A stretch of DNA of 64,000 nucleotides from NCBI RefSeq assembly GCF_000026145.1, contig NC_009445.1:2480001-2544000 (forward strand). Direction: 5' to 3'. Position numbers and translations under genes: made by a program. Source of the stretch: Bradyrhizobium sp. ORS 278 (GTDB lineage: Bacteria > Pseudomonadota > Alphaproteobacteria > Rhizobiales > Xanthobacteraceae). The notes beneath the pieces are model-generated. The model was given only the letters and a program-made list of their open reading frames with translations. It had not been told where the DNA came from and ran no database searches. How positions within the stretch are numbered: position 1 is the stretch's first letter; each line of letters starts with the position of its first letter. Below, in pieces: positions 1-64,000 of this stretch.

Positions 1-151
1 GCTCCGCGCAAAAGGCCGTGCAGCGACGGCAGGACTGATGCCGGCCTGACACGACGTCGCGGCCGCGCCGCCGCGCGCGGCAAACGCTCAAACAATTTGC
101 GGGCAGTGCACAATCTTCGGCTCTCTTCGCCTCTTGCGTCCAATTGTTTTA

Positions 152-171
152 AGTCTAAAATGTTTAGGACT
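152..171. promoter_or_regulatory. Imperfect inverted repeat upstream of the aryl-CoA ligase
   Basis: AGTCTAAA and TTTAGGACT face each other around a short ATG centre, in an AT-rich patch unlike the surrounding GC-rich DNA. It lies about 40 bp before the ligase start, where an operator for a repressor of aromatic-acid CoA ligation would be expected. No regulator gene is adjacent within the window, so which protein binds is unknown. Confidence 0.35.
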
Positions 172-213
172 GAAACGTGCCGGGCGTCCTTCCCTTAGAG
201 ACAGGAGCGTGTG

Positions 214-1887
214 ATGGCCACTGCCGCCAAGGTTCAGCAGCCGGAGAGCGCGCACAGCGCCCACGTCGACACCTTCGCCCAGGACAATCTGCCGCCGCGC
301 GAGATGTGGCCGGATTTCGTGTTCAGCCGCCCCGAACTCCAGTACCCGCCGCGGCTGAACTGCGTGACGCATTTCCTCGACCGCTGGGTGGAAGAGGGAC
401 GCGGCGACGCGCCCTGCATCATCAGCACGGAGGTCAGCTACACCTATCGTGAGCTGCAGGCGCTGGTGAACAAGATCGCCAACGTCCTCGTCGGCAAGCT
501 CGGCCTGGTGCCCGGCGGCCGCGTGCTGCTGCGGTCCGCCAACAATCCGATGATGGTCGCGACTTATCTCGCCGCGATCAAGGCCGGTGGCATCGTGGTC
601 GCGACCATGCCGCTGTTGCGCGCGAAGGAGTTGTCCTATCCGATTCAGAAGGCGCAGATCGCGCTGGCGCTGTGCGACGGCAAGCTCGCCGACGAGATGG
701 AGAAGACCCGCGCGGTCGCGCCGGCGCTGAAGCAGGTCGTGTATTGGGGCAACGGGCAGCCCGACGCTCTGGAAGCGCTGATCGCGGATGCAAGCCCCGA
801 CTTCGCCGCCCTCGACACGGCGTCCGACGATCTGTGCCTGATCGCCTTCACTTCCGGCACGACCGGCGATCCCAAGGGCACCATGCATTTCCACCGCGAC
901 ATGCTCGCGGTGTGCGACGGCTATGCCCGTAACGTGCTGCGCGCCAGCCAGAGCGACCGATTCATCGGCACCGCGCCGCTCGCCTTCACCTTTGGCTTCG
1001 GCGGCGTGCTGTTCCCGATGCATATCGGCGCCTCCTATGTCGTGCTGGAAAAGACTTCGCCGGACGACCTGCTCTCTGCCATCGAGCGCTATAGAGCGAC
1101 GGTCTGCTTCACGGCGCCCACAGCGTATCGTGCGATGATCGGAAAGCTCGCAGGCCGCGACATCTCCTCTCTGCGCAAATGCGTCTCCGCCGGCGAGACG
1201 CTGCCGAAGCCGACCTTCGATGCCTGGCTCAAGGCCACCGGGCTCAAGCTGATGGACGGCATCGGCTCGACCGAGATGCTGCACATCTTCATCAGCGCCG
1301 TTGAGGACGAGATCCGCCCCGGCGCCACCGGCAAGCCCGTACCGGGCTATGAGGCGAAGATCGTCGACGACGAGGGCCGCGACGTGCCGCCGGGCACGAT
1401 GGGCCGGCTCGCCGTCCGCGGCCCCACCGGCTGCCGCTATCTCGCCGACGAGCGCCAGCGCAAATATGTCCAGAACGGCTGGAACGTCACCGGCGACACC
1501 TATGTGATGGATGAGGACGGCTACTTCTGGTACCAGTCGCGCTCCGACGACATGATCGTGTCGTCGGGCTACAACATCGCAGGCACCGATGTCGAAGCCG
1601 CCCTGCTGACGCATCCGACCGTGGCCGAATGCGGTGTGGTCGGTGCGCCGGACGAGGCCCGCGGCATGGTCGTGAAGGCCTATGTCGTGCTGGCGCCGGG
1701 TGCGGAAGGTACAACGGCGCTGGTGGCCGAGCTGCAGGAGCACGTCAAACGCGAGATCGCGCCGTACAAATATCCGCGCGCGATTGAGTTCGTGACGCAG
1801 CTTCCCAAGACAGAGACCGGCAAGCTGAAGCGGTTCGCCCTGCGGCAGATCGCGCAGGCCGCGGCTGCGCCTGGCCCGGCCGCGTAG
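214..1887 (+). CDS. Aryl-CoA ligase, 2-aminobenzoate/benzoate-CoA ligase type
   Basis: This adenylate-forming enzyme should activate an aromatic acid to its CoA thioester with ATP, in the cytoplasm. The 557-residue product has the P-loop-like A3 motif TSGTTGDPKG at residues 213-222, a GYNI..DVE segment in the C-terminal domain and the A10 lysine motif PKTETGKLKR near residue 532. The N-terminal DNLPPREMWPDF..PELQYP segment resembles 2-aminobenzoate-CoA ligases more than classical benzoate-CoA ligases; this is a memory-based assignment. ATG at 214 is preferred over GTG at 211 because AGGAG (203-207) is then 6 nt away. The RidA-family gene follows 21 nt after the stop, which suits a substrate with an amino group. 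A fatty or other aryl acid substrate cannot be excluded. Confidence 0.8.
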   Translation: MATAAKVQQPESAHSAHVDTFAQDNLPPREMWPDFVFSRPELQYPPRLNCVTHFLDRWVEEGRGDAPCIISTEVSYTYRELQALVNKIANVLVGKLGLVPGGRVLLRSANNPMMVATYLAAIKAGGIVVATMPLLRAKELSYPIQKAQIALALCDGKLADEMEKTRAVAPALKQVVYWGNGQPDALEALIADASPDFAALDTASDDLCLIAFTSGTTGDPKGTMHFHRDMLAVCDGYARNVLRASQSDRFIGTAPLAFTFGFGGVLFPMHIGASYVVLEKTSPDDLLSAIERYRATVCFTAPTAYRAMIGKLAGRDISSLRKCVSAGETLPKPTFDAWLKATGLKLMDGIGSTEMLHIFISAVEDEIRPGATGKPVPGYEAKIVDDEGRDVPPGTMGRLAVRGPTGCRYLADERQRKYVQNGWNVTGDTYVMDEDGYFWYQSRSDDMIVSSGYNIAGTDVEAALLTHPTVAECGVVGAPDEARGMVVKAYVVLAPGAEGTTALVAELQEHVKREIAPYKYPRAIEFVTQLPKTETGKLKRFALRQIAQAAAAPGPAA

Positions 1888-1908
1888 CAGAGACAAGGAG
1901 AGACGTTC

Positions 1909-2352
1909 GTGAGCACGACCAAAGCGCCCACGCTCGCCGTGGTGAAGCAGGACGATTCGAGCCTGCGCGTGCTGCAGCCGAGCGGCTGGCCGATGCCGAA
2001 GGGCTATGCCAACGGCATCAGCGCCGAAGGGCGCATCGTCGTCACCGGCGGTGTGATCGGCTGGGATGCGGAGGAGAAGCTTGCCGAGGGTTTTGTCGCG
2101 CAGGTCCGGCAGGCACTGCAGAACATCGCCGCGATCCTGACGGAAGGCGGCGCGCGTCCAGAGCACCTTGTGCGCCTGACCTGGTACGTCGTCGACATGG
2201 ATGAGTATCTCGGCAATCTGAAGGAGCTCGGGAAGATCTACCGCGAGATCTTCGGCAGCCACTATCCGGCCATGGCGCTGGTGCAGGTTGTCAGGCTGGT
2301 GGAGAAGGCGGCGCGGGTGGAGATCGAGGCCACCGCGGTGGTGCCGCGCTGA
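1909..2352 (+). CDS. RidA/YjgF/UK114-family reactive-intermediate deaminase
   Basis: The 147-residue protein is the usual length for the Rid family plus a short N-terminal tail. Family proteins form trimers and hydrolyse enamine/imine intermediates. The conserved pattern of the family is visible: a G..V.TGG.IGWD strand segment, QVRQALQNIAAIL, the VRLTWYVVD strand and a PAMALVQV..L......VEIEA ending. It starts at GTG with AAGGAG 8 nt upstream and probably shares a transcript with the CoA ligase. Many members of aromatic and amino-acid operons in this family belong to subfamilies with altered active sites; a conserved catalytic arginine near the C-terminus could not be placed with certainty, so the activity is uncertain. 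Confidence 0.8.
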   Translation: MSTTKAPTLAVVKQDDSSLRVLQPSGWPMPKGYANGISAEGRIVVTGGVIGWDAEEKLAEGFVAQVRQALQNIAAILTEGGARPEHLVRLTWYVVDMDEYLGNLKELGKIYREIFGSHYPAMALVQVVRLVEKAARVEIEATAVVPR

Positions 2353-2382
2353 GGTCCGCGCCGGTACGGAGTTCACGAGATC

Positions 2383-2670
2383 ATGTCCCGCTATAGGAAC
2401 CAGACTCGCTTCCGCGCCTTCTCCTCGATGGCACGCTTGATCTTCAGTGACGTCCGACAGCCCGCGGCCGCGGAGGCCTACGACATCGCGCTCGACTTCC
2501 TCTGGCGCACCGGCGCGGTCCGCGACGAGTTCGAGACCTATCAGTTTCTGGCGGCCGAGATCTCGCGGATGGTGGATCGCGGCCAGACCAACCGGTTGAG
2601 GATGGCGAACCTTGCCATCTCCGCACATGAGCGACGGTTTGCGGTCAACCAGGCGCCTGACATCGCCTGA
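2383..2670 (+). CDS. Small hypothetical protein
   Basis: A 95-residue basic protein with no signal peptide or membrane segment. It is rich in Arg, Ala and Asp/Glu and predicted mostly helical, with aromatic residues in the phrase YDIALDFLWRTGAV and a helical RMVDRGQTNRLRMANLAISAHE segment split over two helices. It follows the RidA gene by 30 nt on the same strand and could be co-transcribed. Reading-frame codon bias (GC-rich third positions) supports it being real. I do not recognise a family; similar short soluble proteins are common in Bradyrhizobium. Confidence 0.55.
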   Translation: MSRYRNQTRFRAFSSMARLIFSDVRQPAAAEAYDIALDFLWRTGAVRDEFETYQFLAAEISRMVDRGQTNRLRMANLAISAHERRFAVNQAPDIA

Positions 2671-2675
2671 CCGGT

Positions 2676-3233
2676 TCAGGCGACGCCGGGCACGATCGCG
2701 ACGACGCGGCGCGTGTGCTGGTCGACAATGACCAGCTTGTCCTGCACCAGCACGTACTGATCGCCCCAATAGCCGTTCATGATCTGCGTGATCTCCGGCG
2801 GGATGTCCTGCAGCTGCACCTGTCCGGGAACTGCCGAGCCGATCATCATCTCGAACTGCGCCTGCTGCACGCGCGGCGCAGTCTGCCTGCGGATGACATC
2901 CTTGACCTGGTTGCGCGCCTGATCGCTCAGCGACAGCGGCTGCGAGCTTTGCTTGATGGCGCGCTCGCGGCCGCCGGTCGCGTCGGCCTGGCCCGCCGGA
3001 TCGTTCTTGCCGACCGCGCTTTCCGCCGCCTGCTGCGCGGGCATGGTGCGGCCGACCGTGCTGTCGGATGCGGAGGAGGGGTTGGCGCCGCTGTTCGGCG
3101 TGCCGGTCGGATTGCGGCTGACCAGCGGCCAGGCGATGAGGGCGACGAACAGCACGGCGATCGCGCCGCCGCCGGCCATCGCTATCACGCTGATCCGCCG
3201 GCGATTCGGATCGTTGCGATCGTTGGTGATCAT
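2676..3233 (-). CDS. Membrane-anchored DUF1236-type protein
   Basis: The 185-residue protein has an N-terminal cytoplasmic Arg/Asn-rich patch, one membrane segment (about residues 14-38, AMAGGGAIAVLFVALIAWPL), a low-complexity Ser/Gly/Ala/Pro linker, and a C-terminal domain of about 90 residues that ends in TRRVVAIVPGVA. The C-terminal sequence, with paired beta-hairpin phrases around QYVLVQDKLVIVD, matches the DUF1236 pattern common in Bradyrhizobium envelope proteins. Function is unknown; a periplasmic location for the domain is inferred. Its stop codon converges on the upstream small gene with a 5-nt gap. Confidence 0.65.
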   Translation of the reverse strand: MITNDRNDPNRRRISVIAMAGGGAIAVLFVALIAWPLVSRNPTGTPNSGANPSSASDSTVGRTMPAQQAAESAVGKNDPAGQADATGGRERAIKQSSQPLSLSDQARNQVKDVIRRQTAPRVQQAQFEMMIGSAVPGQVQLQDIPPEITQIMNGYWGDQYVLVQDKLVIVDQHTRRVVAIVPGVA

Positions 3234-3399
3234 GGAACCCTCCGCGAGATGCTGCGGAGCTAAGCATCGTCGCCGGCATCCGTTCCTCCTGGCGCGCCGC
3301 GTATGATGCTGCGCTCCGCCTCAGGTCAAATAATCAGCTGAACATGATATCGCGTTCCCGCGACCGGTCCGGTCCGAGGTGTGTCGGTTGATGCCGCCC

Positions 3400-3775
3400 T
3401 TCAGTATCGAGGGCGCAGGGAAGGCCGGGTGTTCACCACACCCGCGGCCCCCGTGCGGTAAAAAAAGCACGGGGCAGGAACCACAGGTGGGCCGAACATG
3501 CCGGCCTTCCCTGCGCGATGTTTTATCGGCTTATACGTGGTCTCCCTGGTGCGCCGGGCTTGTTGGCCACCATTGTCCGCGCCATGCGCTGGGCATCGCC
3601 GCGAACGTGATACCAGCATCGGGGTATCAGGACATCACGACTTCACCGGACGTCCCGCATCACTCGTCCGCGCAAAAGCGCATGATGCACGACGTCCACC
3701 GCGGCCTGCCTCACGTATCGTGACGACGCGTACGTCCCTCTTCACGAAGCAGGTTGGGCGCAAGCATCGTGCTGA
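3400..3775. repeat. Dispersed structured element, copy 1
   Basis: This gap segment is similar over most of its length to 30400-30800. Shared stretches are a GCGCAGGGAA stem strand, a poly-A-loop hairpin, the phrase ACCACAGGT, then GCTTATACG, CCCTGGTGCGCCGG, TTGTTGGCCACC and a distal small hairpin with GATACC/GGTATC arms. Open frames across it are not conserved between copies in a coding manner, while stems are. Such loci are probably often annotated as spurious hypothetical proteins in Bradyrhizobium genomes (memory-based). The rest of the 3234-3991 gap shows nothing recognisable. Confidence 0.75.
3413..3516. ncRNA. Candidate structured RNA, copy 1
   Basis: Perfect 16-bp arms (3413-3428 with 3501-3516, GCGCAGGGAAGGCCGG type) enclose a small GGGTG/CACCC hairpin and an 8-bp stem (3449-3456 with 3467-3474, CCCCGTGC/GCACGGGG) carrying a 10-nt A-rich loop. 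The single-stranded GGCAGG-ACCACAGGT phrase follows. Compared with the copy at 30412-30515, the outer stem has one and the inner stem two compensatory pair changes. That supports selection on base pairing. Strand and function are unknown. Confidence 0.6.
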
Positions 3776-3991
3776 TTTGCCCGACGACACAAGGGCTGGA
3801 TGGTGCGACAAGGTAACGCGACGGGCAGTCACACATGACGTCACACACGGATGGGCCACCGTATTCGTCGATCGAACAAATGTGGTCGACGGATGTGCAT
3901 GCCGCCGGACGACGGACGTGGGAACGCCATGCCGCAGCCATCAACCTGTTCGAACGTGGCCGCGCAATGGCGATGAGAGCAGGGGGCAGAC

Positions 3992-4267
3992 TTGGACTGG
4001 AGACTCTTCGTGACGGCGGCGTTGGCGGCCGCGATCGGCGCGGCAGCCGGCGTGTTCGTGGTGACGAGCACCGCAGGCGGCGGTATCGAGCATCAGGCCG
4101 ACGCCAAGATGCTGGAGATCGGCGTCGCCATCCTGCGCGAGCCGGCGCGGGCGGATGACGATCCGATGCGGTCATGGGCGGTGAAGGTGGTGGAGAAGAA
4201 GTCGGGCGTGAGTTTTACGGACCCGCAGCGCGCAGCGCTGTTGAAGCGCGCGGCGGGAGCAAGGTAG
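3992..4267 (+). CDS. Small membrane-anchored hypothetical protein
   Basis: The 91-residue protein starts at TTG behind an AGGGGG sequence (3981-3986). Residues 4-28 form one hydrophobic segment (LFVTAALAAAIGAAAGVFVV), followed by a polar C-terminal part with helices around MLEIGVAILREP and SWAVKVVEKKSG and a closing PQRAALLKRAAG. A signal-anchor or an uncleaved signal peptide is likely, placing the rest in the periplasm. No family is recognised, though short proteins with this layout recur in rhizobia. It stands alone between two repeat-rich gaps. Confidence 0.6.
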   Translation: MDWRLFVTAALAAAIGAAAGVFVVTSTAGGGIEHQADAKMLEIGVAILREPARADDDPMRSWAVKVVEKKSGVSFTDPQRAALLKRAAGAR

Positions 4268-4281
4268 CTCAGGGAACGGTG

Positions 4282-4426
4282 CGTAGGGTGGGCAAAGGCG
4301 CGCCCGGGTGGGAGTTGTTTGTTCGTACTGTCCGATCGCGCCGTGCCCACCATTCTTCGTCGATAGACCGCCGGTGGGCACGCCATCGCGCGGCTTACGC
4401 CGCCCGATGTCTTTGCCCACCCTACG
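4282..4426. repeat. Nested palindromic repeat family A, copy 1
   Basis: Outer arms GTAGGGTGGGCAAAG and CTTTGCCCACCCTAC bound the element, and inner arms CGTGCCCACC and GGTGGGCACG sit within it. Two further copies lie at 7593-7683 and 28427-28590. It begins 15 nt after the preceding gene stop. Confidence 0.85.
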
Positions 4427-4442
4427 GACTACGAATCCCTCG

Positions 4443-4526
4443 GCGTCATTGCGAGGAGCGCAGCGACGAAGCAATCCAGAGTTATGGAAACGGCCCTGGA
4501 TTGCTTCGCTGCGCTCGCAATGACGC
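4443..4526. repeat. Palindromic repeat family B
   Basis: Long near-perfect arms start GCGTCATTGCGAGG and end CTCGCAATGACGC, with inner AAGCAATCCAG/CTGGATTGCTT pairing around a short centre. It resembles the extragenic palindromes common in Bradyrhizobium and Rhodopseudomonas. It ends 19 nt from the 3' end of the converging VWA gene, where it could act in transcript 3'-end formation. Confidence 0.8.
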
Positions 4527-4545
4527 GTGGATAGAGAGCAGTGGC

Positions 4546-5919
4546 CTACTGATACGCCGAGACGATGTCGCTCACCGCGCGCTCCAGCTGCTGCGCCGTC
4601 GCGCAGGGGCGCACCACGTTGCAGAAGGTCTGGTAGCGCGGCATTTCGGAATCGCCCCAGCCCCAGGTGACGCGGCCCTCGGGGTTGAGCCAGACGACGC
4701 GCTTGGCGCGTTCGGAGATGGCTTTCAAAATATCCGCGCGCGGATCGAGCTTGTTGCTGCGGGCGTCGCCCAGCACGATCACGGTGGTCTGCGGGGTCAC
4801 CGAGGCCATGAACTGCCTTTCGAAATCGACCAGCGACGAGCCGTAGTCGGACGAGCCGAAGCCGACCTTGTGCATGATCTCGGCCATCGCCTCCTCGGCC
4901 GATTTCTGCTCCAGGATCTCGCTGACCTCGATCAGATGGCCGGAGAAGGCGAACGAGCGGACGTCGCTGACGACGTCGTGCAGGCTGTGGATCAGCAGCA
5001 GGAAGAAGTCGGAGACGCGGGCGACCGAGCCGGAGACGTCGCACAGCGCCACGATCTTCGGGCGGTCGCGGTGCTTCCGCTTCCAGGCGGTGAGGAAGGG
5101 GACGCTGCCCCAGGCGGCGTTGCGGCGGAGCGTGCGTCTGATATCGAGATGGCCGCGGCGCTGGCGCTTGCGCGGCTTGCTGTAGCGCTCGCGCAGGCGG
5201 CGGGCGATCTGCCGGATTAGCGCGCGCATCTCGGCGACCTGGCGCGGCTCGATCCGCGACAGCTGGGCGTTGCGCAGGATCTCGTGGCGCAGGTTCTCGG
5301 TCTCCTCGCGGCCGTACAGCGCCAGCGCCTGGGCGACCGCGTCGCGTACGGTGTCACGTAGGCCGTCGAGGCCGGCCTGCAGCCGTTCGGCCAGCGCCGG
5401 GTTGGTCTCCGTCAGCGCATCGAGATCGTCGCGCAGCCGCTGGATGCCCATCGTCTCCAGCATGCGGCTGGAGAACAGGCCGCGCTGGGTGAAATAGCGG
5501 ATCTCGGACAGGCCGACGGCGCTGGAGGCGTTGGCGATCGCGGCCGAGATGTCGGCGGTGTTCTGCGCCAGGAGCATCTGGGCGAGGGGGCCGAGCTCGG
5601 CATTCGCCTCACCGCCGCTCGGCTGTCCCGACGGTGGCGCAGCCTGGGCCTCGCTCGAAGCGCCATCCTGCGCCGCGTCGTCATTGGCCTCGGCCTGCGC
5701 CGGATCGACATGGGCGAAGAACAGGTCGAAGCAGGCGCCGAGCGCCTTCTTCTCGTCCTCGCTCTTGGCCAAGGTCAGCAGCATCGTGTCGCGCAGCACG
5801 GTGCGATCGACGACACCCACACTTGCCACAGCGCGCATCGCGTCGATGCTTTCGGCCGGCGAGACGTGGACGCCGGCGCCGCGCGCCGCGCGGAAGAACC
5901 GATGCAGGTTCTCCTGCAT
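4546..5919 (-). CDS. CoxE-like VWA-domain protein
   Basis: The 457-residue protein carries a C-terminal von Willebrand A domain of the CoxE group. The MIDAS motif CDVSGSV is visible near residue 292, followed by FFLLLIHSL and the later WLNPEGRVTWGWGDSEM phrase typical of the family. The N-terminal half is helical, with Ala/Gln/Asp-rich linkers. Family members work with a MoxR-type AAA ATPase in metal-centre insertion or chaperoning; CoxD/CoxE do this for CO dehydrogenase. Its start lies 5 nt after the stop of the MoxR gene, so the two form an operon. No CO dehydrogenase genes are visible nearby, so the client is unknown. Confidence 0.85.
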   Translation of the reverse strand: MQENLHRFFRAARGAGVHVSPAESIDAMRAVASVGVVDRTVLRDTMLLTLAKSEDEKKALGACFDLFFAHVDPAQAEANDDAAQDGASSEAQAAPPSGQPSGGEANAELGPLAQMLLAQNTADISAAIANASSAVGLSEIRYFTQRGLFSSRMLETMGIQRLRDDLDALTETNPALAERLQAGLDGLRDTVRDAVAQALALYGREETENLRHEILRNAQLSRIEPRQVAEMRALIRQIARRLRERYSKPRKRQRRGHLDIRRTLRRNAAWGSVPFLTAWKRKHRDRPKIVALCDVSGSVARVSDFFLLLIHSLHDVVSDVRSFAFSGHLIEVSEILEQKSAEEAMAEIMHKVGFGSSDYGSSLVDFERQFMASVTPQTTVIVLGDARSNKLDPRADILKAISERAKRVVWLNPEGRVTWGWGDSEMPRYQTFCNVVRPCATAQQLERAVSDIVSAYQ

Positions 5920-5924
5920 GGCGC

Positions 5925-6884
5925 CTACCCGAAGATGTTCTGGCGCTGCGCCTTGGCGACGAAACTCGTCACCTGCGGCTGCGCCACCTCGATGTCGGAC
6001 TCGTATTTCAGCAGCACGTTCAGCGTATCCTTCACCACCTCATGGCCGAGCTCGGCCGCCTGCAGCAGCACCAGGACGCGCGCCCAGTCGATGGTCTCGC
6101 TGACGGAGGGCTGCTTCTTCAGGTCGAGCGTGCGGATGTCGTGGATGAAGGCGACGAGCTGCCGCCGCAGGATCTGCGAGATGCCGGGCACGCGGCTCTC
6201 GACGATGCGCTCCTCCAGCCGCTGCTCGGGGAAGCCGATGTGCAGGTGCAGGCAGCGCCGCTTCAAGGCGTCGCCGAGATTGCGCTCGGAGTTGGAGGTC
6301 AGGATCACGGTCGGCGCCTTCGCAGCGGCGATGCTGCCGAGCTCGGGGATCGTGACCTGGAAATCGGAGAGGATCTCGAGCAGCAGCGATTCGAACTCGG
6401 CGTCGGACTTGTCGATCTCGTCGATCAGAAGCACGCAGCCATTCGGCTCGAGCAGCGCCTGCAGCAGCGGCCGCGGCTCGACGAATTCCTTCGAGAAGAA
6501 CACGTCGCCGAAATCCTGCAGCTGACCGAGCGCGGCATGCAGGGTCTGGGCGCCGCCGAGCACCTCGCCGAGCTTGTCCTTCAGGATCTGGGTGTAGAGC
6601 AGCTGCTTGGCGTATTTCCACTCGTACAGCGCCTTGGCCTCGTCGAGGCCTTCGTAGCACTGCAGCCGGATCATCTTCAGGCCGCGCCAGGCGGCGATCG
6701 CTTTCGCAAGCTCGGTCTTGCCGACGCCGGCGGGCCCCTCGACCAGGATCGGCTTGTCGATCGCCTGCGACAGATAGACGGCGGTGGCGATCTGGCGGCT
6801 GGCGATGTAGCCCTGGGCGGCAAGGCCGGCTTCGACGGCCTGGATCGATGCAACGGCTGGAGAGGGGGCCGGGGACTCAGCCAC
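5925..6884 (-). CDS. MoxR-family AAA+ ATPase (CoxD-like)
   Basis: A 319-residue ATPase with Walker A GPAGVGKTE near residue 54, Walker B LLIDEIDK near residue 155, and a sensor-1 asparagine in ILTSNSERNLGDALKRR. MoxR ATPases remodel or activate partner complexes together with a VWA-domain protein, which is encoded immediately downstream. The N-terminal helix QAVEAGLAAQGYIASRQIAT matches the lead-in of the family. The pair resembles the CoxD/CoxE accessory proteins of molybdenum hydroxylases, but no such enzyme is encoded in the window; this is family knowledge plus context, not proof. Confidence 0.88.
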   Translation of the reverse strand: MAESPAPSPAVASIQAVEAGLAAQGYIASRQIATAVYLSQAIDKPILVEGPAGVGKTELAKAIAAWRGLKMIRLQCYEGLDEAKALYEWKYAKQLLYTQILKDKLGEVLGGAQTLHAALGQLQDFGDVFFSKEFVEPRPLLQALLEPNGCVLLIDEIDKSDAEFESLLLEILSDFQVTIPELGSIAAAKAPTVILTSNSERNLGDALKRRCLHLHIGFPEQRLEERIVESRVPGISQILRRQLVAFIHDIRTLDLKKQPSVSETIDWARVLVLLQAAELGHEVVKDTLNVLLKYESDIEVAQPQVTSFVAKAQRQNIFG

Positions 6885-6958
6885 TGACGGTGCTCCGTTT
6901 CCTGGTATCAGGGCCCCGGCGCAGACGTGATCGGCGTTTCCGGTCCCTGGACGTTGGC

Positions 6959-6981
6959 GTCAGGGGAAAACCCTGACTTTT
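6959..6981 (+). terminator. Hairpin with short T-run
   Basis: GTCAGGG and CCCTGAC form a 7-bp stem around a GAAAA loop, followed by four T residues. No gene ends on this strand just upstream; the MoxR gene runs the other way. It may end an unannotated short transcript or be chance. Confidence 0.3.
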
Positions 6982-7109
6982 CCTCGCATTGTGTTATGTC
7001 CTGGCTACGCGCAGAGGGCGGCTCTGTCCAGTGCGCGCGTGGGTGCTCCGGCCGCATGGCTGCCGGGCGCCGGCGGACAGCCCCCCCCGAAAATCACGCC
7101 GAGCGGAAT

Positions 7110-7565
7110 ATGAACCGATCCATCCTGCATCTTCTCGTCCTCCTGGTCCTCGTGGTCGGAGGCGGCTGGATCATCGGCGCCTCCAACATGCCCGGCGCCT
7201 GGTACGGCTCGCTCAACAAGCCCTGGTTCACCCCGCCGGGCTGGCTGTTTCCGATCGCCTGGACGGTGATCTACATCCTGGTCGCGGTGGCCGGCTGGCG
7301 CACCTATGAGCGGGTGGTCAGCGGCGCCGTGATGCAGGTGTGGTGGGGACAATTGGTGCTGAACTTCGCCTGGTCGCCGGTGTTCTTCACCGCGCATCTG
7401 ATGTGGCCCGCATTCGCGATCATCGCCAGCATGTTCGTGCTGATCGTGACCTTCATCGTCATGCAATGGCGCGCGGACCGGATCGCGGCGCTGCTGTTCG
7501 TGCCCTATGCCTGCTGGGTCGCGTTCGCGTCGGTGCTGAATTTTTCGGTGAATGTGTTGAATTGA
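7110..7565 (+). CDS. tspO: TspO/MBR-family tryptophan-rich membrane protein
   Basis: The 151-residue protein has five predicted membrane helices and the TspO hallmarks: NKPWFTPPGWLFPIAWTV in the first loop and second helix, LVLNFAWSPVFF in the fourth, and many Trp residues. TspO binds porphyrins and related ligands and in Rhodobacter modulates photosynthesis gene expression under oxygen. The ATG at 7110 puts the conserved N-terminal helix first; the frame stays open upstream, but that extension is hydrophilic and unlike the family. It stands alone, with a palindromic repeat 28 nt after the stop. Confidence 0.88.
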   Translation: MNRSILHLLVLLVLVVGGGWIIGASNMPGAWYGSLNKPWFTPPGWLFPIAWTVIYILVAVAGWRTYERVVSGAVMQVWWGQLVLNFAWSPVFFTAHLMWPAFAIIASMFVLIVTFIVMQWRADRIAALLFVPYACWVAFASVLNFSVNVLN

Positions 7566-7592
7566 GATGAGGGACCACCGGCAGCCGAGAAT

Positions 7593-7683
7593 CGTAGGGT
7601 GGGCAAAGGCGCAACGCGCCGTGCCCACCGGCCGTCGGATTCGGAGATCGATGGTGGGCACGCTTCGCTTTGCCCACCCTACG
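7593..7683. repeat. Nested palindromic repeat family A, copy 2
   Basis: This is the shortest copy, with the same outer arms (GTAGGGTGGGCAAAG/CTTTGCCCACCCTAC) and inner CGTGCCCACC/GGTGGGCACG. It follows the tspO stop closely, so it may also shape the 3' end of that transcript. Confidence 0.85.
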
Positions 7684-7749
7684 AGGCTGTCCTCCCGGCA
7701 AGCGCCGGGACTCCGCCAACTGTGGCGCGTGCTGCCGCCGCATCCTCCG

Positions 7750-7877
7750 CTGTCGTCCCTGCGAACGCAGGGACCCATACCGCCGACGGCTGATTGTTGG
7801 AAAAGATTCGGAGTCGCCGTTCGCGCGCAACAATCACGGCCGGTGGTTATGGGTCCCTGCGTTCGCAGGGACGACAG
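7750..7877. repeat. Palindromic repeat family C, copy 1
   Basis: CTGTCGTCCCTGCGAACGCA at the left is matched by its reverse complement at the right end. Each arm is itself a small hairpin (CCCTGCGAACGCAGGG). It sits 57 nt upstream of the LysR start and fills most of the gap, together with family A. Relatives are at 30146-30303 and 54475-54578. Confidence 0.85.
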
Positions 7878-7934
7878 CTGGGGGTGGGGCTGGCAGCGGG
7901 GCAGTCTTACGCTGGATGGCCGGGGCGTTCGTCC

Positions 7935-8834
7935 ATGAACCTCAAGCAGCTCGAATATTTCGTGCAGGTGGCCGAGCTCGGCTCGTTCAGCAAGGCGGCA
8001 AGCGTGCTCGACGTCGCCCAGCCGGCGCTGTCGCGGCAGGTCCGGGCGCTGGAATCGGAGTTGAAGCAGCAGCTGTTCGCGCGCAATGGCCGCGGCGTCG
8101 AGCTCACCGAGGCCGGCAAGCGGCTGCTCGACCACAGCGTCGGCGTGCTGCAACTGGTGGCCCATGCGCGCGAGGATCTCGGCGCCAGCCGTGACGCGCC
8201 GGTCGGCCGCGTCACCATCGGCCTGCCGCCGAGCATCGCGCGGCAGTTGACACTGCCGCTGATCGATCGCTTCCGGAAGGAGTATCCGGCAGCGCGGCTC
8301 GCCGTCGTCGAGGGCCTGTCGACGCATGTGGTGGAGTGGGTCACCACGGGACGCATCGATGTCGGCATGGTCTACAATCCCGAGGCCCAGGCCGGCATCG
8401 AGATCACGCCGGTGCTGCAGGAGCCGCTGGCGCTGGTCAGCCACGCGCCGAAGGGCAAGCGCCGCGTCACCGCGCCGCTGCCGATGACCGAGCTGTCGCG
8501 CTACAGCCTGATCATGCCGGAGCGCGTGCACGCGATGCGGCGGCTGCTGGAGACGCAGGCGGCGCTGGCCGGCATCAGGCTCGACATCGCCTGGGAGGTG
8601 TCGAGCGTGCCCTCGATCATCGATCTGGTCTGCGCCGGCTACGGCCACGCCGTGCTGACCCCGAGCGGCGTCGCAGCGTCCGGCCGCGCCAGCGAGTTGA
8701 CGATCCGGCCGCTGACCGAACCGGCCCCGACCAGCGTGCTGTGCTTCGTGACGTCAGCGCACAAGCGGCCGACGCCACTGGCGCAGCAGACGATCAAGCT
8801 GGCGACGGCGCTGATCAGGAAACTGCCGCGCTAG
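7935..8834 (+). CDS. LysR-family transcriptional regulator
   Basis: The 299-residue protein has the LysR helix-turn-helix at residues 1-60 (MNLKQLEYFVQVAELGSFSK, then LDVAQPALSRQVRALE) and a LysR substrate-binding domain from about residue 90. The effector domain carries VTIGLPPSIAR and a DVGMVYNP strand, in the Nac/Cbl-like branch. It precedes the aromatic-acid transporter and lig genes on the same strand with a 273-nt gap, so control of that operon is likely but inferred. ATG at 7935 is chosen because it gives the canonical LysR N-terminus; the open frame upstream reads into the palindromic repeat. Confidence 0.88.
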   Translation: MNLKQLEYFVQVAELGSFSKAASVLDVAQPALSRQVRALESELKQQLFARNGRGVELTEAGKRLLDHSVGVLQLVAHAREDLGASRDAPVGRVTIGLPPSIARQLTLPLIDRFRKEYPAARLAVVEGLSTHVVEWVTTGRIDVGMVYNPEAQAGIEITPVLQEPLALVSHAPKGKRRVTAPLPMTELSRYSLIMPERVHAMRRLLETQAALAGIRLDIAWEVSSVPSIIDLVCAGYGHAVLTPSGVAASGRASELTIRPLTEPAPTSVLCFVTSAHKRPTPLAQQTIKLATALIRKLPR

Positions 8835-8925
8835 CGAGCGGGGCGAGGTGCACCGAACAAGCCGCACGAGGCTACGTTCCACGTCTTCCAGACCCATTCT
8901 AAATTCAGCATGGCTCATCTGATCT

Positions 8926-8945
8926 CTTATGCCGTTTCGGAATAG
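8926..8945. promoter_or_regulatory. Candidate LysR box upstream of the lig operon
   Basis: CTTATGCCG and CGGAATAG flank a TTT centre as an imperfect dyad containing a T-N11-A pattern. It lies between the LysR gene and the transporter gene, about 170 bp before the latter. The remainder of the 8835-9107 gap is GC-rich, with no other clear signal. Confidence 0.35.
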
Positions 8946-9107
8946 CTGATAGAAGCCCCCCGGCGCTGGCGCCGGCCGGCGCGCTCGGTCACATACCCGG
9001 TCAAGCTGCCGAAGCTGCAGGACCCATCCGCGCCACGAACGCGCGCCTGCGGACCTCGGTCAACGCGCCAGAACAGCACCCAAGAGCACCCAAGGGAAGC
9101 AGAAGCG

Positions 9108-10484
9108 ATGCCCACGACCGCCCGTGTCGACGTCCAGGCCTTTCTCGACGACCACCCGTTTTCCGGTTTCCAGTGGCTGATCTTCGCGCTCGGCTTCGTC
9201 ATCGTGCTGCTGGACGGCTTCGACACCGCTGCCATCGGCTTCATCGCGCCGTCGCTGCTCAAGGAGTGGGGCATCGAGAAGTCGGCGCTCGGGCCGGTGC
9301 TGAGCGCCGCGCTGTTCGGCCTGGCCGCCGGCGCGCTGTTCGCCGGTCCGGTGGCCGACCGTCTGGGCCGCAAGCTGGTGCTGGTCGGCTCGGTGCTGAT
9401 CTTCGGCGTGGCCTGTCTCGCCTCGGCGTTCGCCACCAACCTCACCGAGCTCACCGTGCTCCGCTGCGTCACCGGCGTCGGCCTCGGCGCGGCGATGCCC
9501 AACGCCGTGACCCTGCTCAGCGAGTACTCGCCGAGCCGGCTGCGCGCCACGATGACCAATCTGATGTTCTGCGGCTTCCCGCTGGGCGCGGCCTGCGGCG
9601 GCTTCCTCGCGGCCTGGATGATCCCGCAATGGGGCTGGCGCAGCGTGCTGGTGCTCGGCGGCGTCACGCCGCTGGTGCTCACGGTGTTGCTGATCGCGAT
9701 CCTGCCTGAATCCGTCCACTATTTGCTGTCGCGCGGCGCTTCGGTCGAACGCGTCCGCAAGGTGATGCGCCGGATCTCGGCCAAGGCCGCCGATGTCGGC
9801 CAGTTCGTGATGCTGGAGCCGGAGCACGCGGAGACCACCCGGCGCGTGAACGCGACCGGTATCGGCATGGTGCTGTCGCCGGTGCTGCGGATCGGCTCGC
9901 TGATGCTGTGGGTCACCTATTTCATGGGCCTGGTGATCTTCTATTCGCTGATCAACTGGATGCCGATCCTGTTCAAGGATGTCGGACTCAACCCGCAGAC
10001 CGCGACCCTGATCTCGGCGCTGTTCCCGCTCGGTGGCGTCGGCGCGGTGTTCTTCGGGTTCCTGATGGACCGCTTCAATGCCAACCGGATCGTGGCGGTC
10101 GGCTATGCGCTGACGGCGGTGACGATCTTCCTGATCGGGCAGGCGGCCGGCAACATGGGCTTCCTGGTGGTGATCGTGTTCGTCGCCGGCGTCGTCATGA
10201 ACACGGCGCAGTCGTCGCTGCCGGCGCTGGCGGCGTCGTTTTACCCGACCCAGGGCCGCGCCACCGGCGTCGCCTGGATGATGGGCATCGGCCGCTTCGG
10301 CGGTATCGCCGGCTCCTTCCTGGTCGCCGAACTGACCGCGCGGCACCTGACCTTCAGCGAGATTTTCACCGTGATCGCAGTTCCCGGCTTGATCGCGGCG
10401 CTCGCCCTTGTGGTAAAGCAGGTCGTGGGACCGGCTGGCCGCGCCAGCGGCAAGGATGCGGGCGCCCCCGTGGTCGCGCATTGA
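9108..10484 (+). CDS. Aromatic acid:H+ symporter (AAHS-type MFS)
   Basis: The 458-residue protein has about 12 membrane helices and the AAHS signatures: LDGFDTAAIGFIAPSL in helix 1, the MFS loop motif ADRLGRKLVLVGS between helices 2 and 3, and RGRATGVAWMMGIGRFGG near helix 11. PcaK-like members import 4-hydroxybenzoate, protocatechuate or related acids with protons. It is the first gene of the run leading into ligJ, 34 nt away, so protocatechuate or gallate is a likely substrate. The exact substrate cannot be read from sequence. Confidence 0.9.
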   Translation: MPTTARVDVQAFLDDHPFSGFQWLIFALGFVIVLLDGFDTAAIGFIAPSLLKEWGIEKSALGPVLSAALFGLAAGALFAGPVADRLGRKLVLVGSVLIFGVACLASAFATNLTELTVLRCVTGVGLGAAMPNAVTLLSEYSPSRLRATMTNLMFCGFPLGAACGGFLAAWMIPQWGWRSVLVLGGVTPLVLTVLLIAILPESVHYLLSRGASVERVRKVMRRISAKAADVGQFVMLEPEHAETTRRVNATGIGMVLSPVLRIGSLMLWVTYFMGLVIFYSLINWMPILFKDVGLNPQTATLISALFPLGGVGAVFFGFLMDRFNANRIVAVGYALTAVTIFLIGQAAGNMGFLVVIVFVAGVVMNTAQSSLPALAASFYPTQGRATGVAWMMGIGRFGGIAGSFLVAELTARHLTFSEIFTVIAVPGLIAALALVVKQVVGPAGRASGKDAGAPVVAH

Positions 10485-10518
10485 GCGGTTCGCAAGAAAA
10501 TTTGAGGGAGAGACTGAC

Positions 10519-11544
10519 GTGATCATCGACGTGCACGGCCATTACACGACGGCCCCGAAGGCGCTGGAAGAGTGGCGCAACCGGCAGATCGCGGGCATCA
10601 AGGATCCCTCGGTGATGCCGAAGGCCTCCGAGCTCAAGATCAGCGACGACGAGCTGCGCGAGAGCATCGAGAGCAACCAGCTCAAGAAGATGAAGGAGCG
10701 CGGCAGCGATCTCACGGTGTTCTCGCCGCGCGCCAGCTTCATGGCCCACCACATCGGCGACTTCCAGGTGTCCTCGACCTGGGCTGGGATCTGCAACGAG
10801 CTGTGCTACCGTGTCAGCCAGCTATTCCCCGACAATTTCATCGGCGTCGCCATGCTGCCGCAGTCGCCGGGCGTCGACCCCAAGACCTGCATTCCCGAAC
10901 TGGAAAAGTGTATTAAGGAGTATGGCTTCGTCGGCATCAATCTGAACCCGGATCCCTCCGGCGGCCACTGGACCTCGCCGCCGCTGTCGGACCGGCACTG
11001 GTATCCGATCTACGAGAAGATGGTCGAGCTCGACATCCCCGCGATGATCCACGTCTCGACCAGCTGCAACGCCTGCTTCCACACCACGGGCGCGCATTAT
11101 CTCAACGCCGATACGACCGCGTTCATGCAGTGCCTGACGTCGGACCTTTTCAAGGACTTCCCGACCCTGAAGTTCCTGATTCCGCATGGCGGCGGCGCGG
11201 TGCCGTATCACTGGGGTCGGTTCCGCGGCCTGGCGCAGGAGCTGAAGAAGCCGCTGTTGAAGGATCACCTGCTCAACAACATCTTCTTCGACACCTGCGT
11301 CTATCATCAGCCTGGCATCGACCTTTTGACCGGCGTGATCCCGATCGACAACATTCTGTTCGCGTCGGAGATGATCGGCGCCGTCCGCGGCATCGATCCC
11401 GAGACCGGCTTCTACTACGACGACACCAAGCGCTACATCGAGGCCGCCAAGCTGACGCCCGAGCAGCGCCACCAGATCTACGAAGGCAACGCCCGGCGCG
11501 TGTTCCCGCGTCTCGACGCCGCGTTGAAGGCCAAGGGCAAGTAA
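10519..11544 (+). CDS. ligJ: 4-oxalomesaconate hydratase
   Basis: The protein is 341 residues, the length of Sphingobium LigJ, and closely follows its pattern: [20 protein letters not shown] at the N-terminus, then [52 protein letters not shown] and [14 protein letters not shown]. It belongs to the amidohydrolase (ACMSD-like) superfamily, and metal-binding His residues are visible in HGH, H..TS and IPHGGG. It hydrates 4-oxalomesaconate to 4-carboxy-4-hydroxy-2-oxoadipate in the protocatechuate 4,5-cleavage pathway. The start is GTG at 10519 behind GAGGGAGA; upstream codons in frame do not resemble the family. ligK follows by 13 nt. Confidence 0.95.
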
Positions 11545-11557
11545 TCTAAAGCGAGCC

Positions 11558-12253
11558 ATGAGCACCCCCATGAACAATCTCGGCATCGTCAAGACCAAGA
11601 TCACCCGCGCCGACAAGGCGGCGGTGGAGAAGCTGTCCAAGTTCGGCGTCGCCACCATTCACGAGGCGATGGGCCGGGTCGGCCTGATGCAGTGCTACAT
11701 GCGTCCGATCTATCCGACGGCAAAGATGTGCGGCACTGCCGTCACCGTGCTGCTTCAGCCCGGCGACAACTGGATGCTGCATGTCGCGGCCGAGCAGATC
11801 CAGCCCGGCGACGTCGTCGTCGCGGCCTGCACGGTGGAGAACACCGACGGCTTCTTCGGCGATCTCCTGGCCACCAGTTTTCGCGCGCGCGGTGCGCAGG
11901 GTCTGGTCATCGACGGCGGCGTCCGTGACGTCGCCGATCTCACGGAGATGCAGTTCCCGGTTTTCTCGCGCGCGATCAGCGCCCGCGGCACGGTGAAGGC
12001 GACGCTCGGCTCGGTCAACATCCCGATCGTCTGCGCCGGGGCCGCGGTTAATCCTGGTGACGTGATCGTCGCCGATGTCGACGGCATCGTCGTGGTGCCG
12101 GCTGCGGTCGCGCATCAGGCGGCGGACGCCGCGGCGGCGCGCGAGGCCAACGAGGCCGACAAGCGCGAGAAGCTGGCGTCGGGCGTGCTCGGTCTCGACA
12201 TGTACAAGATGCGCGAGCCGCTGGCGAAGGCCGGGCTCAAATATATCGATTGA
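11558..12253 (+). CDS. ligK: 4-carboxy-4-hydroxy-2-oxoadipate aldolase / oxaloacetate decarboxylase
   Basis: This 231-residue class II aldolase of the RraA-like (HMG/CHA aldolase) fold splits 4-carboxy-4-hydroxy-2-oxoadipate to pyruvate and oxaloacetate. Family marks are [11 protein letters not shown] near the N-terminus, the phosphate/oxyanion loop [24 protein letters not shown] split over residues 105-128 (with the metal-linked RD pair), and [18 protein letters not shown] at 11558 is taken; ATG at 11570 is an alternative giving a product four residues shorter. It sits in the same position as in Sphingobium and Comamonas clusters and ends the ring-cleavage route. Confidence 0.93.
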
Positions 12254-12256
12254 GCG

Positions 12257-13180
12257 ATGACGGCGGCGTCCAACCAGTGGCATGTCGGGCTGATCGGCTA
12301 CGGCGAGGTCGGCAAGATCCTCGCCGAGGATCTGCGCAAGGACGGCGTTGATGTCTCGGCCTATGATGTGAAGCTCGCTGACATCAGGGGCGACGCGATG
12401 CGCGCGCATGCCGACAGCATCGGCGTGACGCTGGCCGCGTCGCATGCGGAGCTGGCGGCGCAGGCCGACTTCATCGTGTCGGCGGTCACGGCGAGCCAGG
12501 ACGTGGCGGTGGCGGAGGCCTGCGCTGCGGCGATCAAGCCGGGCGCCTGGTTCCTCGACTTCAACTCGGCTTCGCCCGGCGCCAAGCAGCGCGCTGCCGC
12601 GCTGATCGACGGCGCCGGCGGGCGCTATGTCGAGGGCGCGGTCATGACCTCGGTGCCGCCGTATCGCATCAAGGTGCCGCTGCTGCTCGGCGGCGCCGGG
12701 GCGCGCGAGCTGGCGCCGCTGCTCAACGATCTCGGCTTTGCCGCAAAGCCTGCCAGCGACAAGCTCGGCGTAGCCTCCGCGACAAAGATGTGCCGCAGCA
12801 TCATGATCAAGGGCCTCGAGGCGATGGTGATCGAGAGCTTCACCACCGCGCGCGCCTATGGCGTGGAAGATGCCGTGCTGGCCTCGCTGAAGGAGACCTT
12901 CCCCGGCATCGACTGGGAGAAGCAGGGCGCCTATTTCTTCCAGCGCGTGATCGAGCATGGCCGCCGCCGCGCCGAGGAGGTGAGGGAGGTCGCCGAGACC
13001 GTGCGCGATATCGGCCTGACGCCGTGGTCGGCTGAGGGCACCGCCGAGCGCCAGGCCTGGGTCGCCGATCTCGCCGACGACGGCTTGTTCGGCACCCGCG
13101 GCACCAAGGACTTCGCGCGCTGCCCGGACTGGCGCACCGAGGCCGATCGCATTCTCAACAAGATCAGATCCAAGGAGTAG
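12257..13180 (+). CDS. NAD(P)-dependent beta-hydroxyacid dehydrogenase-like protein (DUF1932 C-terminus)
   Basis: The 307-residue protein has an N-terminal Rossmann fold (VGLIGYGEVGKILAEDL, with GxGxxG as GYGEVG), a DFIVSAVTAS phrase, DFNSASPGAKQ substrate-loop residues and a helical C-terminal domain with KMCRSIMIKGLEAM (candidate catalytic Lys) of the DUF1932 type. It lies between ligK and ligI with 3-nt and 8-nt gaps, so it is clearly part of the operon. In Sphingobium the ligK-ligI interval holds ligU, a PrpF-family tautomerase, to which this protein is unrelated. Its reaction in the pathway is unknown; oxidation or reduction of a hydroxy/oxo acid intermediate is the conservative reading. 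Confidence 0.8.
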   Translation: MTAASNQWHVGLIGYGEVGKILAEDLRKDGVDVSAYDVKLADIRGDAMRAHADSIGVTLAASHAELAAQADFIVSAVTASQDVAVAEACAAAIKPGAWFLDFNSASPGAKQRAAALIDGAGGRYVEGAVMTSVPPYRIKVPLLLGGAGARELAPLLNDLGFAAKPASDKLGVASATKMCRSIMIKGLEAMVIESFTTARAYGVEDAVLASLKETFPGIDWEKQGAYFFQRVIEHGRRRAEEVREVAETVRDIGLTPWSAEGTAERQAWVADLADDGLFGTRGTKDFARCPDWRTEADRILNKIRSKE

Positions 13181-13188
13181 GGAACCTC

Positions 13189-14103
13189 ATGGAGTTCCAG
13201 AAGACCCCGGGATGGCTCGACTGGTACGACGGCCCGTCGAAGCCGCGCTTCAAGGTGCCGGCCGGCAGCGTCGATGCGCATTGCCACGTGTTCGGCCCCG
13301 GCGCCGAATTCCCCTATGCGCCCGAGCGGAAGTACACGCCCTGCGACGCCTCCAAGCACCAGCTCTACGCGCTGCGCGACCATCTCGGCTTCGCCCGCAA
13401 CGTCGTCGTGCAGGCGACCTGTCACGGCGCCGACAATCGCGCGATGGTCGATGCGCTCGTGCATTCCAACGGCAAGGCCCGCGGCGTCGCGACCGTCAAG
13501 CGCAGCGTCACCGATGATGAGCTGAAGGCGATGCACGACGCCGGCGTGCGCGGCGTCCGCTTCAACTTCGTCAAGCGCCTGGTCGACTTCACGCCGAAGG
13601 ACGAACTGGTCGAGATCGCCAACCGCATCAACAAGCTCGGCTGGCATGTCGTGATCTACTTCGAGGCCGTCGACCTGCCGGAGCTGTGGGACTTCTTCAC
13701 CTCGCTGCCGACCACCGTCGTCGTCGACCATATGGGCCGGCCCGACGTGACCAAGCCGGTCGATGGCCCGGAGTTCGAGCTCTTCGTGAAGTTCATGCGC
13801 GAGCACTCCAACGTCTGGTCCAAGGTGAGCTGCCCCGAGCGTCTTTCCGTCAAGGGACCGCCGGCGCTGAACGGCGAGCCAAACGCCTATCGCGACGTGG
13901 TGCCGTTCGCGAAGCGCATCGTCGAGACCTTCCCGGATCGCGTGCTGTGGGGCACCGACTGGCCGCATCCGAACCTGAAGGACCACATGCCCGATGACGG
14001 CCTGCTGGTCGATTTCATTCCCCATATCGCCGTCACCGAGGAACTGCAGAAGAAGCTCCTGGTCGACAATCCGATGCGGCTGTACTGGCCCGCAGAATCC
14101 TGA
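13189..14103 (+). CDS. ligI: 2-pyrone-4,6-dicarboxylate lactonase
   Basis: The 304-residue amidohydrolase-superfamily protein hydrolyses 2-pyrone-4,6-dicarboxylate to 4-oxalomesaconate/its enol. Characteristic segments are SVDAHCHVFGPGAEFPYAPE, VVVQATCHGADNRAMVDAL, GVRGVRFNFVKRLVD, VVVDHMGRPDV and the strand-8 aspartate in VLWGTDWPHPN. These match LigI, a metal-independent branch of the superfamily. Start is ATG after an AGGGAACCTC region. It is 12 nt ahead of ligA. Confidence 0.94.
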   Translation: MEFQKTPGWLDWYDGPSKPRFKVPAGSVDAHCHVFGPGAEFPYAPERKYTPCDASKHQLYALRDHLGFARNVVVQATCHGADNRAMVDALVHSNGKARGVATVKRSVTDDELKAMHDAGVRGVRFNFVKRLVDFTPKDELVEIANRINKLGWHVVIYFEAVDLPELWDFFTSLPTTVVVDHMGRPDVTKPVDGPEFELFVKFMREHSNVWSKVSCPERLSVKGPPALNGEPNAYRDVVPFAKRIVETFPDRVLWGTDWPHPNLKDHMPDDGLLVDFIPHIAVTEELQKKLLVDNPMRLYWPAES

Positions 14104-14115
14104 AGGAGGCAAGCG

Positions 14116-14505
14116 ATGTCGCTCGACAAACCCTATACCGACGTTCCCGGCACGACCATCTTCGACGCCGACATGTCGCGGATGGGCTATCACCTCAACC
14201 AGTTCTGCATGTCGCTCATGAAGGCCGAGAACCGCGCGCGCTTCAAGGCCAATGAGCGCGCCTATCTCGACGAATGGCCGATGAGCGAGGAGCAGAAGCA
14301 GGCGGTTCTCGACCGCGACCTCAACCGCTGCATTGCGCTCGGCGGCAACATCTACTTTCTCGCCAAGATCGGTGCGACCGACGGCAAGAGCTTTCAGCAG
14401 ATGGCCGGCAGCATGACCGGCATGACCGAAGAGCAATATCGCGAGATGATGATCAAGGGCGGCCGCTCGCCCGAGGGCAACCGCTACACCGGGGAGAAGA
14501 AGTAA
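14116..14505 (+). CDS. ligA: Protocatechuate 4,5-dioxygenase alpha subunit
   Basis: The 129-residue small subunit starts with the family phrase YTDVPGTTIFDADMSRMGYHLNQFC (residues 5-29), then NRARFKANERAYLDEW and an ALGGNIYFLAKIGATDG core. In LigAB this helical subunit caps the active site of the beta subunit. The stop codon abuts the ligB ATG with no gap, indicating translational coupling. It is distinct in sequence from the second alpha subunit at 53215-53568. Confidence 0.94.
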   Translation: MSLDKPYTDVPGTTIFDADMSRMGYHLNQFCMSLMKAENRARFKANERAYLDEWPMSEEQKQAVLDRDLNRCIALGGNIYFLAKIGATDGKSFQQMAGSMTGMTEEQYREMMIKGGRSPEGNRYTGEKK

Positions 14506-15369
<864 letters not shown>

Positions 15370-16329
15370 ATGGCCAACACGATCAAGGTCGCGCTCGCCG
15401 GCGCCGGCGCCTTCGGCATCAAGCATCTCGACGGCATCAAGAACATCGACGGCGTCGAGGTCGTGTCGCTGGTCGGCCGCCGCTTCGACCAGACCAAGGA
15501 AGTCGCCGACAAATACGGCATCAAGCACGTCTCGACGGAGCTTGCCGACAGCCTCAAGCTGCCGGAGGTCGACGCCGTCATTCTTTGCACCCCGACGCAG
15601 ATGCACGCGGCGCAGGCGATCGACTGCCTCAAGGCTGGCAAGCATGTGCAGGTCGAGATCCCGCTGGCGGACTCGCTGAAGGACGCGCAGCAGGTCGTCG
15701 AATTGCAGAAGGAGACCAGGCTGGTCGCGATGTGCGGTCATACGCGGCGCTTCAATCCCAGCCACCAGTTCGTGCACAAGAAGATCAAGGCTGGCGAGTT
15801 CCACATCCAGCAGATGGATGTGCAGACCTACTTCTTCCGCCGCACCAACATGAACGCTCTGGGCCAGCCGCGCAGCTGGACCGACCACCTGCTGTGGCAC
15901 CATGCCGCCCACACCGTCGACCTATTCGCCTATCAGGCGGGCTCGCCGATCGTGAAGGCCAATGCGATCCAGGGCCCGATCCACCCGACGCTCGGCATCG
16001 CCATGGACATGTCGATCCAGCTCAAGGCGGCCAATGGCGCGATCTGCACCTTGTCGCTGTCGTTCAACAATGACGGCCCGCTCGGCACCTTCTTCCGCTA
16101 CATCGGCGACACCGGCACCTACATCGCCCGCTACGACGATCTGGTGAACGGCAAGGAAGAGAAGATCGACGTCTCCAAGGTCGACGTCTCCATGAACGGC
16201 ATCGAGCTGCAGGACCGCGAGTTCTTCGCCGCGATCCGCGAGGGCCGCGAGCCGAATGCGTCCGTCGCCCAGGTGCTGCCCTGCTACCAGGTGCTGCACG
16301 ACCTCGACGAGCAGCTCGCCAAGGGTTGA
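15370..16329 (+). CDS. ligC: 4-carboxy-2-hydroxymuconate-6-semialdehyde dehydrogenase
   Basis: The 319-residue Gfo/Idh/MocA-type NAD(P) oxidoreductase oxidises the ring-cleavage hemiacetal to 2-pyrone-4,6-dicarboxylate. The nucleotide-binding start is VALAGAGAFGIKHLDGIKNI, followed by ILCTPTQMHA and the EIPLADS loop in the position of the EKP motif. MCGHTRRFNPSHQFV and QTYFFRRTNMN follow LigC proteins closely. Its ATG directly follows the ligB stop. It is the last gene of the operon, before a hairpin. Confidence 0.93.
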   Translation: MANTIKVALAGAGAFGIKHLDGIKNIDGVEVVSLVGRRFDQTKEVADKYGIKHVSTELADSLKLPEVDAVILCTPTQMHAAQAIDCLKAGKHVQVEIPLADSLKDAQQVVELQKETRLVAMCGHTRRFNPSHQFVHKKIKAGEFHIQQMDVQTYFFRRTNMNALGQPRSWTDHLLWHHAAHTVDLFAYQAGSPIVKANAIQGPIHPTLGIAMDMSIQLKAANGAICTLSLSFNNDGPLGTFFRYIGDTGTYIARYDDLVNGKEEKIDVSKVDVSMNGIELQDREFFAAIREGREPNASVAQVLPCYQVLHDLDEQLAKG

Positions 16330-16335
16330 TATCAA

Positions 16336-16368
16336 CTCCTCCTCGCGCGCGGTGTGCGCGGGGAGGAC
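16336..16368. terminator. Hairpin between converging ligC and binding-protein genes
   Basis: CTCCTCGCGCGC and GCGCGGGGAG face each other around a short GGTGT loop just after the ligC stop. The downstream T-run is poor, so factor-independent termination is possible but weak. Both converging operons end here. Confidence 0.45.
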
Positions 16369-16400
16369 TTCTGCGGGCCGAAAGCCGGGCTGCGCCGATG

Positions 16401-17555
16401 TTACGGCGCCTTGGACGGCTTCAGCTTCGGCAAGGTCGCCACGATCTTCTGCTTGCCGTCGACGATCTCCGCCAGGAAGCTCTCGCGGTCGATGTCGCCG
16501 TTCTGATCCCAGCTCGCTTCCATCAGCATGCCCGGCGCCTTGTCGGGCGTCAGCGTCAGGCCCTTCATGGTCGTGCCGAAGGCGTGGCCGTCGAACTTGC
16601 CGATGATCTCGGTCACGTATTTGACGAGATAGACCGCGGTATAGCCCTTGATGCCGTTGTGATCCGGCCAATAGCGATAGCGATCGCTGAACTTCTTCGC
16701 AAATGCCTGAATGGCCGGAACGGGCGCATCCGCGCTCAGGCCGACGTGGCCGCGTACGCCATTGGCGGCGGGGCCCGCGAGCTCGACGACCTTCTGGCTC
16801 AGGAGCGTGGTCTCGCCGAACAGCGGAACCGTCAATCCCTGACGCTTGGCCTCGATCAGGAAGCGCGCGCTCTCCTCCTCGTTGGTGTAGACGAAGACGG
16901 CATCGGCCTTGACGTTCTTCAGCTTGATGACGTCGGAGCCGAAATCGACCTGGCCCTGCTCGGTTGAGAGGTCGGACGCGATCTCGATGCCGCGGACCTT
17001 CATCTCCTTGACGAAGCTGTCGCGGCCGCCCTTGCCGAAATCGTTGTTGACCCAGACGACCGCGACCGACTTCACCTTGAGCTGGTCGTGCAGATAGTTG
17101 GCGATCTTCGGCATGCTGAACTGCTGGCCGAAGGCGGTGCGGAAGATCCAGGGATTGCCCTGCGTGGTGATATCGGCGGCCTCGGCGCCGACGATCTGCG
17201 GCACCTCCGCCTGTTGCGTCAGCGCCATGTTGACCTTGACCGAGCCGGAATAGATCGGCCCCAGCACCACGTACGGCTCGCGATCGAGCACCTTCTGCAC
17301 CTGGGCGCGCGACACGCCCGGATTGCTCTGCGTATCCAGATGTTCGGTCACGATCTTCCGGCCGAGAATGCCGCCGGCGGCGTTGATCTCGTCGACCGCC
17401 AGCGCGACACCGTCGCGCCAATTGGTGCCCGACACCGCGCCGGGGCCGGACAGCTCGACGACGTCGGGAATGTAGACCGTGTTTTCGGCTTGCGCCGCGC
17501 CTGCCCAGAGCGTGGCGGCCAACGCCACCCCTCTCAATAATTTCAAATGCCTCAT
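16401..17555 (-). CDS. Branched-chain-type ABC transporter substrate-binding protein
   Basis: The 384-residue periplasmic protein begins with a signal peptide (MRHLKLLRGVALAATLWAGA, cleavage after AQA) and has the Peripla_BP_6/LivJ layout: VELSGPGAVSG, EINAAGGILGRKI and YVVLGPIYSG. In bradyrhizobia and Rhodopseudomonas several such proteins bind aromatic acids rather than amino acids. No permease or ATPase gene is adjacent, so it must use a distant transporter. Start ATG at 17555 is set by the signal peptide and a GGGGAGGA site. It is the last gene of an operon with a shikimate-type dehydrogenase and an amidohydrolase. Confidence 0.85.
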   Translation of the reverse strand: MRHLKLLRGVALAATLWAGAAQAENTVYIPDVVELSGPGAVSGTNWRDGVALAVDEINAAGGILGRKIVTEHLDTQSNPGVSRAQVQKVLDREPYVVLGPIYSGSVKVNMALTQQAEVPQIVGAEAADITTQGNPWIFRTAFGQQFSMPKIANYLHDQLKVKSVAVVWVNNDFGKGGRDSFVKEMKVRGIEIASDLSTEQGQVDFGSDVIKLKNVKADAVFVYTNEEESARFLIEAKRQGLTVPLFGETTLLSQKVVELAGPAANGVRGHVGLSADAPVPAIQAFAKKFSDRYRYWPDHNGIKGYTAVYLVKYVTEIIGKFDGHAFGTTMKGLTLTPDKAPGMLMEASWDQNGDIDRESFLAEIVDGKQKIVATLPKLKPSKAP

Positions 17556-17580
17556 GATGTCCTCCCCATTTCTTTTTTGC

Positions 17581-18432
17581 TTATGTCGATCGATCCGGCG
17601 GCGCCTCCGCAAAGCCGAGCAATCGTCGCGGCGTCTTCCAAAGCAGGCGCTGCTGATCCTCCGGATCCGGAAAAATCTCGGAGATTCCCGCCAGCAGCGG
17701 CCCGTAATCGAGTCGCTCGGGCGCGCGCAGGAACGGCCAGTCGGAGCCCCAGACGCAGCGGTCGAGTGTGAAGGCGTCGACCAGCGCGGCGATGAAGGGC
17801 CAAGTATCGGTGTAGGGCCAAGCTTGCTTGGCGAACTTGTAGTAGCCCGAGAGCTTGATGACGGCATCGCGTTCGCGACCGAGCGCGAGCAGCGCCTGGA
17901 ACGAGGGACGCTCGACGCCGTGTTCGACGACCGGCCGACCGCAATGATCGAACACTAGCCGAACGCGGGATCGCTCGATCAGCGGCAGCAAGTCGAGCAG
18001 CTGATCCTGCTCGACCTGGACCTGCAGGAACAGATCGAGCTCGGTGAGCTTCTCGAGCAGCGGCGCGGCGTCCTGGTAGTAATGGGTGCCGTAGAACGGC
18101 ACGTTGAACGCGATGCCGATCACGCCGGCTGCCTTGAGGCGTTCCAACTCCTTGATCCCGACATCCTTCTCGACCACAGCGACGCCCTTGAAGCGCCCGT
18201 TCCCGAGACGGAGTGCGTCGAGCAAGACCCGGCTGTCGGAGCCGTAGCCGGAGTTCGTCGCGACGATCAGCGCGTGCCTGACATCGAAGACATTGAGCAC
18301 GCGCACCAGATGTGCGGCCGGAGCTATTTCTGCTCCGGTCGGGCGGTAGGGTGTATCCGCCGCATAGGGAAAGCGCGCGGGATCGATGACGTGGATATGG
18401 CAGTCGATCCGTGGTCCTGTCGGGAGCGCCAT
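17581..18432 (-). CDS. Amidohydrolase-family TIM-barrel hydrolase (PDC-lactonase-like)
   Basis: The 283-residue protein has IDCHIHVIDPARFPY at the first strand, a RLVFDHCGRPVV segment at strand 6 and VWGSDWPFLR at strand 8, all features of the amidohydrolase_2 family that includes LigI and lactonases. The substrate is unknown. It is 24 nt downstream of the shikimate-type dehydrogenase and 25 nt upstream of the binding protein. This suggests hydrolysis of a lactone or ring-cleavage product of a hydroaromatic or aromatic acid. Confidence 0.8.
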   Translation of the reverse strand: MALPTGPRIDCHIHVIDPARFPYAADTPYRPTGAEIAPAAHLVRVLNVFDVRHALIVATNSGYGSDSRVLLDALRLGNGRFKGVAVVEKDVGIKELERLKAAGVIGIAFNVPFYGTHYYQDAAPLLEKLTELDLFLQVQVEQDQLLDLLPLIERSRVRLVFDHCGRPVVEHGVERPSFQALLALGRERDAVIKLSGYYKFAKQAWPYTDTWPFIAALVDAFTLDRCVWGSDWPFLRAPERLDYGPLLAGISEIFPDPEDQQRLLWKTPRRLLGFAEAPPDRST

Positions 18433-18456
18433 GGCGGGGTTGTTATTGTCTGAGCA

Positions 18457-19299
18457 TCAGAACGTCGCTTGGATGGCCTTGATCAGCTCCGGTGTGACGT
18501 CCGGCAGAACGCCAAACCAGGCCTGGAAGGCGAGACGCGCCTGGTTGAGCAGCAGGCCGAGACCGTTGACGGTGGTACAGCCGCGGGCGCGCGCGTCCGC
18601 CAGGAAGGGCGTCTCCAGCGGCGTGTAGATCAGGTCGGCCACGAGCGTCTTCGCGGACAGCCGCGTCAGGTCGATCTCCAGCGCGGGCTTGCCGATCATG
18701 CCGCGATCAGTGCTGTTGATCAGCAGCGCGACATCGGCGACGGCGCCGGAGCGATGATCCCAAGTCACCGTGCTGATGACGGAGCCAAACTCCGCGGCGA
18801 TGGCTTTCGCCTTGTCGTCAGTACGGTTGCTGATGCGGATCTCGCGGGCGCCGTTCTCCAGCAGTGCGACGACCACCGCGCGCGCCGCGCCGCCGGCGCC
18901 GAGCAGCAGGATCGGACCCTCGTCGGCGCGCCAAGCCGGCTTGGCGTCGCGGAGGCTCTGAACGAAGCCATTGCCGTCATTGTTGAAGCCGCTCAGCGTC
19001 CCATCCTGCTCGACGACGATGGTGTTGACGGCGCCGATGCGCCGCGCGGTGTCATTGACCCGGTGCAGCAGGGGCATCGCCGTCTGCTTGTGCGGCATGG
19101 TGACGTTGCAGCCGCGAAAGCCGAGCGCCACCAGCCCCGCAAGGGCATCCTTGAGCCGCTCCGGCTGCACCGCCAGCGGGACATAGACGCCGCGCAGCCC
19201 GTGCGCGTTCAGCCAGAAATTGTGAATCGTGGGAGAGCGCGAGTGGGCGACGGGCATGCCGATGACGCCAGCCAGTCCAAATCCGTTCGCTTGCGACAT
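18457..19299 (-). CDS. Shikimate/quinate dehydrogenase family protein
   Basis: The 280-residue protein has the AroE substrate pocket (GMPVAHSRSPTIHNFWL), the catalytic lysine in NVTMPHKQTAM, the aspartate in GFNNDGNGF, and an NADP-type Rossmann motif LLGAGGAARAVV. It interconverts shikimate or quinate with its dehydro form. Because it heads an operon with a hydrolase and a binding protein beside the lig cluster, a catabolic role feeding dehydroshikimate toward protocatechuate is more likely than biosynthesis. That is inference; housekeeping aroE is expected elsewhere. The GFNND variant replaces the usual GxNTD. Confidence 0.85.
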   Translation of the reverse strand: MSQANGFGLAGVIGMPVAHSRSPTIHNFWLNAHGLRGVYVPLAVQPERLKDALAGLVALGFRGCNVTMPHKQTAMPLLHRVNDTARRIGAVNTIVVEQDGTLSGFNNDGNGFVQSLRDAKPAWRADEGPILLLGAGGAARAVVVALLENGAREIRISNRTDDKAKAIAAEFGSVISTVTWDHRSGAVADVALLINSTDRGMIGKPALEIDLTRLSAKTLVADLIYTPLETPFLADARARGCTTVNGLGLLLNQARLAFQAWFGVLPDVTPELIKAIQATF

Positions 19300-19556
19300 G
19301 CTGCGCCAAGGCCTCCCGTCGGGATTTCGGCCTGTTCCGGCCGATATGAAATCGTCTTATGGACAATGATCCAGCCATGCAATTGAAACATTCCGTCACA
19401 GTGTCCTTCGCAATGCACGCATCGTTTCATGGTGTGGACTGGATGCAGCATCGCAGTACCCTGCCTCTGGGCAAAGTGGCGGCAGGTTTCTATGATCGCG
19501 AACCACAGTCGCGCCGAGCCTCCAGGCCGCGTCCGACCGGCTACGAGGGATCTCGA

Positions 19557-21041
19557 TTGACCATTCAGTCTCCGCTCTCTATCGCGACCGAAAGCTTCAC
19601 CGACGCCGCTGCTGCAGTGGCGCGGCTCCAGGAGATCTACGAGCGCAACACTGCCTTCCTGCGCTCTCATTTCGAGGCCTATGCCAACGGCGTCGTGCCG
19701 GCGAGCCGCATCCGCGCGACCTATCCGTTCGTGCGCCTCACCACGGCGAGCCACGCCCGGCTGGACTCGCGCCTCGCTTACGGCTTCGTCGCGGGACCCG
19801 GCGTGCACGAGACCAGCGTGACGCGGCCGGATCTGTTCCGCTCCTATCTCACCGAGCAGATCCGGCTGTTGATCGAGAACCACGGCGTGCCTGTCGAGAT
19901 CGGCGAATCCGCCGAGCCGATCCCGGTGCATTTCGCCTATCGCCGCGACATCAATATCGAGACGGCGCTGCCGCATCACGAGAGCCCGCTGGTGACGCGC
20001 TCGCTGCGCGACGTGTTCGACGCGCCTGACCTCGCCACCATGGACGATGCCATCGCCGATGGCACGCTGGAGCTCAAGCCGGGCATGCCCGAGCCGCTGT
20101 CGCTGTTTCGCGCCGCGCGCGTCGACTACTCGCTGCGCCGGCTCTATCACTACACTGGGACCGATCCCGATCATTTCCAGAATTTCGTGATCTTCACGAA
20201 CTACCAGTTCTACGTCGATGCCTTTGCGGACTGGGGCCGCCAGCAACTGGCGGCCGGGCAGGGCAGCGCGGACGCCTTCGTCGAGCCCGGCAACGTGATC
20301 ACGGCCAGCGCGCGGCTCGGCGGCGGCACCACGGGCGCCGCGCCGGCACGGACGCCGCAGATGCCGGCCTTCCATCTCGTCGAGCACGGCCACCAGGGCA
20401 TCACGCTGATCAACATCGGCACCGGGCCGTCGAACGCGCGCAACGTCACCGACCACATCGCGGTGCTCAGGCCGCATGCCTGGCTGATGGTCGGGCACTG
20501 CGCGGGCCTGCGCAACACGCAGCGGCTCGGCGACTACGTGCTGGCGCACGGCTATGTCCGCGAGGATCACGTGCTCGACCAGGAACTGCCGCCGTGGGTG
20601 CCGATCCCCGCGCTTGCCGAGATGCAGGTCGCGCTGGAGGAGGCGGTGGAGGCCGTGACCGGGTATTCCGGATTCGAGTTGAAGCGGCTGATGCGCACCG
20701 GCACGGTCGCCAGCGTCGACAACCGCAACTGGGAGATCTCCGGCCCGGCCGTGATCCGCCGGCTGTCGCAATCGCGCGCTATCGCGCTCGACATGGAATC
20801 GGCGACCATCGCCGCCAATGGCTATCGCTTCCGCGTGCCTTACGGCACCTTGCTCTGCGTCTCCGACAAGCCGCTGCATGGCGAGATCAAGCTCGCCGGG
20901 ATGGCCAGCGATTTCTATCGCCAGCGCGTCGGCCAGCACCTGCAGATCGGCCTGAAGGCGCTGGAATTGCTGAAGCACCAGGAATCGGAGCGGCTGCATT
21001 CGCGCAAGCTGCGCAGCTTCGCCGAGGTCGCGTTTCAGTAG
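19557..21041 (+). CDS. amn: AMP nucleosidase
   Basis: The 494-residue enzyme hydrolyses AMP to adenine and ribose 5-phosphate. It has the N-terminal AMN domain and a C-terminal nucleoside-phosphorylase fold with the very characteristic DMESATIAANGYRFRVPYGT and CVSDKPLHGEIKL, then QRVGQHLQIGLKALELL and LHSRKLRSF, close to E. coli Amn. The TTG at 19557 is preferred because GAGGGA is 6 nt upstream and the length then fits the family (about 484-500); the frame stays open further upstream. It is divergent from the shikimate-dehydrogenase operon and shares its promoter region. Confidence 0.9.
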   Translation: MTIQSPLSIATESFTDAAAAVARLQEIYERNTAFLRSHFEAYANGVVPASRIRATYPFVRLTTASHARLDSRLAYGFVAGPGVHETSVTRPDLFRSYLTEQIRLLIENHGVPVEIGESAEPIPVHFAYRRDINIETALPHHESPLVTRSLRDVFDAPDLATMDDAIADGTLELKPGMPEPLSLFRAARVDYSLRRLYHYTGTDPDHFQNFVIFTNYQFYVDAFADWGRQQLAAGQGSADAFVEPGNVITASARLGGGTTGAAPARTPQMPAFHLVEHGHQGITLINIGTGPSNARNVTDHIAVLRPHAWLMVGHCAGLRNTQRLGDYVLAHGYVREDHVLDQELPPWVPIPALAEMQVALEEAVEAVTGYSGFELKRLMRTGTVASVDNRNWEISGPAVIRRLSQSRAIALDMESATIAANGYRFRVPYGTLLCVSDKPLHGEIKLAGMASDFYRQRVGQHLQIGLKALELLKHQESERLHSRKLRSFAEVAFQ

Positions 21042-21061
21042 CGGCTCGCGGCCGCCTGGAA

Positions 21062-21463
21062 TCAGCGCCCCCGGCGCTGGTCGAACACCTGCCGGGCCTG
21101 CTCGACCTCGGGCATCTTGGCGATGGTCCAGGCATAGAGCGCCCGGAACGGCGGCTGCAGGGTGCGGCCGAGCGGGGTGATCTCGTATTGCACGGCGACC
21201 GGCGAGTCCGCGATCACCTCGCGCGCGACGAGGCCGTTGCGCTCGAGCCGGCGCAGGCATTGCGTCAGCGCCTTCTGCGTCACGCCCTCGAGTTGCTTCT
21301 TGATCGCGTTGAAACGCAGTGGGCCGCCGTCGAGCACGGCCAGCACCATCATCGACCATTTGTCGGCGATCTGGTCGATCAGCACCCGGCTCGGGCATTC
21401 CGATGAGAAGTGCTGCGGCTTGCAGCGGAGCGGGGCGGTCTCGGACGTCGAAGCATCGGTCAC
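21062..21463 (-). CDS. HxlR-family transcriptional regulator
   Basis: The 133-residue winged-helix protein has the HxlR core: CPSRVLIDQIADKWSMMVLAVL, GPLRFNAIKKQLEGVTQKAL, LRRLERNGLVAREV and PVAVQYEITPLGRTL. The N-terminal cysteine in SSECPS is at the position used for redox or electrophile sensing in YodB/QorR-type members. It is divergent from an old-yellow-enzyme gene 104 bp away, a common arrangement in which the regulator represses the reductase until an electrophile appears. Confidence 0.88.
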   Translation of the reverse strand: MTDASTSETAPLRCKPQHFSSECPSRVLIDQIADKWSMMVLAVLDGGPLRFNAIKKQLEGVTQKALTQCLRRLERNGLVAREVIADSPVAVQYEITPLGRTLQPPFRALYAWTIAKMPEVEQARQVFDQRRGR

Positions 21464-21566
21464 GGCGGTGGTTTCCTTTGGGATACCTGAGCGACTTCGG
21501 GTGCCCCATTGACTTCAGGTTTACGAAGTATACTGGAGCGGTTCCGAACGCAAGGGAGCCTTCTGA

Positions 21567-22685
21567 ATGTCCGATCTCGATACCAGCGTGCTGTTTCGTC
21601 CGTTTCGCCTGAAATCGCTGGAGCTGAAGAACCGCATCGTCATGGCGCCGATGACGCGCAACGCCGCGCCGAACGGCGTTCCCGGCGAAGCCAACGCCGC
21701 CTATTACCGCCGCCGCGCCGAAGGCGGCGTGGGGCTGATCCTGACCGAGGGCACGGTGATCAACCGTCCGGCCTCGCGCAACGAGCCTAACATTCCCTTC
21801 TTCCACGGCGAGGCCGCGCTGGCCGGCTGGCAGAGCGTGGCGAGCGCCGTGCACGCCGCCGGCGGCCGCATCGCGCCGCAGATCTGGCACACCGGCTCCA
21901 CCAAGGGCATAAGCCGCTGGGAGCCGGACGCGCCGGTCGAGAGCCCGTCGGGCCTGGTCGCGCCGGGCAAGCCACGCGGCAACATCATGACCGAGACCGA
22001 CATCGCCGACACGGTTGCCGCCTTCGCGCAGGCTGCGGCCGATGCCAAGCGCACCGGCTTCGACACGGTCGAAATCCACGGCGCCCATGGCTATCTTGTC
22101 GATGAGTTCTTCTGGTCCGGCACCAACAAGCGCGAGGACCGCTATGGTGGCCCGACCATCAAGGAGCGCTCGCGGTTTGCCGGCGAGATCGTCTCCGCGA
22201 TCCGCAAGGCTGTTGGTCCCGACTTCCCGATCATCCTGCGCGTCAGCCAGTGGAAGCAGCAGGACTACGCGACGCGCCTGGCCGAGACGCCGGCGCTGAT
22301 GGGCGACTGGCTGCAGCCGCTGGTCGACGCCGGCGTCGACATCCTGCACTGCTCGCAGCGCCGCTTCTGGGAACCGGAATTCCCGAAGATCGACGGCGAG
22401 AAGGGGCTCAACTTCGCCGGCTGGGCCAAGAAGATCACGGGCGCCGCGACCATCAGTGTCGGCTCGGTCGGGCTGTCCGACGAGTTCTTCTCGGCGTTCG
22501 CCGGCAAGCCGTCGACCTCGGCCGATCTCGACGCGCTGCTCGAGCGGATGGCGAAGGACGAGTTCGACCTCATCGCCGTCGGCCGCGCGCTGATCAGCGA
22601 TGCCGACTGGGTCGCCAAGATCAAGGCCGGCGACAAGGCCGGGCTGAAGGGCTTCAACGCCGCGGACCTCGGCGCGCTGGTGTGA
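21567..22685 (+). CDS. NADH:flavin oxidoreductase, old yellow enzyme family
   Basis: The 372-residue FMN TIM-barrel protein starts LFRPFRLKSLELKNRIVMAP and has IHGAHGYLVDEFFWSGTNKR with the substrate-binding histidine, then RYGG, ILRVSQWK and a FMN-phosphate loop in VGRALISDADW. Old yellow enzymes reduce activated C=C bonds (enones, maleimides, quinone-like electrophiles). The divergent HxlR regulator suggests induction by such electrophiles, which could include oxidised phenolics from the surrounding pathways. SD AAGGGAGCC precedes the ATG. Confidence 0.9.
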   Translation: MSDLDTSVLFRPFRLKSLELKNRIVMAPMTRNAAPNGVPGEANAAYYRRRAEGGVGLILTEGTVINRPASRNEPNIPFFHGEAALAGWQSVASAVHAAGGRIAPQIWHTGSTKGISRWEPDAPVESPSGLVAPGKPRGNIMTETDIADTVAAFAQAAADAKRTGFDTVEIHGAHGYLVDEFFWSGTNKREDRYGGPTIKERSRFAGEIVSAIRKAVGPDFPIILRVSQWKQQDYATRLAETPALMGDWLQPLVDAGVDILHCSQRRFWEPEFPKIDGEKGLNFAGWAKKITGAATISVGSVGLSDEFFSAFAGKPSTSADLDALLERMAKDEFDLIAVGRALISDADWVAKIKAGDKAGLKGFNAADLGALV

Positions 22686-22783
22686 GTTGGGTCGCGGCTT
22701 CTTCACCAAGTCCGTTCGCGTCCTCCTGCTAGAGCGTGGGTCGCCTGCGTTGTTAGTTGGATGCGAATAAAAACCACGGAGTC

Positions 22784-22949
22784 GGTGCACCCTCTCCCCC
22801 TGTGGGAGAGGGTGCCGGAGATGCAAAGCATCGGAGGCGGGTGAGGGGTCTCTGTCCGCACGGGAGCTCGCGGAGAGAGACCCCTCACCCGGCTCGCATT
22901 CGCTGCGCTCATGCGATCCACCCTCTCCCACAAGGGGAGAGGGTGCACC
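22784..22949. repeat. Palindromic repeat family D
   Basis: GGTGCACCCTCTCCCC at the left pairs with GGGGAGAGGGTGCACC at the right. Further inner arms are GGTGAGGGGTCTCT/AGAGACCCCTCACC. Only one copy is in the window, though a partial similar phrase (ACCCTCTTTCCG..GGGAGAGGG) occurs near 54652. Apart from this element the 22686-23061 gap shows nothing. Confidence 0.8.
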
Positions 22950-23061
22950 GCCATTGCGGCCCGTTAGTCCTTCCCCGCCAAGACGTGGAGCGGATGTTGT
23001 TGTCTGGTGAGAGGCAACTATGTTCGCTGCGCCTTGCACAATGGGACTCTCACTCCCGCAC

Positions 23062-24225
23062 CTAATGCACCGTCAGCTCCAGATATAACGGGCTGCGGAA
23101 AGTCGACGACGGCATCCAGGGCAGTTGCTCCTGGGTGCGGCGATACTCAGGCACCACCTTGTGCAGCTCGTCGAATGCGATCCTGATCGCCATGCGCGCG
23201 ATCGCGGAGCCGAGGCACGCATGCACGCCGCCACCGAAGCCGAGATGGCCGCGCGGCTTGCGGGTGATGTCGTAGACATCGGGATTGGGAAACTGCCGCT
23301 CGTCGCGATTGGCGGAGCCGTAGGCGAGGCAGACGAAGTCGCCTTCGCGCATGGTTTGGCCATGCAGGGTGAGATCCTTCTGCAGGCAGCGTCGGAAGCG
23401 TTGGGCCGAGGTGTTGAAGCGCAGCGACTCTTCGACCGCATCCGTCAGCAGATCGGGATTGGCGACGACCGCGCGCCGCGCGTCTGGGTGATCGGCCAGG
23501 TTATAGGCCAGCATGCTCATAAAGCCGCCGAGCGACTCGATGCCGGCCATGATCAGGGTGGTCGTCGTCAGCAGCACCTCGCGCTCGTCGAGCTTGTCGC
23601 CGTCGATCTCGGCCATGCTGAAATGCGAGATCAGATCGTTCTGCGGCCGGGCGCGGCGCTCGGCGATCACGCCGGCCGCATAGTCCTGCATCCAATTGTA
23701 GGCGGCAATGTGCTGCGGCCCCTTGGCGCGGCTCACCGGGTCGCTCTGCACCATCAGCACCGCCTTGTCGCGCACCGTCTGCTCGTCGCCGAGCGGCAGG
23801 CCGAGCGCGGCGAACAGCACACGCACGGTGAACTTGGACGAGAACGCCTCGATGAAGTCGAAGCGCTCCTGGCCGCGCAGCGACTCGGCGCTGTCCCGGG
23901 CGATGTCGCGGATCGGGCCGGACAGGCTCTCCAGATTGCGCTTCATGAAAGCGTGCTGGACGAGGCCGCGCAGGCGGTCGTGACGCGGCGGATCGGTGGT
24001 GCCGAGCGTCGCGCCGGCGCGGTTCGGCAGTTCGGTCATCAGGTTGCCCTTGGCCGAGGAATAGGTCTGCCAGTTGGTGCCGGCCGCCGCGACATCGGCG
24101 TAGCGCGACAGGATCCACACCTGGGCCTGCGGGCTCCAGAAACAGGGATGTTCGTCGCGCAAGGTCTTGTAGAACGGGAACGGGTCGGCATCGACCGCCG
24201 GCGAATACGGATCGAATGTGAACAT
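23062..24225 (-). CDS. Cytochrome P450
   Basis: The 387-residue soluble P450 has the heme loop FGGGVHACLG with the thiolate at Cys337, the helix-I stretch MAGIESLGGF in which Ser takes the usual Thr place, and ExxR as EESLRF. Bacterial P450s use ferredoxin partners to hydroxylate or O-demethylate small molecules; no ferredoxin or reductase gene is adjacent. It is divergent from the PobR-like regulator and close to pobA, so a substituted benzoate is a sensible guess for the substrate. The ATG at 24225 gives MFTFDPYSP, a typical start, with GGAGG upstream; the minus-strand frame stays open far beyond. Confidence 0.9.
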   Translation of the reverse strand: MFTFDPYSPAVDADPFPFYKTLRDEHPCFWSPQAQVWILSRYADVAAAGTNWQTYSSAKGNLMTELPNRAGATLGTTDPPRHDRLRGLVQHAFMKRNLESLSGPIRDIARDSAESLRGQERFDFIEAFSSKFTVRVLFAALGLPLGDEQTVRDKAVLMVQSDPVSRAKGPQHIAAYNWMQDYAAGVIAERRARPQNDLISHFSMAEIDGDKLDEREVLLTTTTLIMAGIESLGGFMSMLAYNLADHPDARRAVVANPDLLTDAVEESLRFNTSAQRFRRCLQKDLTLHGQTMREGDFVCLAYGSANRDERQFPNPDVYDITRKPRGHLGFGGGVHACLGSAIARMAIRIAFDELHKVVPEYRRTQEQLPWMPSSTFRSPLYLELTVH

Positions 24226-24323
24226 CTGTCGGGCCTCCTCTCCATTGAGTATGGTCGTTGTTGTTCTTTTCACGATCCTAAGCGGAGCGTCGCCGCCGCG
24301 TAAGACACGAACGCCGGTCAAGA

Positions 24324-24341
24324 CTTGCACTTTTCCGACAT
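24324..24341. promoter_or_regulatory. Candidate PobR site 1
   Basis: CTTGCACTTTTCCGACAT is the reverse complement, with two mismatches, of the 18 bp at 25321-25338 upstream of pobA; 13 bp are identical without a gap. It lies in the P450/pobR divergent gap, 20 bp before the pobR start and about 100 bp before the P450 start. Confidence 0.55.
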
Positions 24342-24360
24342 CCCGGCTTAGATCGCGCTC

Positions 24361-25281
24361 ATGCCACGCTTTCGCACCAAACCGTCGATCCCCGCCTTCG
24401 CGCTGTATGGCGAGGCCTCCGCCGCGCAGCCCGACATGCTGCACATCGAGCCGATCCAGGTGCGCAGCAAGCTGTATCGCTGGGAGATCGAGGCGCATAC
24501 GCATCAGGGTCTGCACCAGATCCTGTGGGTCGCCGCCGGCCCGGCCGAGATCGCCCTGGACGAACGCCGCGAGCGTTGCAGCGGCCCGGTTGCGGTGATC
24601 ATTCCGCCCGGTGTCGTGCATGCCTTCCGCTTCTCGCGGGAGACCGACGGTTTCGTTCTCACGTTCAATCCGCGTGCCGTGGTCGAGGGCGACGTGCCGG
24701 CCACCGGCGAAGCGCTCCGCGACCTGTTTGCAACAGCGCAGATCCTGCATCTCGAGCCGCAGGCGGTGGCGACGGGCCGCATTGCGGCGTTGTTCGTCGA
24801 CCTCGCCGACGAGTTCGGCGCCGCCGACTCGGCTGCCTCGCCGGTGCCGCATTGGCTCGGGCGTTCGATCGTGTGGCGGCTTGCGCAGCAGAGCGCGCGG
24901 CTGTCGCAGGGCGGACGGCGTGGCAGCGGGCATGCGGATCTGTTCACGCGCTTCATCGTGCTGGTCGAGGCCCATCACCGCGATCATTGGTCGGTCGCCC
25001 GTTATGCCGACGAGCTCGGCATGACGCCGGAGCGGCTGAACCGGCTGACGCGGACGGAGACCGGACAGTCTGCGCTCGATATCGTGCATGCGCGGCTCGC
25101 CCGCGAGGCGTGCCGACGGCTGACTTATATTGCAGCGCCGGTGTCGAAGCTGGCATTCGAGCTCGGCTTCAAGGATCCCGCCTATTTCTGTCGCTTCTTC
25201 AAGCGCCACACCGGCGCCAGCCCGCGTGACTATCGCCGCGCGATGGGCGTGGCCGACGAGGCCGCCGGTTCCGGCCGTTGA
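24361..25281 (+). CDS. pobR: AraC-family regulator, PobR-like
   Basis: The 306-residue protein has an N-terminal cupin-type effector domain (HTHQGLHQILWV, PPGVVHAFRFS) and a C-terminal AraC double helix-turn-helix (ADELGMTPERLNRLTRTETG, then KLAFELGFKDPAYFCRFFKR with the GFKDPAYFCRFF signature). AraC-type PobR proteins activate pobA with 4-hydroxybenzoate as effector. It is upstream of pobA on the same strand and divergent from the P450, and a shared 18-bp motif lies in both promoter regions. The effector is inferred from context. Confidence 0.85.
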   Translation: MPRFRTKPSIPAFALYGEASAAQPDMLHIEPIQVRSKLYRWEIEAHTHQGLHQILWVAAGPAEIALDERRERCSGPVAVIIPPGVVHAFRFSRETDGFVLTFNPRAVVEGDVPATGEALRDLFATAQILHLEPQAVATGRIAALFVDLADEFGAADSAASPVPHWLGRSIVWRLAQQSARLSQGGRRGSGHADLFTRFIVLVEAHHRDHWSVARYADELGMTPERLNRLTRTETGQSALDIVHARLAREACRRLTYIAAPVSKLAFELGFKDPAYFCRFFKRHTGASPRDYRRAMGVADEAAGSGR

Positions 25282-25320
25282 CCCCGCCGGGTCCGGATAC
25301 CGCTGCGGTGTTCCGTCGCG

Positions 25321-25338
25321 ACGTTGGAAAAGTGCAAG
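25321..25338. promoter_or_regulatory. Candidate PobR site 2
   Basis: ACGTTGGAAAAGTGCAAG matches the inverted site in the pobR/P450 gap at 16 of 18 positions. It is about 105 bp upstream of the pobA start, a plausible distance for an AraC-type activator. Confidence 0.55.
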
Positions 25339-25383
25339 AGAATGCAGCGTCCATCCAAGTGAGCAGGCACGCTCCTTGATAAA

Positions 25384-26616
<1,233 letters not shown>

Positions 26617-26712
26617 GCATCGATCTGCTAGGACATGACGAGGGAATCCGCGCCGCGATGGCGCGGATTCGAGATCCCGGCTGAACGGGACGAACAAGGT
26701 GAGGAAACGAAC

Positions 26713-28380
26713 ATGACGACATTCACGAGCTTGCCGCGTGCGGGCGCGGTCGGTGTCCTGCTGACGCTGCTGATGATCGGTCCCGCGGGCGCCGCGGCCC
26801 TGGTCGGCGAACCGACAGCGACCTGCAGCGGATTGGCTGGGGTTTCCGACGGCGCGATGCGGATCGACAGCGCCGCCATGCAGGCGCCGTCGCCACTGAC
26901 CGTCGCCGAGAAGGCCGGATCTCCGGCCGCGCGCGTCGTTCCGGCCAATCCCGCCTTCTGCAAGGTGCTGGGGCATCTCGAGGCCAGGGATCCGCAGGCG
27001 CCGCCGATCAAGTTCGAAATCAACCTGCCGCTCGATTGGAATGGCCGCTCCCTGCAATATGGCGGCGGCGGCTTCAATGGCGTGCTGATCACCGGGCTCG
27101 GTCTGCCGCCGGCCTATCCGTTCGACAAGGCCTCGCCGCTGGCGCGCGGCTTCGTCACCTATGGCACCGACTCCGGTCACGAGTCCAAGCCGGGCGAGCC
27201 GCCGCAGACCTTCGCGCTCAGTGATGAGGCATTCGAACACTTTGCTCACGTCGCGTACAAGAAAGTCCGCGATGCGGCGGTCGCGGTGATGAAGAGCGCC
27301 TATGGCAAGGCGCCTGACAAGATGTACTTCATGGGATCGTCCGAAGGCGGCCGCGAGGCGCTGACGATGGCGCAGCGTTATCCAGATGATTTCGACGGCA
27401 TCTTTGCCCGTGTGCCCGTGATCAACTGGGTCGGGCTGCAGCATGCGGGCACGCGCGGCGGGCTGGTGACGATGGGTGAAGGCTGGATCAGCCCGGCGCA
27501 GGTCAAGCTGGTTGCGGAGGCCGTGCGCCAGAGCTGCGACAAGGCGGACGGCGTCGCAGATGGCCTGATCGCGAATCCGGTTGACTGCAAGGCGAGTTTC
27601 AAGCTGGACGGCCTGCGTTGTCCCGACGGCAAGAGCGGCGAGGCTTGCCTGAGCGACGCGCAGATCAAGGCGATTGCGACGCTGCACGCGCCGTATAAGT
27701 TCCCGTTCGCGCTTGCCAACGGGCTCGATGATTATCCGGGCTGGGGCATCTCCGGCGAGGACACCGAGGGCTTCGCCTCTGCAGGCGGCTGGATCTCGTG
27801 GTGGCTCGGCAAGGCGGCACCCACGCAGCCCCCGACGCCCGCGAACGGCATCGCCTGGGTGTTCGGCACCGGCGGCACGCAATATGTGTTCGCGCGCGAT
27901 CCCAAGCTCGATGTCACCAAGTACAAGCCGGAGGACTACAAGGATCGCTTGCTGCAGGTGTCGCAACTGATGGATTCGACGGATCCGGATCTCAGTCGCT
28001 TCCGTGCCCGCGGCGGCAAGCTCGTCATGCTGGAGCATATGGCCGATTATGCGCAGAGCCCTTACGCCGGCATCCGCTATTTCGAGAGCGTCGAGCGCAA
28101 GCTCGGCAAGGCCGAGACGGCGGAATTCGCGCGGCTCTACACCGCGCCCGGCGTCGATCATGTCGGCAACGGCGCGCCGGCCAATGTCGACATGCTGAGC
28201 GTGCTGGTCGACTGGGTCGAGACCGGCAAGGCGCCGGACGATCTCGCCGTCGTCGAGCAGAAGATCGAGGCGCCGGCCTTCACGGTGACGCGCAGCCTGC
28301 CGCTGTGCCGCTGGCCGGCCTGGCCGCGCTACAAGGCGGGACCTGTCGAGCAGGCGGCGAGCTTTGTGTGCGCGCAGTAG
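26713..28380 (+). CDS. Secreted tannase/feruloyl esterase family protein
   Basis: The 555-residue exported protein starts with a signal peptide (about residues 1-29, hydrophobic VGVLLTLLMIGPAGAAA). It has the tannase/feruloyl esterase serine motif GSSEGGREAL (nucleophile Ser210), an Asp-rich calcium-type loop CDKADGVADGLI and the C-terminal histidine in PGVDHVGNG (His483). Paired cysteines (CDK, C..KAS, RCPDG, CLSD) are usual for the family. It should release phenolic acids such as gallate, ferulate or 4-coumarate/4-hydroxybenzoate from plant esters in the periplasm. It follows pobA by 96 nt. ATG at 26713 with GAGGAAAC upstream gives the signal peptide. Confidence 0.88.
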   Translation: MTTFTSLPRAGAVGVLLTLLMIGPAGAAALVGEPTATCSGLAGVSDGAMRIDSAAMQAPSPLTVAEKAGSPAARVVPANPAFCKVLGHLEARDPQAPPIKFEINLPLDWNGRSLQYGGGGFNGVLITGLGLPPAYPFDKASPLARGFVTYGTDSGHESKPGEPPQTFALSDEAFEHFAHVAYKKVRDAAVAVMKSAYGKAPDKMYFMGSSEGGREALTMAQRYPDDFDGIFARVPVINWVGLQHAGTRGGLVTMGEGWISPAQVKLVAEAVRQSCDKADGVADGLIANPVDCKASFKLDGLRCPDGKSGEACLSDAQIKAIATLHAPYKFPFALANGLDDYPGWGISGEDTEGFASAGGWISWWLGKAAPTQPPTPANGIAWVFGTGGTQYVFARDPKLDVTKYKPEDYKDRLLQVSQLMDSTDPDLSRFRARGGKLVMLEHMADYAQSPYAGIRYFESVERKLGKAETAEFARLYTAPGVDHVGNGAPANVDMLSVLVDWVETGKAPDDLAVVEQKIEAPAFTVTRSLPLCRWPAWPRYKAGPVEQAASFVCAQ

Positions 28381-28426
28381 TCGCGGGGGAGAGCGTCGGC
28401 GGCGTCGCGGCCGCGCACGTCGAAAA

Positions 28427-28590
28427 CGTAGGGTGGGCAAAGGCGCGCCAATGCTGCGCGATGTTTGCGCTGCCGTGTCGCGCGCCGTGCCCACCATTCG
28501 CCTGCCGCGTGCAGGAGGCGCGGTGGGCACGGCGCGGGAGGGAGCGCAGACGATCAGTTGCGGCGGTGGCGCGCCTTTGCCCACCCTACG
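28427..28590. repeat. Nested palindromic repeat family A, copy 3
   Basis: The same outer CGTAGGGTGGGCAAAGGCGC and reverse-complement right end as the other two copies, with the inner GCCGTGCCCACC/GGTGGGCACGGC arms. It ends 33 nt before the inferred left end of the insertion sequence. Confidence 0.85.
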
Positions 28591-28622
28591 AGGCTGTGAA
28601 TCTTTCGATGCCTATTCTCGCT

Positions 28623-30009
28623 GACTATGATTCTCTGAGCGGAGCGGTTTGCTGGAGGTCATGATGGCTAAGGACGAGCTTTTCGATGGATTGCCGGAGC
28701 AGTCGGGTCCCAAAGCGCGGGAGCTTCCGAAGGGTGCGCCTCGTCTGCGGGTTCCGGAGCGCAACCAGGTCGAGCTGCGCGCGGTCGATATCGACAGCCT
28801 GATCGGGCAGGATCATCCGGCGCGGATGATCTGGACCTATGTCGAGACGCTCGACCTGAGCGAGTTGGAAGACCGAGTGAAGGCGCGGGAGAACAGGCCT
28901 GGTCATCCGGCACCGTCGCCACGCCTTTTGCTGGCGCTCTGGCTCTATGCCACCAGCGACGGCGTCGGCAGTGCTCGGGCGCTGGATCGCCTGTGCGAGA
29001 GCCATGATGCCTATCGCTGGCTGTGTGGCGGGGTATCGCTGAACTATCACACGCTATCGGACTTCCGCGTCGGCTGTGCCGATGTGCTCGACCGCCTGAT
29101 GAGCGAACATCTGGCGGCGTTGAGCGAGGCCGGGCTGGTCGATCTCGATACGCTGGCACAGGACGGGGTGCGGATCCGCGCCAATGCGGGGGCCAGCTCG
29201 TTCCGGCGCGAAGCGAGGCTGCAGCAGAAGCTGGCGGAAGCAACGGAGGTGGTGGAAGAGCTCAAGCGGGAAGTCGATGCAGATCCAGAAGCCAGCAACC
29301 GGCGCATCCGCGCGGCGCGTGAGCGCGCCGCACGCGAGCATAAACAGAAGGTCGAAGCGGCGCAGGCGGCGCTGGAGGAGATCAAGCGCAAGCGCCAGAA
29401 GCTCGAGGAAAAAGGCGGTAACGGCAAGAAGCCGAAGGAGCCTCGGGCCTCCACCACCGATCCGCAGGCGCGGCGGATGAAGATGGCCGATGCCGGCTTC
29501 CGTCCCGCCTACAACGTGCAGGTCGTCAGCGCTGCAGCTGCGATGATCGTGGTCGCAATCGACATCGACAACAACGGATCAGACGGCGGCCTGATGCGAC
29601 CGATGCTGGAGCGGCTGCGCGACAAGCTGCAACGCCTGCCCAGGCGCTACCTCGTCGATGGCGGATACTGCCGTGGCGACGACATCGAATGGGCGCATGG
29701 CCAGAACATCGAGATCTACTGTCCGCCGCGCTCGCAAAAAAGCGGTGTTGATCCTTATCTGCCCCGAGATACCGATGGCCCTGGTGTGGCGGCCTGGCGA
29801 GCGCGCATGGCGAGCGAAGCCGGCAAGGCTCAGTATCAGCTCCGCTCGCTGTGCGAATGCATCCACGCCCGCTGGCGCAACTGGGACCTCCGGCAAGTGA
29901 CGGTACGCGGCATCGACAAGGTTCGCGCCGTCGTGAGCTGGTACGCGTTCACCAACAACCTTCTGCAAGGATTGCACCTCATCGCCTGTCAAAAAGCAGC
30001 ATCATAGTC
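28623..30009 (+). mobile_element. IS1182-family insertion sequence (ends tentative)
   Basis: GACTATGAT at 28623-28631 is repeated inverted (ATCATAGTC) at 30001-30009, tightly flanking one transposase gene, and the stop codon lies inside the right repeat. No target-site duplication was obvious. The true ends may extend a little further, so the 1.39-kb size is a minimum. Confidence 0.55.
28664..30007 (+). CDS. IS1182-family DDE transposase
   Basis: The 447-residue protein has the IS1182/IS5-like layout. The N-terminal part contains SPRLLLALWLYATSDGVGSARA and LCESHDAYRWLCGGVSLNYHTLSDFR, then comes a charged coiled coil at about residues 170-260. The catalytic core has TTDPQARRMKMADAGFRPAYN and VDGGYCRGDDIEWA. 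Candidate acidic residues are in LAQDGVRIRANAG, VDGG and the later E of CECIHA. It appears intact with no frameshift, so the element may be active. GGAGG precedes two in-frame ATGs; the second is chosen for spacing. Confidence 0.9.
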   Translation: MAKDELFDGLPEQSGPKARELPKGAPRLRVPERNQVELRAVDIDSLIGQDHPARMIWTYVETLDLSELEDRVKARENRPGHPAPSPRLLLALWLYATSDGVGSARALDRLCESHDAYRWLCGGVSLNYHTLSDFRVGCADVLDRLMSEHLAALSEAGLVDLDTLAQDGVRIRANAGASSFRREARLQQKLAEATEVVEELKREVDADPEASNRRIRAARERAAREHKQKVEAAQAALEEIKRKRQKLEEKGGNGKKPKEPRASTTDPQARRMKMADAGFRPAYNVQVVSAAAAMIVVAIDIDNNGSDGGLMRPMLERLRDKLQRLPRRYLVDGGYCRGDDIEWAHGQNIEIYCPPRSQKSGVDPYLPRDTDGPGVAAWRARMASEAGKAQYQLRSLCECIHARWRNWDLRQVTVRGIDKVRAVVSWYAFTNNLLQGLHLIACQKAAS

Positions 30010-30145
30010 GCCGGGAGCGGCATCCGAGGGATCCTCCGGGACAATCCGCCGCACAGAGCCGCCCACAACGGCTATCCCGCGGCGACAGCCCCCTCGTCGC
30101 AAACTCAGCCCTGAACTCAAATTGGCTCACAAGCTCTACGGCCCC

Positions 30146-30303
30146 GCTGTCGTCCCGGCCTCGAGCCGGGACTCATACCCCCAGGGAGCTATTTGAGGTA
30201 GGCTGGTCATTGGCTTTGTGCCCAACACGTCTGCCGCGGCTTGTGGGTCCCGGATCGGCGCCGTGCCGCGCTTTGCGCGTCGCGGCTTGTCCGGGACGAC
30301 GGC
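30146..30303. repeat. Palindromic repeat family C, copy 2
   Basis: GCTGTCGTCCCGGCCTCGAG begins the element, and TTGTCCGGGACGACGGC ends it; GTGGGTCCCGGATCGG lies within. The arms are less perfect than in copies 1 and 3, which suggests an older insertion. Confidence 0.7.
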
Positions 30304-30404
30304 TGAAAAGAGCGACTTCACATCTCAAACAGCGCGGAACATGACATCCCGATCTCGCGGCGCATCGCGCCCGAGCCGTGCATCGATCATGTCCCTCCGA
30401 ACAA

Positions 30405-30800
30405 TGAGAGGGCGCAGGGAATGCCGGGTGAGGGCCTCACCCATGGCCCGCCTGCGAGAAAAAATGCAGGCGGCAGGTACCACAGGTTCAGCCGAGCATC
30501 CGGCATTCCCTGCGCGGTGTCTTCACGCTTATACGCAGTCGCCCTGGTGCGCCGGCGTGTTGGCCACCTCCGCGCGAGGCGAGCCTCGTCGCGTTCGCGA
30601 CCATGCGCTTGCGCGCATGGCGCGGATGACACCAGCTTCGGGGTGTCGGGCCGCTGCGACTTCACGTCCGCAGGCGATCGTTCGTCCGCAACCTCGTCGC
30701 CGAGCCTGCTGCGATCTCCCGCGGCCACCGCATCCCCGCCTCGCGTGTCGTGACGATCGCGCGCAACGCCCCTCTCGTTGAGGCAGGATGGCCGCAAGAT
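30405..30800. repeat. Dispersed structured element, copy 2
   Basis: This is the partner of the element at 3400-3775, with the same order of blocks: outer stem, A-loop hairpin, ACCACAGGT, GCTTATACG, CCCTGGTGCGCCGG, GTGTTGGCCACC, a GACACC/GGTGTC hairpin and a tail with GTGACGA and GCCGCAAG. It occupies the middle of the 1-kb non-coding gap between the insertion sequence and the GGDEF gene. The remaining parts of that gap (30010-30145 and 30801-31063) show no clear gene. Confidence 0.75.
30412..30515. ncRNA. Candidate structured RNA, copy 2
   Basis: Outer arms 30412-30427 and 30500-30515 pair over 16 bp. A GGGTGA/TCACCC hairpin follows, then an 8-bp stem (30448-30455 with 30466-30473, CCGCCTGC/GCAGGCGG) with a 10-nt A-rich loop, the same length as in copy 1. 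Differences from copy 1 in the two main stems keep pairing. Confidence 0.6.
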
Positions 30801-31063
30801 AAGCACATCTTCCGATAAAGCGAAAGAAGAATCTTCTGGAAAGCGGAAGTTTCTGGACCGACAATCTGTTCAGCGGCTGGTCGCTGCGCCGGCGAACATG
30901 GTTGTCGGGAGCCGTTCCAATCCCTGCACGTTAAACCGGAGCGAGTACGTCCGGATGGACCGCGAGTTCCATGCGCGAGATCGGCTCGGTTAGGAGTTCC
31001 CTCATCCTGCTGTTAAATCCAGCGTTAAGCGGCACGGGCGATGTTGGCGCCAAGGAGTTGCCG

Positions 31064-32203
31064 ATGTCAGCTGAACACCATGACGATGCTTGCCGCCTGG
31101 AGGCACTGGCGGAACTGGATATACTGGATACGCCGCGCGAGCGCGCGTTCGACAGGCTCACCGGGTTGTGCCGCAAGATCTTCGACGTGCCGATGTCGAC
31201 GCTGACCTTCATCGACGGCCATCGCCAATGGTTCAAGGCGGCCGACGGCATGACCGAGCGCGAGGGCGACCGGCGGCCGGCGCTCTGCAACCTTGCGATC
31301 CGGCAGTCCGAGCCCCTCGTCATCTTCGATACTCATCAGGACGCGCGCCTGGCGGGCAATGTCCTGGTCTATGGCAAACCGTTCATCCGGTTCTATGCCG
31401 GCGCGCAGCTTCGTATTTCCGGAACCAATGTCGGCACGCTCTGCGCGATGGACACCAGGCCGCGGGTGTTCGGTGCACGCGACGTCGAGATGCTCCGGGA
31501 CCTTGCGGCGCTCGCCGTCGACGAGCTGATGCTGCGCAATCTGAGCCTGCGCGACGGTCTCACCGGTGCGCTCTCGCGCCGCGCCTTCCGCAGCGAGGGC
31601 GAGCGCCTGCGGGCGCTCGCGGAGCGCCATCGTCACCCGCTCACCTGCGCCTTGCTCGACGTCGATCACTTCAAATCCGTGAATGACAATCATGGCCATG
31701 CGGCCGGCGACCTCGTGCTGTCGAAGGTGGTCGGCGCCTGTCAGAACGTCCTGCGCGCCTCCGACGTGATCGGCCGTCTCGGCGGCGAGGAGTTCGGCAT
31801 CATCCTGCCGCATACGAGCCTGGACGACGCGATGGCTGTGCTCGAGAAGATGCGCTCCGCCGTCGCCGACCTTTCGATCGAGAGCCCGTCGGGACCGATC
31901 CGCATCACCGCCAGCTTCGGCGCCGTCGACCTCACGCCCGGGCAACCCTTCGATGCCATGCTCGCGCGCGCCGATCGCGCGATGTATGCAGCGAAGAACG
32001 GCGGCCGCAACCAGGTCATCGCCTGGGTCGAGGCCGCGCCCTCGATCGCCCCGACACTGCGGCGCGTCTTCAAGGCCGGGCAGATCGCCTTCAACGCCGG
32101 ACGCTCCACCTTCGACTGCACGGTCCGCGCGCTGTCGGAGACCCGCCGCGCTGGAGGTGATCTCGACGGCCGACCTTCCCGAGCAGTTCAAGCTCGCGAT
32201 TGA
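31064..32203 (+). CDS. GAF-GGDEF diguanylate cyclase, C-terminally frameshifted
   Basis: The 379-residue protein has an N-terminal GAF domain (about residues 8-155) and a GGDEF domain with the active-site GGEEF at 240-244. The inhibitory c-di-GMP site RASD (231-234) lies five residues before it, as in classical enzymes. It should make c-di-GMP from GTP under feedback control. After residue about 359 (CTVRALSET) the frame departs into low-complexity sequence, while a neighbouring frame continues with a PilZ-like ending. Start ATG is set by AAGGAG 6 nt upstream. Confidence 0.88.
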   Translation: MSAEHHDDACRLEALAELDILDTPRERAFDRLTGLCRKIFDVPMSTLTFIDGHRQWFKAADGMTEREGDRRPALCNLAIRQSEPLVIFDTHQDARLAGNVLVYGKPFIRFYAGAQLRISGTNVGTLCAMDTRPRVFGARDVEMLRDLAALAVDELMLRNLSLRDGLTGALSRRAFRSEGERLRALAERHRHPLTCALLDVDHFKSVNDNHGHAAGDLVLSKVVGACQNVLRASDVIGRLGGEEFGIILPHTSLDDAMAVLEKMRSAVADLSIESPSGPIRITASFGAVDLTPGQPFDAMLARADRAMYAAKNGGRNQVIAWVEAAPSIAPTLRRVFKAGQIAFNAGRSTFDCTVRALSETRRAGGDLDGRPSRAVQARD

Positions 32204-32276
32204 AAGCGACGGCTTCTCGCGCGCCTGTCGCATGACCGCACGCACCGAGCAGCGCATCGAGGTTGCATTCGTGTAG
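32144..32276 (+). pseudogene. Displaced PilZ-like C-terminus of the diguanylate cyclase
   Basis: In the alternative frame the sequence reads ALEVISTADLPEQFKLAIES, then RACRMTARTEQRIEVAF and stops. Together with STFDCTVRALSET before the break, this matches the PilZ pattern (DCTV.DLSE.GAAL ... F.L ... R.C.V ... RIGV.F). A loss of about 2 nt near 32141-32148 would explain it. It is either a real mutation or a sequence error. Confidence 0.65.
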
Positions 32277-32489
32277 TTCACCTCGCTGCGGAGCAGGGGC
32301 GTTCCCGCCCTGCCTGCGAGGCTCGAACCTGACGCTGGATGCGTTGTGTCCGTTTATTCTGCGGGCATGAGTGGATTGGTGGGGGTGCCTGGCGCATTGG
32401 CCGCAATCTGCGAACACGATGGCCCTGGCTCGCATCGGGCAGAGCGCGCCCCCGCGCGCACCATGTCCAAGGCGAGCAGACCCGGGGTT

Positions 32490-32518
32490 TTGACAACACG
32501 GGCGAGCTGCTCTTTACT
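32490..32518 (+). promoter_or_regulatory. Candidate sigma70-type promoter for the PAN protein gene
   Basis: TTGACA (32490-32495), a 17-nt spacer and TTTACT (32513-32518) precede the gene start by about 30 bp. The -35 match is complete, and the -10 matches four of six positions. Confidence 0.45.
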
Positions 32519-32546
32519 TGATCGCGTAAGTTGACAGGAGGCCACC

Positions 32547-32879
32547 ATGCATCTTCGTTACCTGGTGGCTGCGGCAGCGTTCGGGCTCGCCTCGGCACTT
32601 GCCACGCCTGTTTCGGCAAACGACTTCTTCGCGACCAGCATCGATCGTCCCGGCGGCGACTACCGCAGCTTCGACACCTTCGACGACGCGCAGGCCTGCC
32701 GGCAGACCTGCAATCGCGAGTTGCCGCGCTGTCGCGCCTGGACCTATGTCAAGCCGCCGACCTTCTGGCACGGGCTGCAGCAGCCGCCCGCGCGGTGCTG
32801 GTTGAAGGCCGTCGTGCCGCGGGCGCGAGCCAATCCGTGTTGTATCTCCGGCATTTCCGGCGGCCAGAGGATCGATTAG
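32547..32879 (+). CDS. Small secreted PAN-domain protein
   Basis: The 110-residue protein has a signal peptide (MHLRYLVAAAAFGLASALAT, cleavage after VSA) and a mature part that begins with a PAN/apple-like core: PGGDYRSFDTFDDAQACRQT, then CNRELPRCRAWTYV and CWLKAVVP. Six cysteines are present, enough for the family disulfides. PAN modules bind proteins or carbohydrates; the ligand is unknown. It is a single-gene unit with GACAGGAGG upstream. Such proteins are common in Bradyrhizobium. Confidence 0.8.
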   Translation: MHLRYLVAAAAFGLASALATPVSANDFFATSIDRPGGDYRSFDTFDDAQACRQTCNRELPRCRAWTYVKPPTFWHGLQQPPARCWLKAVVPRARANPCCISGISGGQRID

Positions 32880-32998
32880 GAGCGCCCTTCACACTCCGAC
32901 GCCCGTCTGTTGTCTTCCGTAGGGGCGCTCTGCGCCCTCAAAAATGAGTTGCGCACCTCAGAAATCGCGCTAAGTTCCTCAACCCGAAGGGGAGGAGC

Positions 32999-34027
32999 AT
33001 GAACGCACCGCTGACATTGCGGGACATCGCGCGGCAGGCCGGCGTCAGTCTGGCCACCGTCGACCGCGTGCTGCACAACCGGCCGGGCGTGCGCCCGGAC
33101 ACGGTGCGGCGTGTCAAGGACGCGATGGCGCGCAGTGCGTTCCAGCCGCATGCGGCGGCCTCGGAGCTCGCCCGCGCGCGCTCGCGGCGCTTTGCCTTCG
33201 TGATGCCCGCCGGCGTCAATCCCTTCATGCAGCAGATCCAGGCGCATCTCGGCGAGCTCGCGGCCTGGATGGCCGCGCGACGGCTGATGACCGATGTCGT
33301 CACCACCGACGTGTTCGATCCGGCGGTGCTGGCCGGCAAGCTCGAAGATCTGGTCGGGCGCGTCGACGGCGTCGCGGTGGTCGCGCTCGATCATCCCAGC
33401 GTGCGCGCGGCGATCAACGATCTCGTCGAGGCCGGCGCCAAGGTGGTGACGCTGGTGTCGGACGTGCCGTCGTCGCGCCGGCACCATTATGTTGGGATCG
33501 ACAATATCGCCGCCGGCCGAACCGCTGGCGCGCTGGTCGGACGTTTCGCCGGCGGCAAGCCGGGGCGGGTCGCGATCATGGCGGGCTCACAGGGCCTGCG
33601 CGATCATGCCGAGCGCATCTTCGGCTTCAGCCAGGTGCTGGCGGCGGAGTTTCGGCACCTCGAGATTTTGCCGGTCGCCGAGGGGCATGATGCGGATGAT
33701 CGCTCGGAACAGCTGATGCGGGCGCTGCTCGCCGAGACCAGCGACATCGTCGCTCTCTATAATGTCGGCGCCGGCACGGCGGGCGTCGCCCAGGCGCTGA
33801 CCGAGTCCGGCCGTGCCGGCGACATCGTGTTCGTCGGTCATGATGTCACCGCCTTGACGCGCAAGCTGTTGCTGTCGGGCGTGATGGCCGCGGCGATCTC
33901 GCAGAATCCGGGGCACGAGGCCCGCTCCGCGGTGCGCGTGCTGCTGGCGCTGGCGCGCGGTGAGCCGATCCTGAGTGAACAGGAAGCGATCCGCATCGAC
34001 ATCGTGATGCGGGACAATCTACCGTGA
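32999..34027 (+). CDS. LacI-family regulator of the xylose locus
   Basis: The 342-residue protein has the LacI HTH at the N-terminus (TLRDIARQAGVSLATVDRVL) and a periplasmic-binding-type sugar domain (FAFVMPAGVNPFMQQIQ, GVAVVALDHPSV, YVGIDNIAAGRTAG). It precedes xylB on the same strand with a 115-nt gap and likely controls the xylBA-transporter operon in response to xylose, by context. The SD is a strong GGGGAGGAG. Unlike E. coli XylR, it is not AraC-type. Confidence 0.88.
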   Translation: MNAPLTLRDIARQAGVSLATVDRVLHNRPGVRPDTVRRVKDAMARSAFQPHAAASELARARSRRFAFVMPAGVNPFMQQIQAHLGELAAWMAARRLMTDVVTTDVFDPAVLAGKLEDLVGRVDGVAVVALDHPSVRAAINDLVEAGAKVVTLVSDVPSSRRHHYVGIDNIAAGRTAGALVGRFAGGKPGRVAIMAGSQGLRDHAERIFGFSQVLAAEFRHLEILPVAEGHDADDRSEQLMRALLAETSDIVALYNVGAGTAGVAQALTESGRAGDIVFVGHDVTALTRKLLLSGVMAAAISQNPGHEARSAVRVLLALARGEPILSEQEAIRIDIVMRDNLP

Positions 34028-34033
34028 GCCGGG

Positions 34034-34054
34034 CGGCTGCGGTTTACGCAGCCG
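34034..34054. terminator. Hairpin after the LacI gene
   Basis: CGGCTGCG and CGCAGCCG pair around a GTTTA loop 6 nt after the stop. There is no T-run, so it may equally be an operator in front of xylB. Confidence 0.35.
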
Positions 34055-34142
34055 GCCGATCACGCAACGAAACGAAAGTGGGCCAGGTCCCGAAGCGACG
34101 AAGATCGCTCACGACCGACGGCCCGTATGGGAGGAGGGAAGC

Positions 34143-35591
34143 GTGTTTCTCGGACTGGATGTCGGCACATCCGGCGTAAAGGCCGTGCTGGAGGACGAGG
34201 CGGGCGCGCTGGTCGCGAGCGCCGGCCGTCCGCTGGCGCTGTCGCATCCGCAGCCTTTGTGGTCCGAGCAGAATCCCGATCATTGGGTCGAGGCCGTCAT
34301 CGGCGCGGTCGACGATCTCGCTGCGCGTCATCCGCGCGAGGTTGCGGTGGTGCGCGGCATCGGCCTGTCCGGCCAGATGCACGGCGCCACCTTGCTGGGC
34401 CGCGACGGCCGGCCGCTGCGGCCTGCGATCCTGTGGAATGACGGCCGCTCGCAAGCTGAATGCGCCGAGCTCGAACGGCGTTGCCCGGAGTTGCACGCGA
34501 TCGCCGGCAATCTCGCGATGCCCGGCTTCACCGCACCGAAGCTGGTGTGGGTGGCAAAGCACGAGCCGGAGATCTTCGCTCAGGTGGCCAAGGTGCTGCT
34601 GCCGAAGGCGTATGTGCGTTACCGACTGTCCGGAGAAATGGCCGAGGACATGTCGGATGCAGCAGGCACCTTGTGGCTCGATGTCGGCGCGCGGCGCTGG
34701 TCGGAGAAGCTGCTGGCGGCGACGGATCTCGGACTCGATCACATGCCGCGGCTGGTCGAAGGCAATGAGCGCAGCGCGGTGCTGTCGCGCGCGCTGGCGC
34801 AGCGCTGGGGCATGAGCGGCGAGGTCGTGATCGCCGGCGGCGCAGGCGACAATGCCGCCAGCGCGATCGGGCTCGGCGCGATCACGCCCGGCGACGCATT
34901 CCTGTCGCTGGGCACCTCAGGCGTGCTATTCCGCGTCACCGACCGCTTCGCGCCGGCGCCGGAGGCGGCCGTGCATGCGTTCTGTCACGCGCTCGGCGGG
35001 CTCTGGCACCAGATGGGCGTGATGCTGTCGGCCGCGGCCTCGCTGTCCTGGCTGGCGCGCATCCTCGCGACGCCCGAATCTGCGCTGCTGGCGCCGCTCG
35101 GCGTCCGCGTCGATCGTCCGAGCCCGGTGCAGTTCCTGCCGTATCTCGATGGCGAGCGCACGCCGCACAATGACGCGCATGCGGCGGGCGCGCTGGTCGG
35201 TCTGCGCAGCGCCGCGTCGCGCGACGATCTCGTGCAGGCCGTGCTCGAAGGCGTCGCCTATGCCTCGCGCGACATGCTCGCCGCGCTCGGCCGCAGCGCG
35301 CAGCAGATCACGGCCCTCGATCTGGTCGGCGGCGGTTCGCGCTCCGTCGTGTGGGCGCAGATCATGGCCGATGTGCTCGGCGTGACGGTGCATCGCGTCG
35401 AGGAGGGCGAGGTCGGCGCCGCCATCGGCGCCGCCAGGCTCGGCCGTCTCGCCGCGACCGGCGAGGCGCCCGCCGATGTGTGCCGCAAGCCGCGGCGGCT
35501 GCAGAGTTTCGAACCGCGCGCCGCGCAGCGCACCGCTTACGACGATGCCTATGCGCGCTGGCGCAAGCTCTATCCTGCTCTCAAGGAGTAA
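34143..35591 (+). CDS. xylB: Xylulokinase
   Basis: The 482-residue FGGY-family kinase phosphorylates D-xylulose. Visible marks are the N-terminal phosphate loop FLGLDVGTSGVKAVLED, the GLSGQMHGATLL substrate segment, ILWNDGRSQ, GGAGDNAASAIGLG, SLGTSGVLF and the C-terminal LVGGGSRSVVWAQIMADVL. It starts at GTG behind GGAGGAGGG. The xylA start is 6 nt after the stop. Substrate is assigned by family match and operon context. Confidence 0.93.
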   Translation: MFLGLDVGTSGVKAVLEDEAGALVASAGRPLALSHPQPLWSEQNPDHWVEAVIGAVDDLAARHPREVAVVRGIGLSGQMHGATLLGRDGRPLRPAILWNDGRSQAECAELERRCPELHAIAGNLAMPGFTAPKLVWVAKHEPEIFAQVAKVLLPKAYVRYRLSGEMAEDMSDAAGTLWLDVGARRWSEKLLAATDLGLDHMPRLVEGNERSAVLSRALAQRWGMSGEVVIAGGAGDNAASAIGLGAITPGDAFLSLGTSGVLFRVTDRFAPAPEAAVHAFCHALGGLWHQMGVMLSAAASLSWLARILATPESALLAPLGVRVDRPSPVQFLPYLDGERTPHNDAHAAGALVGLRSAASRDDLVQAVLEGVAYASRDMLAALGRSAQQITALDLVGGGSRSVVWAQIMADVLGVTVHRVEEGEVGAAIGAARLGRLAATGEAPADVCRKPRRLQSFEPRAAQRTAYDDAYARWRKLYPALKE

Positions 35592-35597
35592 CCGCTC

Positions 35598-36920
35598 GTG
35601 AACGTCCAGGCTCCCTTCTTCCACACCGGCGCGACCGTCGCTTATGGCGGCCAGGAGTCGCGCAGCCCGCTGTCGTTCCGCTGGTACGACAAGGATCGCG
35701 TCATCCGCGGCAAGCGCATGGAGGACCATCTGCGCTTCGCCGTCTGCTACTGGCATTCGTTCTGCTGGCCGGGCAGCGATCCGTTCGGCGGCGAAACCTT
35801 CCTGCGGCCGTGGCAGCATGGCAACGACGCGCTCGCGATGGCGCGCGCCAAGGCCGATGTCGCGTTCGAGCTGTTCCGCCTGCTCGACGTGCCGTTCTTC
35901 ACCTTCCACGACGTCGATGCCGCGCCGGAAGGCGCAACGCTGAAGGAGTCGGTGGCCAACCTCAACGCCATCGCCGACCTGTTCGAGCAGAAGATGGACT
36001 CCGCCAAGGTGCGGCTGCTGTGGGGCACCGCGAATCTGTTCTCGCACCGCCGCTACATGGCGGGCGCGGCGACCAACCCCGATCCCGACGTCTTCACCTA
36101 TGCCGCCGGCCAGGTGCGCGCCGCGCTCGAGGTGACGCATCGGCTCGGCGGCGCCAACTACGTGCTGTGGGGCGGCCGCGAGGGCTACGAGACCCTGCTC
36201 AACACCGACATGAAGCGCGAGCTCGACCAGCTCGGCCGCTTCGTCGCGATGGTGGTCGAGCACAAGCACAAGATCGGCTTCAAGGGCCCGCTGCTGATCG
36301 AGCCGAAGCCGAAGGAGCCGACCAAGCATCAGTATGATTTCGACGTCGCGACCTGCTATGGCTTCCTGAAACGCTACGACCTGCTCGCCGACGTCAAGCT
36401 CAACATCGAGCAGAACCATGCCATCCTGGCCGGCCACTCGTTCCAGCACGAGATCGCGCTGGCGCAGGCGCTCGGCGTGTTCGGCTCTGTTGACATCAAC
36501 CGCGGCGACGATCTGCTGGGCTGGGACACCGACCAGTTCGCGATGAATGTGCCGGAGCTGGCGCTGGTGTTCCACGACATCCTGAGAGGCGGCGGCTTCA
36601 CCACGGGCGGGCTGAACTTCGACGCCAAGATCCGCCGGCAGTCGATCGATCCGGACGATCTGCTGCACGCCCATGTCGGCTCGATGGATGCGTGCGCGCG
36701 GGCGCTGATCGCGGCCGACGAGATGCTCACCGACAGCGCGCTGACGGCGCCGCTCGCGCAGCGCTATGCCGGCTGGGACGGCGAGGAGGGACAGTCGATC
36801 CTCGCCGGGCGCCGCTCGCTCGCCGAACTCGCCGATCGCGCCGTCAACACCAGCCTCGATCCGCAGCCGCGCTCCGGCCGGCAGGAATATCTTGAAAGCG
36901 TGGTGAACCGCTATGTCTGA
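35598..36920 (+). CDS. xylA: Xylose isomerase
   Basis: The 440-residue class II enzyme converts D-xylose to D-xylulose with divalent metals. It has [15 protein letters not shown] (catalytic His), [36 protein letters not shown] with metal ligands, and the second-site [12 protein letters not shown] segment. Length matches the class II enzymes. It starts at GTG and its end overlaps the next gene by 8 nt. Confidence 0.95.
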
Positions 36921-37719
36921 CGACAGCAGCCTGCATCAACCGACGGGCGCGGCTGGTGCCGCCGCAATGGCCGCGACCTCACCGGTCCTTGAGCTCAAGG
37001 GCATCGGAAAGCAGTTCGGCGCAATCCGCGCCCTGCACGCGGTCGATCTCTCGATCAGTCCCGGTGAGGTCGTCGGCCTGATGGGCGACAATGGCGCCGG
37101 CAAGTCGACCCTGGTGCGCATCATCGCCGGCAACTTCCCGCCGAGCCAGGGCACGATCAACTTCGACGGACGCGAGGTGCATTTCCATCGCCCGATGGAT
37201 TCGCGCAGCGTCGGCATCGAGGTCGTCTATCAGGACCTCGCGCTTGCCAACAATCTCACTGCCGCGGCCAACGTCTTCCTCGGCCGCGAGCTGAAGCGCA
37301 GCGTTGGTCCGCTCAAGCTGCTCGATCACAAGGGGATGGAGGCGCGCGCGCTGGAATTGTTCCGCGAGCTGCGCTCGGAGACGCGGCCGCACGATCTCGT
37401 CAAGGACATGTCGGGCGGCCAGCGCCAGGCGGTGGCGATCGCGCGCACGCGCCTCTCGAACGCCAAGCTGGTGATGATGGACGAGCCGACCGCAGCGATC
37501 TCGGTGCGCCAGGTCGAGCAGGTGCTGAGCCTGATCCATCGCCTGAAGGAGCAGGGCATCGCCGTGATCCTGATCTCGCACCGCATGCCCGACATCTTCG
37601 CAGTCTGCGACCGCGTCGTGGTGATGCGGCGCGGCGAGAAGAGGGCCGACAAGCCGGTCGGCGAGACCAGTCCCGAGGAAGTCACCGCGCTGATCACCGG
37701 CGCCAAGGAGGCGGCGTGA
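36913..37719 (+). CDS. Sugar ABC transporter ATPase (single-domain, FrcA type)
   Basis: The 268-residue protein has Walker [10 protein letters not shown], the signature SGGQRQAVA, Walker [11 protein letters not shown] and the H-loop ILISHRM. Classical XylG/RbsA proteins carry two such domains in about 500 residues. A single domain resembles FrcA of the rhizobial fructose transporter, so a homodimer is expected. It overlaps xylA and is followed immediately by the permease. Xylose as substrate is inferred from the operon. Confidence 0.9.
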
Positions 37720-38816
37720 TGTCCGTTCCATCCGAGACCAGCCCCGCGAGCCCCGACGTCACCTTCACCAATGTCGGCGCCGCACGCTGGTGGCACCGCG
37801 GCGTGTTCGCCTCGCAGACCGCCTATGTGACGCTGGCGCTGGTCGCGCTCATCATCGTGATGAGCTTCGCCAGCCCTTATTTCCTCACCGAAGGCAACCT
37901 GCAGAACGTCGCCAAGAACTTCTCCTTCATCGCGATCGCGACGCTCGGCATCACCTTCGTCATCATCACCGGGGGCATCGACCTGTCGGTCGGCTCGATG
38001 ATGTGCCTCGCCGCGATGATCACCTCGATGGTGATGGTGACGCTGTCGACGCCCGGCACGCCGCTGGCCGCGCTGTTCGTGCATCTCGCCGCCGACGGCA
38101 AGACCGTGGTCGCCAACGTGCCCGGGCTTATCCTGCTGGTGTCGGTGCTGGCAGGGCTTGCCGTGTCGGTGCTGGTCGGCCTCATCAACGGGATGTGCAT
38201 CGCCATTCTCGGCCTGTCGCCGTTTGTGACCACGCTCGGCATGCTCTCGATCGTGCGCGGCCTCTGCTACGTCATCTCCAACGGCCGCGGCAGCTTTCCC
38301 GGCGGTCCGGATGCCGACTATTTCTATGCGCTGACCTCGGGCGACGTCTATGGCGTGCCGGCGCCGTTCATCTACCTGATGGTGCTGGCGCTGGCGATGG
38401 CGCTGGTTCTGCATCACAGCGCGTTCGGCCGCCACGTCTTCGCGATCGGCGGCAACGAGAAGGCGGCCGAGCTGACCGGCATCTCGGTGACGCGGGTCAA
38501 GATCGAGGTCTATGTGATCGGCGCGGTGGCTGCGGGGCTGCAGGGCATCATCATCTCCGGCTGGCTGGGCTCGGCGCCGGCCAACATGGCGACGTCCTAC
38601 GAGCTCAACGTGATCGCCGCCGCCGTGATCGGCGGTGCCAATCTCGCCGGCGGTCTCGGCGGTCCGCTCGGCGCCATCGTCGGCTGCGTGCTGCTCGAGG
38701 TGATCAGGAACGGGCTGGTGCTGGCGCAGGTCAATTCGTACTGGCAGCAGACGCTGGTCGGCGTGATCATCATCGCCGCCGTACTGGTCGATCGCATCCG
38801 CTCGCGGCTGCTGTAG
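37719..38816 (+). CDS. Sugar ABC transporter permease (XylH/FrcC type)
   Basis: The 365-residue membrane protein has about ten hydrophobic segments and the ribose/xylose permease pattern: TLGITFVIITGGIDLSVGSM, then LINGMCIAILGLSPFVTTLG, AIGGNEKAAELTGI and NVIAAAVIGGANLAGGLGG. The ATG overlaps the ATPase stop (TGATG), implying translational coupling; an in-frame GTG one codon upstream is less likely. An insertion between helices (around PGTPLAALFVHLAADGKTVV) is longer than in E. coli XylH. Confidence 0.9.
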   Translation: MSVPSETSPASPDVTFTNVGAARWWHRGVFASQTAYVTLALVALIIVMSFASPYFLTEGNLQNVAKNFSFIAIATLGITFVIITGGIDLSVGSMMCLAAMITSMVMVTLSTPGTPLAALFVHLAADGKTVVANVPGLILLVSVLAGLAVSVLVGLINGMCIAILGLSPFVTTLGMLSIVRGLCYVISNGRGSFPGGPDADYFYALTSGDVYGVPAPFIYLMVLALAMALVLHHSAFGRHVFAIGGNEKAAELTGISVTRVKIEVYVIGAVAAGLQGIIISGWLGSAPANMATSYELNVIAAAVIGGANLAGGLGGPLGAIVGCVLLEVIRNGLVLAQVNSYWQQTLVGVIIIAAVLVDRIRSRLL

Positions 38817-38909
38817 TCAAATGAGGATACTGGCCGGGATGAGACTGATCACGTCTATCCGCACCCGGCACAGACAATCATCATGGATAGACGATGAGGA
38901 GGGAAACCC

Positions 38910-39845
38910 ATGAAGAAGATCGTTCTTGCGGTCGCATCGCTCGCGCTCCTGATGGGCTCGGCGCAGGCCGAGACCAAGTACCGTTTTGCCGTCGTGCCTA
39001 AGGCGATGAACAATCCGTTCTTCGACGTCGCGCGCGACGGCTGCATGAAGCGGGCCAAGGAGCTCGGCAATGTCGAGTGCATCTACAAGGGGCCGATCGA
39101 GCACGAGCCGGCCACCCAGGCGCAGATCATCCAGGACTTCATCACCCAGAAGGTCGACGGCCTCGCGATCTCGGTCGCCGACGTCGCGGCGATGACCAAG
39201 TCGATCGACGCGGCGACCGCGGCCGGCATCCCCGTCATCACCTTCGACGCTGACGCCCCGGGCTCCAAGCGCCTCGCTTATATCGGCACCAACAACAAGG
39301 ATTTCGGCCTCGCGCTCGGCAAGCAGCTGCGCGAGCTGCGGCCTGACGGCGGCAAATACGCCATGGTGTCGGGCGGCCCGGGCGCCAAGAACCTGGCCGA
39401 GCGCGTCGAGGGCGTGCGCGAGGCGCTCAAGGGCTCGAAGTGGACCGAAGTGGCGGGCTCGCCGACCTTCTGCAACGACGATTCCGCACTCGCCGTGCAG
39501 CAGATGACTGACCTGCGCACCGCCACGCCGGACCTCGGCGCGATCGTCCCGGTCGGCGGCTGGCCGATGTTCGCGCCCGAGGGCTACAAGGCGTTCGTCA
39601 ACAAGAACAAGAAGGACATCGACGCCGGCAAGCTCACGCTGGTGGTCGCCGATACGCTGAAGATGCAGCTCGAGTTGCTGCGCGACGGCTATTCCAACGC
39701 GCTGACCGGCCAGCGTCCGTTCGAGATGGGCGAGAAGTCGATGGACGCGCTGCTGGCGATCAAGAAGGGCGAGAAGGTGCCGGAGGTGATCTACACCGGC
39801 CTCGACCTCGTCACCAAGGACAACGTCGCCAAGCTCTTGAACTAA
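38910..39845 (+). CDS. Sugar ABC transporter substrate-binding protein
   Basis: The 311-residue protein has a signal peptide (MKKIVLAVASLALLMGSAQA) and a type I periplasmic sugar-binding fold (FAVVPKAMNNPFFDVARDG, FITQKVDGLAISVAD, GIPVITFDADAPGS). This places it with ribose/xylose/fructose-binding proteins. It follows the permease by 93 nt, is preceded by GAGGAGGGAAACCC, and is followed by a strong terminator, so it ends the xylose operon. Confidence 0.9.
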   Translation: MKKIVLAVASLALLMGSAQAETKYRFAVVPKAMNNPFFDVARDGCMKRAKELGNVECIYKGPIEHEPATQAQIIQDFITQKVDGLAISVADVAAMTKSIDAATAAGIPVITFDADAPGSKRLAYIGTNNKDFGLALGKQLRELRPDGGKYAMVSGGPGAKNLAERVEGVREALKGSKWTEVAGSPTFCNDDSALAVQQMTDLRTATPDLGAIVPVGGWPMFAPEGYKAFVNKNKKDIDAGKLTLVVADTLKMQLELLRDGYSNALTGQRPFEMGEKSMDALLAIKKGEKVPEVIYTGLDLVTKDNVAKLLN

Positions 39846-39869
39846 TACGGTTCCTCCCGGGGAAAACCT

Positions 39870-39915
39870 GGCGGTCCGGCACCCGGCTTCGGCCGGCGGC
39901 CGGGCCGCCCTTTTT
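39870..39915 (+). terminator. Rho-independent terminator of the xylose operon
   Basis: GGCGGTCCGG and CCGGGCCGCC form a GC-rich stem with an inner CCGGC/GCCGG extension, followed by TTTTT (39911-39915), 24 nt after the stop of the binding-protein gene. The stem has one G-T pair and is otherwise complete. Confidence 0.8.
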
Positions 39916-40011
39916 GTGTGCCGCAGACGCCTGCCGCATCGGGCGCTCGGCGAAGCCAGGTATGATTGCGCCACTCCGTGCCGTAGATCACGCCGCCAAC
40001 CGCCTCCACAC

Positions 40012-40114
40012 CTGTCATCGTCCGCGCAGGCGGACGATCCAGTATTCGGAGGCGCCCGTGATCGATCGAGAGCCCGCGGCGTACTGGATCATCCGCCTGC
40101 GCGGATGATGACAG
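40012..40114. repeat. Palindromic repeat family E
   Basis: CTGTCATCGTCCGCGCAGGC at the left is answered by GCCTGCGCGGATGATGACAG at the right, with inner GATCCAGTA/TACTGGATC arms. It fills the gap between the xylose operon and the MarR-GNAT gene. Confidence 0.8.
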
Positions 40115-40160
40115 CGTTGGTGAAGGCGCGCCGCATGCCTCAAGTTGACAAGGAATGATG

Positions 40161-40176
40161 TCTGACCTAAGTCAGA
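40161..40176. promoter_or_regulatory. Operator-like palindrome before the MarR-GNAT gene
   Basis: TCTGAC and GTCAGA flank a CTAA centre and end 4 bp before the start codon. A TTGACA hexamer at 40145-40150 lies just upstream, so a bound repressor would block the promoter. Autoregulation by the MarR domain is a natural guess. Confidence 0.45.
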
Positions 40177-40180
40177 TATC

Positions 40181-41056
40181 ATGCTCGATCCCGTCGCTCG
40201 CGTCCGCCGCTTCAACCGCGCCGTCACCTCGGAGGTCGGCGCGCTCGATACGTCGTTCCTCGGCCGAGGCCGGCCGCTCGGCGCGGCGCGCGTGCTCAAT
40301 GCGATCGGCCATGGCCGCAGCGACGTGGCGGAGTTGCGCGACTATCTCGCGCTCGATTCCGGACTGATGAGCCGCTTCCTGCGCGGCCTCGAGGACGAGG
40401 GGCTGATCACGACGAAGCCGCATCCCGACGATGCGCGCCGCCGCAGCGCGAAGCTCACCGCCGCCGGCCGGCGCGAGTTCGAGGCCTATGAGACGCTCTC
40501 CAATGCGCAGGCCTCCGCGATGCTCGCGCGCTCCAGCCAGCGCGAGGCACTGCTCGCGGCGATGGACATGGTCGCTGCCGCGCTCGGTCGCGACCGCATC
40601 CGCATCGACGAGGTCGATCCGCGCGGCGATCCCGCGCGCTATTGCCTCGGCGAGTACTACGCCGAGCTGTCGCGCCGTTTCGCGCGCGGTTTTGACGTCG
40701 CGCTGTCGCGCGATCCCGACGCACTGGACATGATGGCGCCGCGCGGCGCCTTCTTCGTCGCGCTGTCCGACGGCCTGCCGCTCGGCTGCGTCGGGCTGAA
40801 GGGCTCGGGCGGCGCGGTCGCCGAGATCAAGCGCCTCTGGGTCGCCCCGGCCGCCCGCGGCCTCGGCCTCGGCAGGCGCCTGATGGACGCAGCCGAAACG
40901 GCCGCGCGAAGCCTGTCGATCACGACGCTGCGGCTCGACACCAACAGCGCGCTCGGCGAGGCGCAGCAGCTCTATCGCGCCACCGGATGGACCGAGATCG
41001 ACCGCTTCAACGACGATCCCTATCCGGACCTGTTCTTCGAGAAGCGTCTATCATGA
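40181..41056 (+). CDS. MarR-GNAT fusion (HTH regulator with N-acetyltransferase)
   Basis: The 291-residue protein joins an N-terminal MarR winged helix (residues 1-140; LGAARVLNAIGHGRSDVAEL, DSGLMSRFLRGLEDEGLITT, PDDARRRSAKLTAAGRREF) to a C-terminal GNAT domain (acetyl-CoA loop VAPAARGLGLGRRLMDAAE, then LRLDTNSALGEAQQLYRATGW). This fusion is known and widespread; its acetyl acceptor is generally unknown. No Shine-Dalgarno sequence precedes the ATG, so a leaderless mRNA is possible. The converging fabA-like gene ends 12 nt away. Confidence 0.9.
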   Translation: MLDPVARVRRFNRAVTSEVGALDTSFLGRGRPLGAARVLNAIGHGRSDVAELRDYLALDSGLMSRFLRGLEDEGLITTKPHPDDARRRSAKLTAAGRREFEAYETLSNAQASAMLARSSQREALLAAMDMVAAALGRDRIRIDEVDPRGDPARYCLGEYYAELSRRFARGFDVALSRDPDALDMMAPRGAFFVALSDGLPLGCVGLKGSGGAVAEIKRLWVAPAARGLGLGRRLMDAAETAARSLSITTLRLDTNSALGEAQQLYRATGWTEIDRFNDDPYPDLFFEKRLS

Positions 41057-41068
41057 CAGCATCGATTG

Positions 41069-41593
41069 TCATGCTGTCGTCAGCGCCACCTTCATGTCCC
41101 GCGCTTCATAGACGCAGCGGTCGTCCGCGAGCACGCGTCCATCAGCGAGGCCGAGCACGAGGCGGCCGCGGCGGACCTGGCGCATGTCGACCTCATAGCG
41201 CACGCAACTCACCTCCGGCGTGATCTCGCCGCGAAAGCTCACCTCGCCGACACCGGTGGCGCGGCCCTTGCCGGGCGAGCCCGACCAGCCGAGCCAATAG
41301 CCCACCATCTGCCACATCGCGTCGAGGCCGAGACAGCCCGGCATCACGGGATCGCCGCGGAACAGGCAGTCGAAGAACCAGAGCTTCGGCGTGATGTCCA
41401 ACTCGGCGACGATGCGCCCCTTGCCATAGCGGCCGCCGTCCAGGCTCAATTCGGTGATTCGGTCCATCATCAGCATCGGCGGCGCCGGCAGCTGCGCGTT
41501 GCCCGGCCCGAAATAGCCGCCCTCACTGGAGCGAAGCAGATCCTGCTTGCTGTAGGACGATTGCGGCACGTGAAAGTCGCGGGGATCGGGCAA
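41069..41593 (-). CDS. FabA-like 3-hydroxyacyl-ACP dehydratase with catalytic His replaced
   Basis: The 174-residue protein aligns end to end with FabA. It has APPMLMMDRITELS, LWFFDCLFRGDPVMPGCLGL, DAMWQMVGYWLGW, GVGEVSFRGEITP and RRGRLVLGLADGRVL. FabA dehydrates 3-hydroxydecanoyl-ACP and isomerises the product using a His-Asp pair. The aspartate (Asp91, in CLGLDAMW) is present, but the residue 14 before it, always His in FabA (FFxCHF), is Leu77 here, encoded by CTG. The usual fabB/fabI partners are not adjacent. It is therefore probably a diverged paralogue without normal dehydratase activity, or a decaying copy. Confidence 0.88.
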   Translation of the reverse strand: MPDPRDFHVPQSSYSKQDLLRSSEGGYFGPGNAQLPAPPMLMMDRITELSLDGGRYGKGRIVAELDITPKLWFFDCLFRGDPVMPGCLGLDAMWQMVGYWLGWSGSPGKGRATGVGEVSFRGEITPEVSCVRYEVDMRQVRRGRLVLGLADGRVLADDRCVYEARDMKVALTTA

Positions 41594-42031
41594 GGCATCA
41601 TCTCCGGTTCTGCCATCGGCGGCGGTTCCGCGGCTAAAGGATGGGAGTGCAGTGCCGATGCTTCAAGCGACCGCAGCGAAATAGCTGAGCGTGTGACAGT
41701 GTCGGGATTCGTGAGCGATCCGGTCATCGCCTGTTGCGCTTGCCGCGGCCGATCAAAATGCAGATCGCCTTAGCCAAGCCCGGGCTTCGCGTCAGTTGGC
41801 TTTGAACCGGCGGCCGATGAGCGAGCGTCTCACACGAACGCGCCGCGCTCCGGACCAGCGGACCTCCGCGGCCGGATCGGCGTTAATGGCTCGGCAACGG
41901 CTTGATGAACGGAATGGGCGGGTGGGCGAATCGAGAGAAGGGGCGACGACGTCGCGTCATGCCGTGTTCCAGAATTCGACACATTCACGGCCCGACGCGC
42001 GTTGCAGCGCTGGTGAGATTTCGCCTCACTT
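41594..42031. other. Non-coding gap, no recognised feature
   Basis: About 440 bp between the fabA-like gene and the transpeptidase promoter, of ordinary composition. A short AAGCCCGGGCTT palindrome at about 41776-41787 is the only structure noticed. Short open frames here look like chance. Confidence 0.5.
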
Positions 42032-42059
42032 CACCCCAACACATGTTCGAGCTTATAAA
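42032..42059 (+). promoter_or_regulatory. Candidate promoter of the L,D-transpeptidase gene
   Basis: TTCACC (42032-42037), a 16-nt spacer and TATAAA (42054-42059) lie 30 bp before the chosen start. An in-frame ATG at 42059 overlaps the -10, which argues against that earlier start. Confidence 0.4.
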
Positions 42060-42088
42060 TGCCCGGGCACGGCTCGCGCAGGGCGCAG

Positions 42089-43657
42089 ATGAACAGCATT
42101 GAATCGGGATACGGCATGCCGACACGATCGACGGGAGCTCGGGCCATCGCAGCGCTGCAGGGGCGGGGAGCAGCCATGTTGGCCGTTGCGGCCGTCATGA
42201 CATGGGCTCTGCCCGCAACCGGTGCCAGCGCGCGGCAGGCGCGGCCCGCCCCGGTCACCGAGGCGACGGCGCCGCGCGCGCATGGCGATCCGATCATGGC
42301 GATCGTATCGATCAAGACCCAGAAGGTCACCTTCTATGATTCCGAGGGGTGGATCTGGCGCGCGCCGGTTTCGACGGGCGTGTCCGGCCGTGAGACGCCG
42401 GCCGGCGTGTTCGCGATCATCGAGAAGGACAAGGACCACCATTCGACGCTCTATGACGATGCCTGGATGCCGAACATGCAGCGCATCACCTGGAACGGCG
42501 TCGCGCTGCATGGCGGACCGCTGCCGGGCTACGCCGCCTCGCATGGCTGCGTCCGCATGCCCTATGGCTTTGCCGAGAAGCTGTTCGATCGTACCTGGAT
42601 CGGCATGCGCGTGATCATCGCGCCCGGCGATCCCGTCCCGGTGGAGTTTTCGCATCCTGCCTTGTTCAATCCGAGTGCGGAGGCACTGGCCGCCGCGCCG
42701 TCGCGGGCCGCGACCTTGGGCCGCGAGGCCGAGGACGCCGCCAGGATCGCCGACGAGGCGAAGACGGCCGCCGCCGCGGCCGAGCGCGACGCCAAATCGC
42801 TCAAGGCCGCGCTGCGCAAGCTGGAGCAGGCCAAGGCCAGGGCCGAGGCCGAGTTGAAATCCGCCGACAAGAAGCTCGCCGCCGCCAAGACCGACCAGGC
42901 GAAGGCTCAGGCCGAGGAGGCGAGGCAGAAGGCCGACACCAAGGCGACCGAGGCGGCGGCGCAGTTCGAGACCGCCAAGACGGATACGGCAGCCAAGCTC
43001 GCCGCCGCAGCGACGACGAAGGACGCCGCAAAGGCGGCGGCGGCGAAGAAGTCCGAGACCAGCAAGGCGGCCACCGAGGCGAAGCTCGCCGGCGAGCCGG
43101 TCTCGGTCTACATCAGCCGCTCGACACAGATGCTCTATGTCCGCCGCAACACCCACAAGCCGGCGCCCGACGGCGGCGGCGAGGTGTTCGATACCTCGAT
43201 CGAGTCGCCGGTCACGATCCGCGATCCCGACCGGCCGCTCGGCACGCACATCTTCACCGCGGTGGCGCAGAATGGCGCGGGGCTGCGCTGGACCGCCGTC
43301 ACCATCGACGACGGCGACGACGCCAAGGATGCGCTCGACCGCATCACCATTCCAAAGGATGTGCTCGCCCGGATCGCGCCGACGGCGGTGCCGCGCTCGT
43401 CGATCATCGTCTCCGACGAGCCGCTGTCGAGCGAGACCAATTATCGCACGGAGTTCGTGGCGGTGCTGAGCAATCAGCCGCAAGGCGGCTTCGTCACGCG
43501 ACGGCCGACGACCAATGTCGATATGGCGAGCGATGACGGATCCGATGAGGGGTTCGGCAATTTCTTCCAGCGCAGCTGGGACGGCCAGCCCATGGCGCCG
43601 TCGCGCCGCCGCGGCCCGCCGGTCTACTACCGGCCGGTGCAGCCGAGCTGGTGGTAG
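42089..43657 (+). CDS. L,D-transpeptidase (YkuD) with coiled coil and second YkuD-like domain
   Basis: The 522-residue envelope protein has a hydrophobic N-terminal segment (about residues 31-46), then a YkuD domain with the catalytic HGGPLPGYAASHGCVRMP (His141, His152, Cys154). A Lys/Ala/Glu-rich coiled coil spans about residues 205-335. The C-terminal domain starts VYISRSTQMLYVRRNT and resembles a YkuD fold but lacks a catalytic cysteine. YkuD enzymes cross-link peptidoglycan or attach proteins to it. A proline/arginine-rich tail ends the protein. The start is not certain (42059 and 42116 are alternatives). Confidence 0.85.
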   Translation: MNSIESGYGMPTRSTGARAIAALQGRGAAMLAVAAVMTWALPATGASARQARPAPVTEATAPRAHGDPIMAIVSIKTQKVTFYDSEGWIWRAPVSTGVSGRETPAGVFAIIEKDKDHHSTLYDDAWMPNMQRITWNGVALHGGPLPGYAASHGCVRMPYGFAEKLFDRTWIGMRVIIAPGDPVPVEFSHPALFNPSAEALAAAPSRAATLGREAEDAARIADEAKTAAAAAERDAKSLKAALRKLEQAKARAEAELKSADKKLAAAKTDQAKAQAEEARQKADTKATEAAAQFETAKTDTAAKLAAAATTKDAAKAAAAKKSETSKAATEAKLAGEPVSVYISRSTQMLYVRRNTHKPAPDGGGEVFDTSIESPVTIRDPDRPLGTHIFTAVAQNGAGLRWTAVTIDDGDDAKDALDRITIPKDVLARIAPTAVPRSSIIVSDEPLSSETNYRTEFVAVLSNQPQGGFVTRRPTTNVDMASDDGSDEGFGNFFQRSWDGQPMAPSRRRGPPVYYRPVQPSWW

Positions 43658-43675
43658 CCAGCCGGGCCGGTGCGT

Positions 43676-43698
43676 GACCGCGCGCGGGGCGCGCGGTC
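43676..43698. terminator. Bidirectional hairpin between converging genes
   Basis: GACCGCGCGC and GCGCGCGGTC are perfect 10-bp arms around a GGG loop, 18 nt after the transpeptidase stop and 27 nt before the end of the coiled-coil gene. T-runs are weak on both sides. Confidence 0.55.
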
Positions 43699-43725
43699 GA
43701 TCTCATTTCGGTCGTTCAAGCAGGC

Positions 43726-44403
43726 TCAGTTGCGTCCGGCCGGCACCACGCCGGGCCACTGCATCGCGAACGGCTGCACGGTCTGCGGCTCGGCTTCGGA
43801 TGCGCGGGCGATGCGGCGGACACGATGCTTGTGCGGGCGGCTGATCGAGCTCGTTGCGTCGCGCGCGGTCTCGATGCGGGCGACCTGCTGGCGGATCTCG
43901 CCGGTGGTGGAGCGCAGCTGATCGATGCCGATCTCATTGGTCGCCGCGGCCGCGCGCAGCCCGCTCAGCTCAGCCGAGGTGTCTTCCTGGGCGGTGCGCA
44001 GGCGGATGGCCTGCCGCTTCAATAGCGCGATGTCGGACTCGATCCGGTCGGCCACGTCGCGACGGCGCGTTTCGCTCTCGTCGGCGGCGGTGCGCAAGGT
44101 CGCAAGGCCAGTCTCCGCACTGGTCAGGCTGGCGCGCAGCTGGATCAGCTCGCCGGACGTGTCGTTCTGGCGCTCGCGGAGCCGCGCGGTTTCCGTCTTG
44201 AGCTGGTTGAGCTCAGAGGTCAGTGCGGCGACGCGGGTCTCGAGCGAAGGCGAACGCTCCATCGAGAACGACAGGCTCTGGGCGCCGCCGCCGCTCCACC
44301 AGATCACGCCGGCGCTCGCGGCGAGCGCCAGGCTCATGGCGATACGGAGGGAGGCCGTGCCGCTCTTCGGCGGGACGTCCGGCGTCTTGGTGGATTTGTG
44401 CAT
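43726..44403 (-). CDS. Membrane-anchored coiled-coil protein
   Basis: The 225-residue protein has a short cytoplasmic tail, one membrane segment at about residues 19-36 (LRIAMSLALAASAGVIWW), and then a long coiled coil at about residues 50-185 with regular heptads (ALTSELNQLKTETARLRERQ and similar). A basic, proline-containing C-terminus follows (RPHKHRVRRIARASE). Overall it looks like a periplasmic scaffold or tether. No family is recognised. It is a single-gene unit converging on the transpeptidase. Confidence 0.65.
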   Translation of the reverse strand: MHKSTKTPDVPPKSGTASLRIAMSLALAASAGVIWWSGGGAQSLSFSMERSPSLETRVAALTSELNQLKTETARLRERQNDTSGELIQLRASLTSAETGLATLRTAADESETRRRDVADRIESDIALLKRQAIRLRTAQEDTSAELSGLRAAAATNEIGIDQLRSTTGEIRQQVARIETARDATSSISRPHKHRVRRIARASEAEPQTVQPFAMQWPGVVPAGRN

Positions 44404-44732
44404 CGGCGGGTCTCCGAGATTCGATTGAGACCATTATGACCATATTAAGGTTGCTAATGTTCTAAGCGCGCCGCGTCCGCGCGACATTCGAGCCACGTAG
44501 ATTTGCGGGGCGAGCGTGCGACGGCATCGGCGCTGAACTACAAAGCGGGCCGCTTCAAGGTGCTGTCGTTCTTGATTGCATCTGAAGGTTGTCGATCGGA
44601 ATGGCGTCGTAGGCTGCGGCTCTCCGGCTCTCCTCACTGTGTCTTGCGAGACGAGGCTGCTCTTCGCATGCGCGCCTCACCCTCCGGAAAAGCACTTCGC
44701 ACGCTACGCCGATCATGATCTAAATCGCAGCC
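44404..44732. other. Divergent intergenic region
   Basis: About 330 bp between the coiled-coil gene and the thioesterase gene. An AT-rich stretch (about 44432-44463, ATTATGACCATATTAAGG type) probably holds the leftward promoter. No palindrome or RNA structure stood out. Confidence 0.4.
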
Positions 44733-45647
44733 ATGTCCGATACCCCGAACAACGCGGCTCCTCCGCCATTCGAACAGCTTGCCGAGGCGATCCGGCATCG
44801 CCGCTCGGTCTATGGCCATATCAGCGGCCTCACGATGGAGCGCTTCGCTCCGGGCGAGGCGTGGTCGATCTTGCCTTATCGCGACGTGTTCGTCGGTGAC
44901 AGCGACACCGGCGTGATCCATGGCGGCGTCGTCACGGCGATGCTCGACGAGAGCTGCGGCATGGCGGTGCAGCTCGCGCTCGACGGCACGAGCGCCATCA
45001 CCACCCTGGATCTGCGCATCGACTACCAGAAGCCGGCGACGCCCGGGCTCGACATCAAGGCGCATGCGGTGTGCTTTCGCGTCACCCGCTCGATCGCCTT
45101 CGTCCGCGCCACCGCCTATCAGGACGAGGAGAGCGAGCCGGTCGCGACCGCGACGGCCTGCTTCATGATCGGCGCCAACCGCACCAACATGCTGACCGAC
45201 CGGCCGGCCTTCACCGGCGCGCCGCCGCCGCTCGAAGCGCCGGACGGTGGCGCGGGGCTGTTTGCCAATAGCCCGTTCGCCCGCTGCCTCGGCATCCGCC
45301 TCGCCGACGACGACACGCTGGTGATGCCGTTCTCGCGGCAGATCATCGGCAATCCGGTGCTGCCCGCGATCCATGGCGGCATGACCGGCGCGTTCCTCGA
45401 AACCGCCGCGATCGTCACCGTGATGCGCGAGCTGGGCGTGCCGCCGCCGAAGCCGATCGGCCTCACCATCAATTATCTGCGCTCGGGCCGCGCGCTCGAC
45501 AGCATCGCCTCCGCGTCGATCGTCAAGCAGGGCCGCCACGTCGTCGCCTTCGAGGCGCGGGCCTGGCAGGATGACGCCACGAAGCCGATCGCGACCGCGT
45601 TCGGCCACTTCATGTTGCGGCAGCTGCCGGGGCAGGAGCAGGATTGA
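44733..45647 (+). CDS. PaaI-type thioesterase with two hot-dog domains
   Basis: The 304-residue protein contains two tandem hot-dog folds. Each has the acyl-CoA thioesterase motif: VIHGGVVTAMLDESCGMA in the first (about residues 63-80) and AIHGGMTGAFLETAAIV in the second (about 214-230). PaaI-like enzymes hydrolyse aromatic or short-chain acyl-CoA thioesters in the cytoplasm. The fused double domain should mimic a dimer. The substrate is unknown; no aromatic operon is adjacent. Confidence 0.82.
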   Translation: MSDTPNNAAPPPFEQLAEAIRHRRSVYGHISGLTMERFAPGEAWSILPYRDVFVGDSDTGVIHGGVVTAMLDESCGMAVQLALDGTSAITTLDLRIDYQKPATPGLDIKAHAVCFRVTRSIAFVRATAYQDEESEPVATATACFMIGANRTNMLTDRPAFTGAPPPLEAPDGGAGLFANSPFARCLGIRLADDDTLVMPFSRQIIGNPVLPAIHGGMTGAFLETAAIVTVMRELGVPPPKPIGLTINYLRSGRALDSIASASIVKQGRHVVAFEARAWQDDATKPIATAFGHFMLRQLPGQEQD

Positions 45648-45669
45648 GACCGGCCGCTTTGACCCGCGA

Positions 45670-46023
45670 TCACGGCTTGCGCAGGATCTTGTCCATGGCC
45701 TTGCCGCGCGCGAGCTCATCGATCAGCTTGTCGAGGTAGCGGACCTCCCGCATCGTCGGCTCCTTCACCTCCTCGACGCGGACACCGCAGACGACGCCGG
45801 TGATCAGTGACCTCGCCGGGTTCATGGCGGGCGCCTGCGCAAAGAAGGTCTCGACGTCTGTCTGCCGCTCCAATTGGGCCTCGAGCTGCGCCTGATCGTA
45901 GCCGGTCAGCCAGCGGATGATCTGGTCGACCTCGGCCTTGCTGCGCGCCTTCTTCTCGCCCTTGGCGACGTAGAGCGGGTACACGCTCGCGAAGCTCGCC
46001 GTGGTGATGCGGTGTTTCGCCAT
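45670..46023 (-). CDS. DUF2200-family protein
   Basis: The 117-residue protein begins [20 protein letters not shown] and continues with [23 protein letters not shown] sequence and [20 protein letters not shown], matching the DUF2200 family found widely in bacteria with unknown function. The second of two in-frame ATGs is chosen, as it is correctly spaced from AGGAG and gives the family start. It converges on the thioesterase gene with a 22-nt gap. Confidence 0.8.
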
Positions 46024-46086
46024 CAGCATCTCCTCTCCGACGATGATATCACACCGCAGACCGCGCATGCAGATCGAAGCGGAGCG

Positions 46087-47601
46087 CTAGGCTGGCAGGA
46101 ACATCGGAAACGACACCCCGATCGCCCAGGCCAGGATCAGGCCGAGGCCGATGCCTTCGGCCATCGGTGAGCCGGTCCTGCGGCCGACGCAGCCGCCGAT
46201 CAGTCCGAACACGATGAAGAACAGCACGATGACCGGGATGATGATCAGCAGGAAGAACAGCCGCCTGAGATCGAGTGCGACCGCGCCGCCGAGCGAAGCC
46301 AGAAAGGCGGTGCGGATCCACAATGTCCGCCACAGCGCTGCATGGCCGCCCTGGTTGGCGATGCTGTCGGCCAGCATGGCGGGCACGGCACCCACGGCGA
46401 TCGCCGCGATGATCGGCAGGCGGGCGGGGATCGGCATGAACGATGCGACATAGCGATCGAGCGCGCCGCCAAAGATGGCGATGCCATAGGCGGCGAGCGC
46501 GAGCGCCGCAAGCCACGCCACGCGGCCGAAGCGGACGCCCATCAGGCGCAGCATGGTGAGAGACAGCACGCCATAGACGAACAGATGCACGGCGAGATAG
46601 TCCGCGACGAGCACCGGCAGGAAGCGCGTATTGACGAACCGCAGCACGATCGGCGTCACCACCGCCGGCACCACGGTCGCCATGGCGAGGCTGCGCAAGG
46701 CGATCGGCGCTGGTGATGCATCGCTTGCCGGCAGCAGCGCGGCCAGCGGCCAGGCCAGCAGCACGATGCCGGCGAGCAGCAGTGCGATGGCGCCGCCGGT
46801 CGCAGCCACGGGACCGCTGCTCGTACGACCGAAGACCCGGTCGAGCCAGTCGCGTGCCTCGCGCATCCCCGTCGTCGAATACAGCACGCTGACATGCTCG
46901 ACGCCCGGCGCCACCACGGCGCGGCGTCCGCCGCCAGTTGCGGGATCACCGACCGTGTCGCCTTCATGCGCAGCGGGATCCGCGAGCCGAAGGTTGCGCA
47001 GCGCATCCCGGCGGAGCGCGCTTTCCCATTCGCCGGTGATGATCAGCAGATTGCGTGGCGCGCCGGCCGTCACCGCTTCCGAGAACATCGAGATCGCCAC
47101 CGTCGCCGCGATGCGCGGATCCGCCAGCGCCTGGCGAACGATGATATCCGACGCCATCGAATGCCCGAGCAGCGCCACGCGGCCGTCGGCGCCCGGCAAC
47201 GCCAGCGCGGCATCGGTGACGCGGCCGATCTCGCTCATCAGCTTGCGGGTGGTGCCGTCGACGCGGGTGACGTCGCCGGACATCGGCGTGGGATTGCGGC
47301 CGTGGCCTTCGAAGTCGAACGAGACCGCGAGATAGCCCGCATGCGCCAACGTCAGCGCATAGGCCTCCATGAACTGGCGCGAGCCGGCAAAGCCATGCGC
47401 GATCACGACGACCGGCGACGCCGGAGCGCCGTCGCGACGATACACCGTCATGGGCGTCGATCCGGCCTGCAGCGACGTGATGGTCACGCCCGCACGCTCG
47501 CTTTCGAGCCAGAAGATGCCGGTGACGCAGAGCGCGAGGCCGACAAGCAGGGCGATCCCGCGTGTCCCGATGGCGTGTGGCTTGCGCGTCGCGCGCTCCA
47601 T
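46087..47601 (-). CDS. Alpha/beta hydrolase fused to a polytopic membrane domain
   Basis: The 504-residue protein has an N-terminal signal-anchor (about residues 14-31), an alpha/beta-hydrolase domain with VVVIAHGFAGSRQFMEAYAL (oxyanion region) and the nucleophile elbow LLGHSMASD, and a His in GVEHVSVLY. About six or seven membrane helices follow from residue 270 (ATGGAIALLLAGIVLLAWPL onward). The hydrolase should face the periplasm. The combination is unusual; I do not recognise a characterised member. It follows the DUF2200 locus and stands alone. Confidence 0.75.
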   Translation of the reverse strand: MERATRKPHAIGTRGIALLVGLALCVTGIFWLESERAGVTITSLQAGSTPMTVYRRDGAPASPVVVIAHGFAGSRQFMEAYALTLAHAGYLAVSFDFEGHGRNPTPMSGDVTRVDGTTRKLMSEIGRVTDAALALPGADGRVALLGHSMASDIIVRQALADPRIAATVAISMFSEAVTAGAPRNLLIITGEWESALRRDALRNLRLADPAAHEGDTVGDPATGGGRRAVVAPGVEHVSVLYSTTGMREARDWLDRVFGRTSSGPVAATGGAIALLLAGIVLLAWPLAALLPASDASPAPIALRSLAMATVVPAVVTPIVLRFVNTRFLPVLVADYLAVHLFVYGVLSLTMLRLMGVRFGRVAWLAALALAAYGIAIFGGALDRYVASFMPIPARLPIIAAIAVGAVPAMLADSIANQGGHAALWRTLWIRTAFLASLGGAVALDLRRLFFLLIIIPVIVLFFIVFGLIGGCVGRRTGSPMAEGIGLGLILAWAIGVSFPMFLPA

Positions 47602-47758
47602 GACCTGCTCCGTTCCCGCCGACCCTAGCGCAGGGATGCGCGCCGTAACAGTCGCCGGTCGACCGGCGGCATGGCGGCATCGAACGAAACCCACGCCGCT
47701 TCGTTGACAACGCCGCGGCGGCCCTGTTCGGTGGGCCGTCAAACGGCAAGGAGGATGC

Positions 47759-48478
47759 ATGAAACCGGAGGTGATCTGCCTGATGGCCTCGAGCGTCGAT
47801 GGCCGGACCTGGCCGAGCCGCTGGCGGCCGAAGGGCTCGGGCGACCTGTTCGAGCAGGTCCACGAGAAGCTCGGCGGCGATGCCTGGCTGATCGGCCGCG
47901 TCACCGGCCAGGAATTCGCCAAGGGCACGACCTATCCCGCGACGACGACCGAACGCTTTCCGCGCGAGAACTGGATCGCGAGGCGCGAGGCCAAGGCCTA
48001 TGGCGTGGTGCTCGACGGCCAGGGCAAGATCTGCTGGGGACGTTCGGACATCGGCGGCGATCCGATCGTCGTCGTGCTCACCGAAGCCGTTTCGGATGCC
48101 CATCTCGCAGGTCTGCGCAGCGAGGGCGTCTCCTACATCTTCGCCGGCGCAACCTCGATCGACCTGCCGCGCGTCCTCGACATCCTCTCGCGCGAGCTCG
48201 GCGTCAAGCGTCTGCTGCTCGAAGGGGGCGGCCATGTCAACGGCACGTTCCTGCGCGCCGGGCTGGTCGACGAGCTCAACCTCGTGCTGTGTCCGGCCGT
48301 GGACGGCGCGAAGGGCGCGCCGATGGTGTTCGATTCCTCGGAGGCCGAATCCGACCAGCGCGCGCCTGTGACGGCGATGTCGCTGGAAAGCACGACGGCG
48401 CTGGAAGGCGGGGCGCTGTGGCTGCGTTACAAGCTCACCAACGCCGCCGCCGTGCCGGCCCAGGCCAGCCATGGATGA
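47759..48478 (+). CDS. Dihydrofolate-reductase-like RibD C-terminal domain protein
   Basis: The 239-residue protein starts KPEVICLMASSVDGR, typical of the RibD-C/DHFR-like fold, and has a nucleotide-binding LLLEGGGHVNGTFLRAGLVDE motif and a LCPAVDGAKGAP ending segment. Family members are NADPH-dependent reductases; the substrate is not known (riboflavin precursors in the best-known ones). SD AAGGAGG precedes it. The flavin amine oxidase gene overlaps its end by 8 nt, so both are co-translated. Confidence 0.85.
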   Translation: MKPEVICLMASSVDGRTWPSRWRPKGSGDLFEQVHEKLGGDAWLIGRVTGQEFAKGTTYPATTTERFPRENWIARREAKAYGVVLDGQGKICWGRSDIGGDPIVVVLTEAVSDAHLAGLRSEGVSYIFAGATSIDLPRVLDILSRELGVKRLLLEGGGHVNGTFLRAGLVDELNLVLCPAVDGAKGAPMVFDSSEAESDQRAPVTAMSLESTTALEGGALWLRYKLTNAAAVPAQASHG

Positions 48479-49748
48479 GCGAAGCGATCACGTCATCATC
48501 GTCGGCGCCGGCGCTGCGGGACTGATGGCCGCGCGCGAGCTGTCGCGCGCCGGCCGCACGGTGACGCTGCTCGAGGCGCGCGACCGCTGCGGCGGCCGGA
48601 TCCATCCGCTGAGCGAGCGCGCCTTCGGATACAGGGCAGAGGCGGGCGCCGAGTTCATTCATGGCGACGCGCCGGTCACCCGCGGGCTGCTGGCTGAGGC
48701 CGGGCTCGCCGCGCAGTCGATCGCAGGCGAGCGATGGCATGTCGACAACGGCGTGTTCTCGCGGCGGGATCCCGCCGACCGGCAGATGGAGCAGCTGTAT
48801 CGGGTGCTGGCAGAGCTCGATGCGGATCTCACGGTGACGGCGCTGCTCGATCGCCATTTCGCCGGCGCCGAGTTCGCGGCCTTGCGCGACTCCGTGCTCG
48901 GCATGGTCAAGGGATATGATGCCGCCGATCCCGATCGCGCCAGCGTGTTCGCGCTGCGCGAGGAGTGGATGGGGGGCGAGCGCGGCGGGCAGGCGCGTAT
49001 CGTCGGCGGTTATGGCGTGCTGCTGGACCATCTCGTCGCCGAATGCCGTGCGCGCGGCGTGACGTTTGCGTTCGAGGCGGTCGTGACGGCGATCGAGAGC
49101 GGGGACTGCGGAGCGCTCGTCCGCTGTGCTGACGGCCGGACACATCGCGCTGACATGGTCATTTTGACGGTGCCGCTGCCGTTGTTATCGTCCATCGCGC
49201 TGCCGCCGGCGATGCGGGCCCAGGTTGCGGCCAGCGCCGATATCGGCTTCGGCAACGTCATCAAGCTGCTGCTGCGCTTCGAGCGGCGCTGGTGGACGGC
49301 GATGGAGGCACGCGATCTGTCGGACGTGCTGTTCGTGCTGTCGGATGCGATCGTGCCGGTGTGGTGGACGCAGCATCCAGACGATCACGCCGTGCTGACC
49401 GGCTGGCTCGCCGGCCCAGCCACCGACGGCTTCGCGGCGCTCGACGACCAAGCGCTGGTCGAGGCCGGGCTCGTCGCGCTTGCTGATATCTTCGCCAAGC
49501 CGGTGACCGTGCTCCGGCAGGAGCTCACCGCGGCGCATGTCACCGACTGGGCAAGGGACCCGTTTGCGCGCGGCGCCTATTCCTACGCAACGCTCGCCAC
49601 GCGAGGCGCCCAGGACCTGCTTGCGCGCCGGGATGGCGGGCCGGTGCTGATCTCCGGCGAGGCGCTGTATCGCGGCCGTGACATGGGCACGGTGGAAGCG
49701 GCGCTGGCGAGCGGTCAACAGACGGCGCAGCTCATCCTCGCAAGGTGA
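48471..49748 (+). CDS. Flavin monoamine-oxidase-family protein
   Basis: The 425-residue FAD protein has the dinucleotide motif VIIVGAGAAGLMAARELSRA and the following LLEARDRCGGRIHPL, then RIVGGYGVLLDHLVAECRAR and the C-terminal FAD segment GEALYRGRDMGTVEAALASG. It should oxidise an amine or related C-N bond to an imine with H2O2 release; the substrate is unknown. It is translationally coupled to the RibD-like reductase, so the two may act on one pathway. It lacks a signal peptide. Confidence 0.85.
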   Translation: MDERSDHVIIVGAGAAGLMAARELSRAGRTVTLLEARDRCGGRIHPLSERAFGYRAEAGAEFIHGDAPVTRGLLAEAGLAAQSIAGERWHVDNGVFSRRDPADRQMEQLYRVLAELDADLTVTALLDRHFAGAEFAALRDSVLGMVKGYDAADPDRASVFALREEWMGGERGGQARIVGGYGVLLDHLVAECRARGVTFAFEAVVTAIESGDCGALVRCADGRTHRADMVILTVPLPLLSSIALPPAMRAQVAASADIGFGNVIKLLLRFERRWWTAMEARDLSDVLFVLSDAIVPVWWTQHPDDHAVLTGWLAGPATDGFAALDDQALVEAGLVALADIFAKPVTVLRQELTAAHVTDWARDPFARGAYSYATLATRGAQDLLARRDGGPVLISGEALYRGRDMGTVEAALASGQQTAQLILAR

Positions 49749-49787
49749 TCGCCTCCGCGGCGGACGCGTGACGTCGCGCGTTCACAC

Positions 49788-49840
49788 GTCATCTGTCGCG
49801 AGATCGTCATATCTGTCGCGCGCGCGTCACATGCGCGTCA
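49788..49840 (+). promoter_or_regulatory. PHO-box-like array of GTCA(T/C) half-sites
   Basis: GTCAT/GTCGC/GTCAC half-sites recur at 49788, 49795, 49806, 49815, 49826 and 49837. Several are 11 bp apart (49795-49806, 49815-49826-49837), the spacing used by PhoB. CTGTCGC-N4-TCGTCAT matches the paired 7-mer layout. A GATACT -10 candidate follows at 49857, upstream of a secreted phosphatase-fold gene. Confidence 0.4.
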
Positions 49841-49910
49841 GCCAAGCCCGGTAGTCGATACTCCCGTTTCAAGAATGAGCGCGCAGGTTGCGCAGCGATG
49901 GGGGCATCTG

Positions 49911-52139
49911 ATGCGGTCGAGGAATTTTCACCGGGCGCTGTCGAGCGCGGCGCTCGCGGTCCTGCTTGCGGCTTTCGCGGTGCCTGTGCACGCCGATGAT
50001 CGCGATGCGAATGGCGATCGCTCCTATCACGACCGCGATGACGACCATGATCGCGACCGCGATCACGATCGGCGCGGCCGCCGATCGCCGCGCGTGGTGC
50101 TGATCTCGCTCGACGGCGCCAAGCCCGACTTCATCGAGAAATTCATTGAGCAGGGCGTGCTGCCGCGCGACGGCGGGCTGGCCCGGCTGAGCCGCCGCGG
50201 CGCGGTCGCGAAGCAGAATGTGACGGCGTCGCCATCACTGACGGCGGTGTCGCATGTCGAGATCGCCACCGGCTCCACGGCGGTTCACAACGACATTCCG
50301 TCGAACACGTTTCAGGCGATCGTGGCGCCGATCACCTCCAGCATCAGCGGTTTCGCCGCGCCGATCGGCGGCTACCGGCTGAGCCCGCTCGGGCCGAGCC
50401 CGCAGCCGACCGCGGCGCCCTTGTGGGTGCAACTGCGCCAGCACGGCAAGAAGGTGGTCACCGCGACCTGGCCGGGCGGCGACGGCGCCGACATCTCGAT
50501 CAACAATACCGTGGTGCAGCCGGCGCAGCCGACCCGTATCACCGACTACACCGTTCCGTTCGGCGCCTTCGGCGGCCTGTCGGCGCAAGGCTTTTCGCTG
50601 ACGCGCAGCGACTTCGTGACGGATCCGGCCGTGATCGCGGCGCTGCAGTCGGCGGGCCATTCGTCCTACAGCCCGGTGCTCGTCACGGCGGCGCCGATCG
50701 AGACCTTCTCCTGCGCCTCCGCGGCGCCCGCGACTTGTACCAGTGCCGCGACGCTCGACCTGAAATACGCGATCCGCGTCGCCGCGATCGACACCAGCAA
50801 TGACGGTCAGGTGAACTACGACACGCTGGTGTTCTTCGATACGACCCGCGGCATCACCGCGGGGCCGTTCCAGGCGCCATCCACGGGACCCGCTTTCGCC
50901 AAGATCGGCGGCGAGAATGCTCCATTCTTCTTCGAGGGCAGCGGCGCCAAGGTCGGCACGGCCTATTTCGTCTCCGCGCTGGCGCCTGATCTCTCGACCG
51001 TGCGCTTCGCCCGCTACGGCGCCAACTACATCCCGCGCAACGCGCCCGTGCTGGCCGATGTCGACGACATCAACAACAATATCGGCTTTTGGCGCCCGCA
51101 GGCCGATTACCGCGTCCCCGAGCGGCTGAGCCCGGGCTTCACCAGCTTCCCGGACGTCGAGATCGAGGCCATGTTCGAGGACATGGTCAAAACCTTCGTG
51201 CGCTACCAGGCGGCGATCGGCGAGCGCGCCATCCGCAAGCATTCGGATGCTGATCTCGTGATGATCTATATCGAGCAGCCCGACGGCTCCGAGCACCAGT
51301 TCCTGCTGACCGATCCGCGCCAGGGCACCAACCCCAAGGATCCGAACTCGATCGGCGCCGGCCAAGACCCAGCCAAGGTCGCGCGCTACGCGTCCTACAT
51401 CAAGGCGGCGTATCAGGCGGCCGACAAGGCGGTGAAGCGGATCAGCGACACCGCGGGCCGTGACAGCAACGTCATCGTGGTGTCGGATCACGGCTTCGCG
51501 CCGTTCCACACCTCGGTGAGCATGCTCAACATCCTGCGCAACGCCGGCATCGACACCACCAAACTGGCGATCCGCACCTCGGGCCCCGCAGTCAACATCT
51601 ACGTCAACCTGCAGAACCGCGAGGCGGGCGGCACTGTCGATCCGGCGAGCTACAATGCGCTGGTGACGCAGGTCGCCAATGCCGTGAAGAATGCCGTCGA
51701 TCCCAATCCGAAGTTCAACACCTCGCTCAAGGACGGCCGCCTGTTCACGGTGGTCGAGAGCCGGCCGCTGCAATGCGACGCCGGCACGGGGCTCTGCACC
51801 AGCAAGACCATCGGCCAGGACTTCGGCGACGTGTTCGCGCTGATGGCGCCCGGCTATAATTTCGACGGCATCCAGAACCCCGGCATAGCCCGCCTCGGCG
51901 ACGCGCCGTTCAACGCGACCACGACGACGCTGTCGATGCCGAACTTCTACGGCGCCCACGGCCACGATCCGGAGATCGCCGAGATGAGCGCGACCTTCAT
52001 CGCCGCTGGTCCCGACATTCGCGAGGGAACGACGATCCGGCGGATGCGCAACATCGACGTGGCGCCGACCATCATGCGGATCCTCGGCGTCAAGCCGCAG
52101 CAGGTCGATGGCGAGGTGCTGCACAAGATCCTGCGCTGA
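49911..52139 (+). CDS. Secreted alkaline-phosphatase-superfamily phosphodiesterase
   Basis: The 742-residue exported protein has a signal peptide (residues 1-28, ending PVHA) and a charged Asp/His/Arg-rich linker (about 29-60). The catalytic domain starts VVLISLDGAKPDF with a metal-binding Asp and has the nucleophile region ASPSLTAVSHVEIATG; further metal ligands lie in IYIEQPDGSEH, VVSDHGFAPFH and FYGAHGHDPE. It resembles type I phosphodiesterase/nucleotide pyrophosphatases. A large insert near residues 230-400 is not explained. It should release phosphate from nucleotides or phosphodiesters in the periplasm. The start is chosen for the signal peptide; ATG at 49875 is possible. Confidence 0.85.
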   Translation: MRSRNFHRALSSAALAVLLAAFAVPVHADDRDANGDRSYHDRDDDHDRDRDHDRRGRRSPRVVLISLDGAKPDFIEKFIEQGVLPRDGGLARLSRRGAVAKQNVTASPSLTAVSHVEIATGSTAVHNDIPSNTFQAIVAPITSSISGFAAPIGGYRLSPLGPSPQPTAAPLWVQLRQHGKKVVTATWPGGDGADISINNTVVQPAQPTRITDYTVPFGAFGGLSAQGFSLTRSDFVTDPAVIAALQSAGHSSYSPVLVTAAPIETFSCASAAPATCTSAATLDLKYAIRVAAIDTSNDGQVNYDTLVFFDTTRGITAGPFQAPSTGPAFAKIGGENAPFFFEGSGAKVGTAYFVSALAPDLSTVRFARYGANYIPRNAPVLADVDDINNNIGFWRPQADYRVPERLSPGFTSFPDVEIEAMFEDMVKTFVRYQAAIGERAIRKHSDADLVMIYIEQPDGSEHQFLLTDPRQGTNPKDPNSIGAGQDPAKVARYASYIKAAYQAADKAVKRISDTAGRDSNVIVVSDHGFAPFHTSVSMLNILRNAGIDTTKLAIRTSGPAVNIYVNLQNREAGGTVDPASYNALVTQVANAVKNAVDPNPKFNTSLKDGRLFTVVESRPLQCDAGTGLCTSKTIGQDFGDVFALMAPGYNFDGIQNPGIARLGDAPFNATTTTLSMPNFYGAHGHDPEIAEMSATFIAAGPDIREGTTIRRMRNIDVAPTIMRILGVKPQQVDGEVLHKILR

Positions 52140-52157
52140 GCTGCGCAGACTGAACGA

Positions 52158-53090
52158 CTACGCGACGGCCGGCATGTGCTCGGCCGCCGCGGCGAGGCTC
52201 GGCGCGGCCACGATCTCGAGCTGCTGGCGCAGCCAGCGGTGCAGAGGATCGTCGTGGTGGCGCAGGTGCCAGACCATGTACATCGGCATGACGGGGCAGG
52301 GGACCGGCACCGGAGCGATGGCGAGGCCGCGCAGCATGTAGGCGCGCAGCAGACCCGGCAACGTCGCGATGATGCGGCTGCCGCGCAGGAATGGGCCGAT
52401 GCCGCCGAAGCCCGGAACCTGCGCGACGAAGCGCCTGACGAGGCCGCGCTCGGCCAGCACCTCATCGATGTCGAGCCGGCGGCGCGGCTCATAGACGACG
52501 GTAACATGATCGCTTGCGAGATACTCGTCCAGGCTGCGCGGCGGCTCGCGCTGGCTGGCATCGTAGAACACGCGGTAGCTGTCCTCGAACAGCCGCTTCT
52601 GCATGATGTCGCTGCCCTCGGGCGGGCGCGGCGTGATCATGAGCTGGCAGTGCTCCTCACGCAGCATCTCCGGTGTCGGCGCGCCTGATTGGATCACGCG
52701 CAGGCTGAGACCGGGCGCTTGCGCGCGCGCATAGCGCAGCAGGGACGGCAGCAGCAGATCGCGCTGCAGATCGTTGGCGGCGATCGTGACCTGCGCGGAG
52801 ATCTTGGCCGGTTCGAAGGCGGCGGCATGCGAGAAGCTGCGGAGGTCGTCGAGCAGCGCTCGGGCGCGCAAGGCGAGCAGCTGCGCATGCGCCGTCGGGA
52901 CGATGCCGCGGCCCGATTTCACGAACAGCGGATCGCCGGTGATGGCGCGCAGCTTGTCCAGCAGATGGCTGACGGCCGATTGCGTCACGCCGAGCCGATG
53001 CGCGGCGCGCGTCACCGAGCCCTCCTCGATCACGGCGAGCAGCAGCTGCAGCAGGTGGCCGTCGAGGTCCAAATGATCGAATTGGCTCAT
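52158..53090 (-). CDS. LysR-family regulator divergent from ligA2B2
   Basis: The 310-residue protein has an HTH (LLQLLLAVIEEGSVTRAAHR, LGVTQSAVSHLLDKLRAITG) with the DPLFVKSGRGIVPTAHA continuation of the NodD/LinR-like LysR branch, and a full effector domain. It is divergent from the second protocatechuate dioxygenase genes 124 bp away, the classic arrangement for LysR control of ring-cleavage genes. The effector is unknown. The ATG at 53090 gives the standard start; the frame is open upstream across the operator. Confidence 0.88.
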   Translation of the reverse strand: MSQFDHLDLDGHLLQLLLAVIEEGSVTRAAHRLGVTQSAVSHLLDKLRAITGDPLFVKSGRGIVPTAHAQLLALRARALLDDLRSFSHAAAFEPAKISAQVTIAANDLQRDLLLPSLLRYARAQAPGLSLRVIQSGAPTPEMLREEHCQLMITPRPPEGSDIMQKRLFEDSYRVFYDASQREPPRSLDEYLASDHVTVVYEPRRRLDIDEVLAERGLVRRFVAQVPGFGGIGPFLRGSRIIATLPGLLRAYMLRGLAIAPVPVPCPVMPMYMVWHLRHHDDPLHRWLRQQLEIVAAPSLAAAAEHMPAVA

Positions 53091-53156
53091 GGATCGGATC
53101 GGCCTGATGGCCTTGATCGGCGGTGTCTCCTGACGATACTGGCGGGCACGGACCAC

Positions 53157-53184
53157 GCCGCGTTTGATCCAGATCAAACGCGGC
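53157..53184. promoter_or_regulatory. FNR/FixK-type box in a 28-bp palindrome
   Basis: Perfect 13-bp arms (GCCGCGTTTGATC and GATCAAACGCGGC) flank a CA centre. The core TTGAT-CCAG-ATCAA is an exact match to the FNR/FixK consensus TTGAT-N4-ATCAA. Its centre is 44 bp from the ligA2 start and 80 bp from the LysR start; on the LysR side a TATCGT -10 candidate lies at about the class II distance. Confidence 0.6.
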
Positions 53185-53214
53185 CCGTCAGAACGCTTTC
53201 AGGGGAGGGACCCA

Positions 53215-53568
53215 ATGTCCGCCACATCGGCCCGGCAGCCTGTGCCCGGCACCACAATCTTCGACGGCGAGCAGGCCCGCAAGGGCTATGCGCTCAACAA
53301 GATGTGCTACTCGTTCAACGACGCCGCCAACCGCAAGGCCTTCGTCGCCGACGAGGACGGCTATTGCAGCAAGTATGGTCTCAACGACCAGCAGCGCGCC
53401 GCGATCAAGAGCCGCAACGTGCTCGCGCTGATCGAGGCCGGCGGCAACGCCTATTACCTCGCCAAGTTCGCCGGCATCTTCGGCCTGGACATGCAGGACA
53501 TCGGCGCGCAGCAGACCGGACTCACCAAGGATCAGTTCAAGGCCAAGCTTCTGGCGGCGAGGGGGTAA
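53215..53568 (+). CDS. Second protocatechuate 4,5-dioxygenase-type alpha subunit
   Basis: The 117-residue protein has the LigA pattern: QPVPGTTIFDGEQARKGYAL, then NKMCYSFNDAANRKAFVADE, ALIEAGGNAYYLAKFAGIFG and LTKDQFKAKLLA. It is shorter and clearly diverged from the alpha subunit in the main lig cluster. SD AGGGGAGG lies just upstream. It is 5 nt from its beta-subunit gene. A substrate different from protocatechuate (for example gallate or a methoxylated acid) is possible. Confidence 0.9.
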   Translation: MSATSARQPVPGTTIFDGEQARKGYALNKMCYSFNDAANRKAFVADEDGYCSKYGLNDQQRAAIKSRNVLALIEAGGNAYYLAKFAGIFGLDMQDIGAQQTGLTKDQFKAKLLAARG

Positions 53569-53573
53569 GCATC

Positions 53574-54410
53574 ATGGCAAAGATCGTCGGCAGCATCACC
53601 ACGTCTCACGTTCCGGCCATCGGCGGCGCGATCGCCAAGGGGCTGCAGCAGGATCCGTATTGGAAGCCGTTCTTCGACGGCTTTCCGCACGTCCGCGACT
53701 GGCTCGCCAAGGTGAAGCCGGATGTCGTCGTGCTCGTTTACAACGATCACGGCCTCAATTTCTTCCTCGACAAGATGCCGACCTTTGCGATCGGCGCCTG
53801 CGAGAGCTACAGCAATGCCGACGAGGGCTGGGGCATTCCGCAGACCGCGCCGTTCAAGGGCGACAGCGAATTGTCCTGGCACCTGATCGAGCATCTGGTG
53901 GGAGAGGATTTCGACCTCACCACCTGCCAGGAGATGGTCGTCGATCACGCCTTCACCTTGCCGATGGCGCTGTGCTGGCCGGACCAGAAATGGCCGGTAC
54001 GCGTGGTGCCGGTGGTCGTCAACACCGTGCAGGCGCCGCTGCCCTCGGCCGCGCGCTGCTACAAGCTCGGACAGGCGCTGGCGCGCGCGATCGAGTCCTG
54101 GCCGAAGGACGAGCGCGTGGTGGTGATGGGCACCGGCGGCCTGTCGCATCAGCTCGACGGCGAGCGGGCGGGATTCATCAACAAGGACTTCGACGAGAAA
54201 TTCATGGCCAGCATGGTCGACGACCCGGCCTGGGCGACGAAGTACTCCACGACCGAGCTCGTCGAGCTGTCGGGCACGCAGGGCGTCGAGCTGCTCAACT
54301 GGATGGTCGCGCGCGGCGCGCTGCCGGAGAAGGTCCGCAAGGAGCATGCGAACTATCACATTCCGATCTCCAACACGGCGACCGGATTGATGGTGCTGGA
54401 GCCGGTGTAA
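53574..54410 (+). CDS. Second protocatechuate 4,5-dioxygenase-type beta subunit
   Basis: The 278-residue extradiol dioxygenase keeps all catalytic residues: predicted Fe ligands His12 (TSHVPAIGG), His59 (VYNDHGLNF) and Glu239 (GTQGVELLNW), with acid/base His192 in GTGGLSHQLDG. It diverges from LigB of the main cluster in the substrate-lid regions (for example ACESYSNADEGWGIPQTAPF). No other lig gene is adjacent, so its product must be processed by the main operon or lost. ATG at 53574 is chosen; the frame extends upstream without family similarity. Confidence 0.92.
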   Translation: MAKIVGSITTSHVPAIGGAIAKGLQQDPYWKPFFDGFPHVRDWLAKVKPDVVVLVYNDHGLNFFLDKMPTFAIGACESYSNADEGWGIPQTAPFKGDSELSWHLIEHLVGEDFDLTTCQEMVVDHAFTLPMALCWPDQKWPVRVVPVVVNTVQAPLPSAARCYKLGQALARAIESWPKDERVVVMGTGGLSHQLDGERAGFINKDFDEKFMASMVDDPAWATKYSTTELVELSGTQGVELLNWMVARGALPEKVRKEHANYHIPISNTATGLMVLEPV

Positions 54411-54474
54411 CGGCTGCTCCAGGATTTGTTTTCTGGATGGCGATTACAGCGAGCTGTTCCGCCAATGACCATCA

Positions 54475-54578
54475 CGCGGTATGGGTCCCGGCTCAAGGCC
54501 GGGACGACAGCGGAGGGCTTGGCGCGACCGCGCGATATAAAAGGTGTCGTCCCGGCGAACGCCGGGACCCATACCGCG
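54475..54578. repeat. Palindromic repeat family C, copy 3
   Basis: CGCGGTATGGGTCCCGGC and GCCGGGACCCATACCGCG are near-perfect terminal arms; each half contains its own CCCGGC..GCCGGG hairpin and GACGAC. It begins 64 nt after the dioxygenase stop. The rest of the 54411-54729 gap has only a weak family D-like phrase near 54652. Confidence 0.85.
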
Positions 54579-54729
54579 GAAGCTATCGAGGGACGTTGCT
54601 ATCAGTTGCACTGCCTTGACTGACACGACCCGTGCGTCCGCCCCCGAACCCGACCCTCTTTCCGTGAAGAACGGGGAGAGGGAGCGCAGCGTCTTTGTGA
54701 CGCAAGGCTCGCGCGATTGTGAGGCGCAG

Positions 54730-55032
54730 CTAAGCCTCCGCCTGCGGCGCCTGCGCGCCCGACTTCAGCTTTTTCATGAACTCTCGGAACGCCGGACCGA
54801 GCTCGGCGAACAGCGGCTCGCCGCGGTGTTTCAGCAGGACGCCGCCGAGCAGCTTCAGCCCGGTGACGAAGGCCTTGCTCTCGTTCGGGTCGAACAGGCC
54901 GCGGCGCTGGACGCGGGCGACGATCTCGTTGAGATCGTCGTGGCTGGTGATGGTGAAGTCATAGGTCGGGCCGGCGCCGCCGTCGGCGCGCGGACCGATG
55001 TCGCTGACTTCGATCGCATAGGTGTGAGGCAT
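54730..55032 (-). CDS. DUF3861-family protein
   Basis: The 100-residue soluble protein starts MPHTYAIEVSDIG and has TYDFTITSHDDLNEIVARVQ, LKLLGGVLLKHRGEPLFAEL and FREFMKKLKSG, the pattern of the small DUF3861 family of unknown function. The SD AAGGAG is well placed. It is 30 nt downstream of the PadR gene on the same strand and probably co-transcribed with it. Confidence 0.75.
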   Translation of the reverse strand: MPHTYAIEVSDIGPRADGGAGPTYDFTITSHDDLNEIVARVQRRGLFDPNESKAFVTGLKLLGGVLLKHRGEPLFAELGPAFREFMKKLKSGAQAPQAEA

Positions 55033-55062
55033 CTCGTCGCTCCTTGCAACAAACGGGCGTGA

Positions 55063-55752
55063 TCAGGTGGCGGAGTCGTCGTCGCCCTGGATCTCGGCGA
55101 TGGCGCGCATCAGGATGCCGCTGACGCGCTGGCCTTCCGCCTCGCTCCAGCCAGGGCGATGCATCTTCAGTGCCATCTTCAGCGTCTGCACCGCCTGCAG
55201 CACCGGCTCCGGCGGATGCATGCCGCCCATCGAGCGCGCCATGATGCGCAGGCGGCTGAGCAGCCCCTCGATCGCGGCGGCATCGTCCTTCAAGGCCTGG
55301 CGTCCGGCGTCAGTGATCGCGAACAGCTTCTTGCCGCCTTCCGACGACGCGGCTTCGATCTGGCCCATGTCCTCGAGCAGATTGAGGATCGGGTAGACCG
55401 AGCCGGGGCTCGGCGAATAGGCGCCGCCGACCAGCTGCTCGACCGCCTTGATCAGCTCATAGCCGTGACGCGGTTTCTCGCCGATCAGCCACAGCAGCAG
55501 GCTGCGCAGATCGCCCGGGCCGAAGAAGCGGCCGCCGCCGCCACGCCCGAACTCCTCGCGGCCGCCACGCCGGCCGCGCTCGAACAGGCCGGCCGCACGC
55601 GGGCCGAAGCCGCCGCCGCGCCCGCCCATGCGCATCTCCTCGCCGGCCTCGTCGAAGCCGTGCCGCTCATGCCGTCCGCGACGGCCCCAGCCGCGCTCCT
55701 GCCGCTCGTCGTCCCGGTGGGAGGGGCCGAAATTCCAATGATGATGTCTCAT
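55063..55752 (-). CDS. PadR-family transcriptional regulator with Gly/Arg/His-rich N-terminus
   Basis: The 229-residue protein begins with about 85 residues rich in His, Gly and Arg (MRHHHWNFGPSHRDDE onward), followed by the PadR winged helix (FGPGDLRSLLLWLIGEKPRH, then GYELIKAVEQLVGGAYSPSP and GSVYPILNLLEDMGQIEAAS) and a C-terminal dimerisation helix. PadR repressors often control efflux or phenolic-acid detoxification genes. It lies just downstream of the RND efflux operon on the same strand and likely governs itself and perhaps that pump. The histidine-rich tail may bind metal; that is speculation. Confidence 0.87.
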   Translation of the reverse strand: MRHHHWNFGPSHRDDERQERGWGRRGRHERHGFDEAGEEMRMGGRGGGFGPRAAGLFERGRRGGREEFGRGGGGRFFGPGDLRSLLLWLIGEKPRHGYELIKAVEQLVGGAYSPSPGSVYPILNLLEDMGQIEAASSEGGKKLFAITDAGRQALKDDAAAIEGLLSRLRIMARSMGGMHPPEPVLQAVQTLKMALKMHRPGWSEAEGQRVSGILMRAIAEIQGDDDSAT

Positions 55753-55789
55753 ACGATATGATCTCCGTTTCGTACGAATGATATATCGT
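55753..55789. promoter_or_regulatory. Dyad upstream of the PadR gene
   Basis: ACGATAT (55753-55759) and ATATCGT (55783-55789) are perfect 7-bp arms in an AT-rich stretch directly before the start codon, with CGTACG near the centre. This fits an autoregulatory PadR operator. Confidence 0.45.
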
Positions 55790-55865
55790 TTTAGTGTTTC
55801 GTTTGTCAATGGCGATTGATGTGACTTGCCGATTCTCCCATCAAGCCATTGATTTTATGGGCACA

Positions 55866-58800
55866 TCAGGACGTTGCCGTGGCCTCGCCTCCGAGAGCCG
55901 CCGTCTCATGCGCCGTCCCGCGATGGGCAATTAGGGTGTAGGCGACGGGGACCACGAACAGCGTGAACAGGGTGCCAATGGCCAATCCGGTGGCGATCAC
56001 CAGGCCCATGTTGAAGCGCGACACCGCCCCGGCGCCGCTGGCGGTGATCAGCGGGATGACGCCGAGCACCATGGCCGCCGTCGTCATCAGGATCGGCCGC
56101 AACCGGATGGTGGCGGCCTCGATGATTGCCTCGGTGCGGTCCTTGCCGTGCTCGCGCAGCTCGTTCGCGACCTCGACCATCAGGATGCCATGCTTGCTGA
56201 CGAGGCCCATCAGGGTGACGAGGCCGACCTGGGTGTAGATGTTGATGCTGGCGCCGCCCAGACCGAGGTTGATGAAGATCAGCGCGCCCGCCAGTGACAT
56301 CGGCACCGAGACCAGGATGATGATCGGGTCGACGAAGCTGTTGAACAGCGCGGCGAGCGCCAGGAAAATGATGATGAGCGCGAACACGAAGGTGGTGACG
56401 AAGCCGCCGGATTCCTGTTCGAGCTGCCGCGAGGCGCCGCCATAATCGATCGAGTAGCCGGATGGCAGCGACGTCGCGAGCTGCTTCAGGCTGGCGAGCG
56501 CATCGCCCATCGCCACGCCCGGCATCGCCACGCCCGAGATCGTCGCGGCGTTGATCTGCTGGAAGTGGTTGATCGATTCCGGAATCGTCTTGTGCTCGAG
56601 CCGGGCCACCGTCGACAGCGGCACCATCGCGTTGCCGCTGGTGCGGATCGAATAGTCGAGCAGCTGATTGTCGGTGAGGCGGTCATTTTGGCGAACCTGC
56701 GGGATCACCTTGTAGGAGCGGCCCTCCAGGCTGAAATAATCCAGATAGTTGCCGCCGAGCATGGTCGCGAGCGCGGCGCCGAGATCGCTCATCTTCAGGC
56801 CGAGATCGGCGGCCTTGTCGCGGTCGAACACGACGGTGGTCTGCGGCTTGTCGATCTTCAGGTCGGTATCGAGGAAGATGAACCTGCCGCTCGCCAGCGC
56901 CTTGGCCATGAAGTCGCGCGAGACGTCGTTGAGCTCGGAGAACGATCCGGTGGTGCCGATCACGAATTGGACCGGCAGGCCGTTGCTGCCTGGCAGCGGT
57001 GCGGGCTGGAACGCCACGGAGCGCGCCCCGGCGATGCCGTTCAGCATCTGCTGGAATTCCGGCTGCAGGGTCTTGGTCGTCGCCTTGCGCTGATCCCAGG
57101 GTTTCAGCACCCAGCCGCCGATCGCCTGCGTCGGGGTGTCGATCTGGAACACGGTGCGGGTCTCCGGACGCTGCGCGATCAGGCCGAACAGCTGCTGGCC
57201 GTAGAACTCGCGCTGCTCGAGCGTGGCCGAGGGCGCGGAGTTGGTCAGCGACAGCACGATGCCCTGGTCCTCGTCGGGCGCGAGTTCGCTGGTCGAGCTG
57301 ACATAGAGCCAGGGGATCATCGCCAGCAGCGAGAGCGCGAACACCACGACGACAGGTTTGGTAGTAAAGACGCTCTCGAGGCCGCGGCGATAGCCATCGG
57401 AGAGCCGTTCGAGCACGTGATCGATGGTGCGGACGAGGCGCGCCTCGATGGTGGTGGCGTCGCGCGCGGTCCGGCGCAGCAGCCAGGCGCAGTTCATCGG
57501 CGACAGAGTCAGCGCGATCACCGCCGAGACCGTGACGGCGCCGGCGAGGGTGAAGGCGAACTCGGTGAACAGTGCGCCGGTGAGGCCGCCCTGGAAGCCG
57601 ACGGGCACGTAGACCGCGATCAGAACCACGGTCATGGCGATGATCGGGCTCGCCAGCGATCGGGCCGACTGGATCGCCGCCTCGACCGGCGAGACGCCCT
57701 CGTCGATCAGCCGGTGCACCGCCTCGACGACGATGATGGCGTCGTCGACGACGAGGCCGATCGCCAGCACCAGCGCCAGCAGGGTCAAGAGATTGATCGA
57801 GAACCCCATCAGCAGCATCAGGCCGAAGGTGCCGATCAGGGACAGCGGGATCGCGATCACCGGGATCAGCACCGAGCGCCATGACCCGAGGAACATGAAC
57901 ACGACGAAGATCACGATGGCTATCGCTTCCACCAGCGTGTGGACCACCTCGTCGATCGAGGAGTTCACGAAGTCGGTGGAGTCGTAGAGAACCTCGCTGG
58001 TGATGCCATTCGGCAGTTGGCGCTGCAGGTCCGGCAGGACTGCCTTCACGCCGTTGATGACATCGAGCAAATTGGCGGTCGGCGCCACCTGGATGCCGAT
58101 ATAGACGGCGGTCTTGCCGTTGAAACGTGTGGCGCTGTCGTAGTCATCGTTGCCGAGCGTGACATTGGCCACGTCTCGCAGTCGGATGATCGCGCCATTG
58201 ACCTGCTTGATGACGAGATTGCGGTACTGCTCCAGCGAATGCAGGTTGGTTGCGGCGGCAAGATCGACCTGCACCAGGCGACCCTTGGTGGTGCCGAGAC
58301 CGGAGATGTAGTCGTTGCCCGACAGCGCCGTCGATACGTCTGTCGCGGTCAGACCGTAGGCGGCGAGCTTGTCCGGATCGAGCCAGGCGCGCAGCGCGAA
58401 TTTCTTGGCGCCGAGCAGCTCGGCGGTCTGCACGCCGGAGACGGCCTGCAGCTTCGGCTGCACCACGCGGGTGAGGTAGTCGGTGATCTGGTTCGGCGCC
58501 AGCACCTCGCTGGCGAAACCGATATACATCGCATCGATGGTCTGGCCGACCTTCAGGGTGAGCGTCGGCTGCTGCGTGCCGGTCGGCAGCTGGTTCAGCA
58601 CCGAGTTCACCTTGGCGTTTATCTCGGTCATCGCCTTGCCGGAATCGTAGTTCAGCCGCAAGTTGACGGTGATGGTGCTGCTGCCAGTCACGCTGGTCGA
58701 GGTCATGTAGTCGATGCCGTTGGCCTGGGCGATCGCGTTCTCCAGGGACGTCGTGATGAAGCCGGCGATGATGTCGCTGTCGGCGCCGGCATAGGCGGTG

Positions 58801-58943
58801 CTAACCGTGACGATGGCGTTCTGCGTGCGGGGATATTGCAGGATGGCGAGCGTGGTCATCGAGCGCAGGCCGAGCACGAGGATCAGCGCGCTGACCACGA
58901 GCGCCAGCACCGGCCGGCGGATGAAGATGTCTGTGAAACGCAT
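55866..58943 (-). CDS. RND efflux pump inner-membrane transporter
   Basis: The 1025-residue protein has the RND layout: helix 1 (FIRRPVLALVVSALILVLGL), two large periplasmic loops, and the proton-relay aspartates in GLVVDDAIIVVEAVH. The C-terminal helices include VGLVTLMGLVSKHGILMVEV and RLRPILMTTAAMVLGVIPL. It belongs to the hydrophobe/amphiphile exporters and uses the proton gradient to expel toxic organics with its adaptor and outer-membrane partners, encoded upstream in the same operon. Substrates are unknown; phenolics would fit the neighbourhood. Confidence 0.93.
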   Translation of the reverse strand: MRFTDIFIRRPVLALVVSALILVLGLRSMTTLAILQYPRTQNAIVTVSTAYAGADSDIIAGFITTSLENAIAQANGIDYMTSTSVTGSSTITVNLRLNYDSGKAMTEINAKVNSVLNQLPTGTQQPTLTLKVGQTIDAMYIGFASEVLAPNQITDYLTRVVQPKLQAVSGVQTAELLGAKKFALRAWLDPDKLAAYGLTATDVSTALSGNDYISGLGTTKGRLVQVDLAAATNLHSLEQYRNLVIKQVNGAIIRLRDVANVTLGNDDYDSATRFNGKTAVYIGIQVAPTANLLDVINGVKAVLPDLQRQLPNGITSEVLYDSTDFVNSSIDEVVHTLVEAIAIVIFVVFMFLGSWRSVLIPVIAIPLSLIGTFGLMLLMGFSINLLTLLALVLAIGLVVDDAIIVVEAVHRLIDEGVSPVEAAIQSARSLASPIIAMTVVLIAVYVPVGFQGGLTGALFTEFAFTLAGAVTVSAVIALTLSPMNCAWLLRRTARDATTIEARLVRTIDHVLERLSDGYRRGLESVFTTKPVVVVFALSLLAMIPWLYVSSTSELAPDEDQGIVLSLTNSAPSATLEQREFYGQQLFGLIAQRPETRTVFQIDTPTQAIGGWVLKPWDQRKATTKTLQPEFQQMLNGIAGARSVAFQPAPLPGSNGLPVQFVIGTTGSFSELNDVSRDFMAKALASGRFIFLDTDLKIDKPQTTVVFDRDKAADLGLKMSDLGAALATMLGGNYLDYFSLEGRSYKVIPQVRQNDRLTDNQLLDYSIRTSGNAMVPLSTVARLEHKTIPESINHFQQINAATISGVAMPGVAMGDALASLKQLATSLPSGYSIDYGGASRQLEQESGGFVTTFVFALIIIFLALAALFNSFVDPIIILVSVPMSLAGALIFINLGLGGASINIYTQVGLVTLMGLVSKHGILMVEVANELREHGKDRTEAIIEAATIRLRPILMTTAAMVLGVIPLITASGAGAVSRFNMGLVIATGLAIGTLFTLFVVPVAYTLIAHRGTAHETAALGGEATATS

Positions 58944-58972
58944 GGGTAGCTCTGAACGTGGGGCTTGCGCGG

Positions 58973-60088
58973 TTACTGATCGACGACGTTTGGCGCAGCT
59001 TCCGCCGCGGGCACGTGCGAGTTATCGATCTTCACGGGACTGCCATTGCGCAGCTTGATCTGTCCGGCGATCACCACGGTCTCGCCCGGCTTGACGCCCT
59101 CGGTGATGGCGACGCGATCGCCCTTGGCCGGCTTGCTCTTGATGAACATCTGCCGCGCCTTGCCTTGTCCGTTTTTGAGATCATCGACGACGTAGACGAG
59201 ATCGCCATAGGGATTGCTGACGACGGCGGTGAGCGGCAGGGTGACGAGCTGCTCCGGCTGGCCGATGCCGATCTCGACCTTGGCGAACATACCCGGCAGC
59301 AGGCGCGCGCTGGCATTGTGCAGGGTGGCGCGGACCTGGACGTTGCGGCTGGTAGAATCCACTTTGGCGTTGATCGCGGAGATCTGCCCGGTGAAGCGCT
59401 CGCCGGGAAAGGCATCAACTGAGATGCCGACGTCCTGGCCGATCCTGATGTCGGCGAGTGACTGCTGCGGCAGATAGAAGTCGACGAAGATCGGATCGAG
59501 GCTCTGCAAGGTCACGATCGTGGTGCCGGCGCCGAGATACTGGCCGAGATCGACGGCGCGGATGCCGAGGCGGCCGGCAAACGGCGCCTTCAATGCCTTC
59601 TGCTCGACGATTGCCTTCTGCTGCATGACGAGCGCCTGCGCGTTCTTCAGGTTGGCGCGGTCGGTGTCCAGCGTCGCCTGGCTGACCGCGTTGAACTTGA
59701 TCTGCTCCTCGTCGCGCTTGACGACGATGGCGTAGTTCTCCGCGGTGGCCTGCAGCGACTGCAGCTTGGCGACGTCGTCGGTGGCGACGAGCTGCAGCAG
59801 CGGCTGGCCGGCTTCGACGGCATCGCCGGAATTGAACTGGATGCTCTGCACGATGCCCGACGCCTGCAGCGCCAGGTCGGCGCCGTTGACGGCACGCAGC
59901 GAGCCGACGGCGGTGAGTTTCGAGCGCCACGGCGCAGTCGCTGCCGTCGCGGTCGAGATCGTCTGCGGCGGGTTGGCCATGGCGCCGATCGCCTTGGCGA
60001 TCATGATGCCCTTGAACGTCTGGAAACCGTAGAGGCCGCCGAACAGAACGGCCATCGCGGCCAGCATGATGACCATGCGCTTCTTCAT
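58973..60088 (-). CDS. RND efflux periplasmic adaptor (membrane fusion protein)
   Basis: The 371-residue protein has an N-terminal membrane anchor (MVIMLAAMAVLFGGLYGF) and a lipoyl-type half (VQSIQFNSGDAVEAGQPLLQ and KAPFAGRLGIRAVDLGQYLG). It also has a helical hairpin (about residues 100-150) and a beta-barrel with VDFYLPQQSLADIRIGQ. The start overlaps the outer-membrane gene stop by one nucleotide (TAATG), and the transporter gene follows by 29 nt. The ATG at 60088 gives a normal family start. Confidence 0.93.
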   Translation of the reverse strand: MKKRMVIMLAAMAVLFGGLYGFQTFKGIMIAKAIGAMANPPQTISTATAATAPWRSKLTAVGSLRAVNGADLALQASGIVQSIQFNSGDAVEAGQPLLQLVATDDVAKLQSLQATAENYAIVVKRDEEQIKFNAVSQATLDTDRANLKNAQALVMQQKAIVEQKALKAPFAGRLGIRAVDLGQYLGAGTTIVTLQSLDPIFVDFYLPQQSLADIRIGQDVGISVDAFPGERFTGQISAINAKVDSTSRNVQVRATLHNASARLLPGMFAKVEIGIGQPEQLVTLPLTAVVSNPYGDLVYVVDDLKNGQGKARQMFIKSKPAKGDRVAITEGVKPGETVVIAGQIKLRNGSPVKIDNSHVPAAEAAPNVVDQ

Positions 60089-61668
60089 TACATTGCTTCC
60101 TGGATCGTGCGAGTAGGGCCGGCGAAATAGCCGGGGTTGGCGCGCGGCATCGCCGCCGGTGTCTCGTCCTGGCGGTTCCACCAGCCGCCGCCGAGCGCCT
60201 GGAACAGGGCGGCGGTGTCGGTGAAGCGCGTCGCCTGCGACTTGATGCGGGAGACGCGGGCGTTGAGATAGGATTGCTGCGCCGTGATGACGTTGGCGTA
60301 GGGCACGGCGCCGCTCTTGAATTGCTCGATCGCCATCGCGAGGCTGTCGGCGGTAGCCTTCTCGGCGGCCGCCTGCGCCTTCAGGGATTCGGCGTCGTAT
60401 TGGATGGCGCGCAGCGAGTCGGCGACATTCTGGAAGGCGGTGATCACGGTGCTTTTGTAGAGCGACAGATCCTGCTCGAAGGTCGCAACGTCTGCCTCCT
60501 TGGTGTGATACAGCGCGCCGCCGTCGATCAGCTTCTGGCTGACGCCGGAGGCCGCCTCCCACACGATGGTCGTCGGCGAGAACAGCCGCTCCGGCCCGCT
60601 CGCGCCATAGCTGCCCGACAAGGTGAGCTGCGGCAGCAGATTGGCGATGCCCACGCCCACCGTCGCGGTGGCCTGGTGCAGGGTCGCCTCGGCCTGGCGG
60701 ATGTCGGGACGCTGGCGCACCAGCGAGGAGGGCAGGGAGACCGGCAGCTTGCGCGGCAGTCTCAGCTCCGCAAGCGTCACATGCTCGCCGCGGTCCTGAG
60801 ACGGCAGCCGGCCGAGATAGGCCATCAGCTGGTTGCGCTGCTGCGCCAATTGTTTCTGCAACGGAGCGAGCGTGGCCTTGGCCTGCGCCAAGGTCGCCTC
60901 CTGCGACAGCACGTCGGATCTGGAGATGGCGCCGACGTCGAACTGGCGCTGGATGCGGCCGAGCTGATCGGTCTCGGCCTTGATGATCTCCTCGGTCGCC
61001 GCGATTTGGTCGCGCAGCGAGGCATCGGTGATCGCGGCCGTCACGACATTGGCGGTGAGCGACAGATACGTCGCCTCCATCCGGAAGGCCTGGTAGTCGG
61101 CCTGCGCCTGCAGCGCCTCGACCTGACGCCGTGTGCCGCCCCAGATATCCAGCGCATAGCTGACGCTGACCGAGGCGCCATAGAGCGTATACAGCGACGT
61201 CTGACCCGGCCAATATCCCTGCTGGGTGGTGGATCCCTGGGTGCGCTCGGCCGATCCACTCGCGCTCACCTGCGGAAACAGCGCGCCCTGTTGGGACAGC
61301 GCGTTCTCGCGCGCTGCGCGCAGCGCCAATTGCGCGGCCTCGATGTCCGGATGATTGCGAATCGCCTCGGTGACGAAAGCGTTGATCTGCCGCGAGTGAA
61401 ACAGCGACCACCAGACGGCAGGCAGGTCGCCGCCTGCTGCGAAGCTCTGCGCATCACCGCCCAGCGTTGCGGCGCCGGCGGTTGCAGCGAGGCGCTGCTC
61501 GCGGACGTAGCCGGCCGATGCGGGCGCATCGGGTGACAGGAAATCCGGGCCGACGGCGCATGATGCAAGCAGGACGCCGCAACCGATCAGGCTGATGGGC
61601 AGCAACGTCGCGCGCCGCACCGCGCCCCACCGCAAGCCGGCGTGAAACATTTCGACATGATCAGACAT
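60088..61668 (-). CDS. Outer-membrane efflux lipoprotein, NodT/OprM type
   Basis: The 526-residue protein has a lipoprotein signal (lipobox LASC at about residue 37) and the two repeated OEP domains (WWSLFHSRQINAFVTEAIRN, ENALSQQGALFPQVSASGSA, LPSSLVRQRPDIRQAEATLH, and so on). It forms the outer-membrane channel of the tripartite pump and is the first gene of the operon. No Shine-Dalgarno sequence is seen before the ATG at 61668, where a palindrome abuts; a start at Met7 or a leaderless mRNA is possible. Confidence 0.92.
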   Translation of the reverse strand: MSDHVEMFHAGLRWGAVRRATLLPISLIGCGVLLASCAVGPDFLSPDAPASAGYVREQRLAATAGAATLGGDAQSFAAGGDLPAVWWSLFHSRQINAFVTEAIRNHPDIEAAQLALRAARENALSQQGALFPQVSASGSAERTQGSTTQQGYWPGQTSLYTLYGASVSVSYALDIWGGTRRQVEALQAQADYQAFRMEATYLSLTANVVTAAITDASLRDQIAATEEIIKAETDQLGRIQRQFDVGAISRSDVLSQEATLAQAKATLAPLQKQLAQQRNQLMAYLGRLPSQDRGEHVTLAELRLPRKLPVSLPSSLVRQRPDIRQAEATLHQATATVGVGIANLLPQLTLSGSYGASGPERLFSPTTIVWEAASGVSQKLIDGGALYHTKEADVATFEQDLSLYKSTVITAFQNVADSLRAIQYDAESLKAQAAAEKATADSLAMAIEQFKSGAVPYANVITAQQSYLNARVSRIKSQATRFTDTAALFQALGGGWWNRQDETPAAMPRANPGYFAGPTRTIQEAM

Positions 61669-61689
61669 AAAACTAAACCGTTTCGTTTT
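61669..61689. promoter_or_regulatory. TetR-type palindrome at the efflux operon start
   Basis: AAAACTAAAC-C-GTTTCGTTTT is a 21-bp palindrome with one mismatched pair, directly touching the first start codon. A weak TTGACG/CATCGT promoter (61726-61721 and 61703-61698 on the minus strand, 17-nt spacer) lies upstream. A bound repressor would block initiation. Part of the motif (ACGAAACGG) recurs before the PadR gene. Confidence 0.5.
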
Positions 61690-62045
61690 GTGCCTGGACG
61701 ATGCTCGCCGCTCCGGGAGTCGTCAAGTCACGTTGATGACAGGGCCGATGCTGCGCGATCTCTGTTGTGGACGCGACACGCCTTGCCGCCGCCGGTCGCT
61801 GCGGGTACGACCGAGCTGATGATCATCTGATTTTTAGATCTCAGGCGCGATGCGTCGCCACGGCACGGCGCTCTTACGGCCGATCAGCAGACCGGCGGAT
61901 GCTGGCGCGCAACGGCTGGGCGTGGAGGGAGGGAAGCGACGCGACGTCGCGGCTCTTCCGGTTCAAGACCGATGGCCTCGCCCGGAATGGCCGTGGTGAA
62001 GATGCTGAAGGATTGACCGGCGGGCGCGCGCAAGGCGCGCGGAGA
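61690..62045. other. Non-coding gap, no recognised feature
   Basis: About 355 bp between the efflux operon and the PepSY gene, whose 3' end lies at its right border. It contains the efflux promoter region at the left and otherwise unremarkable sequence; a small GATGATCATC palindrome at about 61816 is the only structure noticed. Confidence 0.45.
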
Positions 62046-62963
62046 TCAGGACGTCATCGAGGAAGCGACGGCGGGCTTCGTCGGAACCTCGCGTGCCCGG
62101 TTGGGGCGGCGCAGCCGGCGTTGGGTCCAGATCAGCACGCCCGTCAGCAAGAGCGTCAGCAGGACCACCGAGATCAGCACGTTGGCGGCGCTGCCGATCA
62201 GCGACCAGTTGCCTTCGTGCAGCAGCCGCACCCAGTTGCGCGGAAGCGCGGAAAGACCGTCCGGCGTGATCGCATAGGCGCGCAGTTCGTCGCCCTCGAT
62301 CATTCGCGCCAGCATTCGGCCGCCGCGATTGCCGATCATGTTGACGGTCGCGAGATCATGATCCTTCGCAACGATGCTGACCGCCTCCGGCAGCGAGATT
62401 CGTCTCGCAGCGCCCGGCGGCGTGCCGAACATGCCGTTGCTGGCGTCGAGCAGCACGCCGGTCAGCGGGCTCAGGAGGATCAGCGGCAAGGTGAACCAGG
62501 CCGCGCCCTTGTGCCAGCCGGACAGCGTGTTGCGCAGCCGTGGCAGGCCCATGAGGATGCCGATGATCATGATGACGATCATGCCGATGGTGGAGATCGT
62601 CGTGAGGCCTTCGAGACCGATCAGATGCTCATGGGTCATGCGCGCCCACTGAAACACGCTCGCTGCTGCGGGCTTGTCGGCCGCTGCACCGGTCGTCATG
62701 TCGAGCTCGGTACCGGGCCGGCCCTGCAGGGTGAGATGCTGGGTCGTCGGATTGATCGAGAGGCCACGCGCCTTGCCGTCGGGATCGTACTGCTTGATCA
62801 GCGCGACCACGCGGGCCGGATCGACGCTGCCGGGCTTCACGGCGGCCACCTGCGCGATCGGCTCGAAGGAGAGGATCAGTCCGGTGACGATGATCACGAG
62901 CAGCGGCAGCGCGAAGGTCAGGCTGACCCAGCGGTGGAGTTTGAGCAGCAGCTGCTTGTTCAT
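62046..62963 (-). CDS. PepSY-associated transmembrane protein (PiuB-like)
   Basis: The 305-residue protein has the PepSY_TM layout. Helix 1 carries the LLLKLHRWVSLTFALPLLVI motif with its conserved histidine, followed by a periplasmic loop with a PepSY repeat and MTHEHLIGLEG. The middle and last helices include LRNTLSGWHKGAAWFTLPLI and VRLLHEGNWSLIGSAANVLI. Related proteins are often iron-regulated and linked to siderophore or ferric-iron reduction. No iron regulator box was recognised. The ATG at 62963 follows CGGAGA. Confidence 0.85.
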   Translation of the reverse strand: MNKQLLLKLHRWVSLTFALPLLVIIVTGLILSFEPIAQVAAVKPGSVDPARVVALIKQYDPDGKARGLSINPTTQHLTLQGRPGTELDMTTGAAADKPAAASVFQWARMTHEHLIGLEGLTTISTIGMIVIMIIGILMGLPRLRNTLSGWHKGAAWFTLPLILLSPLTGVLLDASNGMFGTPPGAARRISLPEAVSIVAKDHDLATVNMIGNRGGRMLARMIEGDELRAYAITPDGLSALPRNWVRLLHEGNWSLIGSAANVLISVVLLTLLLTGVLIWTQRRLRRPNRAREVPTKPAVASSMTS

Positions 62964-63280
62964 GATTGTCTCCGAATGATCTTCATGCCGATGGCGCGAT
63001 GCCAATCGACGGTGGTCCGCGGACGTTCGCTCCGTATTGTTTCTTATCGTTTCTCGCGGGACCGTACGGCGATCGCGAGAAGTCGTCGCGATCGTTCTAT
63101 TAGCTGAGCGTGCAGCGCTTGCGAAACAGCAGAACTATTAATTTTAGGTCATGCGTCGATTGATCGGCATCAATGCGGCGGCGACGAGGCTCTGTCAGCT
63201 GCAAGGATTCAGCGCGCGCCGCACGATGCTCGAAAAGAGCAGCAACATTCCGGTCCCCCGTCCGAAGCGTCATCAGACAC
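62964..63280. other. Non-coding gap, no recognised feature
   Basis: About 320 bp between the PepSY gene start and the MarR gene end. It holds the PepSY promoter region; the AT-rich phrase ACTATTAATTTTAGG near 63135 does not match an Irr or Fur box that I can defend. Confidence 0.4.
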
Positions 63281-63844
63281 CTACTCCGAGCGAGCATGGT
63301 GACCTTGTGGAGAAGCTGCTTGCTCGTGCTCCGCTGGCCCGGCGCCAGGCTCGATCGTGCGCAGCAGCCTGCCGAGAAGCTTCGTGAGCGCAGCGACCTC
63401 CGATGAGGACAGTGTGCCGTGGATGAGGGCCTCGTCGGCTTCGAGCACGTCGCGCATGGCGCGCTCAGCGGTGGCGCGGCCCTTTGCGGTCAGGCGCACC
63501 GGCTTGCTGCGCCGATCGTCCTTGTCCTGGCCGCGCGCGATCAGGCCACGGGCCTCCAGCGCATGGAGCACCTTGGTAAGCCCGCCGGAAGAGATCAGGA
63601 TGGCGCTGTAGAGATCGGTGGGCAGCAACTGATGCGGCGCGGGCTGTCCGCGCAAGGTCACCAGCACCTCGAATTCGGTGAAGCTCAGCGCGTGGGCCGC
63701 AACGAGACGCTCCGTCTGCTCGAGCATCAGGCTGTTCAGGCGGAAGACGCGGACCATCAACCCAACGATGGGCGTGGCGGCCTCGGGCCAGGTCTTGGCC
63801 CGCAGCGCCAGGAAGTCGTCGATCGGTGTCCGCTCGGCCGTCAT
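63281..63844 (-). CDS. MarR-family transcriptional regulator
   Basis: The 187-residue protein has the MarR winged helix: LVAAHALSFTEFEVLVTLRG, LLPTDLYSAILISSGGLTKV, LHALEARGLIARGQDKDDRR and KPVRLTAKGRA. Helices at both ends should form the dimer. It is divergent from a gene cut by the window edge, with two strong palindromes in the 138-bp gap, so it very likely represses itself and that gene. The SD AAGGAGAG is clear. The ligand is unknown. Confidence 0.9.
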   Translation of the reverse strand: MTAERTPIDDFLALRAKTWPEAATPIVGLMVRVFRLNSLMLEQTERLVAAHALSFTEFEVLVTLRGQPAPHQLLPTDLYSAILISSGGLTKVLHALEARGLIARGQDKDDRRSKPVRLTAKGRATAERAMRDVLEADEALIHGTLSSSEVAALTKLLGRLLRTIEPGAGPAEHEQAASPQGHHARSE

Positions 63845-63874
63845 CGGCTCTCCTTACGAAAAAATCATGAAGAG

Positions 63875-63894
63875 ATATCTTTCAAGAAAGATAT
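63875..63894. promoter_or_regulatory. MarR operator candidate 1
   Basis: ATATCTTTC and GAAAGATAT are perfect arms around an AA centre. It is 30 bp from the MarR start. Confidence 0.65.
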
Positions 63895-63906
63895 AGGCTG
63901 AGTTAT

Positions 63907-63926
63907 ATGTCTTTCGAGAAAGATAT
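63907..63926. promoter_or_regulatory. MarR operator candidate 2
   Basis: ATGTCTTTC and GAAAGATAT flank a GA centre with a single mismatch. Its centre is 32 bp from that of site 1, about three helical turns, so two dimers could bind on the same face. Confidence 0.65.
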
Positions 63927-63982
63927 CAAGTGCGGCGCACTGATGGCGCCGCGATGTTCTGTGTACCCAGGAGACCACCATC

Positions 63983-64000
63983 ATGACGAGGAGCAGACGC
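63983..64000 (+). CDS. Partial gene cut by the window edge
   Basis: An ATG preceded by AGGAG (63969-63973) begins a frame reading MTRSRR before the window ends. It is divergent from the MarR gene and should be the main target of that regulator. Nothing can be said of its product. Confidence 0.5.

Follow-up and report, generated by a model that had tools for sequence, protein, structure and literature searches.

A dispersed element of Bradyrhizobium sp. ORS 278 as a candidate gene family for a large structured RNA with orientation-dependent spacing

Comparison with described RNAs and repeats

The bacterial RNAs OLE, GOLLD, ROOL, and HEARO are hundreds of nucleotides long, have covarying multi-domain folds, and have functions that are unknown or were found only recently. 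In animal chromosomes, CTCF sites are boundary elements that have an orientation-dependent arrangement. The element described here, which occurs twice in a window of 64,000 nucleotides from Bradyrhizobium sp. ORS 278 (NC_009445.1, positions 2,480,001 to 2,544,000), is similar to the four RNAs in its size and in its covarying multi-domain fold and has no Rfam 15 match, while the likeness to CTCF sites is an analogy only, as these are protein-bound DNA in a different domain of life. We know of no other bacterial RNA family whose genes are spaced according to their orientation. A comparator with a proposed role in the nucleoid is naRNA4/REP325 of E. coli, a repeated-palindrome ncRNA reported to help join DNA segments with HU (PMC6907758), which serves as a model for a repeat-encoded, nucleoid-organizing RNA, but which is described there as one RNA from REP325, whereas here there are 121 large, polar-spaced genes with individual promoter-like regions. 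The Br-REP1 and Br-REP2 repeats of Bradyrhizobium japonicum USDA 110 are likewise dispersed intergenic palindromic repeats of Bradyrhizobium and Rhodopseudomonas, with consensus sequences of about 20 and 40 nt (PMC5082802). Their consensus differs from our element, and the passage of that paper on these repeats makes no mention of an RNA of ~450 nt, of a strand or promoter, or of a rule for spacing. By reading, unscored, neither of the consensus palindromes given there was seen in window positions 3001-4000 or around the second copy (30001-31000); the passage may nevertheless be a sighting of the element or of its neighbor. A 104-candidate survey lists a Rhizobiales-1 motif without an Rfam number (PMC2864571).

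Comparison with Rfam, which the first-pass annotation of this DNA had recommended, placed no Rfam 15 family in the window at gathering score, and in eight related loci the only match at that score was a tRNA elsewhere in one of them (L361), on which ground a group II intron remnant was rejected. With E values allowed up to 5, positions 3200-4000 of the window matched three microRNA models only, all far below their cut-offs, and a description of the element was not found in open-licence PMC papers. The best reading of the sequence is a new family of non-coding RNA genes, new with respect to Rfam 15, with the Rhizobiales-1 motif standing outside that comparison.

Extent, folded strand, and promoter-like regions

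The first-pass annotation had placed two elements at 3413-3516 and 30412-30515, and both are present there, the arms of copy 1 (3413-3428 and 3501-3516) being 16 nt with 100% complementarity and those of copy 2 (30412-30430 and 30497-30515) being 19 nt with 95%. The differences it had listed between the two are likewise found in the sequence, namely a G-C to T-A change in the outer stem, two swaps in the inner stem, and the GATACC/GACACC hairpin. Its 104-nt unit proved too short: conservation in an alignment of 121 copies spans ~480 columns, which gives a real unit of ~430-480 nt, longer by ~330-370 bp, and all three thirds of the element are covered at >70% in 121 of 121 copies.

The strand also had to be reversed, with both the wobble counts and the fold stability pointing to the complementary strand as the folded product. 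Over 94 well-paired positions in the 121 copies, the strand first read carries 427 A·C and 102 G·U oppositions, a count that is conservative in using a consensus fold derived on that same strand; since A·C reads as U·G in the complement, the tolerated wobbles lie on the complementary strand. The alignment fold energy is -310 kcal/mol for the reverse complement and -250 kcal/mol for the strand first read, and when copies are folded singly, 120 of 121 are more stable on the opposite strand. The corresponding counts for the fold on the RNA strand are 1890 G·U and 259 A·C, and these favor that fold by construction. Mutation bias was rejected as the source of the asymmetry, in that unpaired columns show no G->A excess (0.046 vs 0.064 for C->T).

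The earlier claim of a multicopy family under structural rather than coding selection was upheld by 32 compensatory double changes kept, where 4.2 were expected, and by reading frames that are mostly closed. The stems that had been named are 97.6% paired in 31 copies, and the statistical covariation test that had been suggested gave 44 double-change cells in these copies compared with 12.5 in shuffles, none of 500 shuffles reaching 44. From the 121 copies, 133 base pairs are predicted. The 32 kept changes, set against 7 broken ones, come from 20 ortholog copy pairs and 113 base pairs compared between ORS 278 and a second species (G065), with 500 shuffles giving 4.2 ± 1.8 and a maximum of 10; between the same orthologs, paired columns diverge by 5.6% and unpaired columns by 18.6%, and the single-step states on the RNA strand are 108 G·U and 17 A·C. 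In a cross-genus alignment of 33 sequences over a 138-position core, which was fitted to the model, 98.0% of cells are paired, with 121 double-change cells compared with 35.7 after shuffling and 0-15 in slid versions. The compensatory changes support a multi-domain fold, and the element has the long, multi-domain, covarying structure by which large structured ncRNAs are recognized. Protein-level conservation had been named beforehand as evidence that would count against the structural reading, and a protein-coding gene was rejected: over 450 nt, only 27 of 363 copy-frames are open on the strand first read and 15 of 363 on the other, nearly all being closed.

Both copies would be read on the window's minus strand, copy 1 from ~3757 down to 3324 and copy 2 from ~30790 down to 30316, the ends of both proposed RNA genes (3324..3757 and 30316..30790) being approximate and taken from the 121-copy alignment and the fold, with end motifs in addition for copy 1. 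The RNA would begin with a 5' domain made of a AUCCCGCC...GGGCGGGAU stem and an invariant CGUCACG block. In copy 1 this domain lies at 3697..3757, with an ACCUGC...GCAGG stem, the CGUCACG block, and an end at GGUGG, and in copy 2 at 30725..30790, with the stem AUCCUGCCUC...GAGGCGGGGAU and the same block and end, both assigned by reading against the cross-genus alignment A7. A middle multi-branch region would follow, and then a 14-17-bp core stem-loop, of which the complement had been seen at first; the core domain occupies 3413..3516 and 30412..30515 on the minus strand and is backed by arm complementarity, core-stem covariation, and a covariance-model match. Sequence reading together with the 121-copy alignment places the GATACC/GGTATC hairpin of copy 1 at 3607..3630 and the GACACC/GGTGTC hairpin of copy 2 at 30625..30649, both on the minus strand. 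The 3' part of the RNA would consist of hairpins, with the 3'-end hairpins of the two minus-strand copies, CTCGG...CCGGT/CGCGGG at 3357..3378 and CTCGGGCGC/GCGCCGCGAG at 30353..30375, taken from the 121-copy alignment, and it would end near GCUGUUUGA, where by reading no U-run terminator was recognized.

A sigma-70-type promoter is proposed directly upstream of the RNA gene, clear in relatives and diverged in ORS 278. In relatives, a sequence agreeing with TTGACA-N16-18-TATATT at 10 or more of the 12 positions is located a short way upstream in 27 of 34 loci picked by hand, compared with 0.8% of 1360 controls, which were shuffles and random windows drawn from those loci. All 34 loci are from outside the ORS 278 genome (other genera, MAGs, and 11 of 20 loci of G209, a genome of another genus), the set leaving out L215, L217, L225, the remaining G209 loci, and the majority of those from Bradyrhizobium, and without the 11 G209 loci the match is present in 16 of 23. 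Measured from its end to the GGGGCG block, the match lies 22-24 nt away in 26 loci of the 27 and 26 nt away in L216. In ORS 278, the exact TTGACA/TATATT consensus is unenriched (7.28 matches vs 7.18 in shuffles, 105 copies), and a de novo two-box motif search of the upstream regions locked on to GAAAT plus the RNA start and not on to a promoter. Promoter classes were scored on the 116 copies with the 5' anchor, which five copies lack. In one class, of 79 copies, an A-tract and TTKC precede a T-rich GAA spacer, with a T-rich box located 17 nt farther along; a second class, of 21, has CTTG...CGGGCAAATCA and, within its -10 region, an A and a T that never vary; and 16 copies fall outside both classes. 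The promoter-like region of copy 1 (3763..3793, minus strand) is of the CTTG...CGGGCAAATCA class, with the -35 at 3788-3793 and the -10 GATGCT at 3763-3768, and that of copy 2 (30797..30825, minus strand) is of the A-tract/TTKC class, with TTTCGC at 30820-30825, a 17-nt spacer, and TTATCT at 30797-30802. We infer that the upstream blocks of this genome are diverged promoters. The upstream regions fall into several classes, including CTGCCCGTCGTGTTAGTTTGTCGCA...CGGGCAAATCA and GCTGATTTGGCCTGTCCAGTCC, and these could reflect different sigma factors or regulators.

The window contains other features in addition to the two copies. Four imperfect palindromes of ~130-170 bp, at 7731-7897, 22783-22950, 28427-28590, and 40001-40128, are of another hairpin type and each match their own reverse complement at ~78%. 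A 36-bp inverted match of 94% joins 30144-30179 and 54513-54478, near a stretch immediately left of copy 2, CCGGGACGACGG, that reads as REP-like. Also left of copy 2, a 452-aa frame at 28649-30007 on the plus strand resembles an insertion-sequence transposase by eye, and a tRNA-Arg (tcg) gene is located at 21675-21755 on the minus strand.

Copy number, inheritance, and polar spacing

The covariance-model search that had been suggested finds the element in 142 of 146 genomes of the genus and yields 121 full-length copies in the ORS 278 genome (G000, one 7.46-Mb contig), 62 on one strand and 59 on the other. The model (R1) was built on 31 copies and scored 150 candidates, all of which matched, 29 of them being weak antisense echoes. 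As checks on completeness, 40 of 40 sense-strand places from a DNA search are among the 121, as are 99 of 100 listed places from a pattern search, the exception being 2146037; the pattern is matched by 113 of the 121 copies, and subtracting its 31 control hits from its 146 hits gives ~115. Paralogs within the genome have a median identity of 71%, with the nearest paralog at a median of 82%. The copies are intergenic, five overlapping a frame called by a simple gene caller, and the median distance to the nearest called gene is ~270-280 bp. In the 93 copies with a gene called on both sides (the 28 with no call on one side being left out), the flanking genes face the element in 26, are co-directional in 25 and 24, and are divergent in 18.

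Within the bacterial family of the host, the 5'-domain model R3 matched 104 of 248 genomes and 24 of 47 genera, and model R2 matched 41 of 119 genomes and 17 of 47 genera. These runs, whose scope is the host's order, used stricter filters under which weak matches are lost. When genomes were drawn from the whole order, matches came from 11 of 297 in one draw and from 7 of 199 in another, all but one marginal hit in each being from the host's family, and the hits outside it, at E values of only 7.2e-4 (R2) and 5.3e-4 (R3), were taken as chance. Carriers among the matches listed are Bradyrhizobium, Afipia massiliensis, another Afipia, a Rhodopseudomonas MAG, several unplaced alphaproteobacterial MAGs, and one MAG labeled Reyranella, of which one contig carries a copy (L292); in this last case the family limit may be loose, or the MAG may be mixed. 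Of the exact hits to a 23-nt pattern in this listing, three that were inspected (L333, L336, and L350) lie in element-free sequence.

A mobile element had been offered at first as one of two identities, and for this genome the copies do not appear to be mainly recently mobile. In the comparison with G065, which used 25 loci from the 26 best-scoring matches listed and is thus a non-random sample, 20 of 25 sites are common to ORS 278, with at least one flank of at least 250 bp in the same orientation; both flanks are matched in 10 of the 20, and of the remaining loci four have no shared flank and one is inverted. At all 20 shared sites, the element is matched best by the syntenic copy when the query includes some flank. 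With the element alone as query, tried on 21 loci of which four were misoriented or unresolved, the syntenic copy comes top among the 121 for 16 of the other 17 loci and second for the last one. On this comparison, the copies of ORS 278 are judged to be mainly inherited in place, at old fixed sites. Farther out, own-site matches found by nucleotide search only fall to 4 of 20 in G081, 4 of 15 in G037, 0 of 5 in G109, and 2 of 20 in G110, or 11 of 66 copies in genomes other than G065. In G209, the 20 copies examined, out of 28, are near-uniform over sharply bounded stretches of ~585 columns with unrelated flanks, and block by block 89-97% of them carry the majority base, a pattern compatible with recent amplification or gene conversion; these data leave room for amplification or homogenization elsewhere than in ORS 278. 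By eye, no target duplication is seen at these 20 G209 copies, which have a short CAAACA/TGTTTG pair near their ends, and a search for inverted repeats returned the internal core stem alone in each window copy. With one copy as query, there was no match in 72,556 plasmid records or in 50,697 phage records, and an origin from either was rejected.

The 121 copies are spaced more evenly than at random, with a gap CV of 0.53 compared with 0.99 (0 of 10000), and the spacing depends on orientation (0 of 20000 strand permutations). Convergent RNAs (n=32) have a median gap of 21.9 kb and hold 14 of the 15 gaps <20 kb, divergent RNAs (n=32) have a median of 75.6 kb and a minimum of 37.6 kb, and tandem RNAs (n=57) have a median of 66.0 kb. 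The polar trend is present in three of four other genomes tested, with genome lengths rounded throughout and with copy lists from R2, which was partly trained on ORS 278 and may miss diverged copies. Convergent and divergent medians are 57 and 161 kb in G025 (79 copies, divergent minimum 56.9, p 0.0006), 36 and 135 kb in G053 (89 copies, divergent minimum 58.3, p 0.0002), and 50 and 417 kb in G209 (28 copies, p 0.0035), and no orientation difference is seen in G110 (20 copies counted, weaker hits left out, p 0.41). The genomes within the genus are not fully independent, since sites may be partly shared; G209 is from another genus. Regularity beyond this polarity is clear only in ORS 278, is weak in G053 (p 0.022), and falls short of significance in the rest. 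An artefact of the search candidates was rejected as the source of the spacing on the completeness figures given above, and local inverted duplication was rejected for the close convergent pairs, as adjacent copies are no more alike than others.

Local action and rival explanations

A family of RNA genes is the best account of the element because of its structure, strand, and promoters, and we consider it very likely that each copy encodes a large structured non-coding RNA, and infer that this genome produces the RNA. The best explanation overall, to which we assign a probability of about 0.8, is that of minus-strand structured RNA genes that each probably act locally; local action is proposed because old and divergent copies are kept at their sites and because the distance between neighbors is set by orientation. 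Each copy would act in cis, or on the surrounding DNA, with a wide exclusive zone on its promoter side and a narrow one on its 3' side. That every copy has a local, polar role in organizing the chromosome is a tentative proposal drawn from the layout. A more particular version, which we consider unlikely, is that each RNA gene, as a polar boundary element loosely comparable with a CTCF site, marks a border and owns tens of kb on its promoter side, such that promoter-facing neighbors would enclose domains of ~76 kb (never <37 kb) and 3'-to-3' pairs would be close borders, with the nascent structured RNA or a bound protein halting or loading, in one direction, a loop-forming or supercoil-partitioning machine.

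Two rivals to local action are live. The same RNA genes may supply one pooled RNA acting in trans, 6S-, sponge-, or scaffold-like, in which case the copies would be dosage and the spacing a by-product; this is possible, and agrees with the conserved multi-domain fold, the promoters, and the many genomes of other genera with only 1-7 R3 hits (stricter filters, at most the best 18 candidates per genome), but a dosage role does not predict orientation-dependent spacing, and the paralogs are old and divergent, yet most of those sampled are kept at their sites. The other, which we regard as doubtful, is a selfish SINE-like element or non-autonomous transposon that has its own promoter and has mostly stopped moving in this lineage, with the spacing due either to polar target immunity or to the removal of harmful insertions by selection. 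The uneven copy number (121 in G000, 89 in G053, 79 in G025, 28 in G209, and 20 in G110), the uniform and sharply bounded G209 copies with their unrelated flanks, and the small number of shared sites beyond G065 are all consistent with past mobility, whereas the 20 of 25 sites common to two species, with the syntenic copy the best match, the purifying selection on structure that persists with compensatory change, and the lack of any inverted repeat but the core stem, of a target duplication by eye, and of a plasmid or phage match argue against it.

Three further explanations received less weight. The element could work as folded single-stranded DNA, as a priming, packaging, or recombination site, which would suit a polar, chromosome-wide layout; single-stranded DNA, too, accommodates G·T more readily than A·C, so the strand asymmetry alone does not decide against this. 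It is improbable, however, given the promoter at a near-fixed distance upstream of the folded strand in relatives, the conserved promoter-like blocks in ORS 278, and the lack of overall strand bias. More improbable again is a leader, terminator, or REP-type element of the adjacent genes, to which the intergenic position of the copies and the REP-like palindromes that by reading adjoin some of them would correspond, but for which the orientation of flanking genes is unbiased (26/25/24/18 of 93). Finally, template switching at quasi-palindromes could keep the arms complementary with the product unselected, and the pair-preserving changes of the core stem are indeed nearly all double; this process, however, predicts no strand asymmetry in wobbles, where ~4:1 and 6:1 are seen, and leaves the long-range pairs, the slow paired columns, and the promoters unexplained, such that we give it hardly any credence.

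If the reading as RNA genes is confirmed, more than 100 separately kept genes of one RNA family, with no Rfam entry, would make up ~0.7% of the chromosome (121 x ~450 nt of 7.46 Mb) in a genus that includes nitrogen-fixing crop symbionts. The orientation-dependent spacing, if also confirmed, would offer bacterial nucleoid biology a testable link from a structured RNA to large-scale chromosome layout, and if it is a by-product, there would still be a new large RNA family of unusual copy number.

Two minor observations concern the core and its surroundings. In alignment A3, the CAGCCG/GGCC stretch that follows ACCACAGGT is in many cases the complement of the first inner hairpin's loop, for which CGGCTG and TGGCC are among the variants; by reading, this is a possible pseudoknot that is absent in L017 and L018. 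In G081 (L068-L087), part of the core is near-identical across 20 copies while the hairpin loops left of the core are variable, suggesting the possibility of gene conversion confined to the core.
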